The notes under the pieces are model-generated. The model was not told where the DNA came from. It searched no databases and saw only the letters and a list, made by a program, of their open reading frames with translations. From positions 1 through 64,000 of the forward strand of contig NZ_FNHQ01000013.1 of assembly GCF_900103535.1 (NCBI RefSeq): a stretch of DNA of 64,000 nucleotides. Direction: 5' to 3'. This document shows, piece after piece, positions 1-64,000 of this stretch. A program made the position numbers and the translations under genes. Source of the DNA: Megasphaera paucivorans. Its GTDB lineage: Bacteria > Bacillota > Negativicutes > Veillonellales > Megasphaeraceae. Positions within the stretch are counted from its first letter, which is position 1. Every line of letters starts with the position of its first letter.

Positions 1-22
1 GAGTCGGACGGGAGGGACTGCG

Positions 23-262
23 ATGGTGAAAGTGATTACGGCCATACGAAACAAGGAATTAGATCAGGCGTTTGCCGACTGGACCAAGGGGTTTACCGCT
101 CCAGTCAGCCGCACTTTCCGTGGGACGATGAGACGAGTCATGCGGAAGATTCCCTTTCAAACGCATGTAGGGATTCATCACGGACGCATTTGCAATAATG
201 GCCCGTCCAGCAGTGCCATAGGGAAGTTAGCTAACAGTTTCTCAACGCCTGCATTTTTATAA
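23..262 (+). pseudogene. 79-codon ORF, possible gene remnant
   Basis: An open frame with a start at 23 and a fair ribosome-binding site (GGAGGGA, 11-17). The frame is also open back to the window edge, so the N-terminus may lie outside. The product is basic and I do not recognise it. Its last 30 residues (GRICNNGP, then IGKLANSF) only loosely recall the C-terminal part of ISL3-type transposases. No inverted repeat or full transposase is present. It could equally be a spurious frame. From 263 to 348 I see nothing. Confidence 0.2.
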
Positions 263-348
263 AAAAACGATGTCGATGAGGCTAGCTATTATCTAGGTCA
301 ATACATTCACCGAGAACTTCTTGACACATACCCGATGCAGAACAGCCC

Positions 349-377
349 TTTTCAGGTGTTTCTGTATTATGTATAAT
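349..377 (+). promoter_or_regulatory. Possible tilS promoter
   Basis: TTTTCA (349-354), a 17-base spacer and TATAAT (372-377) lie about 60 bases before tilS. The -35 element is weak. A TTGACA at 321-326 is too far from this -10 to belong to it. Confidence 0.35.
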
Positions 378-434
378 TGTATTAGGTCCGCTATGCTAGT
401 CAGATATAAGGCGGAAAAATGGTAGGGATCAGGT

Positions 435-1823
435 ATGCTGGAGATAGTAGAAGCATTTTGCTTAAAACATAATTTATTTGCCCCCGGGGATACGCTCGTT
501 GTTGCATGTTCCGGCGGGCCTGACTCACTGGCGCTGCTGGATGTGCTGGCGCGGCTGCAGGAGACGTATGCTTTGAAACTGGTCGTTTGTTACGTCCATC
601 ATGGCATACGCAAGGCAGCAGATCGTGAAGTTGGGTTTGTCAGTCGGGCGGCACAGGAGCGAGGCTGTTTGTTTGTTACCGAGCGGGTTGATGTCCCGGC
701 ACTGGCAGCGGCACGGCACGAATCGGAGGAGACGACAGGCCGGATAGAACGATACCGTATCCTGCGCCGGACGGCTGCGACGTATCATGCGGCGGCTATT
801 GCCGTGGCACACCACCAAAACGATCAAGCCGAAACGGTGCTGCAGCATTTACTGCGCGGCAGTGGGCTGACCGGCTTAACCGGGATGCATCCGAAGAGCG
901 GAGATATTATTCGTCCCTTTCTGGCGGTTACGCGGAAGGATATCGAAACGTATATTTCCGGGCAGGGACTGATTCCCTGCGATGACGAAACAAATCATTT
1001 GGATATATATCTGCGAAACCGCATACGGCGGCGCCTGCTGCCTGAACTGATGCAGTATAACCCCAATATCGTCAGCGATCTGAATCGCCTGGCAGATATT
1101 GTACAGGGAGAAAACGAATATATGGAAAAAGCGACAGCTGCAGCATATGCCGAATGGGTGTGTCAAGATACCCCGGGATGCCATATAGCTAAAAAAAAGC
1201 TGACCTCTTTGCCGGTAGCCTTGCAGCGGCGTCTGGTACGGAACATGTTTCAGCAGATTTCCGGACAGGCCGGCAATATTCCGTTCCATTATACAGAACA
1301 GTTACGGGCGATGGCCTCTCAGGATACGGGACGGCAGTTCCGGTGCCGGACGATATGGGCATATACGACGTATGACAATTTGCATATCGTTCCGGCAGAC
1401 ACTGCGATTCCGGTGATTCCCGATGCCCGGCGCCGGGATGATACCAAGGTGCCGCTGGACGGACCGGGAACCTATCAGCTGGGACCATATACCCTGACCG
1501 TTGTGCTTTCACGGGAACGGCCGCAGGAGAAGGATCTGCACGTGTGTGTACTCGATTATGATACACATTCTGCTTTTTATGTATTGCGTTATCGTCGTCC
1601 CGGTGATAAAATTCGACTTGGACCACATAGCAGCAAAACGTTGAAAAAGTACTTTATTGATAAAAAAATACCACTGTCACAGCGGGACAGTATTCCGCTG
1701 ATAGCACATAATGAGAATATCCTTTGGATATTCGGACAGGCAGCGGCATTTGAAGCTTCGGTACAAACGGAAACACCACTATATATGATAGGCACTATTA
1801 CAGGAGGAGATTTGCATGCATAG
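435..1823 (+). CDS. tilS: tRNA(Ile)-lysidine synthetase TilS
   Basis: Adds lysine to C34 of the minor isoleucine tRNA with anticodon CAU, converting it from an AUG reader to an AUA reader; ATP-dependent and cytosolic. The 462-residue product has the N-type PP-loop SGGPDS at residues 26-31, followed by the family's YVHHGIR and AVAHHQNDQAET stretches. The C-terminal third carries the usual RRPGDKIRLG motif of the TilS C-domain. The length is normal. It overlaps hpt by 8 bases in another frame, the common tilS-hpt-ftsH order of Firmicutes, which implies translational coupling. The start is the ATG after AGGGA. Confidence 0.95.
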   Translation: MLEIVEAFCLKHNLFAPGDTLVVACSGGPDSLALLDVLARLQETYALKLVVCYVHHGIRKAADREVGFVSRAAQERGCLFVTERVDVPALAAARHESEETTGRIERYRILRRTAATYHAAAIAVAHHQNDQAETVLQHLLRGSGLTGLTGMHPKSGDIIRPFLAVTRKDIETYISGQGLIPCDDETNHLDIYLRNRIRRRLLPELMQYNPNIVSDLNRLADIVQGENEYMEKATAAAYAEWVCQDTPGCHIAKKKLTSLPVALQRRLVRNMFQQISGQAGNIPFHYTEQLRAMASQDTGRQFRCRTIWAYTTYDNLHIVPADTAIPVIPDARRRDDTKVPLDGPGTYQLGPYTLTVVLSRERPQEKDLHVCVLDYDTHSAFYVLRYRRPGDKIRLGPHSSKTLKKYFIDKKIPLSQRDSIPLIAHNENILWIFGQAAAFEASVQTETPLYMIGTITGGDLHA

Positions 1824-2355
1824 CGACTTACAAGAAATTCTTTTTACGGAAGAACAAATCAAACAACGGGTACGAGAAATGGGGGCTCAAATCACCAAGG
1901 ATTATGCAAATGAAGAAATCGTACTGGTAGGTGTCCTGAAAGGTGCCGTTACTTTTTTTACGGATTTGGCGAGAATCATTGATCGGCCCGTGGCCTTTGA
2001 TTTTATCAGCTGCTCAAGCTATGGATCGGGGGCGACGTCTTCCGGTCAGGTGGCAATAAAAAAAGATCTCGATAAATCGGTAGAAGGCAAAAACGTGCTG
2101 CTTGTCGAAGATATTATAGATACAGGTATTACGCTTAGCTGGCTGCTGCCGCTGTTGAGAGCCCGCAAAGCGAAATCCGTCAAGCTTGCGACGCTGCTGA
2201 GCAAACCGTCACGGCGCAAGGTGGATGTACCTGTCGACTATAACGGATTTGAAATCCCCGATGCCTTTGTAGTAGGGTATGGACTGGATTATGACGGGCG
2301 GTACCGTAATCTTCCGTATATCGGAGTTTTAAAACCGGAAGTATATTCTAAATAA
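1816..2355 (+). CDS. hpt: Hypoxanthine phosphoribosyltransferase
   Basis: Salvages hypoxanthine and guanine to IMP and GMP using PRPP. The 179-residue protein has the PRPP-binding loop VEDIIDTG at residues 97-104 and the phosphate-binding LKGA near residue 41, both typical of class I phosphoribosyltransferases. The start at 1816 follows GGAGGAG inside the end of tilS and overlaps it by 8 bases. The following ftsH has its own promoter, so hpt probably ends the tilS transcript at least in part. Confidence 0.95.
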   Translation: MHSDLQEILFTEEQIKQRVREMGAQITKDYANEEIVLVGVLKGAVTFFTDLARIIDRPVAFDFISCSSYGSGATSSGQVAIKKDLDKSVEGKNVLLVEDIIDTGITLSWLLPLLRARKAKSVKLATLLSKPSRRKVDVPVDYNGFEIPDAFVVGYGLDYDGRYRNLPYIGVLKPEVYSK

Positions 2356-2361
2356 AAATCA

Positions 2362-2390
2362 TTGTTGGTTTTACTGAATTGTGGTATGAT
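2362..2390 (+). promoter_or_regulatory. ftsH promoter with overlapping palindrome
   Basis: TTGTTG (2362-2367), 17 bases and TATGAT (2385-2390) with a TGTGG extension form a good sigma-70-type promoter. The 12-base perfect palindrome ATACAATTGTAT (2389-2400) overlaps the end of the -10 and the likely start of transcription. It may be an operator, but no regulator can be named. Confidence 0.6.
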
Positions 2391-2451
2391 ACAATTGTAT
2401 TGGTATGACTACCCAATAACAGTTCTAGATTGAAATGAAAGGAGCAGTATT

Positions 2452-4404
2452 TTGAGTAAATTTGTACGCAATGTAAGTCTTTACTTGCTTATTATTATTG
2501 TTGCCGTGTCACTTATAGATGCTTTTACGACCAATAAAGCCGATAAATCGGAAATTACGTATACGAATTTCCTGAATCAGGTCCAGCAGAAGAAGGTAGA
2601 CACCGTTCAGATTACCAATGATCATGCTATTTCCGGTAAGCTGAAAGATGGAACGGCCTTTACGTCGTATGCTCCCACGGATGTGGCACTGATGCCGGCT
2701 TTGCGCGACGCAGATGTCAATATTATCGCCAAGCCGCCGGAACAGCCATCCTGGTGGATGAGCATGCTGAGCTCTGTATTGCCTATCCTGATTCTTATTG
2801 GTGTATGGTTCTTTATCATGCAGCAGACGCAGGGCGGCGGCGGCCGGGTCATGAACTTTGGTAAAAGCCATGCGAAAATGCACGGAGAAGGGAAGATCAA
2901 AGTATCCTTCAAGGATGTGGCCGGCGAAGATGAAGCAAAGGAAGAATTAGCAGAAATTGTAGAGTTTTTACGCAATCCCAGCAAGTACAACAGCATAGGT
3001 GCCAAAATCCCTAAAGGCGTCCTCCTTTTCGGACCTCCGGGGACCGGTAAAACGTTGCTGGCCAGAGCCGTTGCCGGTGAAGCCGGTGTACCATTTTTCA
3101 GTATCAGCGGGTCTGATTTTGTAGAAATGTTTGTCGGTGTCGGGGCATCCCGTGTGCGTGACCTTTTCACACAGGCTAAGAAAAATGCACCTTGCATCGT
3201 CTTTATTGATGAAATTGATGCAGTAGGCCGTCAGCGTGGTGCCGGTCTTGGCGGCGGGCATGATGAACGGGAACAGACCTTGAATCAACTCTTGGTGGAA
3301 ATGGATGGGTTCGGAGCGAACGAAGGTATTATTACCATTGCCGCGACCAACCGTCCGGATATCTTGGATCCGGCGCTGCTGCGTCCGGGCCGTTTCGACC
3401 GTCAGATCACTGTGGATCGTCCTGATTTGCGCGGACGTGTTGCGATTCTGCAGGTCCATGCCAAAGGAAAACCCTTGGCGAACGATGTCGACTTGAAAAC
3501 GATTGCCAAAAAAACACCGGGCTTTACGGGTGCGGATTTGGGAAATCTTCTGAACGAAGCGGCACTGCTGGCTGCTCGCGCCAATAAAAAAATCATTGGC
3601 ATGCCTGAATTGGAAGAAGCCAGTGAAAAAGTATGCTTTGGTCCGGAACGCCGCAGTCATGTGATCAGCGAAAAAGAAAAACGACTGACAGCGGTTCATG
3701 AATCAGGGCATGCCATTGTAGCACAATTGCTGCCAGAAGCCGATCCGGTGCATAAAGTCACGATTATTCCGCGTGGCCGTGCCGGCGGGTATACGATGAT
3801 GCTTCCGGAAGAAGATCGTTCCTATGAAACAAAATCCTATATGCTGGCGCAGATCCGAGTCGCTTTGGGCGGACGAGCGGCAGAACAGATTATTTTTGAT
3901 GAAATCAGCAGTGGTGCTTCCGGTGACTTGCAGAGCGTGACCAATATCGTACGGCAGATGATCATGCGTCTCGGCATGAGCTCCAAACTGGGGCCGATGG
4001 TATTCGGCGAACAGCAGGAACAGGTCTTTCTGGGCAAGAGCCTGGGACATGAGCGGAACTACGGCGATGGCGTAGCGGAACTCATCGACAAGGAAATGCA
4101 CGATATGGTATCAGAAGCATACGCCGATACGCTGAAACTTCTCCATGCGAATATAGATGCCTTGAGAAGCATGGCCGATGCGCTGATGCAGGTAGAAACG
4201 ATCGACCATCATCAGGTGGAAAATATTATTAAATACGGTTCGTTGGAAGCGCCTGAAGAACAAGCTCCGGCCAAAGCGGAAGAATCCGCAGTACCGCCGG
4301 CAGAAGAACCGCAGGTACCGGAACAGCCGGTGAAAAAAGAAACAGAAGACGAACATATTGGCATCAGCCCATGGGGCAATGTCATTTCGGATAATAAAGA
4401 GTAA
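2452..4404 (+). CDS. ftsH: ATP-dependent zinc metalloprotease FtsH
   Basis: Membrane-anchored AAA protease that unfolds and degrades membrane and short-lived cytosolic proteins. The 650-residue product has two N-terminal membrane segments (about 8-24 and 104-122). An AAA domain follows with Walker A GPPGTGKT at 194-201, Walker B FIDEIDA and the pore loop FVEMFVGVG. The zinc site HESGH is at 416-420. The C-terminal tail is rich in Glu, Pro and Ala and is not conserved in the family. The start is TTG at 2452, set by AAAGGAG at 2438-2444. A terminator follows directly. Confidence 0.97.
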
Positions 4405-4431
4405 AATGTAAGAAGCAGTAGTAAACAGAGT

Positions 4432-4463
4432 AAAGACGGCGCACCCTTTTGCGTCGTCTTTTG
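4432..4463 (+). terminator. Rho-independent terminator after ftsH
   Basis: Twelve-base arms (4432-4443 and 4450-4461) with one G-U pair, a six-base loop and a short T run. Confidence 0.8.
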
Positions 4464-4498
4464 CGTAAAAATGCCGGAAAACGGGATACTTGGAGCAA

Positions 4499-4526
4499 TT
4501 GACACGTGAGTCATATATGCTACAAT
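4499..4526 (+). promoter_or_regulatory. birA promoter
   Basis: TTGACA (4499-4504), 16 bases and TACAAT (4521-4526). A TTGTCAA at 4530-4536 makes an inverted repeat with the TTGACA. Its polarity is opposite to that of known BirA half-sites, so autoregulation by BirA is not supported. Confidence 0.65.
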
Positions 4527-4569
4527 GAAATTGTCAACGTCATTTATTTTTTGAAAATGGGGTGGAACT

Positions 4570-5541
4570 GTGAGAAAAGATATCTTGGAATATTTACTGA
4601 ATCATAAAGGTGAATACGTTTCCGGACAAAAAATTTCTGAAGAACTGGGGATTTCCCGTACGGCGGTGTGGAAACACATCCGTGTGTTAAAATCGCGGGG
4701 ATATGTCATTGAATCGTATACGAAACGAGGCTATTGCTTGATGGAAGCGCCGGAACTCTTGTTGCCGGAGTTAGTTGGGGAAGGACTGCAGACGAAAGTT
4801 TTCGGCAAAAAAATTCACTACAAAGAAAAGGTAGACTCGACGAATAATGTGGCTAAAAAATTGGCGGAAGAAGGGGCAGAGGAAGGAACGATCGTCTTGG
4901 CAGAAGAACAATCCGGCGGCCGCGGCCGGCTGGAACGGAGCTTTTTGTCGCCGTTTGCACAAGGGGTGTGGTTTTCCCTGATTTTGCGACCGACCTTTTT
5001 GCCTATGGAAGTTTCTAAAATGACACTGCTGGCGGCGGTTGCGCTGACCAAGGCACTGCATAAGATGGGACTTGTGGAATGCGGCATTAAATGGCCTAAC
5101 GATATTCTGGTCAAGGACCGCAAGGTCGTCGGGATATTGACCGAGCTCAATGCCTCGATGGAACGTATCAACTATCTGGTCATGGGCATCGGCATTAATA
5201 CCTCGCTGACCAAGAAAGAATTGCCGAAGGACTTGAGAAAAACCGTCACGAGCTTTACCATTGAAAATGTTCCGGTTCATCGCCAGGCGCTGCTGCAGGA
5301 AGTATTGCTGCAACTGGAACGGTATTATGAAATTGCGGAAACAGAAGGGTTTAAGCCGATTCTTGCAGAATGGAAAGTCTTATCCATGATGATGGGCAAG
5401 GAAGTAGAAGTAAGTGAACCAGGCCGATCCTTTACAGGCAAAGCCGTAGATCTTGATGACAGCGGCAATCTTATTGTTGAAACAGAAGCGGGACGAGAAA
5501 CGGTACTTGCCGGAGATGTACGGGTACGTGCTGTACAATAA
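4570..5541 (+). CDS. birA: Bifunctional biotin ligase / biotin operon repressor BirA
   Basis: Activates biotin to biotinyl-AMP, transfers it to a lysine of carboxylase or decarboxylase carrier proteins, and with bound biotinyl-AMP represses biotin genes. The 323-residue protein has a winged helix-turn-helix at residues 15-45 (SEELGISRTAVWKHI), so it is the DNA-binding type. The ligase core has GGRGR at 116-120 and KWPNDI at 174-179, and an SH3-like C-terminal domain follows. The start is GTG at 4570 after GGGGTGG. It lies just upstream of bioY, whose promoter carries a BirA-like dyad. Confidence 0.95.
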   Translation: MRKDILEYLLNHKGEYVSGQKISEELGISRTAVWKHIRVLKSRGYVIESYTKRGYCLMEAPELLLPELVGEGLQTKVFGKKIHYKEKVDSTNNVAKKLAEEGAEEGTIVLAEEQSGGRGRLERSFLSPFAQGVWFSLILRPTFLPMEVSKMTLLAAVALTKALHKMGLVECGIKWPNDILVKDRKVVGILTELNASMERINYLVMGIGINTSLTKKELPKDLRKTVTSFTIENVPVHRQALLQEVLLQLERYYEIAETEGFKPILAEWKVLSMMMGKEVEVSEPGRSFTGKAVDLDDSGNLIVETEAGRETVLAGDVRVRAVQ

Positions 5542-5545
5542 TTTA

Positions 5546-5601
5546 TTGTTAACCTATAATTGATTATAAAAATTGACAATTGAATTCTTTTTTGCTACCA
5601 T
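5546..5601 (+). promoter_or_regulatory. Probable BirA operator and bioY promoter
   Basis: TTGTTAACC (5546-5554) and AATTGACAA (5571-5579) are separated by 16 bases. This is the arrangement known for BirA sites in Firmicutes (TTGTTAAC, 14-16 bases, inverted half). The right half overlaps the -35 TTGACA (5573-5578) of a promoter whose -10 is TACCAT (5596-5601), 17 bases on. Bound BirA would block RNA polymerase. Confidence 0.7.
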
Positions 5602-5642
5602 AAGAAGCGGACATCATATATTTTGATACGGGAGGGACATAC

Positions 5643-6224
5643 ATGCCTATTCGAAAAATGATTGGTGCCGCTTTTTTTGCGGCTATTATTGCTATTTTAT
5701 CTCAATTTGCGATTCCTATCGGATCTGTTCCGCACACGCTGCAGGTCATGGCGGTGACGTTGGCCGGTGTTGTTTTGGGACCGCGCTATGGGGCACTCAG
5801 TGTCTTGGTCTGGTTATTATTGGGGGCGTTCGGTTTGCCCGTATTTGCCATGGGTGGCTCCGGACTGGGTTCGGTATTTGGCCCGCTGTGCGGATTTTTT
5901 CTCGGCTTCATTTTTGAAGCGTGGATCTGCGGCTATTGTTATATTGGCAGCCGAGCCAAAAGAAAAGAACGACTGCTGGCCTTTGCGGTCGGTGTTTTCT
6001 CTATTCTGCTGGTGTACATACTGGGTGTACTTGGATTTATGGCGTATTTCCATTGGATGCTGCATAAGCCGATGGCCCTGTATCAGGCCATATTACTCTG
6101 TGCCGCACCCTTTGTGCCGTTTGATTTGATTAAAATGGTCATCGGTGTGACTGCCGGATCTAAAATTACGCAGGCTTTGGAAAAAACGGGGTTGAGTTTT
6201 CGGAATATAGGGAAAAAAGCATAG
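5643..6224 (+). CDS. bioY: Biotin transporter BioY (ECF S-component)
   Basis: Substrate-binding membrane subunit for biotin uptake. The 193-residue, strongly hydrophobic protein has five to six membrane segments, and the early sequence VPHTLQVMAVTLAGVVLGPR with the later GLPVFA is typical of BioY. The start is the ATG after GGGAGG. It has no ATPase next to it. The EcfA1-EcfA2-EcfT module at 18.9-21.4 kb is the likely shared energiser (inference from the group II ECF arrangement). Expression is probably set by the BirA dyad upstream. Confidence 0.93.
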   Translation: MPIRKMIGAAFFAAIIAILSQFAIPIGSVPHTLQVMAVTLAGVVLGPRYGALSVLVWLLLGAFGLPVFAMGGSGLGSVFGPLCGFFLGFIFEAWICGYCYIGSRAKRKERLLAFAVGVFSILLVYILGVLGFMAYFHWMLHKPMALYQAILLCAAPFVPFDLIKMVIGVTAGSKITQALEKTGLSFRNIGKKA

Positions 6225-6328
6225 CATATATTTTGTTTATACCTTCAAAAAGTTCTGTATTTTTCATACAAACAATGGTATTATATAGGGCGTAAGCTAG
6301 AAATTGAAAATGTATGGGAGATAAAACT

Positions 6329-7093
6329 ATGTTACTTGTAATTGATGTAGGAAATACCAATATTGTATTAGGTGTGTTTGACGGAAAGGATTTGCTTGAT
6401 CATTGGCGCATTTCTACAGATCGTCTGCGTACAACAGATGAATATGGGGTATTGATCCGCAATCTTTTTAATTTTAATGAAGTGAACGCCGATCAAATCG
6501 ACGCTATCATAATTTCTTCCGTAGTACCACCTGTTATGCCTACACTGGAACGCATGTGCCAGCGTTATTTCGGAGTGATGCCGCTGATAATCGGACCGGG
6601 TGTTAAGACGGGCATGGATATTAAATATGACAACCCTCGTGAAGTAGGAGCCGACCGGATTGTAAATGCAGTAGGGGCCTATGCTAAATACGGCGGACCG
6701 CTGATCATTATTGATTTTGGCACGGCGACGACTTTTTGTGCCGTATCAGCAGGCGGTGATTATCTGGGCGGGGCGATTGCGCCGGGGATCGGCATATCGA
6801 CGGAAGCCTTGGTGCAGCGGACGGCGAAACTTCCGCGTATCGAGGTTGTTACGACGGAACGCGTTATCTGCCGCAACACCGTACAGAGCATGCAGGCCGG
6901 TGTCTTCTTTGGCTTTGTCGGCCAGGTAGAAGGGGTCGTTGGAGAGATGAAAAAGGAATTAGGCGGTAAAGCCAAGGTCGTAGCGACCGGCGGGTTATCC
7001 GTCATTATTGCCCCGGCTGCCAAATCGATTGATGTAGTAGAACCTATGTTAACATTGGAAGGACTTCGGGTTATCTATGATCGGAACCATTAA
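6329..7093 (+). CDS. coaX: Type III pantothenate kinase CoaX
   Basis: Phosphorylates pantothenate, the first step of coenzyme A synthesis; it belongs to the ASKHA fold and is not feedback-inhibited by CoA in characterised members. The 254-residue product has the phosphate-binding DVGNTN at residues 6-11, then [11 protein letters not shown] and IIDFGTATT, all diagnostic. I chose ATG 6329 over the in-frame ATG 6314 because GGGAG (6316-6320) sits eight bases before 6329 and the family starts [11 protein letters not shown]. The last 17 bases overlap dusB. Confidence 0.95.
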
Positions 7094-8051
7094 ACCACTG
7101 TCTATCGGCAGTGTTACTCTGGAAATTCCCGTGATTCTGGCACCCATGGCCGGCGTCTGCGATTTGCCGTACCGTGTGATTGCACGGCACTACGGAGCCG
7201 CGATGGTTTGTGCAGAAATGGTCAGTGATAAGGGGCTGTTATATCACAATAGACATACACAAGAGATGCTCCGCATAGATCCACGTGAGCATCCTCTTTC
7301 TATGCAGATATTCGGATCCGATCCGGCGACCATGGCCAATGCGGCGCAGGAGGTAGAAAAAGCAGGAGCAGACGTAGTGGATATCAATATGGGCTGCCCT
7401 GTAAACAAAGTCGTAAAAAATCAAGAAGGATCGGCGCTTATGAAGGATCTGCCGCGGGCAGAAGCGATTATCGCCGCCGTCGTATCGGCAGTTTCGCTGC
7501 CGGTAACTGTGAAGATGCGCACCGGCTGGGATGCAGACCATAATACGGCCGTGGAACTGGCAAAACGGGCCGAACAGGCCGGCGCAGCTGCGGTCACCGT
7601 TCATGGGCGGACCCGGGAGCAATTTTACATGGGAAAAGCCGACTGGACAAAAATAAAAGATGTCGTGCAGGCCGTGACCATTCCCGTCATCGGCAACGGC
7701 GATATCACAGACGGTCCTTCGGCGCTGCAGATGTTTGAAGAAACGGGCTGCCGAGGGATTATGATCGGCCGCGGTGCACAAGGAAACCCTTGGATTTTTC
7801 CGCAGATCATCATGTATCTGAAAACAGGAAAAATCCTGCCGCCGCCGACAGCAGCAGAACGCTATGAACAATTGCTGGAACATTTTGAGAGCCTTCTGGC
7901 GTATAAAGGAGAATATATTGCACTCCGGGAAATGCGGGCGCATGCCGCCTGGTATACAAAAGGAATGCACGGATCAGCTGCCCTGCGCGAACGGATCAAC
8001 CGAGCAGCGGGAGTAGCGGAATTCAGAAACATAATCCGGAAACTGCTGTAA
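7077..8051 (+). CDS. dusB: tRNA-dihydrouridine synthase (DusB type)
   Basis: FMN- and NADPH-dependent reduction of uridines in the tRNA D-loop. The 324-residue TIM-barrel protein shows the N-terminal APMAGVCD at 22-29 and [10 protein letters not shown] with the catalytic Cys107. [10 protein letters not shown] and [11 protein letters not shown], both FMN or phosphate contacts in the family, follow. It overlaps coaX by 17 bases and has no strong ribosome-binding site of its own, so it is probably translated by coupling. Firmicute homologues are often called dusB; which uridines it modifies cannot be read from the sequence. Confidence 0.93.
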
Positions 8052-8107
8052 TCTATCCGGGTCGGTTCCTGCTTTTCCGACGGTATATTTCCTGCCATGT
8101 GCCTCTG

Positions 8108-8136
8108 TTGACAGACAGGGCATATAAGAATATAAT
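8108..8136 (+). promoter_or_regulatory. greA-lysS promoter
   Basis: A consensus promoter: TTGACA (8108-8113), 17 bases, TATAAT (8131-8136). It leaves a 5' leader of about 90 bases before greA. A second TTGACA at 8185-8190 has no good -10. Confidence 0.85.
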
Positions 8137-8231
8137 AAAATGTACTTGTAATTGAATAGATACACGTATAGTGCCAAGGGCTGCTTGACACTATTTTCTG
8201 TATATGACCATACGAGCAAAGGAGCACAGCT

Positions 8232-8717
8232 ATGACTGAAACATTAATCACTGAAGAAGGTCTGAAAAAACTAACCGATGAACTGGAAGAATTAAAATCT
8301 GTCCGCCGCATTAAGGTTTCCGAACGTATTCAAGAAGCGATCGCTTTAGGTGACTTGAGTGAAAACTCTGAATATGACGATGCTAAAAACGAACAGGCTT
8401 TTATCGAAGGACGTATTGCCGAATTGGAAGGCAAAATCCGCACGGCTAAAATCATAAAAGAATCGGAGGACAGCGCGGCCAGAGTCAGCCTGGGTTCTAA
8501 AGTCGTTTTGGAAGATGTAGAAACAGGCGACCGCTTTACCTATACTGTCGTTGGCACAGCAGAAGCCGATCCGTTCAATAATCGTATTTCTAATGAATCA
8601 CCCGTAGGCGCGGCGATTTTGGGTAAAAACATCAATAAGCAGCATCCTGTCATTGTATCTGTAAAAGCACCGGCGGGACAACTCAAGTATCGTATATTAC
8701 CGCCCGATGCGGAATAA
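8232..8717 (+). CDS. greA: Transcription elongation factor GreA
   Basis: Binds the RNA polymerase secondary channel and stimulates cleavage of backtracked transcripts. The 161-residue protein has the two GreA parts: an N-terminal coiled coil (residues 1-78) whose tip holds the acidic GDLSENSEYDDAK, and a C-terminal FKBP-like domain ending with SPVGAAILGK. The length is normal. It follows AAAGGAG and is 18 bases from lysS, with which it is surely co-transcribed. Confidence 0.96.
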   Translation: MTETLITEEGLKKLTDELEELKSVRRIKVSERIQEAIALGDLSENSEYDDAKNEQAFIEGRIAELEGKIRTAKIIKESEDSAARVSLGSKVVLEDVETGDRFTYTVVGTAEADPFNNRISNESPVGAAILGKNINKQHPVIVSVKAPAGQLKYRILPPDAE

Positions 8718-8735
8718 GAAGCAGGAGGGAACTAC

Positions 8736-10241
8736 ATGTCCGAAGAAAAGCAAGCAACACCTGTTATAGAAGAAGAACAGTTAAATGATCAAATGATCGT
8801 ACGCCGGGAAAAAATGAAGGAATTCAGCGAAGCCGGTGTGTATCCGTTTGGTGAAAAATACAACTGGGATCATCATGCCCGGGACGTAAAAGAAAATGCC
8901 GAAGCGCTGGAAAAGGATGAAGCAAAAGTACGGGTTGCCGGACGTTTAATGGCGATCCGCCGGCATGGCAAGACGGCATTCTGTGTATTGCGTGATATTA
9001 CCGGCGAAGTACAGCTCTATTTCCGTAAAGACATTCTCGGAGAAGATTCGTATACACTCTTTAAACTATTGGATATTGGCGATATAGTAGGAGTGGAAGG
9101 TACTGTATTTACGACTCATACAGGAGAAACTACGGTCCGTGTCGACGAATGGAAGATGCTGTCCAAATCACTGCGGCCGCTGCCGGAAAAATGGCATGGC
9201 CTGACGGATACGGAAACCCGGTACCGCCAGCGCTATTTGGATCTTATTGTCAATCCGGAAGTCAAAGATACCTTTATCAAACGCTCCAAAATTATTAAAG
9301 GGATCCGCAAATATCTCGACGAACGAGAATTCCTGGAAGTAGAAACGCCGATGCTTCATACGATTGCCGGCGGCGCGGCAGCCAGACCGTTCAAAACGCA
9401 TCATAATGCACTGGACATGGATATTTTCCTGCGTATTGCTCCGGAACTGCATTTGAAACGTCTCGTCGTCGGCGGGATGGAACGTGTATATGAAATGAAC
9501 CGCTGCTTCCGCAACGAAGGCATTGATACCCGCCATAACCCGGAATTTACGACGGTAGAATTGTACCAAGCCTACGGCGATTTGGAAGACGTGATCCGCA
9601 TTACCGAAGAAATGACGGCTGAATTGGCCAAAATGCTTTACGGAACAACCAAGATCACCTATCAGGACATGGAAATCGACCTCACGCCGCCGTGGAACCG
9701 CATGACCATGATCGAAGCTGTTAAAAAATATACAAGTGAAGATTTCGGACAGGTTACTACGATCGAAGAAGCCAGAGCCATAGCGGATAAACTCCACGTT
9801 GAATATACGGAACACTGCGGTATCGGCAAGATCATTAACGCCTGCTTTGAAGACTATGTAGAAGAAAACCTTATGCAGCCTACGATCATTACGGGACATC
9901 CGCTGGAAATTTCTCCGCTGACCAAGCAAGACCGCGAAAATCCCCTGCTGACCTATCGCTTTGAAGGCTTTATTTACGGCCGCGAGCTGGCAAATGGATT
10001 TTCCGAATTAAATGACCCGATTGACCAGCGAGATCGTTTTGTGCAGCAGATGAAAGAACGGGCGATGGGTGATGACGAAGCGCATCAGATGGATGAAGAC
10101 TTCGTCCGCGCCTTGGAATATGGATTGCCGCCGACAGGTGGTTTAGGAATCGGGATCGATCGTCTCGTCATGATCTTGACGAACAGCGCCTCTATCCGTG
10201 ATGTATTGCTATTCCCACTGACTCGGCCGGAACAGAAATAA
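8736..10241 (+). CDS. lysS: Lysyl-tRNA synthetase, class II
   Basis: Charges tRNA(Lys) with lysine. The 501-residue protein has an N-terminal OB-fold anticodon-binding domain (about 60-165: VRVAGRLMAIRRHGKTAF) and a class II catalytic domain. Motif 1 lies around FLEVETPML, motif 2 is YEMNRCFRNEG, and motif 3 is GLGIGIDRLVM near the C-terminus. The start follows GCAGGAGG. A strong terminator closes the greA-lysS unit. Confidence 0.97.
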   Translation: MSEEKQATPVIEEEQLNDQMIVRREKMKEFSEAGVYPFGEKYNWDHHARDVKENAEALEKDEAKVRVAGRLMAIRRHGKTAFCVLRDITGEVQLYFRKDILGEDSYTLFKLLDIGDIVGVEGTVFTTHTGETTVRVDEWKMLSKSLRPLPEKWHGLTDTETRYRQRYLDLIVNPEVKDTFIKRSKIIKGIRKYLDEREFLEVETPMLHTIAGGAAARPFKTHHNALDMDIFLRIAPELHLKRLVVGGMERVYEMNRCFRNEGIDTRHNPEFTTVELYQAYGDLEDVIRITEEMTAELAKMLYGTTKITYQDMEIDLTPPWNRMTMIEAVKKYTSEDFGQVTTIEEARAIADKLHVEYTEHCGIGKIINACFEDYVEENLMQPTIITGHPLEISPLTKQDRENPLLTYRFEGFIYGRELANGFSELNDPIDQRDRFVQQMKERAMGDDEAHQMDEDFVRALEYGLPPTGGLGIGIDRLVMILTNSASIRDVLLFPLTRPEQK

Positions 10242-10249
10242 TATAATCA

Positions 10250-10286
10250 AACACCCTTTGAAAGAACGGCTTCAAAGGGTGTTTTT
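10250..10286 (+). terminator. Terminator after lysS
   Basis: Thirteen-base perfect arms (10250-10262 and 10271-10283), an eight-base loop and a T run. Confidence 0.9.
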
Positions 10287-10317
10287 ACTCTTTACATGGA
10301 GAAAGGACGAAAATAAT

Positions 10318-11607
10318 ATGAAACGCTCACGAAGAATTTTGGGTGCAGCACTACTCATTGGTAGTTTTTATACAGCTGCAGCGTGGGCAGCATCGGATGA
10401 GCCGGATTCGATCATTATCCGCAAACACCCTATGCCGATAGAACAGACAGTAGGGAAGACGGCGGGAAAAACGACTACGACAGCAACGACGCAGGCCGAC
10501 GATACTACAAAAACGACCGGAACACCGCGTAACAGCACCGCAAAAAATGATGCGGCCAAGGACGCGAACTTGGCTAAACCCGAAGGAAAAGACCGTTATG
10601 AGGAGGAAGTAATACCCAATCCCAAATTATCCGATATGGCCGTAATTCCCTTGTATATTATACCGCTGACGGAAAAAGATTTTACCATCGGGGGCCTGGG
10701 TGCCGGCGATATGATGACGAAAGTACGGCGTGTACTGGGCAGTCCGGAAAGATATTTGGTTAGTGAACACTATACTACGCTGCGGTATAATGATGACACG
10801 CAAAAGCTGCGGGTCGTTCTGCGCAACGATACGATTGATATGCTCAAAGAGCCGAACGAACAGGGAAACCGTGTACAAGTCGGCGTCAATTCTATCTTTC
10901 TGGCGCAGGGAACGAATATAGCGGCAGGCCGCGACATCCATCTGGGATATCCGGTGGAGTCGGTCATACGGCGGTACGGGGCACCGACGAATATTTTGCG
11001 TGATACGGATTCCAATATCTATTACATGGTATATGAGAGTCCGCGAAAAGATACGATGCTTGTTTTTGCCATCTATAACCGGAAAGTGGAACGGATCGCG
11101 CTGATGCCGCCGCGCACACCGTACATCGATCCACCGAGTGAGACATTGCCGATCAATGCCATGTTTGCTCCCAGAGATTTTTCCCTTATGGGATTTTCAC
11201 TGGAAGATCCATTTGAAGCCAATAAATATAATATGTGGACTAATATGATAACCAATAAGGGCAACAAATTTTGGATCTACGGTGATTATGGAGTGGAAAT
11301 AGATCGACACAATACGATAAAGCGTGTGTTTCTGATGACAAATAATGCCTATACGAACCGTGGAGCGACGTTAGGCTATCATGTATCTACGATTTTAGGG
11401 CTGTACGGACTGCCGCAGCGGCTGGAAAAAGGTTCCGACGGCAGCAAATCTGTCGACGGATATTTCTATGACAACCCATACCAAAAAGGCACTTCCCTGT
11501 TATTCGTTGTGGATCATGCGCAAAATTATGTGGAGGATGTGCTTCTTCTCAATACTCCTATCGAAGATTTGCAGAATCCCAAGAAGCGATATGGTCTGGA
11601 AGCATAG
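10318..11607 (+). CDS. Secreted protein with four related modules, function unknown
   Basis: The 429-residue product begins with a clear signal peptide (MKRSRR, hydrophobic core, cleavage near AWA/AS at about 24). A Thr/Ala-rich low-complexity linker runs to about residue 110. Four segments of about 60 residues follow, starting near 125, 205, 285 and 350. Three share the pattern G-h-G-x3-V-x3-h-G-x-P, and all end in a beta-rich part. This recalls the BamE/SmpA or BLIP-like fold, but that is inference. The ATG at 10318 is chosen because GAAAGGA precedes it and the signal peptide starts there; a longer frame would run through the lysS terminator. Confidence 0.75.
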   Translation: MKRSRRILGAALLIGSFYTAAAWAASDEPDSIIIRKHPMPIEQTVGKTAGKTTTTATTQADDTTKTTGTPRNSTAKNDAAKDANLAKPEGKDRYEEEVIPNPKLSDMAVIPLYIIPLTEKDFTIGGLGAGDMMTKVRRVLGSPERYLVSEHYTTLRYNDDTQKLRVVLRNDTIDMLKEPNEQGNRVQVGVNSIFLAQGTNIAAGRDIHLGYPVESVIRRYGAPTNILRDTDSNIYYMVYESPRKDTMLVFAIYNRKVERIALMPPRTPYIDPPSETLPINAMFAPRDFSLMGFSLEDPFEANKYNMWTNMITNKGNKFWIYGDYGVEIDRHNTIKRVFLMTNNAYTNRGATLGYHVSTILGLYGLPQRLEKGSDGSKSVDGYFYDNPYQKGTSLLFVVDHAQNYVEDVLLLNTPIEDLQNPKKRYGLEA

Positions 11608-11658
11608 GCAAGCATTACGGCTTATAGGAACCATGTAAAATTTAGATAGACAAAAGCC

Positions 11659-11688
11659 TTTACTTATGCAGGCCAGTTCCAGTATAAT
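11659..11688 (+). promoter_or_regulatory. Promoter for the brxF-like gene
   Basis: TTACTT (11660-11665), 17 bases and TATAAT (11683-11688). It serves a single-gene unit. Confidence 0.6.
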
Positions 11689-11722
11689 AAAGATAACAAT
11701 AAAGCAGATGAAGGTGATTCCT

Positions 11723-12187
11723 ATGGTTACAGATGCAGAGGTTTTGAAACGCTGGAAGTACATTGCCCAGGATGAAGAAAAATTGCTGATTCTTATCGGC
11801 GGTCCGGGCTCCGGCAAAAGTAGACTGATTCGAGAATTAACGTACCAGGAAGGATGGAAGATCGTCGATGCAAAAGAACTATTCGATGATGAGTTTTTGG
11901 AAATTCCACGGGCCGATCGTCCCGAACAAGCGATTTCTCTTATCTCGGCTGCGATTCACAGACTGAATGCACGTGTAGTAATGATTGACAATGTTGGGTT
12001 TTTATTTGCACCAATTTTGAACCTGAATCCCGTAAAGATGCTAAAACAGCTCAGTCATGAATGCCCCCTGATCGTGAGCTGGCGTGGACACATTGAAAAA
12101 GATACACTGTACTTTGAACATAATGGGGATCCAAAATATGCTAAGTTTAAGGTAGAAAACATGAATCATGTAGTTTCTTTGGATTAA
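11723..12187 (+). CDS. BrxF-like P-loop ATPase (BREX type 3 family), isolated
   Basis: The 154-residue protein has Walker A GGPGSGKS at residues 26-33 and a Walker B-like VVMIDN at 85-90. LFAPILNLNPVKMLKQLS and a C-terminal block around IVSWRGHIEKDTLYFE and DPKYAKF follow. From memory, the same order marks BrxF of BREX-3 phage defence (DNIE.LF, DPL..L..LSR, W.G, L.YA, HPEYR). BrxF is a small ATPase whose role in BREX-3 is unclear. No brxA, brxC, pglX, pglZ or brxHII gene is near; the neighbours are a secreted protein and aspartate decarboxylase. ATG 11723 is preferred because AAGGTG lies six bases before it. It has its own promoter and terminator. Confidence 0.65.
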   Translation: MVTDAEVLKRWKYIAQDEEKLLILIGGPGSGKSRLIRELTYQEGWKIVDAKELFDDEFLEIPRADRPEQAISLISAAIHRLNARVVMIDNVGFLFAPILNLNPVKMLKQLSHECPLIVSWRGHIEKDTLYFEHNGDPKYAKFKVENMNHVVSLD

Positions 12188-12198
12188 AAGGCACGGTG

Positions 12199-12243
12199 AA
12201 GAGGCTGTACTGACTAGGATACTGTCAGTACAGCCTCTTTTTG
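12199..12243 (+). terminator. Terminator after the brxF-like gene
   Basis: Sixteen-base perfect arms (12199-12214 and 12224-12239) with a nine-base loop and a T run. Confidence 0.92.
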
Positions 12244-12362
12244 TATGGAGGTACAGTATCCGTTCGGCAAAAGGGCAGCTGTTCCGTTTAAAAAGTGGAT
12301 TGGAATGGAGCAAGACGAGCGTATTGAAAAATAAATTATCGCTCAACTCTGCCGCCTGCCGA

Positions 12363-12391
12363 TTGACAAATGAAAAGTAAATAGATACTAT
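12363..12391 (+). promoter_or_regulatory. Promoter of the aspartate decarboxylase gene
   Basis: TTGACA (12363-12368), 17 bases and TACTAT (12386-12391). Confidence 0.75.
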
Positions 12392-12429
12392 TACCTTAAA
12401 GAAACGCATGCGAAGGGCGGTACTTTTTT

Positions 12430-12507
12430 ATGATGCGGGTATTTGGCAGCGCTGCGGCTGCTGCGTTAATACTTTCAACAAATACGTATGAACGGAGAAG
12501 AGAATGA
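12430..12507 (+). CDS. Possible 25-residue leader peptide
   Basis: ATG at 12430 after GAAGGGCGG opens a 25-codon frame, rich in Ala in its first half and ending TYERRRE. Its TGA shares bases with the next ATG (12504-12507, ATGA), so the two could be translationally coupled. The frame covers the Shine-Dalgarno of the downstream gene. No homologue is recognised and it may be chance. Confidence 0.3.
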   Translation: MMRVFGSAAAAALILSTNTYERRRE

Positions 12508-14090
12508 TAAAAAAAGCCTATGAACGGGAATGGGAAAAACTGGGAGTATTTGAAGTAAGCAACAAATTAATTGATCTAGCACAAAAAAATAAAAAGTACA
12601 GTACGTTTTTGAATGCCGGACGAGGAAATCCTAACTGGATCAATACGCTGGGACGCCGTGCATTTGCCCGGTTTCTTGAATTTGGCATGGTTGAATCAGA
12701 ACGTACGATGCAGGACGGCGATCTAGCCGGATATATCGAAGGCGATAAGATCGAAAGCCGGTTTGATCAGTTTTTCAGTCAAGAAAACCGTGTGGATTCC
12801 TTTATTCGTGAAGCGATGGAATATGCCGAGCATACGCTGTCCATTGATAAGAAAGAGTGTATTCTTGAATTATCCAATGGTATTGCAGGAAATAATTATC
12901 CCGTTCCCAGCAGATGTCTGGTAAATGTGGAAAAAGTCCTCAATGCATATTTGGAGGAGACCTTGTATCCGCAAACGGGATTGGCAAAGACGACAAAACT
13001 ATTTCCCGTTGAAGGCGGAACCGCGGCGATTGTATATATTTTTGATTCACTCAAACACAACAGGCTGCTGCATGAAGGCGATCAAATTGCCATCAATATG
13101 CCGATTTTTACGCCATATATCCAGATACCACGCCTTACAAACTTTCAATTAACCGAGATTAACGTGACCTCTACAAAAGAAAGCAAGTGGGAAATCGCAA
13201 AAGAAGAAATGGAAAAACTTCTTGATCCGGCCATCAAGGCATTTTTTCTCGTAAATCCCTCCAATCCCGGCGCACACTCCTTGGGAAGCGAGTCCTTGCG
13301 GCAGCTTAAGAAAATTGTGGATCAGCGCAAGGACCTGATCATTATTACCGACGATGTATACGGGACTTTTGTCGATCGGTTCCAGTCGGTGTATGGACTG
13401 GCTCCGTATAATACCCTGCTGGTATACTCGTTTTCCAAACTATTCGGATGTACCGGATGGAGATTGGGATTAATTGCCGCCAATGAACACAATGTGTGTA
13501 ATGATCTGCTGGAAAAGCTGCCGGAAGAAGAAAAATGCATATTAGACAGCGATTATTCCATTGTAACGACAAAGACACGGCAATTGCCTATATTAGACCG
13601 TATTTGTGCAGACAGCCGCTCGATCGGGTTGTATCATACCAGCGGCCTAAGCACACCGCAGCAATGTTTGATGGCGTTATTTTCCCTGACGCATCTGGTC
13701 TGCCAAAAACAAGAAGACATGTACTTTAAAAGTGCAGATGCCATTGTGGCACGGCGATATCATATACTGTGCGAGGCACTGGGAATTCCGGAAGACAATT
13801 CGCCGACCAGCGCAAAATATTATACGATTATCGATATATACCATATAGCAGAACAAAAATACGGAAAATCGTTCCGCACGTATCTGGAAAAAAATGTAGA
13901 GCAGATAGATTTTCTAGTGCGTCTGTCAAAAGAAAAAGGATTGGTTTTGATGGCGGGAATGGGATTTGATGCACCGGCGGGCACGCTGCGTATCTCTCAG
14001 GCCAATTTACCGGACGAGGACTATCGTCAAATCGGCATTCGCATTCTTGCGCTATTAGAGGAATATTACCGGAAATATAGTCGCTCCTAG
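12504..14090 (+). CDS. aspD: Bifunctional aspartate aminotransferase / aspartate 4-decarboxylase
   Basis: PLP enzyme that removes the beta-carboxylate of aspartate to give alanine and CO2, with side aspartate transaminase activity. The 528-residue protein is as long as known Asd/AspD enzymes (about 530), much longer than ordinary aminotransferases, and has their N-terminal GRGNPNWINTLGRRAF stretch. The PLP lysine is K312 in YSFSKLFGCTGWRLG; NPSNPGAHS lies upstream. In other bacteria the gene is paired with the aspartate:alanine antiporter aspT, which together create a proton gradient; no aspT is in this window. The start follows GGAGAAGAG. Confidence 0.9.
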   Translation: MIKKAYEREWEKLGVFEVSNKLIDLAQKNKKYSTFLNAGRGNPNWINTLGRRAFARFLEFGMVESERTMQDGDLAGYIEGDKIESRFDQFFSQENRVDSFIREAMEYAEHTLSIDKKECILELSNGIAGNNYPVPSRCLVNVEKVLNAYLEETLYPQTGLAKTTKLFPVEGGTAAIVYIFDSLKHNRLLHEGDQIAINMPIFTPYIQIPRLTNFQLTEINVTSTKESKWEIAKEEMEKLLDPAIKAFFLVNPSNPGAHSLGSESLRQLKKIVDQRKDLIIITDDVYGTFVDRFQSVYGLAPYNTLLVYSFSKLFGCTGWRLGLIAANEHNVCNDLLEKLPEEEKCILDSDYSIVTTKTRQLPILDRICADSRSIGLYHTSGLSTPQQCLMALFSLTHLVCQKQEDMYFKSADAIVARRYHILCEALGIPEDNSPTSAKYYTIIDIYHIAEQKYGKSFRTYLEKNVEQIDFLVRLSKEKGLVLMAGMGFDAPAGTLRISQANLPDEDYRQIGIRILALLEEYYRKYSRS

Positions 14091-14215
14091 GAAGGTCTGC
14101 GGGGAAACTTCTGTATATACTGGGTATAAATACTTTTTTTCTCTTTTTCCGCGTGGTATAATATTTCAGTATGGTTCATATTATTTTATCGTATACATAA
14201 AGGAGAAATCATCGA

Positions 14216-15046
14216 ATGAACGATTATATCATTGCGGTCATACTCGGCGTTGTCGAAGGATTGACAGAATATCTTCCTGTTTCCTCCACGGGGCATATGA
14301 TCCTCGTCGGCGACTGGCTGGGCTTTGACGGACCGCGGGCCAGCGTCTTTGAAGTGTTTATTCAGCTAGGGGCTATCTTATCCGTTCTATTGATTTACAA
14401 GGAAAAATTTTTACGCATGGCACGGCAGTACCGGTGCTGGAATATGTATCGCCGGGAAAACTGGTTCCGCCATGATACGGGGCTGACCTTAGCCCATGTC
14501 GCGGCCGGCATTGTTCCGGTCATGGGTGTCGGCTACTTGGCGCATCATGCGATCAAGACCTACTTATTTTCTCCCGGCACCGTTATCATCGGGCTGATCC
14601 TCGGCGGCTTTTTTATGCTGGCTGCGGAAAAAGTGCATATGCGGGTTGTGTGTGACGATGTGGAAAAAATGACGATCATGCAGGCTTTTTTGGTAGGGGC
14701 CTTTCAAATACTGGCCTTATGGCCGGGGTTCTCCCGTTCCGGATCGACGATTTCCGGTGGTCTGTTTTTAGGATTGAGCCGTAAATGCGCTGCCGATTTT
14801 TGTTTTATTATCGCCGTACCGGTCATGGTCGTGGCCTGTATTTATGATTTGCTCAAAAATCTGAGTAACCTCGCCGGCGGGGATCTGATCATGATTGCGA
14901 TCGGATTTGTCGTGGCTTTTGCGGTAGCCTACGTTTCGGTTCTCTGGTTTCTTAAATTTCTCAATAAGTCCAGTTTGGCAAGTTTCGCCTACTATCGATT
15001 CGTAGTCGCACTGGTATCCTTCCTGCACTTTTTTGTATTGAACTAA
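14216..15046 (+). CDS. uppP: Undecaprenyl-diphosphatase UppP (BacA)
   Basis: Integral membrane enzyme that dephosphorylates undecaprenyl pyrophosphate to recycle the lipid carrier for peptidoglycan and surface polysaccharides. The 276-residue protein has the two family motifs: VEGLTEYLPVSSTGH at 13-27 and LWPGFSRSGSTISG near 170. It has about eight membrane segments. An extended -10 (TGGTATAAT, -10 at 14157-14162) lies upstream, and AAAGGAG precedes the ATG. A terminator follows. Confidence 0.95.
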   Translation: MNDYIIAVILGVVEGLTEYLPVSSTGHMILVGDWLGFDGPRASVFEVFIQLGAILSVLLIYKEKFLRMARQYRCWNMYRRENWFRHDTGLTLAHVAAGIVPVMGVGYLAHHAIKTYLFSPGTVIIGLILGGFFMLAAEKVHMRVVCDDVEKMTIMQAFLVGAFQILALWPGFSRSGSTISGGLFLGLSRKCAADFCFIIAVPVMVVACIYDLLKNLSNLAGGDLIMIAIGFVVAFAVAYVSVLWFLKFLNKSSLASFAYYRFVVALVSFLHFFVLN

Positions 15047-15060
15047 CAGAAGATATAAAG

Positions 15061-15114
15061 AAAACGGGTACATATTGCTGCAGCTTGTGCTGCGGCAGCA
15101 TGTACCCGTTTTTG
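15061..15114. terminator. Long hairpin terminator between convergent genes
   Basis: Perfect 13-base outer arms (15061-15073 and 15100-15112) and an inner GC-rich stem. Flanked by A and T runs, so it can serve uppP and the convergent gene at 15124. Confidence 0.85.
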
Positions 15115-15123
15115 CGGGTATGC

Positions 15124-15573
15124 TTATTGGATGAATTCAGTCATTATTTCATCCATGAAGGCATCGGCGTGGACATCCTCCGGTAAATCCATGGAAATAT
15201 TTTCGAGCAGGGTAGGAAACATGATTTTGATTCCCTGTTCGAACACGAAATAATAATACTGCAGTTCATCGCTGCCATGTGTTACGACGGGAACCATCGC
15301 TTCGTTAACGGCAAAAGCGACATTATAAAAATCGACCATTTCTGTTTTGAGCCGATCAAGATCCACTTTTTCTTCACTATAATCCTGCATGAGATTCGTA
15401 CCCATCTGGGCCAGCATATCGGGAATCTGCGCCAGCTGTTCCGGCGGATCCAATTTGGCATGTTCCATGATGTGCAGCAAGGTATGCATGCTGCTGATAA
15501 TAGATTCGCAGAAGAAATTGTAGGTGAATATTCCTTCCGAATTCACAAGATTTGTATATACATGTTTTTCCAT
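15124..15573 (-). CDS. Hypothetical cytosolic protein, 149 aa
   Basis: Acidic, mostly alpha-helical protein without signal peptide, membrane segment or motif that I recognise. The start at 15573 is preceded by AAAGGAG. A promoter on the minus strand with -10 TATAAT (complement of 15609-15614) lies just upstream. It is convergent with uppP and divergent from the DUF805 gene. The reading frame is long, has a good ribosome-binding site and normal codon use, so it is very likely real. Function unknown. Confidence 0.7.
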   Translation of the reverse strand: MEKHVYTNLVNSEGIFTYNFFCESIISSMHTLLHIMEHAKLDPPEQLAQIPDMLAQMGTNLMQDYSEEKVDLDRLKTEMVDFYNVAFAVNEAMVPVVTHGSDELQYYYFVFEQGIKIMFPTLLENISMDLPEDVHADAFMDEIMTEFIQ

Positions 15574-15687
15574 ATAAGAGTCTCCTTTAGCTAATGTAAG
15601 ATAGACTTATTATATCATGATACGCGGTAATCGGAAACGGATAGAACAAGTAAGAAGTTTTTATTTGTATCTTCCGGTCAAATTCAT

Positions 15688-15716
15688 TTGAGTAAGATCG
15701 TAGAATATGATACCAT
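15688..15716 (+). promoter_or_regulatory. Promoter of the DUF805-feoAB unit
   Basis: TTGAGT (15688-15693), 17 bases and TACCAT (15711-15716) with a TGA extension before the -10. Confidence 0.6.
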
Positions 15717-15771
15717 TACTATGATAGCTAAATGTAAGCACAAGCTTTTTGAGCGCCGTTAGGAGGAAATT

Positions 15772-16326
15772 ATGTCTCGAGAAAAAAAGATCAAATTAAA
15801 GAAACGGTCGGATCAATCGATTAAAATCCGAAAAGGACTTGCCATGCCGGTCGGCCGCGTGGGAGAAAACAACGCAGTAAGTTTTCGTGATTGGCAGGAT
15901 CTCAAAGCCAAATATTACACGTTTCACGGACGCGTACAGCGCCGCCCGTTTATTTTGCGGACCCTGGTCCTTGTTTTTGCACAGATTCTGTTTTCCTTGA
16001 TTCTGTACAGCAAATTTGTGGAATCACTGATTATTGGACGCCCGGAACTTGCCGCTGTTTTTGCAATTATATTTATCGTATTGACGATTCCTGTCGTTTG
16101 GGCACAAATATCCTTGGGTATCAGACGGTGTCATGATTTCAATAAATCCGGCGCGTTATTTATCGTACCCTATGTCTGCTATATAGGAAGCCTGGTAGCT
16201 CCCGTACTGGGACTGCACAACTTGGAAATTCTTGTGCAATCCATTACCGCCGTATCGTATCTGGCGCTCTTTACCATAAAAGGAAACTCCGGTGACAATG
16301 CATACGGAGCCGAGCACGCACGCTGA
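15772..16326 (+). CDS. DUF805 family membrane protein
   Basis: The 184-residue protein has a Lys/Arg-rich N-terminus. The DUF805 hallmark FHGRVQRRPFILR then precedes the first membrane segment, RRCHDFNKSG follows the second, and two further segments come before a C-terminal KGNSGDNAYG. About four membrane segments are expected. The biochemical role of DUF805 is unknown. The stop is 43 bases before feoA, so it probably shares the feoAB transcript. The ATG follows AGGAGG. Confidence 0.85.
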   Translation: MSREKKIKLKKRSDQSIKIRKGLAMPVGRVGENNAVSFRDWQDLKAKYYTFHGRVQRRPFILRTLVLVFAQILFSLILYSKFVESLIIGRPELAAVFAIIFIVLTIPVVWAQISLGIRRCHDFNKSGALFIVPYVCYIGSLVAPVLGLHNLEILVQSITAVSYLALFTIKGNSGDNAYGAEHAR

Positions 16327-16369
16327 GATACAGCGTGCAGCTGAGAATACAGAGGGGGGAGGCGGACGA

Positions 16370-16588
16370 ATGACGTTGGATCAGGGAAAAGTAGGAATGA
16401 CCTATCTTGTAGAAGAACTATCGCTGCCGACTAAAATGGAGAAGCGCCTGCAGGCGCTAGGGATGACAAAAGGAACGAAAATCGCGGTCCTGAACAATAA
16501 AAATGCCGGTACTTTGATTATTAAGGTACGCGGGACACGGCTGGCTATCGGTAAAGGGATTTCCAGCCGTATACAAGTTAGGAGTTGA
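16370..16588 (+). CDS. feoA: Ferrous iron transport protein FeoA
   Basis: Small SH3-like cytosolic protein that supports FeoB-mediated Fe(II) uptake. The 72-residue product has RLQALGMTKGTKI and the C-terminal GTRLAIGKGISSRI, typical of FeoA. The ATG at 16370 follows the strong GGGGGAGG (16354-16361). A frame extending upstream to 16292 exists but would overlap the previous gene. It ends five bases before feoB. Confidence 0.93.
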   Translation: MTLDQGKVGMTYLVEELSLPTKMEKRLQALGMTKGTKIAVLNNKNAGTLIIKVRGTRLAIGKGISSRIQVRS

Positions 16589-16593
16589 ATACA

Positions 16594-18702
16594 GTGGAAC
16601 AGGATGTATCGAATGCCTCGAGCGGACGCAAGCATTTGCACCGCTATCGGCATGGCATAGCACACAAAGATTTGACAGTGGCATTTATCGGGAATCCGAA
16701 CTGCGGTAAAACGACACTGTTTAATGCGTATACGGGAGCCAACCTCAAAGTGGCCAATTGGCCGGGCGTAACGGTAGAGAAAGTAGAAGGCTCTGTTGTC
16801 GATCATGGTGTCACTATACATCTTGTCGATTTACCCGGAACATACAGCTTGACCTCCTATACCATGGAAGAACAAGTATCACGTAATTTTATATTGAGCG
16901 ATGAAGTCGATGTCATTATCGACGTGGTAGATGCATCGGCGCTGGAACGAAATCTGTATTTGACCCTGCAGCTCCTGGAACTGGGAAAACCGGTCGTGAT
17001 GGCACTGAATATGATGGATATTGTAGAAAAGCGGGGCATGGAAATTGACCTGCACCGCCTGCCGGAAATGCTCGGCATTCCTATCATTCCAGTATCGGCC
17101 CTAAAGCGGCGCGGATTGAGCGTGCTCCTGCATGCGGCCATTCATCATCGAGACCATGTCCATCCGGACCGGCTCGTACACGATCACTCCAGTCATACCC
17201 GGCATCGGCATAACCACCACAGTGAATTTGCCATGGTGTACAGCGACCTGCTGGAAGACAAGATCGATGTCATCAAAGAACAACTCAAGCTGCAGTATCC
17301 GCAGATGTTCAATCACCGCTGGCATGCACTCAAACTGTTGGAGCAAGATGCGGAGGTCACGAGGAACTACCCGATCGATGAGAAAGGCCGTATTGTTGAT
17401 AGAAGCTATGAAACGGATATTATTAACCAAAAATATGATTTTATCGAGGAAATCATACATGAAGTAGTCGTCAACCGAGAGGAAAAAGTAGCCGCCACAG
17501 AATACGCAGACCGTATATTGACCAACCGATGGCTCAGTATACCCGTATTTCTTCTGATCATGGCCGGCGTATTTTTCCTGACTTTTTATGTGGGTGATTA
17601 TTTAAAATCCTATTTTGAACTGGCACTGGATGTCATATCCGCACAAGCGACCAGCGGGCTGACCCTGCTCGGAGCCAATGATATGCTCATCTCACTCGTC
17701 GTCGAAGGAATTATTGCCGGGGTCGGCGGTATCCTGACCTTTCTGCCCAATATCTGCATTTTATTTCTGACACTGGCCTTTTTGGAAGACAGCGGCTACA
17801 TGTCGCGTGTCGCTTTTATTATGAATGACATTATGGAACGGCTGGGACTTTCGGGGCGTGCTTTTATCCCCATGATACTGGGATTTGGCTGCTCCGTGCC
17901 GGCGATCATGGCTTCGCGGGCGCTGGAAAATAAGACAGACCGGTATCGGACGATGCTCGTGACGCCGTTTATGTCCTGCAGTGCCAGACTGCCGATTTAT
18001 ATCCTGTTTTCAGGTATGTTTTTCCCGCAGAATTCGATGCTGGCAGCCTATTCCATGTATATCATCGGAATTGTCGTAGCCCTTCTTTCCTTATTGGGCA
18101 TGAACCTTGTGGAAAAACGGACGCAGGAAAATGCGCTGCTCATCGAACTGCCGGAATATAAACGTCCCAGCAGCCGTACCGTGGGCATTTATGTATGGGA
18201 AAAAGTAAAAGACTATCTGAGCCGGGCCGGTACCATTATCTTTGCCGCCTCTATTATCATGTGGTTCATTCTCAACTTCGGCCCAGGCGGCTATGGCGAA
18301 ATGACCAATAGCTACGGAGCACTTATGGGAAAATGGCTGGTGCCGATCTTTGCACCCATTGGTCTGGGATACTGGCAGATATCCTTAGCGCTTATCGCGG
18401 GGATATCTGCTAAAGAAGTCGTCGTATCCAGCTTTGTCGTCCTTTTTGACGGACTCAATATTAACTCCGGTGCGGCACTTATGAGCCTGGCAGGAACACT
18501 GGGAAGCGTAGGCTTTACTCCGCTCAATGCCTATTGCATGATGCTCTTTTCCCTGCTGTACATCCCCTGCGCAGCCACGCTGGCAACGGTACACTCTGAA
18601 TCACACAGTTGGAAATGGACGATCTTTTCCGCCGTCTTTCAAATTGCCGTTGCCTGGATCGTTACCTTTATCGTATACCAAGTAGGAAGCCGGATACTAT
18701 AA
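16594..18702 (+). CDS. feoB: Ferrous iron transporter FeoB
   Basis: Main Fe(II) permease of anaerobes. The N-terminal G domain has GNPNCGKT at residues 33-40, DLPGTYSL and NMMD, followed by a helical domain and two Gate-type membrane halves (first from about 308; GFGCSVPAI in the core). The 702-residue length is normal. Unusual is a histidine-rich stretch, 12 His in 32 residues at about 180-211, between the G domain and the helical region. It may bind metal. GTG 16594 is chosen because AGGAG (16580-16584) ends nine bases before it; the in-frame TTG at 16585 abuts that site. No FeoC follows. Confidence 0.95.
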   Translation: MEQDVSNASSGRKHLHRYRHGIAHKDLTVAFIGNPNCGKTTLFNAYTGANLKVANWPGVTVEKVEGSVVDHGVTIHLVDLPGTYSLTSYTMEEQVSRNFILSDEVDVIIDVVDASALERNLYLTLQLLELGKPVVMALNMMDIVEKRGMEIDLHRLPEMLGIPIIPVSALKRRGLSVLLHAAIHHRDHVHPDRLVHDHSSHTRHRHNHHSEFAMVYSDLLEDKIDVIKEQLKLQYPQMFNHRWHALKLLEQDAEVTRNYPIDEKGRIVDRSYETDIINQKYDFIEEIIHEVVVNREEKVAATEYADRILTNRWLSIPVFLLIMAGVFFLTFYVGDYLKSYFELALDVISAQATSGLTLLGANDMLISLVVEGIIAGVGGILTFLPNICILFLTLAFLEDSGYMSRVAFIMNDIMERLGLSGRAFIPMILGFGCSVPAIMASRALENKTDRYRTMLVTPFMSCSARLPIYILFSGMFFPQNSMLAAYSMYIIGIVVALLSLLGMNLVEKRTQENALLIELPEYKRPSSRTVGIYVWEKVKDYLSRAGTIIFAASIIMWFILNFGPGGYGEMTNSYGALMGKWLVPIFAPIGLGYWQISLALIAGISAKEVVVSSFVVLFDGLNINSGAALMSLAGTLGSVGFTPLNAYCMMLFSLLYIPCAATLATVHSESHSWKWTIFSAVFQIAVAWIVTFIVYQVGSRIL

Positions 18703-18815
18703 AGCAGGCGGGAAACGGATAAGGGCAGCTTCTCGGATCGCTGCTGTTGGAATAGAAAAGGTCGGAATATCATTATGTGAACTGTAATGTGATTTTAAAA
18801 AGTTTACATAAATAA

Positions 18816-18876
18816 TAGACAAGCTGGGGAAAACACTGTATAATAATTGCGTGTAAAAACGGGAACGTTTTTTCAC
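18816..18876 (+). promoter_or_regulatory. Promoter and 5' hairpin of the ecfA1A2T-truA operon
   Basis: TAGACA (18816-18821), 17 bases and TATAAT (18839-18844). The predicted first base is near 18851. There a hairpin begins: arms 18851-18860 and 18867-18876 apart from small mismatches, with a U-rich 3' arm. It may protect the 5' end or cause early termination. Confidence 0.65.
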
Positions 18877-18911
18877 TTTATGTACTATATAGGAGATGTA
18901 AGGAGATACGA

Positions 18912-19751
18912 ATGAGTATACCTATGATAAAGCTGGATCACATGAGCCATTCTTATACGGATGAAGAAGGAAAGCAAGTGTATGCCGTACGGGATGTATC
19001 GTTATCGATCCAGACCGGAGAATTCGTGGCGATTATCGGCACGAATGGTTCGGGAAAATCTACCTTGGCCAAGCATTTCAATGTTCTGCTTGTACCGACA
19101 GAGGGAACTTGTGAAGTCTGCGGCATGCGTACGGATGATCCTGATTTGACTTGGGATATCCGGCAGAAAGTCGGCATGGTTTTCCAGAATCCAGATAATC
19201 AGATCGTAGCCGCCATTGTGGAAGAAGATGTAGCCTTCGGACCGGAAAATCTGGGAGTGCCGTCGGAGGAAATAAAAAAACGTGTCAAAGCGGCGCTGGA
19301 ACGCGTCAATATGACGCAATACGCGCACCATGGTCCGCATCTGCTGAGCGGCGGCCAAAAGCAGCGTATTGCCATTGCCGGTATTTTGGCCATGCAGTCG
19401 CAATGCATCGTTCTCGATGAACCGACGGCCATGCTTGATCCGATCGGCCGCAAAGAAGTGATGGATACGATTCATCAGCTGAATGCAGAAGGAATCACCG
19501 TTATTTTGATTACCCATTTCATGGAGGAAGCCGTCACGGCAGATCGTGTTGTTGTTATCAATCATGGCAGACTGCAGATGGATGGCAAGCCCCGGGATAT
19601 TTTTACCCATGTACGGGAACTAAAGGACATGGGACTGGATGTGCCGGTTTCGGCTGAATTGGCCTTGCGTCTGCGGGAAAAGGGAATTTCACTGGACGGT
19701 ACGATCATAACAAAGGAAGAATTAGGGGACGCATTATGTCAATACAGTTAG
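18912..19751 (+). CDS. ecfA1: ECF transporter ATPase EcfA1
   Basis: One of the two ATPases that energise energy-coupling-factor vitamin transporters. The 279-residue ABC protein has Walker [10 protein letters not shown] at 43-51, Q-loop FQNPDNQIV, signature LLSGGQKQR and Walker [10 protein letters not shown]. The NPDNQ sequence at the Q-loop is typical of EcfA1. It overlaps ecfA2 by 16 bases. No S-component lies in this operon, which fits a shared (group II) module serving scattered S-components such as BioY at 5.6 kb. Confidence 0.95.
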
Positions 19752-20605
19752 AAAACGTGTCGTATACCTATGGAGTAGGTACGCCGTTTGAAAAGACAGC
19801 GCTGCGCAATGTAACGATGGAAATCAGCAGCGGCGATTTTGTCGGAATCATCGGACATACGGGATCCGGCAAGTCCACACTGGTGCAGATGTTGAACGGA
19901 TTGCTGCATCCTACGATGGGACAGGTCACGGTCAATGGCATGGATATCAGGCAAAAATCAAAAGCAGCGATGGATATGCGCCATAAAGTAGGCATGGTGT
20001 TCCAATATCCGGAATACCAGTTGTTTGAAGAGACCGTTGCCAAGGATATTGCATTTGGTCCGCGCAATATGGGGTTGACGGAAGAAGAAATAGAACAGCG
20101 CGTCAAGGAAGCTATGGAATTCGTCCATCTCGATTATGAAGAATATGGCAATCGCTCTCCCTTTCGGCTGAGCGGCGGGCAGATGCGCCGTGTTGCCATT
20201 GCTGGCGTTATCGCGATCCATCCGGAATACCTGATTCTCGACGAACCCTCGGCGGGACTGGATCCCGTAGGCCGTGAAGAAATATTTTCCGAAGTCCAGC
20301 GCTGGCATGAAGAAAAAAATATTACGGTTATCCTGGTGTCTCACAATATGGAGGATATTTCCCGCCTGGCCAATCGATTGATCGTACTGGACCACAGCGA
20401 AATTATTCTTGATGGAGAACCGCTGGAGATATTTGCTAAGCAGCAGGACCTGCTGCATCGTGCCGGAGTCAGTGTGCCGCCGGTCACGGAGGTGTTGCAG
20501 TATCTGCAGGGCCGCGGTCTGCCGGTCGAAGACCGTGTGCGGACCGTAGAAGAAGCCGCGGCCTCGATTTATGCGGGGGTAAGGGGGAATACGCATGCTC
20601 ACTGA
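19736..20605 (+). CDS. ecfA2: ECF transporter ATPase EcfA2
   Basis: Second ATPase of the module. The 289-residue protein has Walker [10 protein letters not shown] near residue 43, the EcfA2-like Q-loop [10 protein letters not shown], signature RLSGGQMRR and Walker [13 protein letters not shown]-terminal extension lies beyond the H-loop (SHNMED). It overlaps both neighbours (16 and 11 bases), so the three genes are translationally coupled. Confidence 0.95.
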
Positions 20606-21395
20606 TATTACACTGGGTCAATATTTCCCGGGACATTCCTTTTTGCATAAACTGGATCCGCGAGCCAAAATTATGGCGACGATGATTTTTATCATAGCGA
20701 TATTTTTTGCGGAATCTCTTCCGGCCTATGGCGTAGTTACGGCGTTTGTGGTGCTCAATTTTGTGGTATCGCGGCTGCCGCTGAAACTGATCGTCAAGTC
20801 GTTGAAGCCGTTGTGGATTATTATTGTGTTTACGATGGGCATCCATATCTTTACGACGCCGGGGATCGTACTGTGGCAGTACGGATTTATTTCCATTACC
20901 AAGGAAGGCGTGTACCAAGGGAGTCTGATGACGGCTCGTCTGGTATACTTGATTATCTTTTCCTCCCTGCTGACCTATACGACGTCCCCCATCGTGCTGA
21001 CGGATGGCATCGAACATATATTGAATCCCTTCCGGCGCATCGGGGTGCCGGCGCATGAACTGGCCATGATGATGACCATTGCCCTGCGCTTTATCCCGAC
21101 GCTATTAGAAGAAACCGACCGGATCATGAAGGCCCAAACAGCCCGCGGTGCCAACTTTACGAGCGGCAGTATACTGCAGCGCGGCAAGAATATGATACCG
21201 CTGCTGGTGCCGCTGTTTGTTAGTGCGTTCCGCCGGGCCGACGAACTGGCGACGGCGATGGAAGCCCGCTGTTACCGCGGCGGAGAAGGCCGGACGCGTA
21301 TGAATGAATTATCCTATACCTATCGAGACGGGATTGCCATGGCGGCTATCGTTCTCGTAACGGGAATTTTGATTTGGATGCGGTGGTTTATATGA
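20595..21395 (+). CDS. ecfT: ECF transporter transmembrane protein EcfT
   Basis: Membrane scaffold that joins the two ATPases and the S-component. The 266-residue protein begins ITLGQYFPGHSFLHKLDPRAK, the usual EcfT opening. It has about five membrane segments and the two coupling-helix motifs with Ala-Arg-Gly or a variant: AQTARGANF and AMEARCYRGG. It overlaps ecfA2 by 11 bases, and its TGA is part of the ATGA start of truA. Confidence 0.95.
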   Translation: MLTDITLGQYFPGHSFLHKLDPRAKIMATMIFIIAIFFAESLPAYGVVTAFVVLNFVVSRLPLKLIVKSLKPLWIIIVFTMGIHIFTTPGIVLWQYGFISITKEGVYQGSLMTARLVYLIIFSSLLTYTTSPIVLTDGIEHILNPFRRIGVPAHELAMMMTIALRFIPTLLEETDRIMKAQTARGANFTSGSILQRGKNMIPLLVPLFVSAFRRADELATAMEARCYRGGEGRTRMNELSYTYRDGIAMAAIVLVTGILIWMRWFI

Positions 21396-22180
21396 AAAAG
21401 AACATCTGTCTGACCGTTGCCTATGATGGAACCGATTTTCACGGATTTCAGCGGCAGACCAATGCTCCTTCGATTCAGCTGGAAATTGAGCGGGCCTTAT
21501 CTCGTATATTTTCCGCACCGATCACGATTTATGGAGCGGCTCGTACTGATGCCGGAGTCCATGCGCGCGGACAAGTCGTTAATTTTTACGGAGAAGGTTC
21601 GATCCCGATAGAGAAAATCCCCTATGCGGCCAAAGGATATCTGCCGTCGGAAATCGTCATACGTACGGCGCAGGAAATGCCGCAGCACTTCAGTGTGCGT
21701 CATGACTGTACCGGTAAGCACTATCGCTATACTATCAATAACGCACAAGTTTGTGATCCCTTCCTGCTGCGCTACGCCTGGTTCATACGCAAGCCGCTGG
21801 ATATAGAAGCGATGAAAGCCGGCGCGGAAATACTGCTGGGGACCCATGATTTTTCTGCCTTTGAAGGGCAGAATACGACGCCCATGAATCCGCTGAAAAC
21901 AATGTATGACATTACCTTTCAGCGAGAAGGAACAGCACTGCAGATCAATGTACTGGGAGACGGGTTTCTATATCATATGGTCCGCAATATGGCAGGCGGC
22001 TTTGTCGATCTGGGACTTCACCGCATGACCGTAGATTCGTTCCGCGCGATTCTGGAAGGACTGGACCGGACCCGGCTGGGAGCGACTGCCCCGGCTCGAG
22101 GACTATGTCTGGAACGCGTGTTTTATTCCTATGAAGGGCTAAAAGAAACAGAACAATTGCTGCGGGAACACGCATTATAA
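21392..22180 (+). CDS. truA: tRNA pseudouridine synthase A
   Basis: Isomerises U38-U40 in the anticodon stem-loop of many tRNAs. The 262-residue protein starts MKKNICLTVAYDGTDFHGFQ, and the catalytic aspartate is in ARTDAGVHA near residue 54. FLYHMVRNM marks the C-terminal part. The ATG at 21392 shares the ATGA junction with ecfT; a longer in-frame start at 21374 would extend past the family's normal N-terminus. The ecf-truA linkage is common in Firmicutes. Confidence 0.95.
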   Translation: MKKNICLTVAYDGTDFHGFQRQTNAPSIQLEIERALSRIFSAPITIYGAARTDAGVHARGQVVNFYGEGSIPIEKIPYAAKGYLPSEIVIRTAQEMPQHFSVRHDCTGKHYRYTINNAQVCDPFLLRYAWFIRKPLDIEAMKAGAEILLGTHDFSAFEGQNTTPMNPLKTMYDITFQREGTALQINVLGDGFLYHMVRNMAGGFVDLGLHRMTVDSFRAILEGLDRTRLGATAPARGLCLERVFYSYEGLKETEQLLREHAL

Positions 22181-22232
22181 CAGAAATATAAAAACTTGAT
22201 GACGCATATTTAAAAATAATATGATAGAATGC

Positions 22233-22262
22233 AAGGCGTGTATATTGATACGCGCCTTTTTC
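22233..22262 (+). terminator. Terminator after truA
   Basis: Eleven-base arms (22233-22243 and 22248-22258) with one G-U pair, a four-base loop and a T run. Confidence 0.85.
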
Positions 22263-22323
22263 TGTGTCATACTTTAAAGGTAACGTTAAAAAAGCAATAC
22301 ATGCAGAAAAAATGAAAAAGCAA

Positions 22324-22414
22324 GACAGGGCAAAGGGAGAGGTTAGACTTTTCCCTTATCTCCCTTGCCTTTGTCTCTCTTGACAGGGGCCTGCATTTAA
22401 AAGACGGCCTGCAT
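22324..22414 (+). promoter_or_regulatory. Structured leader and direct repeats before the TDT gene
   Basis: A hairpin of about 15 pairs with two small bulges spans 22324-22375. Its inner AAGGGAGA/TCTCCCTT part is perfect. No T run follows, so it is not an ordinary terminator. GGCCTGCAT then occurs twice, at 22388-22396 and 22406-22414 (18 bases apart), like a tandem protein-binding site. It matches no riboswitch class that I know. Confidence 0.45.
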
Positions 22415-22447
22415 GTACTTGGTAATTTTGAAAAGAAGGTATTATAA

Positions 22448-23455
22448 ATGGCACAACATATTGAGATCATAGCACCGGACGAAAGAGAAGTCATACGGCA
22501 AATTGGCTTTGTTCATTTTATGTCGGTTTCTACTTTTGCCGCGTCCATGGGGTATTGCGGCATGTGTTTCGGATGGCGTCTGGCTCATCAGATTTGGGGA
22601 GCTCCGGCCTGGATCGGAGAATGTTTCGGAGCCGTGGCCCTGCTGATTTATTTTTGGGTATTTTTCCAGTATTTTCGTAAATTGCGAATCGATACGGCAG
22701 CCGTACGGGCAGAATGGAATTCTCCGTCTAAAGTCAATTTCTTCGGAACATTTACGGTTTCTACGGTATTGCTGGCAGCGGTACTGGCACCGTATAGTCA
22801 TGTGGTGGCCAGCATATTCTGGTGGGTGGCACTGGTAATGATTCTGCTGTTTGGCTGGATATTACTTAGTCATTGGCTGCTGGAACGTCAGAATATCAAC
22901 GAAGTGACACCGGCTTGGCTGCTTCCTGTACTGGGGCCTATTACGATCCCCATTGCCGGGAATGTGCTGCAGAACCCCGGGTTTCATGATATTTCCGTAT
23001 TTTGTGTCGCTATCGGGATTGTGACGGGGATTCCGGTTATTGCGCTGCTGCTGACCCGCAGTATCATCGGCAAGCCGCTGCCGGATGCGGTGCAGCCCAG
23101 TTTGATGATTCTCATGGCACCCTTTGGCATGGGCTATATCACCTACAGTGATACGTTTGGCCCGGATAATTTTACGGCGTTATTTATCTGCGCCGGGATT
23201 TTCCTTCTCGTGCCGATCGCCTGCAAAGTTGCCTCGATCATGCTCAGTACTCCGTTTCGCATGGGCTGGTGGGCTGCTAGTTTCCCCAGTATGGCCTTTA
23301 CAAACGGCGTATTGCATTTCAGTAACGACTACACCGTGTTTTGGACGCGTGCACTGGGATTATTCCTGTTGATTTGTGCGACATCCTTGATTTTATGGCT
23401 GTCAGGCAAAACGATATGGGCGATCCATCATAAGACACTTTGGAAATTATATTGA
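22448..23455 (+). CDS. TDT-family (TehA/SLAC1-like) anion or dicarboxylate carrier
   Basis: The 335-residue membrane protein has about ten membrane segments. An early GFVHFMSVSTFAASMGYCGM segment matches the first helix pattern of the tellurite-resistance/dicarboxylate transporter family, and GPITIPIAGNVL and MAPFGMGYI are also family-like. Members include TehA, the malate carrier Mae1 and the anion channel SLAC1. Substrate unknown: nearby genes give no clue. The ATG follows AAGAAGG. It has its own structured leader. Confidence 0.8.
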   Translation: MAQHIEIIAPDEREVIRQIGFVHFMSVSTFAASMGYCGMCFGWRLAHQIWGAPAWIGECFGAVALLIYFWVFFQYFRKLRIDTAAVRAEWNSPSKVNFFGTFTVSTVLLAAVLAPYSHVVASIFWWVALVMILLFGWILLSHWLLERQNINEVTPAWLLPVLGPITIPIAGNVLQNPGFHDISVFCVAIGIVTGIPVIALLLTRSIIGKPLPDAVQPSLMILMAPFGMGYITYSDTFGPDNFTALFICAGIFLLVPIACKVASIMLSTPFRMGWWAASFPSMAFTNGVLHFSNDYTVFWTRALGLFLLICATSLILWLSGKTIWAIHHKTLWKLY

Positions 23456-23478
23456 TTACAATGCCGATGTGGTATAAT
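23452..23478 (+). promoter_or_regulatory. Promoter of the TrpD-like gene
   Basis: Extended -10 TGTGGTATAAT (TATAAT at 23473-23478). The TTGATT at 23452-23457 is only 15 bases away, so the extended -10 probably does most of the work. Confidence 0.5.
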
Positions 23479-23539
23479 ATACATATAAGAAACATCGTTA
23501 GGATCACAAGAGGAATGTACGTACAAAGGAGTGAGGGCT

Positions 23540-24586
23540 ATGTTGAAAAATTTACTGGTAAAACTAGCAGAAGGTAATGATTTGACATCTCGGGAATGTG
23601 TATTTGCCATGGATCGCATTATGGACGGACGCGTTTCCAATATTCAGCTCAGCGCATTTTTAGCAGCTTTGGCTGTCAAAGGGTGTACGGATACGGAAAT
23701 AACTGGTTTTGCCCAAGGAATGCGGGAACACAGCCTGAAGGTGGAACATCATTTGAATTTATTTGAAATCGTAGGTACCGGCGGAGATACGGCCAAGACC
23801 TTTAACATTTCCACGACCGCGGCATTTGTCATTGCAGCCGGCGGCGTACTGGTAGCCAAACACGGCAACCGAGCCAAGACATCGCGCAGCGGTTCGGCAG
23901 ATATGCTGGAAGCACTGGGCGGTAATATTTTTTTGGAACCCGATAGCTGTCTGGAGATGCTTCGTGCGATCGGCATCTGCTATTTCTATACACGATACTA
24001 TTACTATATGATGAAACATATTGACTCCGTTCGCGAAGAACTGGGGATCCCGACCATTTTCGACGTGCTCCGTCCCTTGACCAATCCGGCCCGTGCCAAA
24101 TATGAACTATTAGGTGTAAACAAGAAAAAACTTGTCGAACCGATGGCCCGTGTACTTTCCAATCTGGGCGTCGTGCGCGGCATGGTAGTATATGGACAAG
24201 ATGGATCTGATGAAATTTCAGCTTCGGCAGTTACGACCGTTTGCGAATTCACAGGAAATGTCTTCAAGACCTATGAAATCCGGCCGGAGGATTTTTGTCT
24301 GAGCCGCTGCCGGCAGGACGAACTGGCAGGCAGCACACCGAAAGAAAATGCGGCGATTGCCCGCAGTATCCTGAAAGGGGAAAAAAGTGCTAAGCGTACG
24401 GCGATTATCATGAATGCCGGAGCCGGACTTTACATCTGCGGCAAAGCGCTTACGCTGGAAGCCGGCATGAAGGAAGCGGCACGCCTTATCGATTCGGGAA
24501 AAGCTATGCAGAAAATGGATGAATTTTTAAGAATGAGTCAGCAGTTATCTGCGATAGAACGTTCCCGCGTTGCGGAATTCTTATAA
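23540..24586 (+). CDS. TrpD-like phosphoribosyltransferase, probably not acting on anthranilate
   Basis: The 348-residue protein has the anthranilate phosphoribosyltransferase fold. PRPP and metal motifs are kept: GTGGDTAKTFNIST, KHGNR and the metal-binding DE in DGSDEIS. The substrate side is altered. The family's FAP.HHPAMKHV segment reads YTRYYYYMMKHI, the usual IFNLLGPLTNP is IFDVLRPLTNP, and VHG.DGLDE is VYGQDGSDE. No other trp gene is adjacent. A paralogue with another acceptor is more likely than true TrpD. ATG 23540 follows AAAGGAG; the GTG at 23531 is too close to it. Confidence 0.8.
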   Translation: MLKNLLVKLAEGNDLTSRECVFAMDRIMDGRVSNIQLSAFLAALAVKGCTDTEITGFAQGMREHSLKVEHHLNLFEIVGTGGDTAKTFNISTTAAFVIAAGGVLVAKHGNRAKTSRSGSADMLEALGGNIFLEPDSCLEMLRAIGICYFYTRYYYYMMKHIDSVREELGIPTIFDVLRPLTNPARAKYELLGVNKKKLVEPMARVLSNLGVVRGMVVYGQDGSDEISASAVTTVCEFTGNVFKTYEIRPEDFCLSRCRQDELAGSTPKENAAIARSILKGEKSAKRTAIIMNAGAGLYICGKALTLEAGMKEAARLIDSGKAMQKMDEFLRMSQQLSAIERSRVAEFL

Positions 24587-24607
24587 TATATGGACAGCAG
24601 CGTATAC

Positions 24608-24659
24608 GGGGCTGACAGGGGGGACGAGAACGCTCGACTCTCTCCTGTCAGTCCCTTTT
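24608..24659 (+). terminator. Terminator after the TrpD-like gene
   Basis: Twelve-base arms (24608-24619 and 24644-24655, one G-U) plus an inner CGAG/CTCG stem, then TTTT. Confidence 0.85.
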
Positions 24660-24925
24660 AATGAGCGGCAGGCTATGCAATATCCGTATCTATATGGAAT
24701 AGGGTGCACATAGTTGCTTAAAAAAGATGATTGAAACGGAACTAGTATTTTGGAAATAACAGTACTTGTGGTATAATAGAGTATCGAATTGCCTGTTTGG
24801 CCGAATACGTATATGTTGTGCATCGGTCAGTTTATCTATAGTTATCCCTATGACGTATTTTCTGATGGAAATAGGCGGGGATGAATCATTTCGAAACTAC
24901 TCGTATAAAAGGATAGATATATAAT
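24660..24925 (+). promoter_or_regulatory. Gap holding the promoter and long leader of the VTT gene
   Basis: TTGGAA (24750-24755), 16 bases and TATAAT (24772-24777, with a TGTGG extension) give a good promoter. The mRNA leader before the ATG at 24926 is then about 140 bases. I see no coding frame, terminator or known riboswitch in it. From 24660 to 24749 I see nothing. Confidence 0.55.
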
Positions 24926-25660
24926 ATGAAGGATAAAACATTAGGGGTTTCGATCCACATCTTCGGTGTGCTGGCTGTAGTAGCCGTACTGTGGGCGATT
25001 CAACTTGTTCTGCCGGATTTTTACATGACCATGTGGAATCTCATGGTACAAGGAGATATAGACGGTCTTACGGACTATATTGCTTCCTTTGGCTATGAGG
25101 CTATATTGGTCAGTGTTTTCATGATTACCTTTGTCAATGCGATCGGATTTCCCTCCATCCCATTCCTTACGGTGAACGGTATTATTTTTGGTTTGGTCCC
25201 GGGAATCATCATTTCCTGGGCAGGTGAAGTATTAGGCATTGAAATCAGCTTTCATCTCACACGGACGCTGCTGCGCGGTCAGGCTAAAAAAATGATCGAG
25301 CGGAACGACATGCTGGAAAAACTCGATTCTTACAGCTGTATCAAGACGATCATCATGGGACGGGCTATACCGTATTCCCCGAATGTATTAGTAACGGCAT
25401 TCAGTGCACTAAGTCATATCTCCTATAAAGATCATTTTATTGCCAACCTGATCGGCAAAATACCGGCAGTCGTCATAGAAGTCTGGCTGGGGCACGATCT
25501 GCTCCGTTTCCATGAACACTGGGGCCGTCTGTTGGTGTTGGTATTGCTGGTGGCCGTTGTATATGGATTTATGTGGTGGAGAAAAAAGCATCGTCCGAAA
25601 CTGGCACATATGGAATGCCATCATCAGGAATCGGACAGTATCTCTGTTACAAAAAAATAG
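24926..25660 (+). CDS. VTT-domain (TVP38/TMEM64, DedA-like) membrane protein
   Basis: The 244-residue protein has an N-terminal membrane segment and then the VTT domain: VNAIGFPSIPFLTVNGIIFG, a GEVLG-containing re-entrant part and the conserved GRAIPYSPNVL near residue 150. Two closing membrane segments and a basic, His-containing tail follow. Homologues are linked to lipid scrambling or undecaprenyl phosphate recycling, but this subgroup has no assigned substrate. The ribosome-binding site is weak (AAAGGA). A bidirectional terminator separates it from the convergent gene. Confidence 0.85.
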   Translation: MKDKTLGVSIHIFGVLAVVAVLWAIQLVLPDFYMTMWNLMVQGDIDGLTDYIASFGYEAILVSVFMITFVNAIGFPSIPFLTVNGIIFGLVPGIIISWAGEVLGIEISFHLTRTLLRGQAKKMIERNDMLEKLDSYSCIKTIIMGRAIPYSPNVLVTAFSALSHISYKDHFIANLIGKIPAVVIEVWLGHDLLRFHEHWGRLLVLVLLVAVVYGFMWWRKKHRPKLAHMECHHQESDSISVTKK

Positions 25661-25674
25661 TGCGAAAGTATTGC

Positions 25675-25708
25675 AAAAAGAGGATCGGCGCAAGCCGGTC
25701 CTCTTTTT
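25675..25708. terminator. Bidirectional terminator
   Basis: AAAAAGAGGA-tCGGC pairs with GCCG-gTCCTCTTTTT around a short loop. It lies between convergent genes and carries A and T runs on both sides. Confidence 0.9.
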
Positions 25709-25725
25709 ATGCCAATCATAGGATG

Positions 25726-26412
25726 TTACAGTGTCATTTTTTCCTTCAAGGTTTTGAAAAAAGCGTCGACGATCCGCTTATATACGCCCATCGTATCATC
25801 GGAACTGTACCGCGTCCGCGTTTCCTCACGGGAAAATACGACACTCCCTGTTTTGGTATCATACACATCAAATCGCAGCGTTACCGTCGTATTGGGGATA
25901 TAGGTATCCGGTACATATTCGGGTACGGTGATCTCCTGAGACACGGTGTACGGTCTGCCGTCGCGGTCATATACGACACGATCGATCCACTGGGACCGCC
26001 ACTCCGTATGAGCAGCGACAAAACTGCTGTCTTGGCTGTACTGCATCAGCCGGGCCTTTATGTATACATCGGCAGCAGGAACAGCAGAAGCGGCAGGGGA
26101 CACAGGAGACGCGGCGGGGACAACTGCCGGAGAAGCAGGCGGCGGTGATGCGGGGGGTGCGATCTGCAGCGCTGTACGGACAGAACTGCCGTTCTTCTTT
26201 GCGCGTGTCAAATACGCATCCTGCAATGTTTTTGCCACAATATCATTTTTGATGCTTGCAGCTTCGGACGTATCCAGATTATACACCAGGACCGTCTTTA
26301 TCTTTGGAAAAGCATACGAACTATCAGACCAATCATCCTTTTCTGCATGAACAGCCAGAGGAACGGAAACAACGATTGTCATCAATGCGGCTAGCAGCCA
26401 AGAACCCTTCAT
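25726..26412 (-). CDS. Secreted protein with Ala/Pro linker, function unknown
   Basis: The 228-residue product starts with a signal peptide (MKGSWLLAALMTIVVSVPLA, cleavage after VHA at about 23). A short alpha/beta part follows (KTVLVYNLDTSE), then a Pro/Ala/Ser-rich linker at about 85-115, then a beta-rich C-terminal domain (VTLRFDVYDTKTGSVVFS). The linker-domain layout suggests a periplasmic or outer-membrane-associated protein of a diderm, but no family is recognised. The start is fixed by TAAGGAGGT nine bases upstream; an upstream extension of the frame lacks a signal peptide. Confidence 0.7.
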   Translation of the reverse strand: MKGSWLLAALMTIVVSVPLAVHAEKDDWSDSSYAFPKIKTVLVYNLDTSEAASIKNDIVAKTLQDAYLTRAKKNGSSVRTALQIAPPASPPPASPAVVPAASPVSPAASAVPAADVYIKARLMQYSQDSSFVAAHTEWRSQWIDRVVYDRDGRPYTVSQEITVPEYVPDTYIPNTTVTLRFDVYDTKTGSVVFSREETRTRYSSDDTMGVYKRIVDAFFKTLKEKMTL

Positions 26413-26586
26413 ACGCAGCAACCTCCTTAGGATACACATACACAATATATACTGTATATCATAAAGGAAAGCAATAAAAAAATCCATGGATAGCACACTG
26501 AATTTTTTTCTTTTCCCTGTTTTAACCGACCGGTGAGTAGTAAATACAAAAAAATTTAAAATTAACGAAGAAATTACAAAAAAGCC

Positions 26587-26645
26587 TTGCTTTTCTAAAA
26601 TACATCTGCTATAATTACAACATAACAAATAACAATTATTTGTTA
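26587..26645 (+). promoter_or_regulatory. Rubrerythrin promoter with palindromic operator
   Basis: TTGCTT (26587-26592), 17 bases and TATAAT (26610-26615). A perfect 10-base inverted repeat, TAACAAATAA, three bases, TTATTTGTTA (26623-26645), covers the predicted transcription start. The position fits a repressor; an oxygen or peroxide sensor is plausible from the gene served. The sequence is not an exact PerR, Fur or Rex consensus. Confidence 0.7.
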
Positions 26646-26703
26646 GTATGAATTTTCAAAGCTTTATTCAATATAATTGTTATATAAATAGGAGGAATAT
26701 ATT

Positions 26704-27258
26704 ATGAAAAAATTTGTTTGCAGCATCTGCGGTTATGTGTATGAAGGCGAAGAAGCTCCGGAAAAATGTCCACAGTGTGGTGCTCCGAAGGAAAAATTCA
26801 GTGAATTGGCAGCTGGTAAAAAAGAATATGTGGATGAACACATTGTTGGAATTGCCAAAGGTGTTGATCCCCGTATTATTGAAGGCCTTCGTTTGAACTT
26901 CACCGGCGAATGCACTGAAGTCGGCATGTACATCGCGATGGGCCGTCAGGCTGATCGGGAAGGTTATCCGGAAATCGCAGAAGCATTCAAACGCTATGCG
27001 TTAGAAGAAGCAGATCACGCATCCCGCTTTGCCGAAATGCTGGGCGAAGTGTTGACCGCGGATACCTTGAAGAACTTGGAACTCCGTGCGGCTGCGGAAC
27101 AGGGTGCCTGTGCCGGTAAGAAAGAATTGGCAACTCTCGCAAAACAACTCAACTTGGACGCTATTCATGATACCGTGCATGAAATGGCAAAGGACGAAGC
27201 ACGCCATGGTCGTGGATTCGACGGCCTCCTGGCTCGTTACTTCGGTCATAAAAACTAA
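26704..27258 (+). CDS. rbr: Reverse rubrerythrin (NADH peroxidase type)
   Basis: Reduces hydrogen peroxide in anaerobes. The rubredoxin-like Fe(Cys)4 domain is at the N-terminus ([20 protein letters not shown], residues 6-25) and the diiron ferritin-like domain follows (EC near 61, EEADH near 101, DEARH near 166). This reversed order defines the type. The 184-residue length fits. The codons are visibly optimised and the site GGAGGA is strong, suggesting high expression. The palindrome upstream is the likely switch. Confidence 0.93.
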
Positions 27259-27273
27259 ACATATCCAGTTTTT

Positions 27274-27304
27274 ACCCCCGCATGCTTAGCATACGGGGTT
27301 TTTG
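27274..27304 (+). terminator. Terminator after rubrerythrin
   Basis: ACCCC-cGcATGC pairs with GCAT-aCGGGGT around a short loop, then TTTTT. Confidence 0.8.
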
Positions 27305-27373
27305 CTATGTAAGTTGCTTTTTGCACATAATTCTTATATAATGAAATAAATGTGTACTGAAGGAGGCGACCAT

Positions 27374-27805
27374 ATGAAAAAACAACTTATTGTGGGGGCT
27401 TTAGTAGTATCACTTGCCGGATTTAGTGGTACTTTGGCTACGCAGGCCTTTGGTCTAGGCTCTGTTCTCAAAATTGGCGGCGTGGGGGTAGTAGTCAGCA
27501 AATTTGGCGAACAACTCAACGATTTCCTGAATAAGCTTTTAATGAAGGACGGTGTAGGGACTGACTATGCAACAAAGGTGGTGCCTGTGCTTAGTGTAGG
27601 CAGCGGCGGGTATGTAGGTGCCGCGCAGGTGGTAGGCCCGTCAGAGCAAGTAGAGCAGGTCAAGGCTGTTGGCCAGATCGAAGCTGGGTTTAACGGGAAT
27701 TTGTTCAGAGCCAAGGCATTGATTCCTATTGATGCCGAAAGCATTACCAACATGCACCGTATCCAGGGCGTCGGGGTTTCTGCTATCATCGACGTACGTT
27801 TTTAA
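27374..27805 (+). CDS. Small exported protein, function unknown
   Basis: The 143-residue product has a signal peptide (MKKQLIVGALVVSLAGFSGTL, cleavage near TQA at 28). The mature part is Gly- and Val-rich (LKIGGVGVVVSKFGEQLNDFLNKLL) and ends in VSAIIDVRF. The final phenylalanine and alternating pattern could suit an envelope protein, but no family is recognised. ATG 27374 follows AAGGAGG; the GTG/ATG start further up would put extra residues before the signal peptide. It heads a run of three exported proteins. Confidence 0.7.
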   Translation: MKKQLIVGALVVSLAGFSGTLATQAFGLGSVLKIGGVGVVVSKFGEQLNDFLNKLLMKDGVGTDYATKVVPVLSVGSGGYVGAAQVVGPSEQVEQVKAVGQIEAGFNGNLFRAKALIPIDAESITNMHRIQGVGVSAIIDVRF

Positions 27806-27883
27806 TTCATTACGATATACAGCAGGGCATTACATTTGTCTTCTTTTTTTATGAAGACAATACAATTACAGGAGGAATGTAGA

Positions 27884-29101
27884 ATGCTGAAAAAGAAACT
27901 TGCCTGCATGGCGACAGTTATGGCATTGTGCGGTTCTATGCTGGTCAGTGCCGCAGGTTATACAATTTTGGAAAAGGCCCAGAAGGTGGAAAGCACTGTC
28001 TATGGGACCGTACAGCAAGGTGCTTTGAATGATCGTGTTTCATCTTTGGACAAACTGATCAACGGGCAGTCCGCCGCCGGTACGGGAAGCACGGAAAATC
28101 GTGTGGATACCTTATATAAGGAAGTATATGGCAATCCGGGTTCCGATTTATCCATGCTGGCTGCTGTCAATATGATGCAGTGGAAATATGGCGGTCAGAT
28201 TTCGAATGATTCTCTGCTGTCGCGCGTATCCTCCTTGGAAGAAAACGTAAACGGCCAGGTCGGGACGGGTTCCTTGAGCGGCCGTATTGCCGTACTGCGC
28301 CGTTCTCTTTTGGGAAATGAAAAGTTTGTTTCCCAAGCTGTGACGATTCCGGCAGGGATGATCGTCAAATTGCAAAATGTCGATGCCCTGAGCTCCAAAA
28401 CCTTGAAAAAAGGCGATACCGTACGCCTGGCTGCCTTGGAAAATGTCATGGTAGGCAGTGTAGTGGCGATTCCCAGCGGTTCACAATGTGAAGGCACCGT
28501 AACGGATGTACGCCGGTCCGGTATTTTCGGCCGTGACGGCAAACTGGTCATTACGTACGGCACGATTAAAGCCGTTGATGGATCGGCGGTTCCGTTGATC
28601 GTAGGCGATAAAGCAAAAGAACAATATAAACAAATGAAAATAGCGGCCGGCGCGTCTGTTGCCGGAGCGGTTATCCTAGGACCTGTAGGATTGGTAGGCG
28701 GACTGTTTGTAAAAGGCAGTGAAGTCAATATACCCGCCGGTACGACAATGTTTACAGAAGTCAAAACCGACACGGATGTCATGGGCTTTACAGAAACCCC
28801 CATGGACTCTTCGGAAATGAAGACCGCGAATATGGCCGCCAGCGGCGTAGCCGTTCCCGGTGTATCCGGCACAGCGACGCCTGCCGATACGCAGACGGTG
28901 GCAATCGGACCGAATGCTACGACTCCCATCGCGACACCGCCGGCAGCGGATGCCAAAATGCCCGTAGGAACAGCACAAGCACCCACACAGACTGTTCCGA
29001 TGACAGATGAAAAAACACAGGAAGCACAAACAGCGACAGGAGATACACAAGATACTTCAAATCAAACAACGGTAGCCATTACTTCCAATGGAAAACAATA
29101 A
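27884..29101 (+). CDS. Exported protein with coiled-coil and glycine-zipper regions
   Basis: The 405-residue product has a signal peptide (MLKKKLACMATVMALCGSML). Heptad-like repeats in which leucine and VYG recur (LEKAQKVESTVYG, LDKLINGQ, LEENVNGQ) run to about residue 145. A beta-rich domain (VTIPAGMIVKLQNVDALSSK to FGRDGKLVITYG) follows, then a glycine-rich hydrophobic hairpin (ASVAGAVILGPVGLVGGLF) and a Thr/Pro/Ala-rich tail. It is probably in the envelope. A coiled coil next to a glycine zipper suggests contact with the outer membrane (inference). ATG 27884 follows AGGAGGA. Function unknown. Confidence 0.7.
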   Translation: MLKKKLACMATVMALCGSMLVSAAGYTILEKAQKVESTVYGTVQQGALNDRVSSLDKLINGQSAAGTGSTENRVDTLYKEVYGNPGSDLSMLAAVNMMQWKYGGQISNDSLLSRVSSLEENVNGQVGTGSLSGRIAVLRRSLLGNEKFVSQAVTIPAGMIVKLQNVDALSSKTLKKGDTVRLAALENVMVGSVVAIPSGSQCEGTVTDVRRSGIFGRDGKLVITYGTIKAVDGSAVPLIVGDKAKEQYKQMKIAAGASVAGAVILGPVGLVGGLFVKGSEVNIPAGTTMFTEVKTDTDVMGFTETPMDSSEMKTANMAASGVAVPGVSGTATPADTQTVAIGPNATTPIATPPAADAKMPVGTAQAPTQTVPMTDEKTQEAQTATGDTQDTSNQTTVAITSNGKQ

Positions 29102-29114
29102 ATAGGTGACGTAT

Positions 29115-30656
29115 ATGAAAAAAAATTTGGCAGTATTTATTTTGGCTGCCGCCGTGCCTTTCGCGTTGCCTGTCTTTGCCGATCAGGACGCAGCAGATGC
29201 CGGTTCCGTTATGGACAAGACAGCATGGGTAACCAAAAGCACTGCCGATCAAGTGAATAAAAAAGAAAAAAAAGAAAAAACCGTAGACCCTGTGAATCTC
29301 GACTGGGCCTCCCGACGGTATGATATCGTGCTGCCGCAGCAGCCGGTAAAAGTAGCGGCGGACTCTCTGTATATGCGCAGTCAAGATGGCTATGTACAGG
29401 GGCGGGGCAATGTTGACATTCAGCAGGGAATTGATGAATTTCACAGCAACTATGTAGAAGGCAATACGAAAACGAAAATGTATTATATCCCGGGACCTGC
29501 GGTATGGATCCAGGGAGAAACCGCGCTGGACGGCTCGGGTATTACCTATGATGGAAATACGCACAGCGGCAAGGTGGAAAAAATAGCGGGATTTATTGCC
29601 GCTAACGTATATATCCGCGGTACGGACGGAGAACTGGCGGACGGCAACGGATACATGAAACACGGACTGATTACGACCCCTCACGCCGTAGCGGAAACCC
29701 CGGACTACTATCTGACGGGGGACGACATCCACATCTATCCGGGGGTTAAATTTACCTCGGAAAATACGACACTGTGGTTTAAGCATATCCGTATACTCAC
29801 GTACGGCCATTATGAAGGCAATCTCGATTCGCAGCATAAGACCAATACCACACTTTTTTCACTGCTGCCCAGACCACGCTATACCTCCGATGACGGCTTT
29901 GGCGTTTATGGCGGTGCTACGCTTCCGCTGAATGCAGATGAAACATTCCAATTTGAATTCCAATATGCCATATATACCAAAGGCGGATTCCAGCCGACAG
30001 CCCTGTTCATCAGGGATACGAATATCGGGCGCTTTACATTAGGCTATTCGACAGAAGAAAGTACGCAGAGCACCGATAGAGTATGGGCCAAAAAATTCCC
30101 TGAACTAACCTACTACATGCCGCGTATCGTCTTTGGCAGTACCGGCATCTATATGGACAACAGCGCAAGCTGGGGCCGCTGGGCTGAAGACGGAGTAGAA
30201 ACGGGCACGCATAAGGACTTCCAAACGGAAATCAGCCATACCCCGCTGCCTCTCTGGAAACAAGCCAACATTCGTTTTTTTGCAGGCTATCGTAAAGACC
30301 TGTACAGCACCAATGATGCCATCGTCCGCGATCCCTATACGGGCGTCGTATTGAACCAAGGCATCAACGACCGGCTATGGACCAGCTGGTGGTATACAAG
30401 ACATAATATGAGCGGTGTGACACCCTATCGATTCGATACCATCGACCATCCGCGGCAAAAAGGCGTATCCATCGGCTATAAACTAACGCCCCTGGACACC
30501 TTTATCCTGACCTTTGATAAAGATCTGGACACCGATCAAGTAGCGGATCGTGATTTCACGTGGGTTCGCGACATGCACTCCTTTGTAGCCACGATTACAT
30601 GGGAATCTGTCTCCCGCAGCTGGGACTTTCAACTCGTAGCAAAAGACTTTTTCTAA
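29115..30656 (+). CDS. OstA/LptD-like outer-membrane protein
   Basis: The 513-residue product has a signal peptide and a short Lys/Glu linker. An OstA-type region follows from about 75 (VAADSLYMRSQDGYVQGRGN, with N/GNV repeats), then a long beta-strand-rich part that ends in aromatic WDFQLVAKDFF. The last residue is phenylalanine, the usual signal for outer-membrane barrel assembly. It resembles LptD in plan but is shorter than classical LptD, so it could be a paralogue that exports or anchors another envelope molecule. ATG 29115 is preferred to GTG 29106, because the signal peptide starts there. It lies 13 bases after the previous gene, so they are one operon. Confidence 0.75.
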   Translation: MKKNLAVFILAAAVPFALPVFADQDAADAGSVMDKTAWVTKSTADQVNKKEKKEKTVDPVNLDWASRRYDIVLPQQPVKVAADSLYMRSQDGYVQGRGNVDIQQGIDEFHSNYVEGNTKTKMYYIPGPAVWIQGETALDGSGITYDGNTHSGKVEKIAGFIAANVYIRGTDGELADGNGYMKHGLITTPHAVAETPDYYLTGDDIHIYPGVKFTSENTTLWFKHIRILTYGHYEGNLDSQHKTNTTLFSLLPRPRYTSDDGFGVYGGATLPLNADETFQFEFQYAIYTKGGFQPTALFIRDTNIGRFTLGYSTEESTQSTDRVWAKKFPELTYYMPRIVFGSTGIYMDNSASWGRWAEDGVETGTHKDFQTEISHTPLPLWKQANIRFFAGYRKDLYSTNDAIVRDPYTGVVLNQGINDRLWTSWWYTRHNMSGVTPYRFDTIDHPRQKGVSIGYKLTPLDTFILTFDKDLDTDQVADRDFTWVRDMHSFVATITWESVSRSWDFQLVAKDFF

Positions 30657-30659
30657 TAC

Positions 30660-30695
30660 AAAGAGGTACTCTGAAAAAAGGAGTACCTCTTTTTT
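30660..30695 (+). terminator. Terminator after the envelope operon
   Basis: Perfect arms of 11-12 bases (30660-30671 and 30681-30692) and a T run. Confidence 0.9.
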
Positions 30696-30844
30696 GCAGT
30701 ATCCGTTTTGTTTTTCCTATTTTCATGGTATTATATTTCTTAATAGGTATTTTTTTACTGATTTTTTACATTGGTTGCCTGTAATCTGAGGCGTTTCCTT
30801 GTATAATAATAAATGATAATCGGATTTTTTTGGGAGGTGATCAC

Positions 30845-31525
30845 ATGGCATTGATATATTGCGTAGAAGACGATGAAAATATTCGTGAACTCGTAGGGTA
30901 TGCCTTGCGTAGTCAGAAGTTTGATGTAGGAACTTTTGCCGACGGGAAGGAGTTTTGGACCGCTATAGAAGAAAAAATCCCATCTTTGGTACTTCTTGAT
31001 ATCATGATGCCCGGAGAAAGCGGCGTGGAGATTTTGGGAAAACTCCGCAAACGGAAAGATTGCAGCGCATTGCCGGTCATTATGCTGACAGCAAAAACGA
31101 GTGAATACGATATTGTTAAAGGACTCGATACCGGAGCGGATGATTATATCTGTAAGCCTTTTGGCATCGTAGAACTGGTTTCTCGTATCCGCGCCGTACT
31201 GCGGCGGAGTACGGGACCGACTGATGAACAGACCGTATATACCTATGAAAATGTATCTCTTGATACGGAAAAACATGAGGTACTGGTGGACGGCAAACCT
31301 TGCCATTTGACGGTCAAGGAATTTGAATTACTGCAATATCTGCTGGTTAATATCAATATCGTTCTCAAACGAGAACAGATTATGGAAAAAGTATGGGGCT
31401 TTACGTATGAAGGAGAAAGCCGCACCATCGATATGCATATCAAGAGTCTTCGTCAAAAACTGGGGGCAGGCGGAGCTATTATCCGGACTGTCCGGGGCAT
31501 CGGGTATCTCATAGGAGGTAAATAG
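30845..31525 (+). CDS. phoP: OmpR/PhoP-family response regulator
   Basis: The 226-residue protein has a receiver domain with acidic pocket EDD at 8-10, phosphorylation site D52 in LLDIMMP and switch lysine in CKPFG. It is followed by a winged-helix DNA-binding domain (LTVKEFELLQYLL, ESRTIDMHIKSLRQKLG). It is paired with the downstream kinase (stop and GTG overlap by one base) and lies just before pstSCAB-phoU, so a PhoP/PhoB role in phosphate control is likely. ATG 30845 follows GGGAGGTGA. Confidence 0.88.
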   Translation: MALIYCVEDDENIRELVGYALRSQKFDVGTFADGKEFWTAIEEKIPSLVLLDIMMPGESGVEILGKLRKRKDCSALPVIMLTAKTSEYDIVKGLDTGADDYICKPFGIVELVSRIRAVLRRSTGPTDEQTVYTYENVSLDTEKHEVLVDGKPCHLTVKEFELLQYLLVNINIVLKREQIMEKVWGFTYEGESRTIDMHIKSLRQKLGAGGAIIRTVRGIGYLIGGK

Positions 31526-33243
31526 TGAAAAAGCGAATTTACCTGAGTCTGCTTGCCATCGGCTTGACCTGCATGGTCATGGCCCTGGTCATTTCCGGCT
31601 GGATCTTTTGGCGGTCGGCACAAGAGCAGGCGGCCGTAGAAATGGAATCTGCCGTGGCCATGATTTCGGCGGGTATGGCCCGCGACCCGGATACCAAGGG
31701 GTATCTGCAGCAAGTGGCCGATGCCGAAAAGGGAGCCCTGCGGATCACATGGATCAATACGGACGGCAGTATCAAGTTCGAATCGGATTATGATGCAGCG
31801 AAAATGGAAAACCATCTCCAACGCCCCGAAGTCCAGCAGGCCTTTGCCTATGGGACGGGATCGGCTGTCCGGGAATCCGCTACGATTGAAAAGGCGCTGT
31901 ATTATTCGGCTAAAAAACTTCCCGATGGGACGGTGCTGCGTGTCAGCCTGCAGCGGGCCACGCTGTATTCTCACTTTTTGGCGCTGCTGCCTATGGCCCT
32001 GCTGCTGTTGATCCTGGCGGGCATCTGCTGTATCCGTGCCTCGCGGATGCTGACGGCCAGCCTGTTATCTCCGCTGCGCAAAACGGCCCGAGTCATGGAA
32101 AATATCGGGACACCTTCGCAGCAGCTGCCGCAGGAAATGCCGCATGTATATCGGGAACTGCGTCCGCTGGTGCAAAAAATCATGGACCAAAGCAATTACA
32201 TCAACCATACGATCCAGATCCTGGAACGGGAGCGAAACACGGTCCGTATTATTTTAGAAAACCTGCGGGAGGGTGTCATTCTGACGGATAAAGCCGGGAA
32301 AATACTGGCCCTCAATACCTGTGCCAAGGATATCCTGCAGATCCGCAGGATGATGACCGTCAGCGGTCTGTCCTTTGAAAAGATTTTTCCCGGTGTGGAA
32401 TGGGATCAAATCAAAATGGGAGAAGACTTGCCGATGGCCTATACGCAGAAACTAGTCAAAAACGACCGTCTCTATCAACTCACCGTACGGCCTATATATA
32501 AAGAAGAAAACCTCTATGGGGCTCTGTTCATTCTTTATGACATCACCGAAAGCGAACATCGGGAACAACTGCGGCGGGAATTTACCTCCAATGTTTCGCA
32601 CGAACTCAAAACACCGCTTACCTCGATCAGCGGCTTTGCAGAAATGCTTTCGGCAGGACTCTATGAAGAAGAAAAGGACGTCAAGCACTTCGGCAAACTC
32701 ATCCAACAAGAATCGCAGCGCCTGCTGCGGTTGATCGAAGGCATCATCCACCTGACGAAAATAGAAGAACATAAGCCGAATATAGAAATGACATCGGTCA
32801 AACTCGACACCATCGTCGAAGAAATCGTCAACTTTATGGAACCGGTAACACAAGAAAAGCACGTGACGATACATCGGAAAATGGGAGACCTTGCGGTCTT
32901 TGGCAACAACGGCATGCTGCGGGAACTCTGCATGAACCTCATCGACAACGCTGTGAAATATAACCGCAGCGGCGGACACGTATATATCACCCTGCAGCAA
33001 GAAGGAAACAAAGCCGCCTTTACCGTCCGAGACACGGGAATCGGCATTCCCGAAGACAAACAAAAACGAGTATTTGAACGCTTCTACCGAGCCGATGCCA
33101 GCCGGAATAAGAAAAATGGCGGCAGCGGTCTGGGACTCTCCATTGTAAAGCACATCGTGGAACAACACCACGGGCAAATCAATCTGGAAAGTAAAGAAGG
33201 AGAAGGAACGAAGATAACCGTGTATCTTACACTGGCAACATGA
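31525..33243 (+). CDS. phoR: PhoR-like sensor histidine kinase
   Basis: The 572-residue membrane kinase has a first membrane segment at about 7-29, an extracytoplasmic sensor to about 150 and a second segment at about 153-175. A HAMP-like stretch and a PAS domain at about 240-340 (IILENLREGVILTD) follow. HisKA has H359 in SNVSHELKTPLTS, and the HATPase has N, G1 and G2 boxes (NLIDNAVKYNR, DTGIGIP, GSGLGLSIV). The GTG start shares one base with the regulator's stop and follows AGGAGGT. Domain order and position beside pst fit PhoR. Confidence 0.88.
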   Translation: MKKRIYLSLLAIGLTCMVMALVISGWIFWRSAQEQAAVEMESAVAMISAGMARDPDTKGYLQQVADAEKGALRITWINTDGSIKFESDYDAAKMENHLQRPEVQQAFAYGTGSAVRESATIEKALYYSAKKLPDGTVLRVSLQRATLYSHFLALLPMALLLLILAGICCIRASRMLTASLLSPLRKTARVMENIGTPSQQLPQEMPHVYRELRPLVQKIMDQSNYINHTIQILERERNTVRIILENLREGVILTDKAGKILALNTCAKDILQIRRMMTVSGLSFEKIFPGVEWDQIKMGEDLPMAYTQKLVKNDRLYQLTVRPIYKEENLYGALFILYDITESEHREQLRREFTSNVSHELKTPLTSISGFAEMLSAGLYEEEKDVKHFGKLIQQESQRLLRLIEGIIHLTKIEEHKPNIEMTSVKLDTIVEEIVNFMEPVTQEKHVTIHRKMGDLAVFGNNGMLRELCMNLIDNAVKYNRSGGHVYITLQQEGNKAAFTVRDTGIGIPEDKQKRVFERFYRADASRNKKNGGSGLGLSIVKHIVEQHHGQINLESKEGEGTKITVYLTLAT

Positions 33244-33258
33244 TATAAGGAAACAAGT

Positions 33259-33347
33259 AAAAACAACCATTTCGTTGTTGTAGTGCCTCCGATAAACTAG
33301 ATTTTCAGGTCTAACTTATGGGGGGCACTACAGACATGGTTGTTTTT
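33259..33347. terminator. Large nested hairpin between phoR and pstS
   Basis: Outer 12-base perfect arms (33259-33270 and 33336-33347) enclose a second stem, TGTAGTGCCTCC with GGGGGCACTACA (one G-U). Weaker pairing ATAA/TTAT and TAGA/TCTA lies inside. The outer arms carry A and T runs, so it can terminate in both directions. The nested structure is much more elaborate than the other terminators here. Confidence 0.7.
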
Positions 33348-33373
33348 ATTTGTTTTTGCTTTTTTTTATTATT

Positions 33374-33430
33374 TTCACATTCTTTACATTCTTTACACAG
33401 GACACTTACATAGACTTGGTACGATGTAAT
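33374..33430 (+). promoter_or_regulatory. Pho-box-like repeats and pstS promoter
   Basis: TTCACA (33374-33379), TTTACA (33383-33388), TTTACA (33392-33397) and CTTACA (33405-33410) precede a -10-like TGTAAT (33425-33430). TTyACA repeats are the known PhoP-binding pattern of Firmicutes. The first three are nine bases apart rather than the usual eleven. No -35 consensus is present, as expected for an activated promoter. Confidence 0.65.
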
Positions 33431-33458
33431 CACAAAAATAAAAAGGAGTGGATTATAT

Positions 33459-34349
33459 ATGAAATTGAAAAAGCTTATCTTCATAGCTCTCGCCGCTGTT
33501 ATGGTAGTGGGTGCTGCCGGATGCGGCAGCCAGCAGAAGGCGGATGGTGACAAGTCTAGTTCTGCCGCTGTGTCTGGGAGCATTACCGGTTCCGGTTCTT
33601 CGGCATTGTTACCGTTGGTGAAGGATGCAGCAGATAAGTTCAAGATAGATAATCAGGGCGTGTCCATCAGCTTAAATGCCGGCGGTTCGGGAACAGGTCT
33701 TAAACAGATTGCCGATGGGTCCGTCGATATGGGGAACTCCGACGTACCTGCCGAAACAAAGTTGTCCAAGGACCAGGTTGCTAAACTCGTAGATCATAAA
33801 GTCTGCGTCATGACGGTTGCCACGATCGTAAACCCCGACATCGGACAGGTCGTCAAGAGCTTGACCAACCAACAGCTGCAGGACATCTTCACTGCTAAAA
33901 TCACGAACTGGAAAGAGGTAGGCGGTCCGAATGAAGCCATCATCTTGGTAACACGTCCGCAGACGTCCGGTACCCGGGCACTCTTCAAAGAATATGCTAT
34001 CAACGGAGCAGAAGAATCGAGCAACAAATCCCTCGAAACAGATAACTCCGGCCTCCTCGTACAGAGTGTGGCACAGAACAAAGGCGCTATCGGCTACGTA
34101 GCACTTCCGTACTTGATCAACGACAAGACGGTCAGCACGATCGCGATCAACGGAGTAGCTCCTTCGCTGGAAAATACCTATAACGGTACCTATGCGGTAT
34201 GGGGATACGAACACATTTACACCAACAAAGAACCAAAAGCCGCTGTCAAAGCGTTCCTTGACTTTGTCCTCTCTGATACATACGGCCAGCGCATCGAAGA
34301 ATTAGGCTACGGCGTATCGAGCAAAATGCAGACAAAGGAAGTTCACTAA
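33459..34349 (+). CDS. pstS: Phosphate ABC transporter substrate-binding lipoprotein PstS
   Basis: Captures inorganic phosphate outside the inner membrane. The 296-residue protein has a lipoprotein signal with lipobox ending at C22 (VGAAGC). Phosphate-contact loops follow: SGSITGSGSSALLPL, GGSGTGLKQIADGSVD and RPQTSGTRALF. The length is normal for the short PstS type. It heads pstSCAB-phoU, and AAAGGAG precedes the ATG. Confidence 0.95.
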   Translation: MKLKKLIFIALAAVMVVGAAGCGSQQKADGDKSSSAAVSGSITGSGSSALLPLVKDAADKFKIDNQGVSISLNAGGSGTGLKQIADGSVDMGNSDVPAETKLSKDQVAKLVDHKVCVMTVATIVNPDIGQVVKSLTNQQLQDIFTAKITNWKEVGGPNEAIILVTRPQTSGTRALFKEYAINGAEESSNKSLETDNSGLLVQSVAQNKGAIGYVALPYLINDKTVSTIAINGVAPSLENTYNGTYAVWGYEHIYTNKEPKAAVKAFLDFVLSDTYGQRIEELGYGVSSKMQTKEVH

Positions 34350-34376
34350 GGTACGTTAGATAACGGAGGAAGTAAC

Positions 34377-35297
34377 ATGAATCCTATTGAAATCGCTGTT
34401 AAGAATGCACATCGTGATGAGCGGGCCGCCAGGCTCCTCATTACGATCTGTGGTATCGGAGCGGCACTGGTACCCTTCTTTATAGGAGGGTTCCTTCTGT
34501 TAAAGGGAAGCGACACGTTCCTGATATTCGGCCACAGTCTGGGAGAATTTCTCCTGTCCGGCCAATGGGCTCCGAGTGATACGGCAGTCGGCGGCGGCCA
34601 TGTCGGGGCAGCCATGTTTTTATCGGGCTCCCTCGTGACCTGTGGACTGGCCCTGCTTATTTCCTTGCCGCTAAGTATTTCGACGGCCATCTTTATGACA
34701 GAAATCGCTTCACCGCGGACGCGGCGTCTGATACAACCGGCTGTGGAACTGTTTACGGGAATTCCCTCCGTCGTCTATGGCTGGATCGGACTTACGGTAC
34801 TCATTCCGTTCCTGCGGCACTTCTTCATTATGCCATACGGGTTTTCCTTACTGGCAGCCGGCTGCGTGCTGGCAGTGATGATATTCCCAACCATCACGAC
34901 GATGTCCGCAGATGCTATGGCAGCGGTACCCAAGACGTGGCGGGAGGCCTCCTACGGACTGGGGGCGACGCGCTGGGAGACCATTTCCCGGATCGTCATT
35001 CCGGCAGCTCGCGGCGGTATTTTTACCGGCGTCATACTCGGTCTGGCACGTGCCTTGGGAGAAGCCCTGGCAGTAGCCATGGTCATCGGACAGATGAAGG
35101 TATTTCCGACCTCCCTGTTCTTACCGGCCAGTACGCTTACGACCGCGATCGCCTCGGATATGGGCGGAGCCATGGAGGGCGGCGAATACAGTGCAGCCCT
35201 GTGGACGATGGCGCTGCTCCTGTTCCTTCTTTCGTTCTTGTTTATTTTTGTGATCCATCGCATCAACCGAGCGTCACAACTGAAAGGGAGGGCTTGA
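34377..35297 (+). CDS. pstC: Phosphate ABC transporter permease PstC
   Basis: First membrane subunit. The 306-residue protein has six membrane segments, the PstC-typical FTGIPSVVYGWIGL and the EAA coupling loop (WREASYGLGATRWETISRIV). It starts at ATG after GGAGG and is 27 bases after pstS. Its stop is directly followed by pstA. Confidence 0.95.
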   Translation: MNPIEIAVKNAHRDERAARLLITICGIGAALVPFFIGGFLLLKGSDTFLIFGHSLGEFLLSGQWAPSDTAVGGGHVGAAMFLSGSLVTCGLALLISLPLSISTAIFMTEIASPRTRRLIQPAVELFTGIPSVVYGWIGLTVLIPFLRHFFIMPYGFSLLAAGCVLAVMIFPTITTMSADAMAAVPKTWREASYGLGATRWETISRIVIPAARGGIFTGVILGLARALGEALAVAMVIGQMKVFPTSLFLPASTLTTAIASDMGGAMEGGEYSAALWTMALLLFLLSFLFIFVIHRINRASQLKGRA

Positions 35298-35298
35298 T

Positions 35299-36180
35299 AT
35301 GAGCCGCATTCAACACAAGAAAAAAGTGGACAAGATCATGACCGCTCTCTTTTTCGCTGGTACAGCCTTTGCCGTGATCCTGCTGGTTGCCTTTATCGGT
35401 TTTGTTATTGCACAAGGCTTTGGCGAAATGACCTTGGATATGTTGTCCTTCAGCGGCAGCGGTTTGGGAAATATGCTGTTCAATACGCTGTATCTGGTCT
35501 TTTTAGCACTCGTATTCAGTATGCTGACAGGCGTACCGGCCGGGATATTCCTCGCTGAATATGCCCATCAGGGAAAAGTAACCCACTGGGTCCGCATGGC
35601 CATAGAAACCTTGGCATCGCTGCCATCTATCGTCGTCGGCCTCTTCGGGTATTTAGCCTTTATCGTAATGACCGGGTCCCAATGGAATCTGTTTGCCGGG
35701 TCCCTGGCAGTATCTATCCTGACACTGCCGCTGGTGACCTCCGTGACCGAAGATGCCCTGCGCAATCTGCCGGACAGCTACCGCCAAGGAAGTCTGGGCC
35801 TGGGAGCGTCGCACTGGCAGACCATATGGCGCGTCTTAGTGCCCGCTTGTTTTCCGCGGATCATGACGGGACTCATCATGGCCGCCGGACGTGGTTTCGG
35901 GGAAGCAGCGGCACTCATGTTTACCGCCGGTATGTCAACGGATATCAACTGGAACAACTGGGATATCACCTCTGCCTCATGCCCCTTGAATCCCTTCCGT
36001 CCCGGTGAAACCCTGGCCCTGCACATCTGGTCGCTGCGGACAGAAGCACTTCACCCCAATGCGGCACAACTGGCCAGTGTATCCTCGGCGATCCTTATGG
36101 TACTCGTCGTCAGCTTTAGTCTGGCGGCCCGATATATTAGTTGGAGACTGGATAAGAAAATGGGAGGAACCAATTCATGA
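35299..36180 (+). CDS. pstA: Phosphate ABC transporter permease PstA
   Basis: Second membrane subunit. The 293-residue protein has six membrane segments, [16 protein letters not shown] and the EAA loop [20 protein letters not shown]. The ATG follows GGGAGGG inside the end of pstC, one base after its stop. The stop forms ATGA with the pstB start. Confidence 0.95.
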
Positions 36181-37022
36181 CAGAATTAACGACGACCCTT
36201 ACGGGATATGCGGCACAAGCTCGCGACGACGCGCACGTTAGGGACGAAGCGGCGGCTGCCGATATAACACAAGAAAATACCTTCGACGTGAAGGGACTGA
36301 ACTTGTTTTATGATAAAACACAAGCCTTAAAAAATATCAATATGACCATCAAAAAACATGAAATCACTGCTTTGATCGGACCGTCGGGCTGCGGGAAATC
36401 GACCTTTATCAAAACCCTGAACCGCATGAACGACTGGATAGAAAACTGCCGCGTCACGGGGGAGATCCTCTTTGAAGGCAGAAATATCTACAAAGAAGTA
36501 GACTCACTGGCACTGCGGTATCGTGTTGGCATGGTATTCCAGCAACCGACCCCCTTTCCTAAGAGCGTCTTTGAAAATATTGCCTACGGCCCCCGTATTC
36601 AAGGCATTTCCAATAAAAAGAAATTGGCGGAAATCGTAGAAGAAAGCATGCATCAGGCCGCCGTGTGGGATGAACTGAAAGATCGGCTGCACGAAAGTGC
36701 CCTCGGTCTTTCCGGCGGGCAGCAGCAGCGGCTGTGTATTGCCCGTACGCTGGCGGCGCGTCCGTCCGTTATCCTCATGGACGAACCGACCTCGGCACTT
36801 GATCCGATTTCCACACAAAAAATAGAAGATCTGGCGCTGCAGCTCAAAGAAAAATACACGATCGTCATCGTTACGCACAGCATGCAGCAAGCCCGTCGGA
36901 TATCAGACCGGACCGCGTTCTTCCTGCTCGGGGAATTACTCGAATTCAACAACACCGTAGACATGTTTACCAAACCGGCCAACCCCAAAACGGAAGCATA
37001 TATCACCGGCCGTTTCGGCTGA
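36177..37022 (+). CDS. pstB: Phosphate ABC transporter ATPase PstB
   Basis: ATPase of the phosphate importer. The 281-residue protein has Walker [10 protein letters not shown] at 68-76, the PstB-specific LNRMND after it, Q-loop [18 protein letters not shown], signature LSGGQQQR and Walker [13 protein letters not shown]. An N-terminal extension of about 30 residues precedes the usual PstB start and looks disordered. It is coupled to pstA by ATGA. Confidence 0.95.
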
Positions 37023-37037
37023 TGGAGGAGAGACCCT

Positions 37038-37682
37038 ATGAGAGATGCATACGTAGAATCATTGAACGAACTATCCCAAGACATGATGCAGCTGGCCCAA
37101 ATTGTAGAAACCACGATTGCCAACACGTGGACCGCCTTGGAATCCTTAGATAATAAACTAGCCAGTGAAATCTATCACGGCAACGAAGACATCAACACAA
37201 GGGTGCGCGAATGCATGAAAAAAGATCTTACGATCAGTCTCATGCAGACTCCGGTCGCCACAGACTGGCGGCACCTGATGGCTACCCAGAAAATACTATA
37301 CGATATAGAACGCATTACCGATAACTGTGCGGACATCTGCCACTATATCTTCCACCTCAATAAAGAAGGCGGACCTGTGACACCGCCCACAGGCCTGCAG
37401 GAAATGTATCAAGTCATGGCATCTATGGTCGTAGACGTTCTGCGGCTGTACAACGAAGGCGGCATAGACGATATAGACTTGATTCGGGACAAAGACGATA
37501 TTGTGGATATGGCTTTTACCAAAAGCATGGAGGAAATCAGTGAAAAAATGGTCAAAGAACCCAATCATGTACGCCAATACATCTCCTATGTACTTATTGT
37601 CAAATACATAGAACGGATGGCCGACCATGCCTCAAACATTACAGACTGGATACTATACAGAAGCAATAACATGCTGAAATGA
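37038..37682 (+). CDS. phoU: Phosphate signalling protein PhoU
   Basis: Negative modulator that links Pst activity to the PhoR kinase. The 214-residue all-helical protein has two tandem PhoU repeats, each with the metal-binding E/D-x3-D pattern (IERITDNCADICHY near 93 and IERMADHASNITDWI near 195). It is the last gene of the pst operon, 15 bases after pstB with GGAGGAG before the ATG. A terminator follows. Confidence 0.95.
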   Translation: MRDAYVESLNELSQDMMQLAQIVETTIANTWTALESLDNKLASEIYHGNEDINTRVRECMKKDLTISLMQTPVATDWRHLMATQKILYDIERITDNCADICHYIFHLNKEGGPVTPPTGLQEMYQVMASMVVDVLRLYNEGGIDDIDLIRDKDDIVDMAFTKSMEEISEKMVKEPNHVRQYISYVLIVKYIERMADHASNITDWILYRSNNMLK

Positions 37683-37692
37683 CAAGCAATAA

Positions 37693-37744
37693 AAAAAGTC
37701 TGTCCCATATTTGCCATACCGACAAATACAGGAACAGACTTTTT
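37693..37744 (+). terminator. Terminator after phoU
   Basis: AAAAAGTCTGTcC pairs with GGaACAGACTTTTT (37693-37744), with an inner ATATTTG-type pairing. The A run could also serve the convergent korB. Confidence 0.8.
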
Positions 37745-37795
37745 ATGCTGGAAGAGAGAAAAAGCAACTGCTATTAAATCCGTTACTAATACACA

Positions 37796-38647
37796 TTAAA
37801 TATAGGACTTGATTAATTCATTCATATAATGGAAATCTGTTTTTTTATCGAGCAGTGGAGTTCCTTGTCGTAGAACGACATTTTTTTGATGAAATGTCGC
37901 CTTGTCCTCCCGATACAGAAGACCAATGGGAATGTGGTCACCAAATTCCATGGCTTTTTGCATCGCATTCATTTTGTTTTTGTAGTTATAGGATTCATCT
38001 AGTTCATAAACACGTTGATTGTACCACGCAAAGGTGTTGGTTTTGTTAAAACTTACACAGGGCTGCAAAATATCGACCAATGCGTATCCGTTGTAGGTAA
38101 TTGCCTGTTTCATCAGGGATATCAAATGCTCTTTATGACCGGTAAACGCGCGGGCAACGAATCCGGCACCGCATGCGATAGCAAGAAGAACCGGATTGAG
38201 CGGTTCATTACTATTCCCGTCCGTCTGAACCCCGGTTTTCAATCCTAGTACGGAAGTCGGCGATGCCTGTCCTTTTGTCAGTCCGTAAATCTGATTGTCG
38301 TGAACAAAATGTGTGATATCGACATTACGGCGGATATTGTGGATAAAATGGTTTCCGCCTTCTCCGTACGAATCACCGTCCCCCGTATCGACGATGACCG
38401 TCAATTTCTCATTGGCAATTTTAGCTGCTGCGGCGGCGGGGAGAGAACGTCCATGAAGGCCGCAGAATGCATTGGCACTGATATACTGTGGTGTTTTCGC
38501 TGCCTGACCGATACCGGCAGCAATCAATACCTCAGAAGGATTTTTGTCAAGCTGTTCAAGGGCAATTTTCAGACATTCCAGAATGGTAAAATTTCCGCAG
38601 CCGGGACACCATGCCGTTTCATACGTACAAAAAGTTTTCGCATTCAT
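37796..38647 (-). CDS. korB: 2-oxoacid:ferredoxin oxidoreductase, beta subunit
   Basis: Thiamine-diphosphate subunit of a 2-oxoacid:ferredoxin oxidoreductase, which decarboxylates a 2-oxoacid to acyl-CoA and reduces ferredoxin. The 283-residue protein has CPGCGNF near residue 14 and the TPP/Mg motif GDGDSYGEGGNHFIH followed by NQIYGLTKGQASPTS. The substrate is most often 2-oxoglutarate in this two-subunit form, but pyruvate or branched acids cannot be excluded. ATG at 38647 shares ATGA with the stop of korA; a longer frame upstream lies within korA. Confidence 0.9.
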   Translation of the reverse strand: MNAKTFCTYETAWCPGCGNFTILECLKIALEQLDKNPSEVLIAAGIGQAAKTPQYISANAFCGLHGRSLPAAAAAKIANEKLTVIVDTGDGDSYGEGGNHFIHNIRRNVDITHFVHDNQIYGLTKGQASPTSVLGLKTGVQTDGNSNEPLNPVLLAIACGAGFVARAFTGHKEHLISLMKQAITYNGYALVDILQPCVSFNKTNTFAWYNQRVYELDESYNYKNKMNAMQKAMEFGDHIPIGLLYREDKATFHQKNVVLRQGTPLLDKKTDFHYMNELIKSYI

Positions 38648-40314
38648 TGTACCGCCCCTTTCCGAATCCGTTCGACAATTTCCTCGCCGGAAATCTGGCG
38701 ACCATCGTATTTCAAAATGCGGCTTTCGCAAAGAATACCAGTTTCTTGCCGGATCAGATCTGCCAATTGACCGGTTGCATTTTGTTCGATATCAATAATA
38801 TGGTGAGCTTTTGCTGCCTTTTCTTGGAGTTGTTTTACTGGCAGCGGGTAGACATCGCCAAAGACGAGAGCGCCATAGCGGGTATTAGTATCTTTATTCA
38901 GCAAAGTAACCGCTTCTTCGATCGGTCCCCATGTGGAGCCCCATCCGATCAAAAGAGTTTCAAAATCGTTGTCACCGATAAAGAGGGGTTCCTGCAGTTC
39001 CCGTTTCAGCCCTTCTCGTTTTTTCATGCGTTTATCCATCATTTGAGTACGTACTTCAGCCGATTCGGTAATCCAACCGCGTTCATCATGTTCGTCGCTA
39101 TCGATTGCCACCAGTTGTTCTGTTTTTCCGGGGACGAGTCGGGGGGATATGCCATTTTCCGAATAGTGGTATCGCAGGTATTCTTTGTTTTCCGTGTATT
39201 CCGACATAGGATCCATTATTTGAATCTTTTCTGGGTTGAAAGGATCAACCGTAAATGTAGCATCACCCAGATACTGGTCACTCAAGAGGATAACAGGAAT
39301 TTGATATTTTTCTGCCAGATTAAAAGCTCGCATTGTCTGATAGAAGGCGTCATACGCGTTTCGCAGCGCGATTACCATACGAGGAAATTCACCCTGCGAA
39401 GCGGAAATAACAAATTTCAAATCGCTCTGCTCCGTCCTTGTCGGGAGGCCGGTTACCGGTCCCGGACGCTGGACATCGATTACGACCAGCGGAATTTCCG
39501 CCATACCGGAAAGACCGAGCGCTTCCACCATCAAAGAAAAACCACCGCCCGATGTGCCGGTCATAGCACGAGCACCTCCATAGGAAGCTCCTAATGCCAT
39601 ATGGATAGCGGCGATTTCATCTTCTGCCTGCTCTACTACAATACCCGCTTTATCGGCTTTTGACGCGATCGTTTCCATGATAGCAGTGGAAGGAGACATC
39701 GGGTATGCGGAATAAAATCGAAGGCCTGCGCAAATAGCTCCGAGAGCAACTGCTTTACTACCGGAAATAAGCATTTGATCGCAATACACTCCATGCAGAT
39801 GGGAAAAGTGCGTTTCCGTAGATGCATAGCCATCTTCTACCGCCTTGACATTAATATCGAGATATGGCTCTTTTACAAAGGCTTGAAGAACCGCTCTGAC
39901 ATTATCAAGGGATTCTCCAAACAGTTTCAGAACGGCTCCCACCGCAATACTTCCGGAAACCCGCGGATTGCCGAGAACCTTTGCCATGGCATCCATTTGT
40001 ATGCGGATAAGACGCGGATCAAATCCGGATAATTTAGCGTCGCCGAGAATAAATCCCGTATCCTTCAATTGGTTCGTATGCAGTTCGATGGTGTCTTCGT
40101 CGAGAGCAACAATACCGTCGAGCTGATTGCTGTGTGAATGTATCGGTTCGATTCCGAAACGCAGCAAGGAGAAATTATGTCCGCCTCGTACTCGGGACAT
40201 AAGATCCCTTGTTGTAAAAACGTTGTATCCAGAATACCTTAACAGTTTTTCAAGGATGGACACCGTGGTGTCAATTCCCTGACCCGCTGCTCCGCCAATT
40301 AGTAAATTATACAT
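38644..40314 (-). CDS. korA: 2-oxoacid:ferredoxin oxidoreductase, fused gamma-alpha subunit
   Basis: Partner of korB. The 556-residue protein is a fusion. A gamma domain at about 1-180 (LLIGGAAGQGIDTTVSIL) is followed by the pyrimidine-binding alpha domain (AICAGLRFYSAYPMSPSTAI, TGTSGGGFSLMVEALG) and a C-terminal alpha domain with the LLIGWGSTWGPI turn. The fused gamma-alpha plus separate beta layout is typical of KorAB. No ferredoxin-like delta subunit is adjacent, so it uses a separate ferredoxin. The ATG follows GAAAGGAGG. Confidence 0.92.
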   Translation of the reverse strand: MYNLLIGGAAGQGIDTTVSILEKLLRYSGYNVFTTRDLMSRVRGGHNFSLLRFGIEPIHSHSNQLDGIVALDEDTIELHTNQLKDTGFILGDAKLSGFDPRLIRIQMDAMAKVLGNPRVSGSIAVGAVLKLFGESLDNVRAVLQAFVKEPYLDINVKAVEDGYASTETHFSHLHGVYCDQMLISGSKAVALGAICAGLRFYSAYPMSPSTAIMETIASKADKAGIVVEQAEDEIAAIHMALGASYGGARAMTGTSGGGFSLMVEALGLSGMAEIPLVVIDVQRPGPVTGLPTRTEQSDLKFVISASQGEFPRMVIALRNAYDAFYQTMRAFNLAEKYQIPVILLSDQYLGDATFTVDPFNPEKIQIMDPMSEYTENKEYLRYHYSENGISPRLVPGKTEQLVAIDSDEHDERGWITESAEVRTQMMDKRMKKREGLKRELQEPLFIGDNDFETLLIGWGSTWGPIEEAVTLLNKDTNTRYGALVFGDVYPLPVKQLQEKAAKAHHIIDIEQNATGQLADLIRQETGILCESRILKYDGRQISGEEIVERIRKGAVQ

Positions 40315-40348
40315 GAGAGCCTCCTTTCAAACATGTCCCCTTTTCGGA

Positions 40349-40383
40349 TGAGAGAGTCTCTTACTTAGCAGGAATCTCTCATT
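40349..40383 (-). promoter_or_regulatory. Hairpin in the korA leader
   Basis: ATGAGAGA (40349-40356) and TCTCTCAT (40376-40383) are perfect eight-base inverted arms with a 19-base loop, about 35 bases before the korA start. No T run follows, so it is a candidate control element rather than a terminator. Confidence 0.45.
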
Positions 40384-40384
40384 T

Positions 40385-40483
40385 CATAATTTAGAACTTC
40401 GTTTTCCAAAAACATGTAAATTGCAGCAGGTATACAGGGTTCCTTGCTTTTCCGCATGTTTCACAGCAGTATAAATAGCAATA
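40385..40483 (-). pseudogene. Short frame resembling the C-terminus of superoxide reductase
   Basis: Reading the minus strand from 40483, a 32-codon frame contains AEKQGTLYTCCNLHVFGK, which resembles AEEGTIYAYCNLHGLWKK of the desulfoferrodoxin encoded nearby at 40854-41306. The Cys and His in that motif are iron ligands in the enzyme. AGGAGG lies just upstream, but no standard start codon is well placed. It could be a decayed duplicate of the gene or a chance match. Confidence 0.25.
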
Positions 40484-40498
40484 GACCTCCTTTTCAAA
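40469..40498 (-). promoter_or_regulatory. Possible korA promoter
   Basis: On the minus strand TTGAAA (40498-40493), 18 bases and TATACT (40474-40469). It would leave a leader of about 150 bases before korA. From 40516 to 40742 I see no feature. Confidence 0.45.
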
Positions 40499-40742
40499 AA
40501 TTTACCGTGAACCATACTTAAAAACCAAGGATACATCTTGTATTAGCCTGTAATTCCTAAACAATAAGTTGAAAAAAATCGCGATACATTAGCTTCATTT
40601 TAACACAGGCGATACGTTACGTAAACGAAGTGCATATTTTGTCATGCTGTATCGATGCAGGGGGACGATAGATAGAAATAAATTATATTCTATTCAAATG
40701 TAATACGATACTTTTCTTGAGGTGTTTTCTCGTTTGACGAAG

Positions 40743-40802
40743 AAAAAATGGAGTTGAACAAAAAAAGGGGAGAATACCTTGTTTTGTTACAACTCCATTT
40801 TA
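40743..40802 (-). terminator. Terminator after the desulfoferrodoxin gene
   Basis: Perfect 12-base arms (40745-40756 and 40790-40801) enclose a second stem with AAC..AGG against CCT..GTT. On the minus strand the hairpin ends in a T run, so it serves the gene at 40854. Confidence 0.85.
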
Positions 40803-40853
40803 AATCATATTTTGAAATATAAGTAGTAAAAGTTTTAGAAAATTAAGTGTGTA

Positions 40854-41306
40854 TTAGTCTTCCAATTTGCAACCGCCAAATTCAGGAGAACACCCTCCTA
40901 GTACGGGTTGTTGTAAGGATTCCTTGCCAAAATTTTTCTTCCATAGGCCATGGAGGTTACAATAGGCATAAATTGTTCCCTCTTCAGCCCCTTTAAAGGT
41001 TGTTTTGGGAGCTTGTCCTGCAAATAATTTATGAACTTCTATTCTATTTCCATTGACCAATGCGATCCATTGTATGAAATGTTCGTCAACCATAGGATGT
41101 TCAACGGCACCCACAGTAACCATAAGCTCACCATTAGATACACTAATTTCTGGAACATGTTTTTCTTTAGCGGCATCCACGGCACCGGCAATCAATTTCT
41201 TCATAGGTTGGCCGCAACAAGATAACTGACCATTCGTGCCTTGAAGGACAGCTACAAGGTTTCCACAACGTTCACAGTAATAAAAATCTACTTCATTTTC
41301 ATTCAT
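40854..41306 (-). CDS. dfx: Desulfoferrodoxin (superoxide reductase with desulforedoxin domain)
   Basis: Reduces superoxide to hydrogen peroxide without releasing oxygen. The 150-residue protein has a desulforedoxin Fe(Cys)4 site at C11, C14, C30 and C31. The SOR centre has H50, H70, H76, C116 and H119 (EKHVP, EHPMVDEHFIQW, CNLHG). It is therefore the two-iron type. The start at 41306 follows TAGGAGG; the longer frame beyond it is not needed. It is divergent from the PNPOx-like gene, and a dyad operator lies between them. The local DNA is AT-rich. Confidence 0.93.
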   Translation of the reverse strand: MNENEVDFYYCERCGNLVAVLQGTNGQLSCCGQPMKKLIAGAVDAAKEKHVPEISVSNGELMVTVGAVEHPMVDEHFIQWIALVNGNRIEVHKLFAGQAPKTTFKGAEEGTIYAYCNLHGLWKKNFGKESLQQPVLGGCSPEFGGCKLED

Positions 41307-41350
41307 AATAAAACCTCCTAATTTAATAATATACATAATGTACTTTGCAT

Positions 41351-41391
41351 AAGTAATTATTACTTCATAAGTATTACTTTAATTACTATAG
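41351..41391. promoter_or_regulatory. Cluster of dyads between dfx and the PNPOx-like gene
   Basis: AAGTAATTATTACTT (41351-41365) is a perfect 7-1-7 palindrome of the size of PerR or Fur boxes. AAGTATTACTT (41369-41379) is a 5-1-5 palindrome sharing the same AAGTA/TACTT ends, and ACTATAGT (41384-41391) a third. The repeated half-site suggests cooperative binding by a redox- or metal-sensing regulator controlling one or both genes. Confidence 0.6.
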
Positions 41392-41421
41392 TATATAATT
41401 AATGCTTGCTATATGTCAATA

Positions 41422-41450
41422 TTGATTTGATAAGAATAAAAATATATAAT
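41422..41450 (+). promoter_or_regulatory. Promoter of the PNPOx-like gene
   Basis: TTGATT (41422-41427), 17 bases and TATAAT (41445-41450). Confidence 0.7.
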
Positions 41451-41483
41451 AGAATCATAAAAAATAATAAGGAGGAATGTTTT

Positions 41484-41975
41484 ATGTATGAAGATCAGGT
41501 ACTCGGTATGATAAAAAAAGAACCGGCATTTATGGCGTCTGTAGATGGCCAGCGGCCGCGGATTCGGCCTATGAAGGTTTTTGTTGATGAAACAGGCCAT
41601 TTATGGCTCTTCAGTCGGTTTGATTCTAAAAAAGTGAGCGATTTGAGTGTGAATCCTCGTGTTGAATTGGGATTTATGGGAGAAGATTCCAGTGTGGTAA
41701 CTGTTTTTGGACAGGTTAAAGATGCAACGAAGCCGGGAACTCCTCAATTTCGTTTAGTGCGGGATATGATGCTTAACCATGTTCCGGAAATGAAACATTA
41801 TTTTTCTGAAAATGAAGAAGATAGTATTGTTTTATATCAAGTTATTGTTCATGAAATAAATTATATGCGGCCTGACAGAACGGTTGTTTCCAATATTAAC
41901 TTGCCGATGACGTACAATCCGGAAGTAGAGGTAACCTTTTGCAAGGGCGGGTTTTGCTTAACGGAGGATAAGTAA
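41484..41975 (+). CDS. Pyridoxamine 5'-phosphate oxidase-like flavin-binding protein
   Basis: The 163-residue protein has the split-barrel FMN-binding pattern: an N-terminal PAFMASVDGQRPRIRPMKV, HLWLFSRFDSKKVSDL and VFGQVKDATKP. Such proteins bind FMN or F420 and act as small flavin reductases or oxidases; this one has a Cys-containing tail (FCKGGFCLTE) that is unusual and could bind metal. Its position opposite desulfoferrodoxin and before ferritin suggests a part in the oxygen response. The ATG follows AAGGAGGA. Confidence 0.8.
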   Translation: MYEDQVLGMIKKEPAFMASVDGQRPRIRPMKVFVDETGHLWLFSRFDSKKVSDLSVNPRVELGFMGEDSSVVTVFGQVKDATKPGTPQFRLVRDMMLNHVPEMKHYFSENEEDSIVLYQVIVHEINYMRPDRTVVSNINLPMTYNPEVEVTFCKGGFCLTEDK

Positions 41976-42069
41976 TACATGCATGGAACAATGATGGCTA
42001 AATAAAACAACTCTGTTACAGGGTATAATATGAAAATTTGTACTGATATATAAAAAAGGAGCAGCGCAT

Positions 42070-42582
42070 ATGATAGATAAGGAAATTGTAAATTTACTTA
42101 ATGACCAAATTAATAAAGAATGGTTTTCCGCGTATTTTTACTTAGATATATATGGATATTACATGGATCAAAACCTAAATGGTTTTGGCAACTGGTTTTT
42201 AATTCAAACGCAGGAAGAACGAGATCATGCTCTTTTGTTTACACAGTATGTATTAAATAATAATGAACGATTTGTTCTACAGGATATAAAAGCCCCTCAT
42301 ATTGTTTTTACTGATTTTAGAGAACCGGCTAATGCAGCATTGCAACATGAAAAAGGAATAACAAAATCAATCAACACGATCTATGCAGCTGCATATGAAA
42401 AAAAGGATTTTCGTACGATGCAGTTTTTGGATTGGTTTGTTAAAGAACAGGGAGAGGAAGAAAAAAATACAGAAGACATTGTGAAAAGATATGATCTCTT
42501 TGGAAAAGATGTCAGGGGCTTGTATCTTCTGGATTCAGAACTAGCTGCTCGAGTCTATGCACCGCCTACGTTGACAGTATAA
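42070..42582 (+). CDS. ftn: Ferritin
   Basis: Stores iron and oxidises Fe(II) at a diiron site. The 170-residue four-helix protein has the early glutamate in NKEWFSAYFYLDIYGYY, EERDHA near residue 51 and the later EQGEEEKN, all ferroxidase ligands of prokaryotic ferritins. It sits 95 bases after the PNPOx-like gene; a TATAAT at 42024-42029 suggests some separate transcription. The ATG follows AAAGGAG. It completes the iron and oxygen cluster with dfx. Confidence 0.93.
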   Translation: MIDKEIVNLLNDQINKEWFSAYFYLDIYGYYMDQNLNGFGNWFLIQTQEERDHALLFTQYVLNNNERFVLQDIKAPHIVFTDFREPANAALQHEKGITKSINTIYAAAYEKKDFRTMQFLDWFVKEQGEEEKNTEDIVKRYDLFGKDVRGLYLLDSELAARVYAPPTLTV

Positions 42583-42650
42583 TTTTGGATAAAATAAATT
42601 ATTGTACTAAATGGAATAAGTTGCATAGCTTAATAAAAGATAACATGTTG

Positions 42651-42694
42651 AAAAGACCTATTTTTTCGTAGAAATACGTGAAATAGGCCTTTTC
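42651..42694 (+). terminator. Terminator after ferritin
   Basis: AAAAGACCTATTT (42651-42663) with AAATAGGCCTTTT (42681-42693), one mismatch, capped by an inner CGTA-GAAA-TACG hairpin. Confidence 0.8.
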
Positions 42695-42814
42695 TTATCG
42701 TATGTCTTATGGATTTTTGGAGTACAGAAACATTCCGGCTTGCAACAATGTCATGCATAATAATAGAATAAAAGTTGTAATATGGAACGATTTTGTTGAT
42801 GAGTGCATGCGTTT

Positions 42815-43729
42815 TTACATCCGGTCGGAGGGGGCCTGTTTTTTAGTTTGCGGCCGGGCGAGGGATTCGTCGTGGAGCTGATAGAAGGCGTTGCTGGGGC
42901 GTGTGAAGCCTTTGCCCATGACTTCCGAGGCTTCGCTGATGATCATAAAGGCTTTGGGGTCTACTTTGTTGATCATGTCTTTGACCTTGGCTATTTCCGT
43001 CATCTTGATAACGACGTAGATAATGCGTTTTTCCTGATGGGTGTAGGCTCCCTGTCCGTACATGATGGTGGCGCCGCGGCCGATGTAGCGCATGATGACG
43101 TTGGCGATTTCGTCGGCGTGAGCCGAGATGATGATGGCGGTTTTCCGCTGATTCAGGCCCATGACGACTTTATTGGTGACGTGGGCGGCGATGTAGGTGC
43201 CCACGAAGGTCAGGACGGCGAGTTCCAGTCCGTACATATACGCAGCGCCGATGATGATGAAAGCGTTGATGCCCATGACGACATTGCCCATTTCCAGCGC
43301 ATAGAATTTTTTGATGATAGCGGCGACGACATCCAGTCCGCCGCTGTTGCCGTTATAGCGATAGATGATTCCCATGCCGATACCGGTCATGATACCGCCG
43401 GTGATGGTGGAGACAATGGGATCCTTGATGACGTTCCAGCCGGACATGAAGGAGGTCATATCGACTAAGACTGAAAAGATGATCGTACCGATGATGCTGA
43501 GAATCGTGTACTGCCGTCCCATGAATTTGTAGCAGAACCACATGATCGGCAGATTCATGACGAAGAGACCCGTCCCAACGGGAAAACCCGTGGCATAATG
43601 GAGCATAATAGCAATCCCTGTAATACCGCCGCTGAGCAGATGATGAGGAATGAAGAATGTATTAATGCCGATCGACGATACAACAGCACCTACTAAGGTA
43701 GCAACATAGGCAATCGTGTATTTGTTCAT
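42815..43729 (-). CDS. YitT family membrane protein
   Basis: The 304-residue protein has five to six membrane segments with the repeated YitT pattern (GINTFFIPHHLLSGGITGIA; YRYNGNSGGLDVVAAII). A C-terminal DUF2179 domain follows (KTAIIISAHADEIANVIMR, GQGAYTHQEKRIIYVVI). Transport is suspected for the family but the substrate is unknown. The start at 43729 follows AGGAGGT on the minus strand. The opposite strand also has a long frame, rich in Asp and His, which is a shadow. Confidence 0.9.
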   Translation of the reverse strand: MNKYTIAYVATLVGAVVSSIGINTFFIPHHLLSGGITGIAIMLHYATGFPVGTGLFVMNLPIMWFCYKFMGRQYTILSIIGTIIFSVLVDMTSFMSGWNVIKDPIVSTITGGIMTGIGMGIIYRYNGNSGGLDVVAAIIKKFYALEMGNVVMGINAFIIIGAAYMYGLELAVLTFVGTYIAAHVTNKVVMGLNQRKTAIIISAHADEIANVIMRYIGRGATIMYGQGAYTHQEKRIIYVVIKMTEIAKVKDMINKVDPKAFMIISEASEVMGKGFTRPSNAFYQLHDESLARPQTKKQAPSDRM

Positions 43730-43899
43730 AAAAACCTCCTGTAGAAAAGAGAATATTCACTGTATCAATTTACTGTGTTATATTGTCAAGTTATCCTAAA
43801 ACAGGTATAATCAAATGTATAAAATATAATCATTATTAGTTATAAGGTAATTGCATATTATGCATAGATTTTACTTATATCTCGGCAACATGTGCTTTA

Positions 43900-43919
43900 T
43901 ATGTTAAAATTATAACATA
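43900..43919. promoter_or_regulatory. Perfect dyad upstream of ispE
   Basis: TATGTTA, six bases, TAACATA (43900-43919) lies in the region between yitT and ispE. It is a candidate operator for either gene; the AT-rich spacer also resembles a -10 for ispE. Confidence 0.4.
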
Positions 43920-43988
43920 CGATTACCCGATAATGAATATGTGGATAGCAATAAACGGGGAAAAAGATTTCAGAATGGAGATACGCGA

Positions 43989-44858
43989 ATGATAGTAGAA
44001 AAAGCACATGCAAAATTAAACTTGGCATTACGTATTTTAGGAAAACGCAATGACGGATATCATAACATCGATACGATATTCCAATCCCTTGAACTCAGTG
44101 ACATAATCCGGGTGGAGGCGGCGGATACCATAGAAGTAACCTGCACGGATCCCACACTTGCCTGTGATGAAACGAACCTGGCCTATAAAGCAGCAATGGC
44201 ACTGCAGCCGTATTGCCGGAAGGGGCAGGGGGCTCGCATTCATATAGAAAAAAAGATACCGATTGCGGCAGGATTGGGCGGCGGCAGTGCCGACTGTGCT
44301 ACGACACTGCGTTGTCTGAACCGGTTGTGGGGCTTGAAACTTCCGTATGAAGACTTGTGTCGTATCGGTGCCACCATCGGTGCCGATGTGCCGTTTTGTC
44401 TTCGCGGTGGTACCGCCCGAGGCCGAGGTCAGGGCGATATTATTACCCAGCTGCCTGATTTTCCGAGCATGATGGTCATGCTGATCCATCCGCATATAGT
44501 GGTCCATACAGAGCAGGCCTATGCCAAGTTTGATGCCAATCCCGTAGATCTGCCGATTCGCCTCGATCTGATGGAAAAGGCGGTATGGCATGGTTCCTTG
44601 GATGAATTATCAACATTGATGGGCAATACCTTTGAATCACTGGTCATTCCCGACTATCCTGAAATCGAACGCTGCAAGGACATTTTGGAAATGTACGACT
44701 TGAAACCGATGCTGAGCGGCAGCGGCCCGACCGTGTTTGCTATCGTTCCGCCGCCGGGAGATATCGGCATGCTGGGCATCGTTGGCGGCGTATTGGATGA
44801 TACAGACGTCTTCGTCAGCAGATTTTCTAGGGGAGAAGGGTATGGAGATGAATACTGA
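43989..44858 (+). CDS. ispE: 4-diphosphocytidyl-2-C-methyl-D-erythritol kinase IspE
   Basis: Fourth step of the MEP pathway to isoprenoids, a GHMP-family kinase. The 289-residue protein has AHAKLNLALRILGKRNDGYH at the N-terminus, the ATP loop PIAAGLGGGSADC near residue 94 and the C-terminal MLSGSGPTVFAI. ATG 43989 follows GGAGA and begins the family pattern; an upstream GTG at 43941 would add 16 unrelated residues. It overlaps the GntR gene by 17 bases. Confidence 0.95.
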   Translation: MIVEKAHAKLNLALRILGKRNDGYHNIDTIFQSLELSDIIRVEAADTIEVTCTDPTLACDETNLAYKAAMALQPYCRKGQGARIHIEKKIPIAAGLGGGSADCATTLRCLNRLWGLKLPYEDLCRIGATIGADVPFCLRGGTARGRGQGDIITQLPDFPSMMVMLIHPHIVVHTEQAYAKFDANPVDLPIRLDLMEKAVWHGSLDELSTLMGNTFESLVIPDYPEIERCKDILEMYDLKPMLSGSGPTVFAIVPPPGDIGMLGIVGGVLDDTDVFVSRFSRGEGYGDEY

Positions 44859-45585
44859 AGTAAAACATCAGAAACTGAGTCCGATCAAGCTGGATGCCTA
44901 TAAACCGCTGCGTGAGGTCGTCAGTGAAACCTTGCGGCAGGCAATTAAAGACGGCATATTAAAGCCCGGGGAACGGCTGATGGAGATCCAGTTGGCCGAT
45001 GAACTTGGTGTCAGCCGCACGCCGATCCGGGAAGCGATCCGCCGGCTGGAGCTGGAAGGGTTCGTCGTCATGGTACCGCGGCGCGGCACGTATGTGGCCG
45101 ACATTTCTCTCAAGGATATCGCCCAGGTGTTTGAAATCCGCGGGGCCCTGGAGGAACTGGCTGCCGGATTGGCGGCCGAACGCATTACGGACGAAGAACT
45201 GGAAACACTGGAACGTATGATGGTAGAAATCAACGAATACATCGACCAAGGTGCCTTCGACAAAATAGTCGATACGGATGTGCGGTTTCACGACGTCCTG
45301 TATCATGCCAGCCGCAATACCCGCTTGGTAGATATCCTGCACAACCTGCGGGAACAGATGCTGCGGTTCCGCTCCATTTCCATGCATTATCCGGGACGAC
45401 TGGCGGCAACGTGGGAGGAACATCGGCAGATGGTGGAAAGCATTGCCAACCACAACAGCACGATGGCCCGCCGCGTAGCCAAGAAGCACATGGAAAACTC
45501 GGAAAAAACCTTGCTCAAGGGGATGAGCAAGGACGAGAAATCAGCACAAATGGTGCATGACCTGTTTCCCCATACGAATAACTAA
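44842..45585 (+). CDS. GntR-family regulator, FadR/FCD subgroup
   Basis: The 247-residue protein has an N-terminal winged helix (ETLRQAIKDGILKPGERLME, ELGVSRTPIREAIRRLELEG, RRGTYV at about 25-90). An all-helical FCD ligand domain has the metal-site pattern D-x3-H (DVRFHDVLYHAS) and later His residues. FCD regulators often respond to organic acids; LldR and LutR-like members respond to lactate. The next genes are lactate racemase and D-lactate dehydrogenase, so it probably controls them. GGGAG precedes ATG 44842; ATG 44848 is an alternative. Confidence 0.88.
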   Translation: MEMNTEVKHQKLSPIKLDAYKPLREVVSETLRQAIKDGILKPGERLMEIQLADELGVSRTPIREAIRRLELEGFVVMVPRRGTYVADISLKDIAQVFEIRGALEELAAGLAAERITDEELETLERMMVEINEYIDQGAFDKIVDTDVRFHDVLYHASRNTRLVDILHNLREQMLRFRSISMHYPGRLAATWEEHRQMVESIANHNSTMARRVAKKHMENSEKTLLKGMSKDEKSAQMVHDLFPHTNN

Positions 45586-45615
45586 AAGAAGATGACATAC
45601 ATGAGGAGGCATACT

Positions 45616-45774
45616 ATGATAGACGTTTGGCACGGCTTGCAGCGCATATTCCATAGAGTAGATGATTTTGAGAATTTTCTGCTGATTTTGGTGACGATCC
45701 TTTTTTCCCTGCTTTTTGTGCGGGTTATCGTGGCTATGATTATGGGGCGCTGGAATTTGTTCCCGCCGATGTAA
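45616..45774 (+). CDS. Small membrane protein, 52 aa
   Basis: A strong GAGGAGG six bases before ATG 45616 marks this short gene. The product has an amphipathic N-terminus (MIDVWHGLQRIFHRVDDFEN) and one membrane segment at about 21-41, then a short MGRWNLFPPM tail. It lies 30 bases after the GntR gene and 32 before larA, all on one strand, so it is probably co-transcribed with the lactate genes. No family recognised. Confidence 0.65.
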   Translation: MIDVWHGLQRIFHRVDDFENFLLILVTILFSLLFVRVIVAMIMGRWNLFPPM

Positions 45775-45806
45775 AGTAAAAATACTGAAGGAAAGGTCGT
45801 CATTTC

Positions 45807-47096
45807 ATGAAATCAATTTCGATTCCCTTTGGGAAAGAAGTACAGCATATAGAACTGCCGGAGGATCATCTGTTGTATGACCTGCACGGCAATATGGCAT
45901 CGATCGTAACCAATGAAAAAGAAGCGATCCTCCGAGCCCTGCGGCAGCCCATTGACAGTAAGCCGCTGCGTGATATCGTGCGGGAGGATGATACAGTCGC
46001 AATCGTCGTCAGTGACATTACCCGTCTGGTGCATACGGAGGCGATGCTGCCGGTTATTGTGTCCGAACTGAACGAAGCCGGGGTACGGGATGATCAGATC
46101 ACCATTATCGTGGCACAGGGAACGCATCGGGCCCATACACCGGAGGAAGATGTCATCGTCTGCGGAACAGAGATGGCTCGGCGCCTGCGCATCGTGCAGC
46201 ATGACTGCCGGGACAAGGAGAACCTGACCTATGTAGGAACGACCCGCTTTGGCAACGACGTATATATCAATGCCGAAGCCCTGCAGGCAGACAAGCTCAT
46301 TTTGACCGGAGCCGTATCCTTTCATCCCATGGCCGGTTACGGCGGCGGCCGCAAGGCCATACTGCCGGGGATTGCCGGATTTGACTCCATCATGACGAAT
46401 CATTCTTTAGCGTTAGCTGAAACACAGGGAGACGGATGCAATCCGCACTGTGACACGGCAAGTCTTGAAGAAAATCCGTTCCATCAAGACATGCTGGAAG
46501 CGGCGCAGATGGTTCATCCCGACTTTTTGGTCAATACAGTGTTTACGGCAGATGGCGATCTCTGCGACGTCGTAGGCGGACATTGGCGCAAGGCCTGGGA
46601 AAAGGGCTGTCAGGACGTATTGGCGACCGGCGGCGTACCTATCGAAGAGCAGGCAGATGTAACCATTGCCTCCGCCGGCGGCTACCCGAAGGACCTGAAT
46701 CTGTACCAAGGCTGCAAAGCCTACATGAATGCCGTCTTTGCGACAAAGCCGGGCGGTGTCCTAATCTTGGTATTGGACTGCCCGGATATCAAAGAACCGG
46801 AAATCTTTACGAAATGGTTTTTCCGCAGTGACTTGGATCAGGTAGAACAAGAACTGCGCCGGGAATTTCTCATGCCCGGATTTGTAGCGTTTAAGACACG
46901 CTGTATCATTGCCTCGATGAAAACCTGTTATGTGGTTACCCGGCCGGAAAATTTCGACATCATCCGGCAGACCGGCCAGATTCCGGCTCCCGATGTAGAG
47001 ACTGCCTGGAAAATGGCACAGCAGGAAGTACCCGAACACTATACGGTGACGATCATGGGACATGCGGCAGCAACCTTCCCTGTATATACGAAATGA
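45807..47096 (+). CDS. larA: Nickel-dependent lactate racemase LarA
   Basis: Interconverts L- and D-lactate using a covalently bound nickel-pincer nucleotide. The 429-residue protein has the LarA N-domain with VSDITR, the cofactor-site histidines (THRAHTPEED; SFHPMAGY) and the attachment lysine in GYGGGRKAILPGIAG. The cofactor needs LarB, LarC and LarE, which are not in this window. Other LarA-family members racemise other 2-hydroxy acids. The neighbouring D-lactate dehydrogenase supports lactate. AAGGAAAGG precedes the ATG. Confidence 0.87.
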   Translation: MKSISIPFGKEVQHIELPEDHLLYDLHGNMASIVTNEKEAILRALRQPIDSKPLRDIVREDDTVAIVVSDITRLVHTEAMLPVIVSELNEAGVRDDQITIIVAQGTHRAHTPEEDVIVCGTEMARRLRIVQHDCRDKENLTYVGTTRFGNDVYINAEALQADKLILTGAVSFHPMAGYGGGRKAILPGIAGFDSIMTNHSLALAETQGDGCNPHCDTASLEENPFHQDMLEAAQMVHPDFLVNTVFTADGDLCDVVGGHWRKAWEKGCQDVLATGGVPIEEQADVTIASAGGYPKDLNLYQGCKAYMNAVFATKPGGVLILVLDCPDIKEPEIFTKWFFRSDLDQVEQELRREFLMPGFVAFKTRCIIASMKTCYVVTRPENFDIIRQTGQIPAPDVETAWKMAQQEVPEHYTVTIMGHAAATFPVYTK

Positions 47097-47100
47097 CATC

Positions 47101-47152
47101 GAAAACCAACAACTGCGCACGCATCAAGAAAAGTGCACAATTGTTGGTTTTC
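47101..47152 (+). terminator. Terminator after larA
   Basis: GAAAACCAACAA (47101-47112) pairs perfectly with TTGTTGGTTTTC (47141-47152), with an inner TGCGCAC/GTGCACA stem. Confidence 0.8.
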
Positions 47153-47239
47153 GTGACTATAAGAATACGTTATACGTTTTACTAGTATCGATAAGAAAAA
47201 GTCATAGGTATTCCGGCGTAATTTGTATAGGAACTTTGC

Positions 47240-47268
47240 AAGACAAACGCGGTCCGCTGCGGTATAAT
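47240..47268 (+). promoter_or_regulatory. Promoter of the D-lactate dehydrogenase gene
   Basis: TATAAT at 47263-47268; AAGACA at 47240-47245 is a weak -35 at 17 bases. With the terminator before it, the dehydrogenase appears separately transcribed. Confidence 0.5.
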
Positions 47269-47353
47269 GGGGACAATTTAACACAGCCGCCGGCTCATAA
47301 AAACAGGCGCAATACGTCCGGGCCGGTGTGATACAGAGAGGAAATGATCTATC

Positions 47354-48763
47354 ATGAGACAGTACCATCCCGTAACATACGAAGTTGTAAAAGCCCTGCA
47401 GGCAGTCGTCGGTGAAAAATATGTCAAGACCGATGCCGACACGCTGGACAAATATAAACTCGATGAAAATCTGGACCCCACCTTCTGGCGTCTGCCGGAG
47501 GTCGTGGTATCGGCAGGCAGTACGGAGGAAGTAGCCAAGGTCATGCAGATCGCCAATCAGTACGGCGTTCCCGTTACCCCGCGCAGTGCCGGTACCAGTG
47601 TGAGCTGCGGTGCCATCCCGACATATCACGGTATCGTACTGCTGCTGGAACGGATGAACCAGATACGGGAAATCAATGAAGAAGGCATGTACATGGTCGT
47701 GGAGGCCGGTGTCCGTACGATCGATATCCAGAACCTGGCCCACGAAAAAGGACTCATGTATGCTGGAGATCCCTGCAGTTCGGACAGCTGTCTCATCGGC
47801 GGCAATCTGGCAACCAATGCCGGCGGCAACAAGGCAGTCCGCTACGGTACGACACGCCATCAGGTCTACTCGGTGGAAGTCGTGCTGCCGAACGGCAAAG
47901 TGACGACACTGGGAGCTACGTTGAAGAAATGTTCTACGGGTTTCTGTCTCGATCAATTGATTATCGGCTCCGAAGGGACGCTGGGCATCATCACCAAGGC
48001 GACGCTGAAGCTCGTGCCCCTGGCTCCGTATAAACTGGATGTACTGGCGGTATTCACGGATCTGGCCAAAGCGACGGCACTGGTGCCGAAACTGGTCAAA
48101 GCCGGACTCAATCCGACGAGTGTGGAATTTATGGACAACAACTTCGTCCGCAGTGCCAGCGACTATTCAGATCTGAAGCTGCCGCATTACGAAGATGGCT
48201 GTTATGATATTGTTTCGATCGAAACCTTCAATGAAGACGAATTGGACGACAAAATGGAAAAGCTGAGCGCCATCTGCGAAGAATGCGGGGCTACGGACGT
48301 ACTCGAAGCCGACGACCGCGTATGGCAGGTGCGCCGCAACTGTCTGGAAAGCACGCGGTCTCTGTCCGAGGTACAGACGTCCGAGGATCTGGTCGTTCCG
48401 GTTACGAAAATCGCCGCCTGCATTCAGGCCCTCGTCAAGGAAAGCGAACAGTATGACTTCCGCGTCTTCTGCCTGGCCCATGCCGGGGATGGCAACCTGC
48501 ACTTCCAGATCCTCAAATGCGACATGAGCGATGCCGAATGGGAACGGCAGCTGGAGGAATTCCGCCATACGGCGTACCGTTACGTGTATGACTTGGGCGG
48601 CCGTCTCTCCGGTGAACATGGTATCGGCATGAAGCGGGTATGCTACATGGAAGAATATACAGATCCCGTGGAAATGGAACTGATGAAAACCATCAAGGGC
48701 GCTATGGATCCGAACTGGATACTCAATCCGGGGAAGGTATTCAATCCAGTGGAAAAACAATAA
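47354..48763 (+). CDS. FAD-linked D-lactate dehydrogenase / glycolate oxidase GlcD family
   Basis: The 469-residue flavoprotein has the PCMH-type FAD domain (VVVSAGSTEEVAKVMQIANQ, TPRSAGTSVSCGA, GGNLATNAGGNKAVRYG) and the C-terminal FAD-linked oxidase domain with CLAHAGDGNLHF and GGRLSGEHGIGMKR. Members oxidise D-lactate, glycolate or 2-hydroxyglutarate. In anaerobes they often hand electrons to an EtfAB pair, which is not present here. Pairing with larA points to D-lactate. No separate iron-sulfur subunit is adjacent. A GAGAGGAAATG-like site precedes the start. Confidence 0.87.
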   Translation: MRQYHPVTYEVVKALQAVVGEKYVKTDADTLDKYKLDENLDPTFWRLPEVVVSAGSTEEVAKVMQIANQYGVPVTPRSAGTSVSCGAIPTYHGIVLLLERMNQIREINEEGMYMVVEAGVRTIDIQNLAHEKGLMYAGDPCSSDSCLIGGNLATNAGGNKAVRYGTTRHQVYSVEVVLPNGKVTTLGATLKKCSTGFCLDQLIIGSEGTLGIITKATLKLVPLAPYKLDVLAVFTDLAKATALVPKLVKAGLNPTSVEFMDNNFVRSASDYSDLKLPHYEDGCYDIVSIETFNEDELDDKMEKLSAICEECGATDVLEADDRVWQVRRNCLESTRSLSEVQTSEDLVVPVTKIAACIQALVKESEQYDFRVFCLAHAGDGNLHFQILKCDMSDAEWERQLEEFRHTAYRYVYDLGGRLSGEHGIGMKRVCYMEEYTDPVEMELMKTIKGAMDPNWILNPGKVFNPVEKQ

Positions 48764-48773
48764 AGAAAGTAAG

Positions 48774-48812
48774 AAAAGGTATTTGATCAAACTATATCAA
48801 ATAACTTTTTTT
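48774..48812 (+). terminator. Terminator after D-lactate dehydrogenase
   Basis: AAAAGGTATTTGAT pairs with ATCAAATAACTTTT around an eight-base loop, followed by a T run. From 48813 to 49026 the DNA is very AT-rich, and I see no gene. Confidence 0.75.
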
Positions 48813-49026
48813 CTAAAGATGTGATTATGTTTTTTTATGTATCTAAGAATATAATTGTAATGGGTATGTAGGATGCGATTATATGTAACATGAAACCATT
48901 ATGATGAATATAGATACTGCTGGTTTATAATTTTTTATATAATCTAAAAGATAGAATACAAATAAGAAAAAAAGAATTGTATATATAAAAACGAATTAAT
49001 TATATTTAAACAACATTATTTTTGTA

Positions 49027-49060
49027 AACATTGACGATACCGTTAATGTTGGTGTATATT
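49027..49060 (+). promoter_or_regulatory. Promoter with overlapping dyad before the polysaccharide locus
   Basis: TTGACG (49031-49036), 18 bases and TATATT (49055-49060). AACATTGACG (49027-49036), four bases, CGTTAATGTT (49041-49050) is a 10-base dyad with one mismatch that covers the -35. It is a candidate operator for the whole locus. Confidence 0.55.
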
Positions 49061-49122
49061 TATAAAAAAGAGTATCCTTGCGTGTTATGCTAAACTGTAT
49101 ATAAAAAAGGAGCGGGAGCACC

Positions 49123-49905
49123 ATGATAGATATACATTCTCATATTTTGTACGGTATAGATGATGGATCACAGTCATTAGATATGTCTTTGGAAATGCTG
49201 CGCATGTCTGCAGCTTCTGAAGTGACAGATATTTTTGCTACACCCCATGTAAACCGCCGCGGCGTAGTACCGGAATGGTCCGTGATCGTGGACAAGACTG
49301 CAGAACTGCAGCAGCAGGCACAAGATGTGGGTATTCCTATCCGCATTCATACAGGGGCTGAAGTAGAACTCAATTATGATACCTTGGAATTTATAAAAGA
49401 GGGCAGCCGGGACTATTGTCTGGCAGGCAGCCGGTATATTCTATGTGAATGTACCGCGCAGAGCCAGCCGGATCAGGCAGAAGCTTTATTATATGAACTG
49501 ATGCTGCGGGAATTCGTGCCGATCCTGGCGCATCCCGAACGCTATGATCGAATCATGACTCGTCCCAGCCGCGTGTTGGAATGGATGCATAACGGCGTGC
49601 TGGCACAGTGCAACACCGGCAGTTTCAAAGGCTCTTTCGGAAAAGATACGCAGCTCCGGGCAGAAAACCTGCTGCGCCACCATATGGTTATTTTCCTGGG
49701 GAGTGATGCCCATCGGACAGAAGCCCGCAATACAGATATGCGGGAAGGTCTCCAGGCGATAGAAGCCATGGGAGATACGGATGCAGAGGATACGTGTACC
49801 TGGAATGCCGAACGGATTCTGGAAGATCGCGTTCTCTATCCGGAACTGCCGGAACATTGGGATAAACCCAAAAAAGGAATTTTTTCCCGCATATTCGGAG
49901 CGTAA
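49123..49905 (+). CDS. CpsB/YwqE-type tyrosine phosphatase (PHP family)
   Basis: Manganese-dependent phosphatase that removes phosphate from the BY-kinase of capsule loci. The 260-residue protein has the PHP motifs HSHILYGIDDGS at 5-16, ATPHVNR near 41, HPERYDR and GSDAH. The kinase (CpsD-like, 54332-55069) and its activator (CpsC-like, 52887-54344) are encoded downstream, giving the complete phosphorelay that controls chain length and export. The ATG follows GGAGCGGGAG. First gene of the locus. Confidence 0.9.
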   Translation: MIDIHSHILYGIDDGSQSLDMSLEMLRMSAASEVTDIFATPHVNRRGVVPEWSVIVDKTAELQQQAQDVGIPIRIHTGAEVELNYDTLEFIKEGSRDYCLAGSRYILCECTAQSQPDQAEALLYELMLREFVPILAHPERYDRIMTRPSRVLEWMHNGVLAQCNTGSFKGSFGKDTQLRAENLLRHHMVIFLGSDAHRTEARNTDMREGLQAIEAMGDTDAEDTCTWNAERILEDRVLYPELPEHWDKPKKGIFSRIFGA

Positions 49906-49945
49906 TATAACGTGGAAATATAAACAAAAAATAAAGTGTCCATTG

Positions 49946-49974
49946 TTGTATTCTATATGACGATATGATACAAT
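49946..49974 (+). promoter_or_regulatory. Internal promoter before the PglF/CapD-like gene
   Basis: TTGTAT (49946-49951), 17 bases and TACAAT (49969-49974). Confidence 0.5.
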
Positions 49975-50060
49975 AATAAATATATTTTGATGAGAAAAAA
50001 GCATATGAGAATAAATACATATGCATTATTATTATGATAATTATGCAAAGGAGGGACATT

Positions 50061-51893
50061 ATGTTGCGTCAGTATTTGTTGCCGGGATTTTTGGTTCTGG
50101 CTGATATTATTACACTCACCCTTGTTGCATTTATGAGCCTTTTTCTGCGATTTGATGGCAATGTTTTTAATGAATATTTTGTGCAGGTTGTTTTTGGCCT
50201 GCCTTTTTTTATTTTTTCCTATCTGTTAATGCTGGGCATCATGCATCTGTATACTCGGATATGGCGCTATGCCGGAACACGGGAAGTCGGGGCGGTTTTA
50301 TTTGCCACTACGACAGCTGCCATGCTCTTTTTTATCTGTGCCATGGTGGTCGATATTCATTTACCACGTTCTTTATTTATTATTTCGTATATACTAGCAA
50401 CAGGTTCTATTGGTTTAGGTCGTCTGTTGCTGCATTATGTCATCGTGCATGCAGATAGAAAAAAGGTTGTTGAGTCGGAACAGACGCCGGTCTTGATCGT
50501 AGGGGCCGGAGATGCCGGGGCGATGATAGCGCGGGAAATCATGCAGTTCCATGCACAGCGCCGACGTATTGTGGGATTTATTGATGATGAGCCACGGAAG
50601 CAGCATCATCTCATGGGCGGGATACGCATTCTCGGTGATCGTCATGATATTCCGGCAATGGTGGAAACATACGGGATCAAGGAAATCATCATTGCTATGC
50701 CGTCAGCTAAACGGGCAGTTATCAAGGAAACCATAGAAATCTGCACGCCGCTGAAATGTAAAATCAATACATTGCCAGGCTTGTATCAACTGCTGGATAA
50801 CGAGGTGCTGGTACAGCGTCTTCGGCCGGTATCCATTGAAGATTTACTGGCACGGGACGTGGTGAAGTTGGATATACAGAACATAGAAGAGTATATTACG
50901 GGGAAAACAATACTCGTTTCCGGGGCCGGCGGTTCTATCGGCTCGGAAATATGCCGTCAGGTCATGTATATGAAGCCGGCGCGGCTGATCCTCATGGGAC
51001 ACGGAGAAAACAGCATTTATCTTATTCATCAAGAACTGAGCCAAAAATACGGGACGGAACGAATTATTCCTATTATTGCCAGTGTCCGCGATCCGCGGCA
51101 GCTGGACCGTATCTTTGCCACATACCGGCCTCATGTCGTATTCCATGCCGCAGCACACAAGCATGTACCGCTCATGGAGCATCAGCCCATGGCAGCCGTT
51201 CTGAATAATATCTACGGCACGCGCAATATAGCGGAGGCCGCCGGTGGCTATGGTGCTGAACGATTTGTCATGATCTCTACGGATAAAGCCGTAAATCCCA
51301 CCAGTGTCATGGGAGCAACGAAACAGGTCGCGGAAAAAGTGGTTCATGTCATGAATGACCGCTATGCGACAAAATATATTACCGTCCGATTTGGCAATGT
51401 CCTAGGCAGTCGGGGGAGTGTCGTTCCGTTATTCCGGCGTCAGCTGGCAGCCGGTGGTCCGCTGACAGTGACGGATCCTAAGATGACACGATACTTTATG
51501 ACCATTCCCGAGGCCAGTCAGCTGGTGCTGCAGGCCGGTTCCATGGGACAGGGAGGCGAGGTATTTCTCCTGGAAATGGGCGAACCGGTTAAAATCATCG
51601 ATCTTGCCAGAAATATGATTCGTCTCTCCGGGTATGAACCGGAGGTCGATATTCCAATACAAATTACCGGTGTCCGTCCCGGCGAAAAGCTCTATGAAGA
51701 ACTGTTGACACAGGCAGAGGGGACACGGAAAACGAATCACGAAAAAATTTTTACAGCGCAGATGGAGGAAGTAGAGGAAACATGGCTCCATCAGCAAATT
51801 GATTCATTTCAGCAATGTCAGACGGAAGAAGAAGTCATTCATGTGCTGCAGCGGATCATCCCGACCTATCATCCGAATCATGATCCGAAGTAA
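50061..51893 (+). CDS. pglF: PglF/CapD-family UDP-GlcNAc 4,6-dehydratase
   Basis: Membrane-bound short-chain dehydrogenase that turns UDP-GlcNAc into the 4-keto-6-deoxy sugar, the first step to bacillosamine or related sugars. The 610-residue protein has four N-terminal membrane segments, a CoA-binding-like Rossmann fold at about 140 (VLIVGAGDAGAMIAREI) and the catalytic Rossmann domain from about 282 (GAGGSIGSEICRQ). The SDR active site is STDKAVNPTSVMGATK, where an inverting or retaining dehydratase has its Met/Tyr replacement. PglE-, PglD- and PglC-like genes follow, so bacillosamine is likely. AAAGGAGG precedes ATG 50061. Confidence 0.88.
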   Translation: MLRQYLLPGFLVLADIITLTLVAFMSLFLRFDGNVFNEYFVQVVFGLPFFIFSYLLMLGIMHLYTRIWRYAGTREVGAVLFATTTAAMLFFICAMVVDIHLPRSLFIISYILATGSIGLGRLLLHYVIVHADRKKVVESEQTPVLIVGAGDAGAMIAREIMQFHAQRRRIVGFIDDEPRKQHHLMGGIRILGDRHDIPAMVETYGIKEIIIAMPSAKRAVIKETIEICTPLKCKINTLPGLYQLLDNEVLVQRLRPVSIEDLLARDVVKLDIQNIEEYITGKTILVSGAGGSIGSEICRQVMYMKPARLILMGHGENSIYLIHQELSQKYGTERIIPIIASVRDPRQLDRIFATYRPHVVFHAAAHKHVPLMEHQPMAAVLNNIYGTRNIAEAAGGYGAERFVMISTDKAVNPTSVMGATKQVAEKVVHVMNDRYATKYITVRFGNVLGSRGSVVPLFRRQLAAGGPLTVTDPKMTRYFMTIPEASQLVLQAGSMGQGGEVFLLEMGEPVKIIDLARNMIRLSGYEPEVDIPIQITGVRPGEKLYEELLTQAEGTRKTNHEKIFTAQMEEVEETWLHQQIDSFQQCQTEEEVIHVLQRIIPTYHPNHDPK

Positions 51894-52111
51894 AGGAAAT
51901 TAGAAGTACCGTTGTGAAAATGAACAGTTGTGGAAAAAGAGGTTGCAGGAACGAGTAGACAAGAAACGCGTGTTAGAGATGAATCTAACTATACAGCGAT
52001 TCACTACTGTTACCTGTATATTTTTACTGACTCGGGATATAGAATATGCTATACTTAATAGTAAGATAATAGTGTCATACTGCATTTATTTATTATTATC
52101 AGTTGGAGTGA

Positions 52112-52765
52112 ATGATATATGAAAAAAAAGTAGTAGCGATAGCCTTGGCACTGGCTATGTCGACAGGCATGGTATCGGCGGCGGACTATCTCATGCGTCC
52201 CGGTGACGAATTATATATTACGGTTACACAGGAACCGGATCTGAGTAACTCAACGACCAATCCCAATCCGTTTATCGTGCGTCCCGATGGGAAGGTATCT
52301 TTTCCTATGGTAGGAGAGATCGATGCCCAGGGCATGACGGTGGCGCAGTTTACAGATACCCTGCGCGACGGATTAAGCAAGTATATCGTAAATCCCGATG
52401 TGGCTGTGAACATTGCAAAACTGGGAACGGTCCGCGTCTATGTCTTTGGTGAGATCAATCGGCCCGGTGTCTATCAATTGGAAAAATCCCACCGAGTCTT
52501 GGATGCTATCGGAGCGGCCAATGGGTTCAACTGGGATACGGCAAAGAAGAAAATCTTTTTGATCCACCAGGATGAACCGGATAAACCCATTGTCATCAAT
52601 CTGAATCATATTTTGGAAACAGGAGACATGAGCCAGAACTACGTCATGCGCGAAGGCGATGTCCTGTACTTTACGAGGAACAGCCGCATCAGCTTCTCCC
52701 GTGATATAGCACCTATCTTGACAGGAGCCTATATGGTCTCGGAAATCAAGAACAATACGAATTAA
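52112..52765 (+). CDS. Wza-type polysaccharide export protein
   Basis: Outer-membrane or periplasmic exporter of capsular polysaccharide. The 217-residue protein has a signal peptide, a polysaccharide export domain (YLMRPGDELYITVTQEPDLS, FIVRPDGKVSFPMVGEI) and a SLBB domain (VRVYVFGEINRPGVYQLEK). It has no clear lipobox cysteine and is shorter than E. coli Wza. The start is odd: ATG 52119 is best placed after TTGGAG but runs through eight A into TAG. ATG 52112, only three bases after GGAG, gives MIYEKKVVAIALALAM and restores the frame. One more A would give MKKKVVAI, a typical signal start. Confidence 0.85.
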   Translation: MIYEKKVVAIALALAMSTGMVSAADYLMRPGDELYITVTQEPDLSNSTTNPNPFIVRPDGKVSFPMVGEIDAQGMTVAQFTDTLRDGLSKYIVNPDVAVNIAKLGTVRVYVFGEINRPGVYQLEKSHRVLDAIGAANGFNWDTAKKKIFLIHQDEPDKPIVINLNHILETGDMSQNYVMREGDVLYFTRNSRISFSRDIAPILTGAYMVSEIKNNTN

Positions 52766-52787
52766 TATCATTGTGTATTATCTTCTA

Positions 52788-52833
52788 CGGCTCCCTTGTC
52801 AGGGGAGCTGGCACCGAAGGTGACGGAGAGGTT
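52788..52833 (+). repeat. REP-like intergenic hairpin repeat
   Basis: A GC-rich element in an AT-rich gap. GGCTCCC-ttgtca-GGGGAGCT forms a tight hairpin and is followed by GGCACCGAAGGTGACGGAGA and GGTT. This build is like short palindromic intergenic repeats that recur in gut Clostridia and Negativicutes (from memory). Only one copy is seen in this window. Confidence 0.5.
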
Positions 52834-52886
52834 ATAACAAGCACGTTCATCTAGTACTACCATTATCCTTTAGGAGTTGATTTTTT

Positions 52887-54344
52887 TTGGAAGAGGAAAT
52901 GACCATTGACCTGCGGGAACTGCTGCAGGTTCTGGATACACATAAAAAGACCATAGCAAAAATCACAGCTGCCTTTGTAGCCTGCGGCGGCTTATATCTC
53001 TTCATCGTCCCGCCGACCTATGAGTCCGTATCCTTGCTCCGTGTAAAGGAACAGCAGGGATTGGGCGATTCTATTTTGCAGAATATTCCGGCTGTCGGGG
53101 CAGATAGGACGAAACAGATCATGAATACGGATGCGGAGATACTCAAGAGCCGCAACGTAGTCATACCGGTCATTAAAGCCACACAAGAGCCCAATGAAAA
53201 AGGAATATATCCCGACTACGACGGTTTTGTGAAAGGACATATCAAGACGCTCCCTTTTAAGGATACAGAAATATTGCAAGTATCGGTAACGGGAAAAACA
53301 GCAGAACAAGCCCATCAAACGAATAAAATGCTGGTCAGGGGATTTTTGAACCGGCTCACGGAGATGTCTCACGACGAACAAAAAGCGACACGGGAATTTC
53401 TGGAAAAACGAGTGGGTTCAGCGAAACAGGAACTGACAGATGCGGAAAATAAGTTACAAGCTTATCAGGTCGCCAACAAAATCTATTCTCCCGATGACCA
53501 GATGAAAAGTGTAGCGGATAAGCTGACTACGATTGACAAGGCCAAAGCTGCCAATCAGCTCGATTTGGAAACAGCGAAAGCAGCCTTAGCCAGTATCAAT
53601 AACCAATTGGGGAGCGCCGGACAGAGCATAGCCGACAGTCCGGCTATCCAGCAGTACAAGGTACAGCTGGTACAGCTGGAGGGAACGAAAGCCGGCTATA
53701 TGGGAAAATATACGGATGAACATCCCCAGATGCAGTCCATCAATAGTCAAATCAATGCCACGCGCACGGCACTGGAACAGGAAATCGCCAAGGTCGTAGC
53801 GCAGCAGTCCCCCTCCAGTAGTGCGGTGCAGCAAGGATTGCTGGCGGATAAGTTTAAGAATGAAGCGGCTATTGCCGTTGCTGAAGGAAAAAACCAAGCC
53901 TTAGCCTCGCAGGAGGAGGAAGGCAATGCAGTCGTGGCTGCTCTGCCGCAGCGGGAACAAGGGTTTATCCGCGTCAAACGGGATGCCGACGTGGCACAGG
54001 AAATCTATATCATGCTTTCCAAACGGTTAGAAGAAGCCAAGGTAGCGGAAGTCATGATTCCCAATGAAGTACAGGTCGTCGACGGGGCGACGCTGCCGGA
54101 AAAACCTATTAAACCGAGAAAAACATTGACGATGCTGTTATCTCTGATATTAGGAATTTTTTGCAGCAGCGGGTTTGTTATGGCTCACTATTTATTGTAT
54201 CGTAAGGTACGGACGGCCGATGATGTGGAACAGTTGCTGGGACTTCCAGTGCTGGGAATGATACCCGATGCACAGACTATGCAGTATAAAGAAAAAAACA
54301 AGAATATACTGGCAAAGGTGAGGGACAAACTATGGCGGAAATAG
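52887..54344 (+). CDS. Wzz/CpsC-type polysaccharide co-polymerase
   Basis: Chain-length determinant and activator of the BY-kinase. The 485-residue protein has membrane segments at about 26-44 and 413-435 with a Wzz domain after the first (VPPTYESVSLLRV). A long helical and coiled-coil periplasmic part follows, then a cytoplasmic tail with RTADDVEQLLGLPVLGMIP. The only start with a spaced ribosome-binding site is TTG 52887 after AGGAG (52872-52876). A T8 tract (52881-52888) lies between and includes the start. The gene overlaps the kinase gene by 13 bases. Confidence 0.9.
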   Translation: MEEEMTIDLRELLQVLDTHKKTIAKITAAFVACGGLYLFIVPPTYESVSLLRVKEQQGLGDSILQNIPAVGADRTKQIMNTDAEILKSRNVVIPVIKATQEPNEKGIYPDYDGFVKGHIKTLPFKDTEILQVSVTGKTAEQAHQTNKMLVRGFLNRLTEMSHDEQKATREFLEKRVGSAKQELTDAENKLQAYQVANKIYSPDDQMKSVADKLTTIDKAKAANQLDLETAKAALASINNQLGSAGQSIADSPAIQQYKVQLVQLEGTKAGYMGKYTDEHPQMQSINSQINATRTALEQEIAKVVAQQSPSSSAVQQGLLADKFKNEAAIAVAEGKNQALASQEEEGNAVVAALPQREQGFIRVKRDADVAQEIYIMLSKRLEEAKVAEVMIPNEVQVVDGATLPEKPIKPRKTLTMLLSLILGIFCSSGFVMAHYLLYRKVRTADDVEQLLGLPVLGMIPDAQTMQYKEKNKNILAKVRDKLWRK

Positions 54345-55069
54345 ATCTCATAACCCAATATAATAAGAAATCCCCTGTATCCGAAGCCTATCGGGCGATT
54401 CGTACGAATCTGCAGTTTGCCGGCGCGGGAAAACCGTTGAAATTAATCAGCTTTACGTCGGCAACACCCTACGAAGGGAAGTCGACGACCGTATCCAATC
54501 TAGCCATCGTCATGGCACAGAATGAAAAGAACGTATTGCTCATCGATTGTGATATGCGAAAACCGGTGCAGCATAAAAAATTTGGGTTACCGAATCGGGG
54601 ACTCAGCAATTATATAGCGACAGGAGCCGCATTGGAGAAGGTCATTCAAAAAAATGTGCTGCCCCATTTGGATATTCTGCCTAGCGGGCCGGTGCCGCCG
54701 AATCCATCAGAGCTGTTGAGTTCAACGAAGATGGAAGAGGTCTTGCAGGCAGTCCGGGATATGTATGACTACGTGCTGCTCGATATGCCGCCGGTCCTGC
54801 CGGTGACGGATGCAGCGGTCATGTCCTCGAAGGTGGATGGGGTTGTCCTTGTGTTATCTTCAGGGGATATCTCTCCGGATGAAGCCAATCGGACAAAGGC
54901 ACAACTGGAACAAGGGGGAGCTAAAATATTGGGAGTAATTCTCAATAAAGTACCGACACAGCGGAGTTATGGTTATAGCCAGTATTACTATTATTACTAT
55001 TACGATGAAGACCATGTAAAACATAAGGGACACAGACACCATAGTAAGGAAGAAAATAGTGGGCAGTAG
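54332..55069 (+). CDS. CpsD/Wzc-type bacterial tyrosine kinase
   Basis: Cytosolic BY-kinase that autophosphorylates on a C-terminal tyrosine cluster and controls polysaccharide assembly. The 245-residue protein has the Walker A variant SATPYEGKST near 43-52, Walker A' VLLIDCDMRKP and Walker B YVLLDMPP. The tail YGYSQYYYYYYYDED has nine tyrosines within 13 residues and is followed by a His/Lys-rich end. It is separate from its activator, as in Gram-positive CpsCD, unlike the fused Wzc of Proteobacteria. It overlaps cpsC, and the phosphatase is at 49123. Confidence 0.92.
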   Translation: MAEIDLITQYNKKSPVSEAYRAIRTNLQFAGAGKPLKLISFTSATPYEGKSTTVSNLAIVMAQNEKNVLLIDCDMRKPVQHKKFGLPNRGLSNYIATGAALEKVIQKNVLPHLDILPSGPVPPNPSELLSSTKMEEVLQAVRDMYDYVLLDMPPVLPVTDAAVMSSKVDGVVLVLSSGDISPDEANRTKAQLEQGGAKILGVILNKVPTQRSYGYSQYYYYYYYDEDHVKHKGHRHHSKEENSGQ

Positions 55070-55265
55070 TTGGTAGTTTTGTTGTTAGTAGTTAAGGTTA
55101 CTCAAGACTTCCAAAATAAGGATAGGTAGAGCACTCTTTTTAAAGAAATATAGTGATGAAGAGAAAGAAACAATTTGGTTTTTCTGCTAGTCGGTGCTGA
55201 AGGTGTATAAGAAGTTTTTATTATATCTTTTACTTCCATATTTTAAACATAAGAAGGGGATTCTA

Positions 55266-56421
55266 TTGCCAATTAAAAATTTTCCAGTATTTGAAAAACG
55301 AGTATATCTATCGTCTCCCACAATGCATGGGGAAGAACAGCAATATGTTCAGGAAGCATTTGATACCAACTGGGTGGCTCCATTGGGAAAAAATGTCGAC
55401 GAATTTGAAAAAACGGTAGCGACGTATGTAGGGGTACAAGAAGCAGCGGCGCTGACTGCCGGTACGGCAGCACTCCATTTAGCCGTAAAACTTGCCGGTG
55501 TACGACCAGGAGATATTGTATTGTGTTCCGATCTTACCTTTGCGGCGACGGTGAATCCGGTAAGCTATGAAGGAGGCATTCAGGTATTTATCGATAGCGA
55601 ACGGGATACGTGGAATATGGATCCGCAGGCACTGGAAGTGGCATTTGAAAAATATGATGGGAAGAAATATCCCAAACCTAAAGCTGTTATTGTAGCCAAT
55701 CTCTACGGAACGCCGGCAAAGCTCGATGAAATACGAGCCATCTGTGACGCTCATGATACGATTCTGATTGAGGATGCCGCAGAAAGTCTGGGAGCTACGT
55801 ATAAGGGACAGCAGACGGGTACCTTTGGAACGTGGAATGCTGTAAGTTTCAACGGCAACAAAATTATTACCACCAGTGGCGGCGGCATGTTTCTTAGCGA
55901 CGATGTGGAAGCTGTCAAAAAAGGTACGATTCTGGGCAACGCAGGCACGGGAACCATTTCCCTACTATGAACACAAGGAAATCGGCTATAACTATCGCAT
56001 GAGTAATATCGTGGCCGGTATCGGTCGAGGACAGATGCATCATATTGGCGAACACATTGCACAAAAGCGAGCTATTTATCATCGCTATAAGGAAGGGTTT
56101 ACTGGGGTTCCCGTGGAAATGAATCCCTATGTACCTTGCAGTGAACCTAATTTTTGGCTTAGCTGTTTCACTATTAATAAAGGACAAGCTGTTACACCTG
56201 ATGATATTCGGTTAGAATTGGCAAAGTATAATATTGAATCCAGACCGATATGGAAGCCCATGCATTTGCAGCCCGTATATGCTGCAAACGATTTTATTAC
56301 ATTAGACGATCCTGTGGGAGAAGATATATTTGCTAGAGGACTTTGTTTGCCGAGTGATAATAAAATGACCGAAGAACAGCAACAAGTAGTTATAGAAATT
56401 ATAGATGGATTATTTAAATAA
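55266..56421 (+). pseudogene. pglE: PglE-like aminotransferase split by a frameshift
   Basis: DegT/DnrJ/EryC1-family PLP enzyme that would aminate the 4-keto sugar to UDP-4-amino-4,6-dideoxy-GlcNAc. The first frame reads VYLSSPTMHGEEQQYVQEAF up to NGNKIITTSGGGMF, with the PLP lysine in NGNK. It leaves the family at GTILGNAG after six A (55917-55922) and stops at 55970. The frame one base on continues VRFWATQAREPFPYYEH and ends at 56421. Removing one A restores a normal protein of about 385 residues. It may be a true mutation, a slippage site or a sequencing error. The start is TTG 55266 after AAGGGG. I see nothing in 55070-55265. Confidence 0.85.
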
Positions 56422-56432
56422 GGAGTATATAT

Positions 56433-57086
56433 ATGAAGAGATTGCTGATTATAGGAACTGGAGGATTTGCGAGAGAAGTATACTGGCATGCACAAAATTC
56501 TATTGGGTATGGAACCGAATTTGAGATAAAAGGATTTTTAGAGGGAACACTGCCAGTAGCACCTGAAAAATATTCTTTATTACCGGCTAAAGTATATGAA
56601 AATGTTATTAACTATGAAGTGAAGAAGGATGATGTATTTGTTATTGCACTAGCTAATTCGCAGGTTAAAAATGAAATAGCAAATATTATTACTGAAAAAG
56701 GTGGACATTTTATTAACCTTATTCATAAAACTGCGTTGGTTGCACCGAATGCAATATTAGGAGAAGATTTGATTTTATGCCCTTATACGTTTATTACCTG
56801 TGATACTACTGTAGGTAATCATATAATATTGAATATATATTCAAGTATTGGACATGATTCCATTGTGGGAGATTATACGAGTATTATGTGTTATGTGGGT
56901 ATAGCGGGAAATGTAAAAGTTGGTACATGTAATTTTTGGGGAGATGGTTCAATCGCAATTCCGGGCAGTCGAATTGGAGATAATGTGACCGTTGGAGCAG
57001 GTGCAGTAATTCTTAAAAAAATAGAAGATAATCAAACAGTAGTAGGTATTCCTGCAAGAGAAGTTCATAAAAACAAGGTGGTGTAA
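56433..57086 (+). CDS. pglD: PglD/NeuD-type sugar N-acetyltransferase
   Basis: Acetyl-CoA-dependent acetyltransferase. The 217-residue protein has the N-terminal PglD Rossmann-like domain (MKRLLIIGTGGFAREVYWHA) and a left-handed beta helix of hexapeptide repeats (about 105-205: NAILGEDLILCPYTFI, GDNVTVGAGAVILK, VVGIPAREV). After the PglE-like gene, it probably acetylates the new 4-amino group to finish UDP-diNAc-bacillosamine. NeuD-type O-acetylation of sialic acid is the alternative, but no neu genes are present. The DNA becomes clearly more AT-rich from here. Confidence 0.87.
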   Translation: MKRLLIIGTGGFAREVYWHAQNSIGYGTEFEIKGFLEGTLPVAPEKYSLLPAKVYENVINYEVKKDDVFVIALANSQVKNEIANIITEKGGHFINLIHKTALVAPNAILGEDLILCPYTFITCDTTVGNHIILNIYSSIGHDSIVGDYTSIMCYVGIAGNVKVGTCNFWGDGSIAIPGSRIGDNVTVGAGAVILKKIEDNQTVVGIPAREVHKNKVV

Positions 57087-57088
57087 AT

Positions 57089-57691
57089 ATGTATCGACAT
57101 TGCATAAAGCGACTAATAGATCTGGTATTATCTTTGATGGCATTTGCAATGTTATCACCATTATTGATCGTTATTGGAATTTTAGTTCGCATAAAATTAG
57201 GAAAACCTGTTTTTTTTAAACAACAACGGCCAGGTAAAGATGAAATAATTTTTGAGATTTTTAAATTTAGGACAATGAAAGATACCAAAGATAGAAATGG
57301 AAATTTATTATCTGATGAACTCCGATTGACTAGGTTTGGGGGATTTTTACGTTCTACTTCTATAGATGAATTGCCGGAATTGATAAATATCTTAAAAGGT
57401 GATATGTCTATTGTTGGGCCAAGACCCCTATTGGTCAAATATTTACCGTTATATAATGAGCGACAGCATCATCGTCATGATGTTCGACCGGGACTCACGG
57501 GTCTGGCTCAGGTGAATGGTAGAAATGCGATTACGTGGGAAAAAAAATTTGAATATGACGTTACATATACTAAAAATATTACCTTTATGGGAGATTGTAA
57601 AATTATTTTTCAAACAGTGTTAAAAGTATTACAAAGAAATGGTATTTCATCGAAAACCTCTGCGACGATGGAAGAGTTTAAGAGAAAATAA
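57089..57691 (+). CDS. pglC: PglC-like phosphoglycosyltransferase
   Basis: Transfers a phospho-sugar from a UDP-sugar to undecaprenyl phosphate, starting assembly of the repeat unit. The 200-residue monotopic enzyme has one N-terminal re-entrant helix (KRLIDLVLSLMAFAMLSP), then FKFRTMKDTKD and the catalytic pair in STSIDELPELINILKGDMS, then VGPRPLL and RPGLTGLAQVNGRN. Its short length without the large WcaJ/WbaP membrane part matches PglC, whose substrate is UDP-bacillosamine. It starts two bases after pglD. Confidence 0.93.
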   Translation: MYRHCIKRLIDLVLSLMAFAMLSPLLIVIGILVRIKLGKPVFFKQQRPGKDEIIFEIFKFRTMKDTKDRNGNLLSDELRLTRFGGFLRSTSIDELPELINILKGDMSIVGPRPLLVKYLPLYNERQHHRHDVRPGLTGLAQVNGRNAITWEKKFEYDVTYTKNITFMGDCKIIFQTVLKVLQRNGISSKTSATMEEFKRK

Positions 57692-57737
57692 TTAATAACG
57701 CCATTTTGTTATTTTGAATTTATGACAGGATGAAATA

Positions 57738-58868
57738 ATGAACAAAATTTGTTATATTACAACAATTTCTGATACAATACAAGCCTTTTTTGTTCCCCAA
57801 TTACAATATCTTTCAGAAAATGGTTTTTCGGTAACTGTAGTTTGTTCACCAGATGATGAATTAAAATCTATATTGGGAGACTATATTCAATATCATCCCA
57901 TTATGATACCTCGGGGAATTGCTACACTTTCTTTGCTTATTTCAATCTACAAATTGAGAAGTTTTTTTATTAAAGAACGATTTGATATCGTACAATATTC
58001 AACTCCTAATGCAGCATTTTGCTCGGCTATTGCAGCAAAATTATCTGGAATAAGAGTGAGAAATTATCACTTGATGGGACTGCGTTATTTGGGTGCTTCA
58101 GGTATTTTTAGGATTATTTTAAAACAACTAGAAAAATATACATGTGAGTGTTCAACACATATTGAATGTGTTAGTAAATCTAATCTTGAATTGGCTGTTC
58201 AAGATAAATTGTTTTCTGCTCATAAAGGAACAGTAATATGGAACGGTAGTTCTGGAGGAATTGATTTATCTCGATTTGATATATCACACCGTCAAGAGTA
58301 TCGTGCGTTGGTGAGAAAAAAGTATGGTATTTTAGAACATGATTTTTTATTTGGTTTTATGGGAAGAATCACAGTTGATAAAGGAATAAATGAAATTTTT
58401 GAAGCATTTAGTAGAATTTCTAATGCCAAGTTGATGATTATTGGTCCAACAGAACAATTAGACTTTTTAAATCAATACTTGTTTAAACAGACGAAAAAAA
58501 ATCACAATATTATATTTATTGGCCAAGTATCAGATCCCGAACGTTTTTATTGTGCTATGGATGTATTACTTTTACCAAGTTATAGAGAAGGATTTGGGAA
58601 TGTTGTTATTGAAGCAGCTGCAATGGGAACACCTGCAATTGTTAGTGATATACCTGGTCCAATTGATACATCAATTCAAAATGTTACTGCTCTTTGGGTT
58701 CCGCCTAAAGATGTACATGCACTTGAAGAATCAATGAAAAAAATTATTAATAAACCAGGCTTAAGATCTCAATTATCGAAAGCTTGTCGACCATATGTTA
58801 TACATCATTTTGAACAGCAGAAATTGAATGCTAAAATTTTGGAACGAAAAAAAGAACTTTTACAATAA
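57738..58868 (+). CDS. Glycosyltransferase family 4 (PglA-like)
   Basis: The 376-residue protein has a GT-B fold: N-terminal MNKICYITTISDTIQAFFVPQ and a C-terminal domain with GFMGRITVDKGINEIFEAF and the donor-binding LPSYREGFGNVVIEA (E-x7-E). The start region and order after PglC resemble PglA, which adds GalNAc to bacillosamine in Campylobacter. The donor here cannot be read from the sequence. The ribosome-binding site is weak and the gene is AT-rich. Confidence 0.85.
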   Translation: MNKICYITTISDTIQAFFVPQLQYLSENGFSVTVVCSPDDELKSILGDYIQYHPIMIPRGIATLSLLISIYKLRSFFIKERFDIVQYSTPNAAFCSAIAAKLSGIRVRNYHLMGLRYLGASGIFRIILKQLEKYTCECSTHIECVSKSNLELAVQDKLFSAHKGTVIWNGSSGGIDLSRFDISHRQEYRALVRKKYGILEHDFLFGFMGRITVDKGINEIFEAFSRISNAKLMIIGPTEQLDFLNQYLFKQTKKNHNIIFIGQVSDPERFYCAMDVLLLPSYREGFGNVVIEAAAMGTPAIVSDIPGPIDTSIQNVTALWVPPKDVHALEESMKKIINKPGLRSQLSKACRPYVIHHFEQQKLNAKILERKKELLQ

Positions 58869-58940
58869 TGAGCTTTTATGATTCGGAGCTAATAAAAATA
58901 GAGTAATTATTTTAGTTATATAAGAAGGGAATATTATTCG

Positions 58941-59774
58941 ATGACCCAGCCAATGGTTTCTGTTATTATGGGCACTTTTAATTCAAATTTTCATCGGTTA
59001 GAAATTGCGATCGAGTCTATACTTTATCAAACTTATTCAAATTGGGAATTTATTATTTGTGATGATGGATCTACTAATGGAACATATGAATGGTTGTGTG
59101 AAAAGTATTTACATGATAATAGGTTTATGATTTTACAAAATACTACTAATCAACACTTAGCGGCAACACTAAATAAATGTATATTTTGTTCACATGGAAA
59201 ATATATAGCACGTATGGATGATGACGATTATAGTTATCCTGACAGATTTTTTAAAGAAATATCTGTGCTTGAACAAGATGCAAATTTAGCCTTGGTTTCT
59301 TCTAGCACAGATATATTTGATGGAACTAAGATAATTGGAATTAATAAGTCACTACCCAATCCTCAAAAAAAAGATTTTCTTTGGGGCAGTTGTTTTGTTC
59401 ATCCAGTAACTATGTTCCGGAAAAGCGCATTATTGGCTGTGAACAATTATAGAACACAATGGATAACAAAGCGGCCAGCGGAAGATTATGATTTGTTTAT
59501 GCGCCTTTATTCGGCAGGATATAGAGGAATTAATATTCAAGAATCTTTGTTGCGGTATTATGTAAATCCTCAGGCAATGAAAAAACGTAAATATATTTTT
59601 CGTGTAGAAGAAGCTTTTACTCGTTTTTACGGGTTTAAAGATATGGGTGTTTTGTTTCCGATAGGATGGATATATGTATTTAAACCTTTATTTGTAGGAC
59701 TTATACCCTCAAAAATGTTATTTTTGTTGCAAAAAAAAATAACATTTTCTAATAATAAAAATGTTGGAATATAG
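58941..59774 (+). CDS. Glycosyltransferase family 2
   Basis: The 277-residue protein has a GT-A fold with VSVIMGTFNSNFHRLEIAIE at the N-terminus, ICDDGSTNGT near residue 39 and the metal-binding ARMDDDD near 90. WITKRPAEDYDLFMRL in the acceptor region follows. It adds one sugar to the lipid-linked repeat unit; sugar and linkage unknown. AGAAGGGA precedes the ATG. Confidence 0.88.
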   Translation: MTQPMVSVIMGTFNSNFHRLEIAIESILYQTYSNWEFIICDDGSTNGTYEWLCEKYLHDNRFMILQNTTNQHLAATLNKCIFCSHGKYIARMDDDDYSYPDRFFKEISVLEQDANLALVSSSTDIFDGTKIIGINKSLPNPQKKDFLWGSCFVHPVTMFRKSALLAVNNYRTQWITKRPAEDYDLFMRLYSAGYRGINIQESLLRYYVNPQAMKKRKYIFRVEEAFTRFYGFKDMGVLFPIGWIYVFKPLFVGLIPSKMLFLLQKKITFSNNKNVGI

Positions 59775-59851
59775 TATTTGTATAGTAGTGAATCTCTCTA
59801 TACATTGCAATTTTTTTAATATTAAAGAAATAAATATATGGGAGTAAAGAT

Positions 59852-60979
59852 ATGTATAGAATTTTGCAAGTTTGCGGTGGTCTGAGACAAGGCGGCGCAG
59901 AAACAATGATAATGAATGTATATCGTGCAATTGATCGTAAAAAAATACAGTTTGATTTTCTTGTTTATAATGATGAAACAACTTTTTTTACAAATGAGAT
60001 TAAAAAGCTTGGTGGACGGGTTATTGTACTTGATAGAAAACATAAGTGGAATATCATTCGATATAATAATGAATTTCAAGAGATTATAAAAACGTATGGT
60101 CCATATAAAGCTGTACATGTTCATACAAATTCTCATAGTGGGTTACCCTTGTGGATATCCAAGAGAGCAAGTATTCCTATTCGCGTTTGCCATTCTCATT
60201 CGACACTTCAACAGCTACATGAATCAATAAGTAGAAAAATTTATCGATTTATAATGAAACATATGATTTTGGAGAATGCAACAGTATTGGCAGCTTGTGG
60301 AAAACAGGCTGGAATAGCTCTTTATGGTGAAAATTGTTTTTTACGAAAAGGCGTTATTATTCCAAATGCAGTTGATATAAATTTATATCTTCAAAATTAC
60401 TCTGTAGAAATAAATGAATTAAGAAAGCAATTACATTTAGATGATGAATGTATGATTATTGGAAGTGTGGCGAGCTTTAAGGATGTTAAAAACCATGCTT
60501 TTATGTTAACCATAGCAAGTAGATTAAAAACATTAAAAATTAATTTTGTAATGATTTTTGTTGGAGATGGGATATTACGAAATAATATTCAAAAAGAAGC
60601 ATCTTCTCTTGGCTTAACAAAAAATATTATTTTTTTAGGAGTGCGCCAAGATATTCCATTGTTAATGCAGTTATTTGATGTCTTACTTATGCCATCACTA
60701 TATGAAGGGTTTCCTGTTACATTAGTGGAATCACAGGCAGCTGGACTACCTGCTGTGATTTCAGACAAAATCCCTAATGAAGTAGACTTACATCTAAATT
60801 TGATTGGTAAACATAGTTTAGATTCCGATGTAGATGAATGGGTTCATGCTATAATATATGCTGCTAATAAATTAGCAGATGTCTCAGCAGTGGTAAGAAA
60901 GTCAGTAATTACTAAAAGAAAATTAGACATTCATGATTCGGTTAGAATATTTTATAAGATATATGGGATAACACAATGA
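59852..60979 (+). CDS. Glycosyltransferase family 4
   Basis: The 375-residue GT-B protein opens MYRILQVCGGLRQGGAETMI, the typical start of GT4 capsular transferases. The C-terminal half has GSVASFKDVKNHAFML and the donor site MPSLYEGFPVTLVESQA. GGGAG precedes the ATG. Its TGA forms ATGA with the wzy gene. Specificity unknown. Confidence 0.9.
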   Translation: MYRILQVCGGLRQGGAETMIMNVYRAIDRKKIQFDFLVYNDETTFFTNEIKKLGGRVIVLDRKHKWNIIRYNNEFQEIIKTYGPYKAVHVHTNSHSGLPLWISKRASIPIRVCHSHSTLQQLHESISRKIYRFIMKHMILENATVLAACGKQAGIALYGENCFLRKGVIIPNAVDINLYLQNYSVEINELRKQLHLDDECMIIGSVASFKDVKNHAFMLTIASRLKTLKINFVMIFVGDGILRNNIQKEASSLGLTKNIIFLGVRQDIPLLMQLFDVLLMPSLYEGFPVTLVESQAAGLPAVISDKIPNEVDLHLNLIGKHSLDSDVDEWVHAIIYAANKLADVSAVVRKSVITKRKLDIHDSVRIFYKIYGITQ

Positions 60980-62406
60980 ATACATTAACTAACAAAATGG
61001 GGAAAAAAATTAATGTATGGGATATATTTTTTATATATATCATTGGTTGTGTAATATTGTGTATTATGCTTCTGGCTGATATTGACTCTATAAATACTAC
61101 AATGTTAACTGCATGGGTTGGAAATATTCTGCTTTTATATGGAATCTACGTATTTAAAAAATATACTGGCACTCATATCAATCAATATTCATTATTTTGG
61201 ATATCATGGTTTGTTTTTTCATATGGACAAATATTTTTATATTCGATGGGTATTACAGATGGTAAATATGATGTAATGATGAGGTATTCCACTGAATTAA
61301 TTAATCAATATTTATTCTATTTTATTTTGGCATCAATATTTGTTTTAATTGCAGGACAGAGAATATTAGTATCCAATACAGTTGAGCCAATAAATACTGG
61401 AGAAATTCAAATTTCTGATATAACAGTACGAATAGTTTTTTGTTTAATGTTAGTAATATCAGCGAGTATATTTTGGTCAGATTTATTATCTATGATTATG
61501 TTGTCAGGAACATATGGCTATCATGCAATTTATGAAAATCGAGAAGGTGCTAATTCATTAATATCTTCCATATCAATGTGGTATATTCCTTCTTTATTGG
61601 TGCTTATGGCATCATACAAAAATTCAAAGTGTAAAATATTTATATTATTTCTTTTATTATTTCCTGCATTATGTTTTTTATATATTGGTCTTCGAGGAAG
61701 AGCTCTTGCTATTATTTTAAGTGTTCTTTTTTTGTGGCATTCATCTATAAAACCCCTTAATGGTAAAAAAACTTTTATATTAATTGGACTTGGAATTCTC
61801 TTTTTTAATGTTATTTTCGGTATTGCTGCAATTCGAGATGAAGGTAGTAGAAGCTTTGAATTTATGGTAAATAGTATTTTAACTCAACATTCAACCGGAA
61901 ATTCTGTAATTAATAGCATAAGTGAGATGGGAGGAAGTATGCAAATCTGGTTAATGTTGCAATCTTTAATACCTCAACAATACTCTTACGATTACGGCTT
62001 TTCCTATTTAGCTTCATTACTATCATGCATACCATCGTTTTTGTTGGACGGTTTTTCCTTTTCTAAATATGCAAATTTAAGTGAATGGATTATGAATGTT
62101 GAAGGAAGCAATTATGGACTTGGTTTTTCTCTCATAGGTGAGGCATATTATAATTTTGGCTGGTTTGGCATAATTGCTTTATTCTTTGTTGGTTATTTTA
62201 TTTTTTATGTACTTTCGGGAAAATGGGGAAGCAAGAAACTAATAAAATATCAGCAAGCATTTGCGGCTATTGGATTATATATTTTTATTACTACAGTAAG
62301 AGATTCAATGTATTTGTCTTTTCGTTATATTTTATATACTATTATAATTCCTATTATTTTAATTTATTTAATTGAATCTGATCGACATAGAAAGAGAAAA
62401 AAATAG
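60976..62406 (+). CDS. wzy: Wzy-type O-antigen / capsule polymerase
   Basis: The 476-residue, very hydrophobic protein has about 11-12 membrane segments and a large extracytoplasmic loop at about 300-380 (RDEGSRSFEFMVNSIL, GFSYLASLLSCIP, GSNYGLGFSLIGEAYYNFGW). That last pattern is typical of polymerases that join repeat units on the outer face of the membrane. Together with Wza, CpsC and PglC it marks a Wzx/Wzy-dependent pathway. No flippase (Wzx) is within the window. The DNA is the most AT-rich of the locus. Confidence 0.87.
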   Translation: MNTLTNKMGKKINVWDIFFIYIIGCVILCIMLLADIDSINTTMLTAWVGNILLLYGIYVFKKYTGTHINQYSLFWISWFVFSYGQIFLYSMGITDGKYDVMMRYSTELINQYLFYFILASIFVLIAGQRILVSNTVEPINTGEIQISDITVRIVFCLMLVISASIFWSDLLSMIMLSGTYGYHAIYENREGANSLISSISMWYIPSLLVLMASYKNSKCKIFILFLLLFPALCFLYIGLRGRALAIILSVLFLWHSSIKPLNGKKTFILIGLGILFFNVIFGIAAIRDEGSRSFEFMVNSILTQHSTGNSVINSISEMGGSMQIWLMLQSLIPQQYSYDYGFSYLASLLSCIPSFLLDGFSFSKYANLSEWIMNVEGSNYGLGFSLIGEAYYNFGWFGIIALFFVGYFIFYVLSGKWGSKKLIKYQQAFAAIGLYIFITTVRDSMYLSFRYILYTIIIPIILIYLIESDRHRKRKK

Positions 62407-62421
62407 AATGGAGATGTTAAT

Positions 62422-63489
62422 TTGAGTAGTTATAAGAATCAAGGTGTTTTTATTGTAAAAACTATATATAAGGTGAAAGCATATCATGCTGGAAATAAAG
62501 CACGGGCAGATGTCGATTCGGTATTTGATCAATTTAGCCATAATTACATACATAATTATTCTGTTGATAACAATTTATATTTGAATAATGGAAATAACAA
62601 AAATATTAAATATTATTTGATCAGGAGTATTAATGCCGTACGAACTTTTTTTGAGTTTAGAAAATGTAAGAATAAAGTGTTGTTGATGCATTATCCTCCT
62701 TTATTCCCAGCCGTGTTAGGTGATAACATTAGTTTTCTATATAAGAATAACGAAACTGTATTTTTAGTACATGATGTTGATAGTATACGATATGGGACAG
62801 ATGAAAAAAAAGATATCGATGTATTAAATTTGGCTAAAGTAGTCATTATTCATAATGAAATGATGGCGAAGAAATTAGTACAATTAGGAATGACTGTTCC
62901 GTATATTGTTAATATTCATCTGTTTGATTATTTAGTAGAAAGTCGTATTGAAGAAAAAAAATATAAAAAGGCTATTGTATTTGCCGGGAATTTGGGAAAA
63001 TCGGTTTTTTTACGGGATTGGATTGCACTGGAACGCAATTATGATATAGATTTATATGGCATGGATTTTCCTGCTGAATGTACCCAATTTGATAAAGTTC
63101 ATTATAAAGGACAAGAACCACCGGATACGTTGCCGTTAAAGATCGACGGCGGGTTGGGATTGGTGTGGGATGGTCCACAGACTGATACATGTGGTGGAAT
63201 GTTGGGAAATTATATGAGATACAATAACCCGCATAAATTTTCGCTGTATATTGCTAGCGGAATCCCAGTTATTGTTTGGAACGATGCAGCGATTGCTTCT
63301 ATTGTCAAACAATATAAGATTGGTTATTGCATCAATGATTTACGTGAGATCAATCAGATTATGGATCAGATTTCAGAAAAAGAGTATCATACGTTGCAGT
63401 TAAATGAAAAAAATTTGCAGCAAAAAGTAATACATGGAGGCTTTTTGAAAGATGCCGTGGTCAAGGCGTTGGCTTATGTTAGAGAATAA
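62422..63489 (+). CDS. Galactofuranosyltransferase-like glycosyltransferase
   Basis: The 355-residue protein recalls beta-1,6-galactofuranosyltransferases of the WbbI type. It has LLMHYPPLFPAVLG, the acid-rich VFLVHDVDSIRYG and the C-terminal GLGLVWDGPQTDTCGG, then MRYNNPHKFSLYIASGIPVIVW. It is followed at once by UDP-galactopyranose mutase, which makes its probable donor. The start is TTG 62422 with GGAG eight bases before. The 3' half is less AT-rich than the 5' half, so the cassette edge may lie inside this gene. Confidence 0.83.
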   Translation: MSSYKNQGVFIVKTIYKVKAYHAGNKARADVDSVFDQFSHNYIHNYSVDNNLYLNNGNNKNIKYYLIRSINAVRTFFEFRKCKNKVLLMHYPPLFPAVLGDNISFLYKNNETVFLVHDVDSIRYGTDEKKDIDVLNLAKVVIIHNEMMAKKLVQLGMTVPYIVNIHLFDYLVESRIEEKKYKKAIVFAGNLGKSVFLRDWIALERNYDIDLYGMDFPAECTQFDKVHYKGQEPPDTLPLKIDGGLGLVWDGPQTDTCGGMLGNYMRYNNPHKFSLYIASGIPVIVWNDAAIASIVKQYKIGYCINDLREINQIMDQISEKEYHTLQLNEKNLQQKVIHGGFLKDAVVKALAYVRE

Positions 63490-63529
63490 TTTTAAAATTG
63501 ACGAATAGTCGAATAGAGGTAAAATAATA

Positions 63530-64000
63530 ATGAAAAAATATGATTATCTAATAGTTGGCAGTGGATTATTTGGTGCTGTTTTTGCACATGAGGTTGCTGC
63601 AAAAGGAAAACATTGTCTGGTCGTTGAGCGAAGAGCCCATGCAGGCGGGAATATATACTGCCAAAACAGGGAAGGCATTAATATTCATTTTTATGGCGGT
63701 CATATTTTTCATACCAGTGATCGATCTGTTTGGGAATATGTAAATCAATTTGCAGAATTTAATCATTACATAAACAGCCCGTTAGCTAATTATAAAGGAA
63801 AACTGTATAATCTTCCTTTCAACATGAACACATTTTATGAAATGTGGGGAGTTACGACACCTAAAGAGGCTGTGGAAAGAATTGCAGCGCAGAGATCCAT
63901 CATAACTCATGAGCCTCGGAATTTGGAAGAACAGGCTATCAGTCTGGTCGGTATGGATATCTATGAAAAACTGATTAAAGGGTACACAGAAAAGCAGTGG
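63530..64000 (+). CDS. glf: UDP-galactopyranose mutase, 5' part
   Basis: Flavoenzyme that converts UDP-galactopyranose to UDP-galactofuranose. The first 157 codons are present; the gene continues past the window. It has the FAD-binding YLIVGSGLFGAVFAHEVAAK, ERRAHAGGN and GGHIFHTSD, then LYNLPFNMNTFYEMWGV and YEKLIKGYTEKQW, all characteristic of Glf. ATG 63530 follows AGAGGT. With the transferase before it, it implies galactofuranose in the surface polymer. Confidence 0.95.
   Translation, partial: MKKYDYLIVGSGLFGAVFAHEVAAKGKHCLVVERRAHAGGNIYCQNREGINIHFYGGHIFHTSDRSVWEYVNQFAEFNHYINSPLANYKGKLYNLPFNMNTFYEMWGVTTPKEAVERIAAQRSIITHEPRNLEEQAISLVGMDIYEKLIKGYTEKQW

What the first reader, a model, noticed from the sequence alone, without database searches (positions are those of the whole stretch)
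11659..12243. Isolated BrxF-like ATPase with no BREX-3 partners
The 154-residue P-loop protein matches the motif order I remember for BrxF of BREX type 3. It sits alone between its own promoter and a perfect terminator, next to metabolic genes. Either a BREX-3 locus has been lost, or this ATPase works by itself or with proteins encoded elsewhere. A solitary, conserved member would be a lead to a new role for the family.
Basis: partly seen in the sequence, partly recalled or inferred. Interest (0 to 1): 0.6.

Follow-up and report, generated by a model that had tools for sequence, protein, structure and literature searches.

The report
Solitary BrxF-like ATPase, conserved core gene
A small protein whose family is known only from a multi-gene anti-phage system (BREX type 3) is here a stand-alone chromosomal gene that about 120 related gut and oral bacteria keep at one fixed place with an intact ATP-binding site, so it most likely does a different, still unknown job and its standard label is misleading.

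Summary
Window 11723-12187(+) encodes a 154-aa P-loop protein that matches NCBIfam BREX_3_BrxF at 99.7 bits (cut-off 50). It has its own promoter, identical at both hexamers in 8 relatives, and a perfect 16-bp terminator stem. No BREX-3 gene is in the genome; a BREX type 1 locus with its own BrxB lies on another contig. It is not a relic. In Negativicutes 120 genomes carry a solitary copy, at a conserved core-gene position (sigH-[gene]-pfkA-uppP, or exported protein-[gene]-uppP). 111 of these 120 genomes have no PglZ at all. The solitary copies form one clade, apart from brxC-linked BrxF even in two genomes that carry both. They are under strong purifying selection (omega 0.01-0.08). Walker A is intact in 120 of 121 and the Walker B aspartate in 121 of 121, against 22 and 31 of 43 BREX-linked copies. 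A confident AF2 model has BrxB as best solved match. Best reading: a single-gene, ATP-binding BrxF/BrxB-fold switch or adaptor separate from BREX-3; partner and function unknown. Membership in the BrxF sequence family is met; membership in a BREX-3 system is not.

The parts
11659..11688 (+). promoter (TTTACT, 18 nt, TATAAT)
   Evidence: consensus scan; both hexamers invariant in 8 Megasphaeraceae
11710..11718 (+). ribosome-binding region GAAGGTGAT
   Evidence: invariant in 8 Megasphaeraceae
11723..12187 (+). solitary BrxF-like P-loop protein, 154 aa
   Evidence: NF033453 99.7 bits, PADLOC BrxF 85 bits; conserved in 120 Negativicutes genomes
11798..11821 (+). Walker A (residues 26-33, GGPGSGKS)
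   Evidence: intact in 120 of 121 solitary loci
11975..11989 (+). Walker B strand ending in Asp89 (VVMID)
   Evidence: Asp in 121 of 121; the following residue is N, R or G, not Glu
12199..12243 (+). intrinsic terminator, 16-bp perfect stem, 9-nt loop, T tract
   Evidence: sequence read
10318..11607 (+). exported protein of unknown function, conserved upstream neighbour in Veillonellales
   Evidence: no Pfam or NCBIfam match over cut-off
14216..15046 (+). uppP, conserved downstream neighbour
   Evidence: NCBIfam undecaprenyl-diphosphate phosphatase; synteny

Best explanation
The gene encodes a stand-alone member of the BrxF/BrxB fold family that is a stable, vertically inherited chromosomal gene of Negativicutes, and neither a working nor a decaying part of a BREX-3 locus. 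SHOWN by computation: BrxF-family sequence; conserved position beside sigH/pfkA/uppP or exported-protein/uppP; no PglZ in most carriers; purifying selection; a nearly always intact ATP site; a confidently predicted minimal P-loop core whose best solved match is BrxB. INFERRED: it binds ATP, but because it has the Walker B aspartate without the following glutamate and no C-terminal helical lid, it hydrolyses slowly or only with residues lent by a partner or a second copy. It would then work as an ATP-dependent switch or adaptor, as BrxB docks on the BrxC AAA+ domain and holds PglZ, but for a host partner that is not yet known.
For: BrxF HMM 99.7 bits. 121 solitary loci in 120 genomes, 78 directly after sigH and 42 directly after the exported protein, one cut by a contig end. 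Solitary rows one side of a branch at 100/93, including in genomes that also hold a BREX-linked copy. Walker A 120/121 and Asp 121/121, against 22/43 and 31/43 in BREX-linked rows. Arg37 invariant in both solitary groups and rare in BREX rows. omega 0.01-0.08. Promoter conserved. 111 of 120 carriers without PglZ. AF2 pLDDT 92.9; BrxB of 9zll best match, Z 10.5. BrxB-BrxC interface holds ATP (PMC13326643).
Against: No partner, substrate or phenotype is known. The gene is cleanly absent from many Negativicutes (Selenomonadaceae-like f24, most of Dialister-like f2, some Veillonella and f29), so it is dispensable for the class as a whole. No neighbour is linked in all clades. Row counts are phylogenetically dependent. 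The AU test does not reject grouping one long-branch BREX row (L070) with the solitary clade. ATP binding and switching are untested.
Confidence: 0.7

Rival explanations
1. Remnant of a lost BREX-3 locus, non-functional or decaying.
For: BrxF family match without brxC or pglX nearby.
Against: Conserved position in 120 genomes, purifying selection, conserved promoter and intact ATP site, while BREX-linked copies are the eroded ones. Sites without the gene hold no BREX traces between the same neighbours.
Confidence: 0.04
2. Ancient domestication: a BREX-3 brxF left at the sigH locus in an early negativicute was kept for a new host function.
For: A BREX-3 locus lies just downstream of sigH in a distant genome (L211). 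Solitary copies branch among BREX-linked ones in the unrooted tree.
Against: The tree is unrooted and deep branches are weak. The L211 BrxF has an eroded Walker A, unlike the solitary type. Other solitary groups sit at unrelated loci.
Confidence: 0.4
3. A single-gene or core-encoded anti-phage sensor.
For: Its relatives are defence proteins; clean presence or absence between relatives.
Against: Slow evolution, vertical inheritance in a housekeeping gene cluster, no island or plasmid setting, no phage or viral match.
Confidence: 0.15
4. It serves a BREX locus elsewhere in the genome in trans.
For: The own genome has a BREX type 1 locus.
Against: That locus has its own brxB. 111 of 120 carriers have no PglZ.
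Confidence: 0.03
5. A generic AAA ATPase, with the BrxF match spurious.
For: Pfam AAA_22 is the best generic hit, and most structural matches below BrxB are AAA+ proteins.
Against: NF033453 matches residues 7-150 at twice its cut-off. F95, W120 and G122 outside the P-loop are shared with BREX BrxF. Generic Pfam hits stay under cut-off.
Confidence: 0.03

Closest known systems
BrxF of BREX type 3 (NCBIfam NF033453; PADLOC BrxF)
   Same: Sequence family over nearly full length; F95, W120 and G122 signature; size
   Different: No brxC, pglX or pglZ beside it; chromosomal core position; Walker A almost always intact; Arg37 invariant; slow evolution
BrxB of BREX type 1 (9zll)
   Same: Fold: Z 10.5 over 144 residues, the best solved match
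   Different: BrxB lacks key Walker residues (PMC12205998) and belongs to a complex with BrxC and PglZ; 10% identity
ORC/Cdc6, RFC and STAND-type AAA+ ATPases
   Same: Core P-loop fold (Z about 9); Walker A and Walker B aspartate
   Different: No Walker B glutamate and no C-terminal helical bundle in the model; a beta-rich stretch follows strand 4

Membership tests
BrxF sequence family (NF033453) | Score over the curated cut-off across the model | tested here: met
   99.7 bits against 50, model positions 4-147 of 149
BREX type 3 system | brxC and pglXI encoded with brxF | tested here: not met
   No type-3 BrxC or PglXI in the genome
BREX type 3 system | PglZ in the same locus | tested here: not met
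   The only PglZ is in a BREX type 1 locus on contig C67; 111 of 120 carriers have none
BREX type 3 system | BrxHII helicase and BrxA in the locus | tested here: not met
   Flanking genes in the window are lysS, exported protein, aspartate 4-decarboxylase and uppP
Inactive STAND (iSTAND) as described for BREX BrxB/BrxF | Eroded Walker A/B motifs | tested here: not met
   Walker A intact in 120 of 121 and Asp in 121 of 121
Inactive STAND (iSTAND) as described for BREX BrxB/BrxF | No C-terminal helical bundle; beta cap after strand 4 | tested here: met
   Model elements E116-125, E128-133, E136-143, E150-152 and no helix after residue 111
Canonical AAA+ ATPase | Walker B Asp-Glu and helical lid | tested here: not met
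   The residue after Asp89 is R, N or G; the model ends without a helical bundle
Canonical AAA+ ATPase | ATP hydrolysis | not testable with these tools
   Needs purified protein

The most novel reading that the evidence does not exclude
The solitary, ATP-competent proteins are the original form: a cellular ATPase family of Bacillota, with further solitary lineages outside Negativicutes, from which BREX-3 recruited BrxF and then often lost its ATP site. The Negativicutes gene would then mark a normal cellular pathway in which the BrxF/BrxB fold works without BREX.
Probability: 0.3. Interest if true: 0.75.

Novelty: new variant of a known kind. Interest (0 to 1): 0.6.

Why it matters
Databases name this protein 'BREX-3 system P-loop-containing protein BrxF', so genomes without any BREX-3 are annotated as carrying a piece of one. 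A slowly evolving, ATP-competent relative without BREX partners also gives a clean way to ask what the BrxF/BrxB module does on its own, which is still open in BREX research, and whether BREX took it from a cellular pathway.

Tried and rejected
BREX-3 relic: rejected on synteny, selection and intact ATP site. Partner in trans from BREX-1: rejected because 111 of 120 carriers lack PglZ and the local BREX-1 has its own BrxB. The exported neighbour as obligate partner: rejected, since it is kept in Dialister-like and Veillonella-family genomes that lack the gene and is absent as a full-length match outside the order. pfkA as obligate partner: not supported, because no pfkA adjoins the gene in Veillonellales. 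Phage origin: no match among phages or viral contigs; plasmid hits are BREX-3 brxF or a hypothetical protein at 24-30% identity. A sequence search of solved structures gave only P-loop matches. The class-wide alignment was too divergent for the genome-contig scan; a narrower one worked. Paper searches found no account of a solitary BrxF, but only open-access PMC papers are held, and no Veillonella essential-gene screen was found. The test of one clade for all solitary copies gave neither rejection (p 0.40) nor proof.

Full report
OBSERVATION. Window 11723-12187(+) encodes 154 aa. It matches NCBIfam BREX_3_BrxF at 99.7 bits (cut-off 50) over residues 7-150 and PADLOC BrxF at 85 bits. Generic families stay under their cut-offs; AAA_22 is best at 26.8 against 27. 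A promoter-like site at 11659-11688 is supported by comparison: TTTACT, TATAAT and the GAAGGTGAT ribosome site are identical in 8 Megasphaeraceae whose spacers vary. The terminator has a 16-bp perfect stem. Relatives end the gene with different sequences, most with a T-rich stretch.

GENOME CONTEXT. The genome has one copy. It has no type-3 BrxC beyond an 18.5-bit match to its type-1 BrxC and no PglXI. A PglZ on contig C67 belongs to a BREX type 1 locus with brxB, brxC, pglX, pglZ and brxL, plus HerA and SIR2 genes. In that locus brxC reads as two overlapping pieces in different frames.

DISTRIBUTION AND SYNTENY. The BrxF model is over cut-off in 16 of 17 genomes of the family and 122 of 380 of the class. 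I fetched the surroundings of the hits over cut-off in the class. 121 loci in 120 genomes are solitary: 78 have sigH directly upstream, 42 have the exported protein, and one is cut by a contig end with pfkA downstream. The commonest order is gltX-cysE-cysS-mrnC-thyX-rlmB-(vanW)-yacP-sigH-[gene]-pfkA-uppP-tuf/secE-nusG-rplK-rplA. In Veillonellales it is [exported protein]-[gene]-uppP, or in Veillonella [exported protein]-[gene]-secE/nusG or tuf. Only four hits (L070, L075, L164, L166) sit beside brxC and pglX; genomes G105 and G053 carry both kinds. The same-genus genome without a hit (G001, 87% complete) also lacks the exported protein that nearly all of the order has, so its absence may be an assembly gap. 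In genomes without the gene the same neighbours lie directly together: sigH-pfkA, or exported protein-uppP. The gene is therefore gained or lost as one clean unit. Median gaps are 12 nt to pfkA (59 loci) and 29.5 nt from the exported-protein gene (42 loci), which suggests co-transcription in many lineages.

NOT A BREX PART. PglZ is over cut-off in 31 of 380 genomes, and in 9 of the 120 solitary carriers (G000, G007, G013, G015, G053, G080, G081, G105, G312). In the wider phylum sample most hits examined are followed at once by brxC. Further solitary-looking groups appear there: f44 and f136, f87, and Erysipelotrichaceae.

SEQUENCE. In an 81-row tree the 40 solitary Negativicutes rows form one side of a branch (100/93, all 200 bootstrap trees), apart from the BREX-linked rows. 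Long BREX branches limit this: the AU test does not reject adding L070 (p 0.32), nor a union of the two solitary groups (p 0.40). Walker A is intact in 120 of 121 solitary Negativicutes rows, 9 of 9 rows first labelled other (one, L187, was moved to BREX afterwards because a BrxA-like gene follows it; my reading) and 22 of 43 BREX-linked rows; the one exception is L163. Arg37 is invariant in both solitary groups (121 of 121, 8 of 8) and present in 4 of 44 BREX rows. Row counts are not independent, because relatives share ancestry. omega is 0.01-0.08 in six pairs with dS 0.18-2.1; comparisons with the window itself are saturated at silent sites.

STRUCTURE. The AF2 model has pLDDT 92.9 and pTM 0.87. 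The best solved match is BrxB in the BrxC-BrxB-PglZ complex 9zll: Foldseek E 3.2e-4; Z 10.5, 3.5 A over 144 residues, ahead of ORC and RFC subunits at 9.1. In that complex ATP lies between BrxB and BrxC (PMC13326643). BREX BrxB and BrxF are described as inactive STAND domains with lost Walker motifs and fast evolution (PMC12839542). The solitary protein has the same kind of fold but the opposite state: an intact ATP site and slow evolution.

MECHANISM. Shown: a minimal P-loop core, intact Walker A, Walker B aspartate without a following glutamate, no helical lid, strong constraint. Inferred: ATP binding with slow or partner-assisted hydrolysis, and a switch or adaptor role for a host partner, by analogy with BrxB. 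The partner is unknown. sigH, pfkA, uppP and the exported protein are candidates by position only, and none is linked in all clades.

ORIGIN. The tree is unrooted. Either an ancient BREX-3 gene was domesticated at the sigH locus, or BREX-3 recruited a cellular ATPase. A BREX-3 locus just downstream of sigH in a distant genome (L211) shows that insertion at this site happens, but its BrxF has an eroded Walker A and is not of the solitary type.

CONCLUSION. The gene belongs to the BrxF sequence family but not to a BREX-3 system, and its database name misleads. A search of open-access papers found no description of the solitary form, which does not exclude one elsewhere.

Noticed in passing
L219 (G000:C67) 15533-19158: The BREX type 1 locus of the window's own genome has brxC in two overlapping pieces in different frames (model positions 1-978 and 986-1190): a frameshift, sequencing error or split gene. 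HerA and SIR2 genes sit inside the locus.
   Followed up: partly
L211 (G498:C12:55600-66000): A BREX-3 locus (brxF, brxC, pglX) lies just downstream of rlmB-yacP-sigH in a distant genome of the phylum; its BrxF has lost Walker A.
   Followed up: partly
L244 5956-6384; L199-L203, L206, L197, L212: Further BrxF-like genes with intact Walker A and no BREX neighbours, in Erysipelotrichaceae and in families f44, f136 and f87 of the phylum, at unrelated loci.
   Followed up: partly
L163 (G114:C29) 164-652: The one solitary copy with a lost Walker A, on a long branch and still followed by pfkA; the contig starts just upstream.
   Followed up: no
window 10318-11607: Exported protein without a Pfam or NCBIfam match, with a repeated 'G..YG.P' motif, full-length in nearly all Veillonellales genomes and not outside the order.
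   Followed up: partly
window 12504-14090: A bifunctional aspartate transaminase/aspartate 4-decarboxylase gene stands between the BrxF-like gene and uppP here; the other Megasphaeraceae loci examined have uppP next.
   Followed up: no
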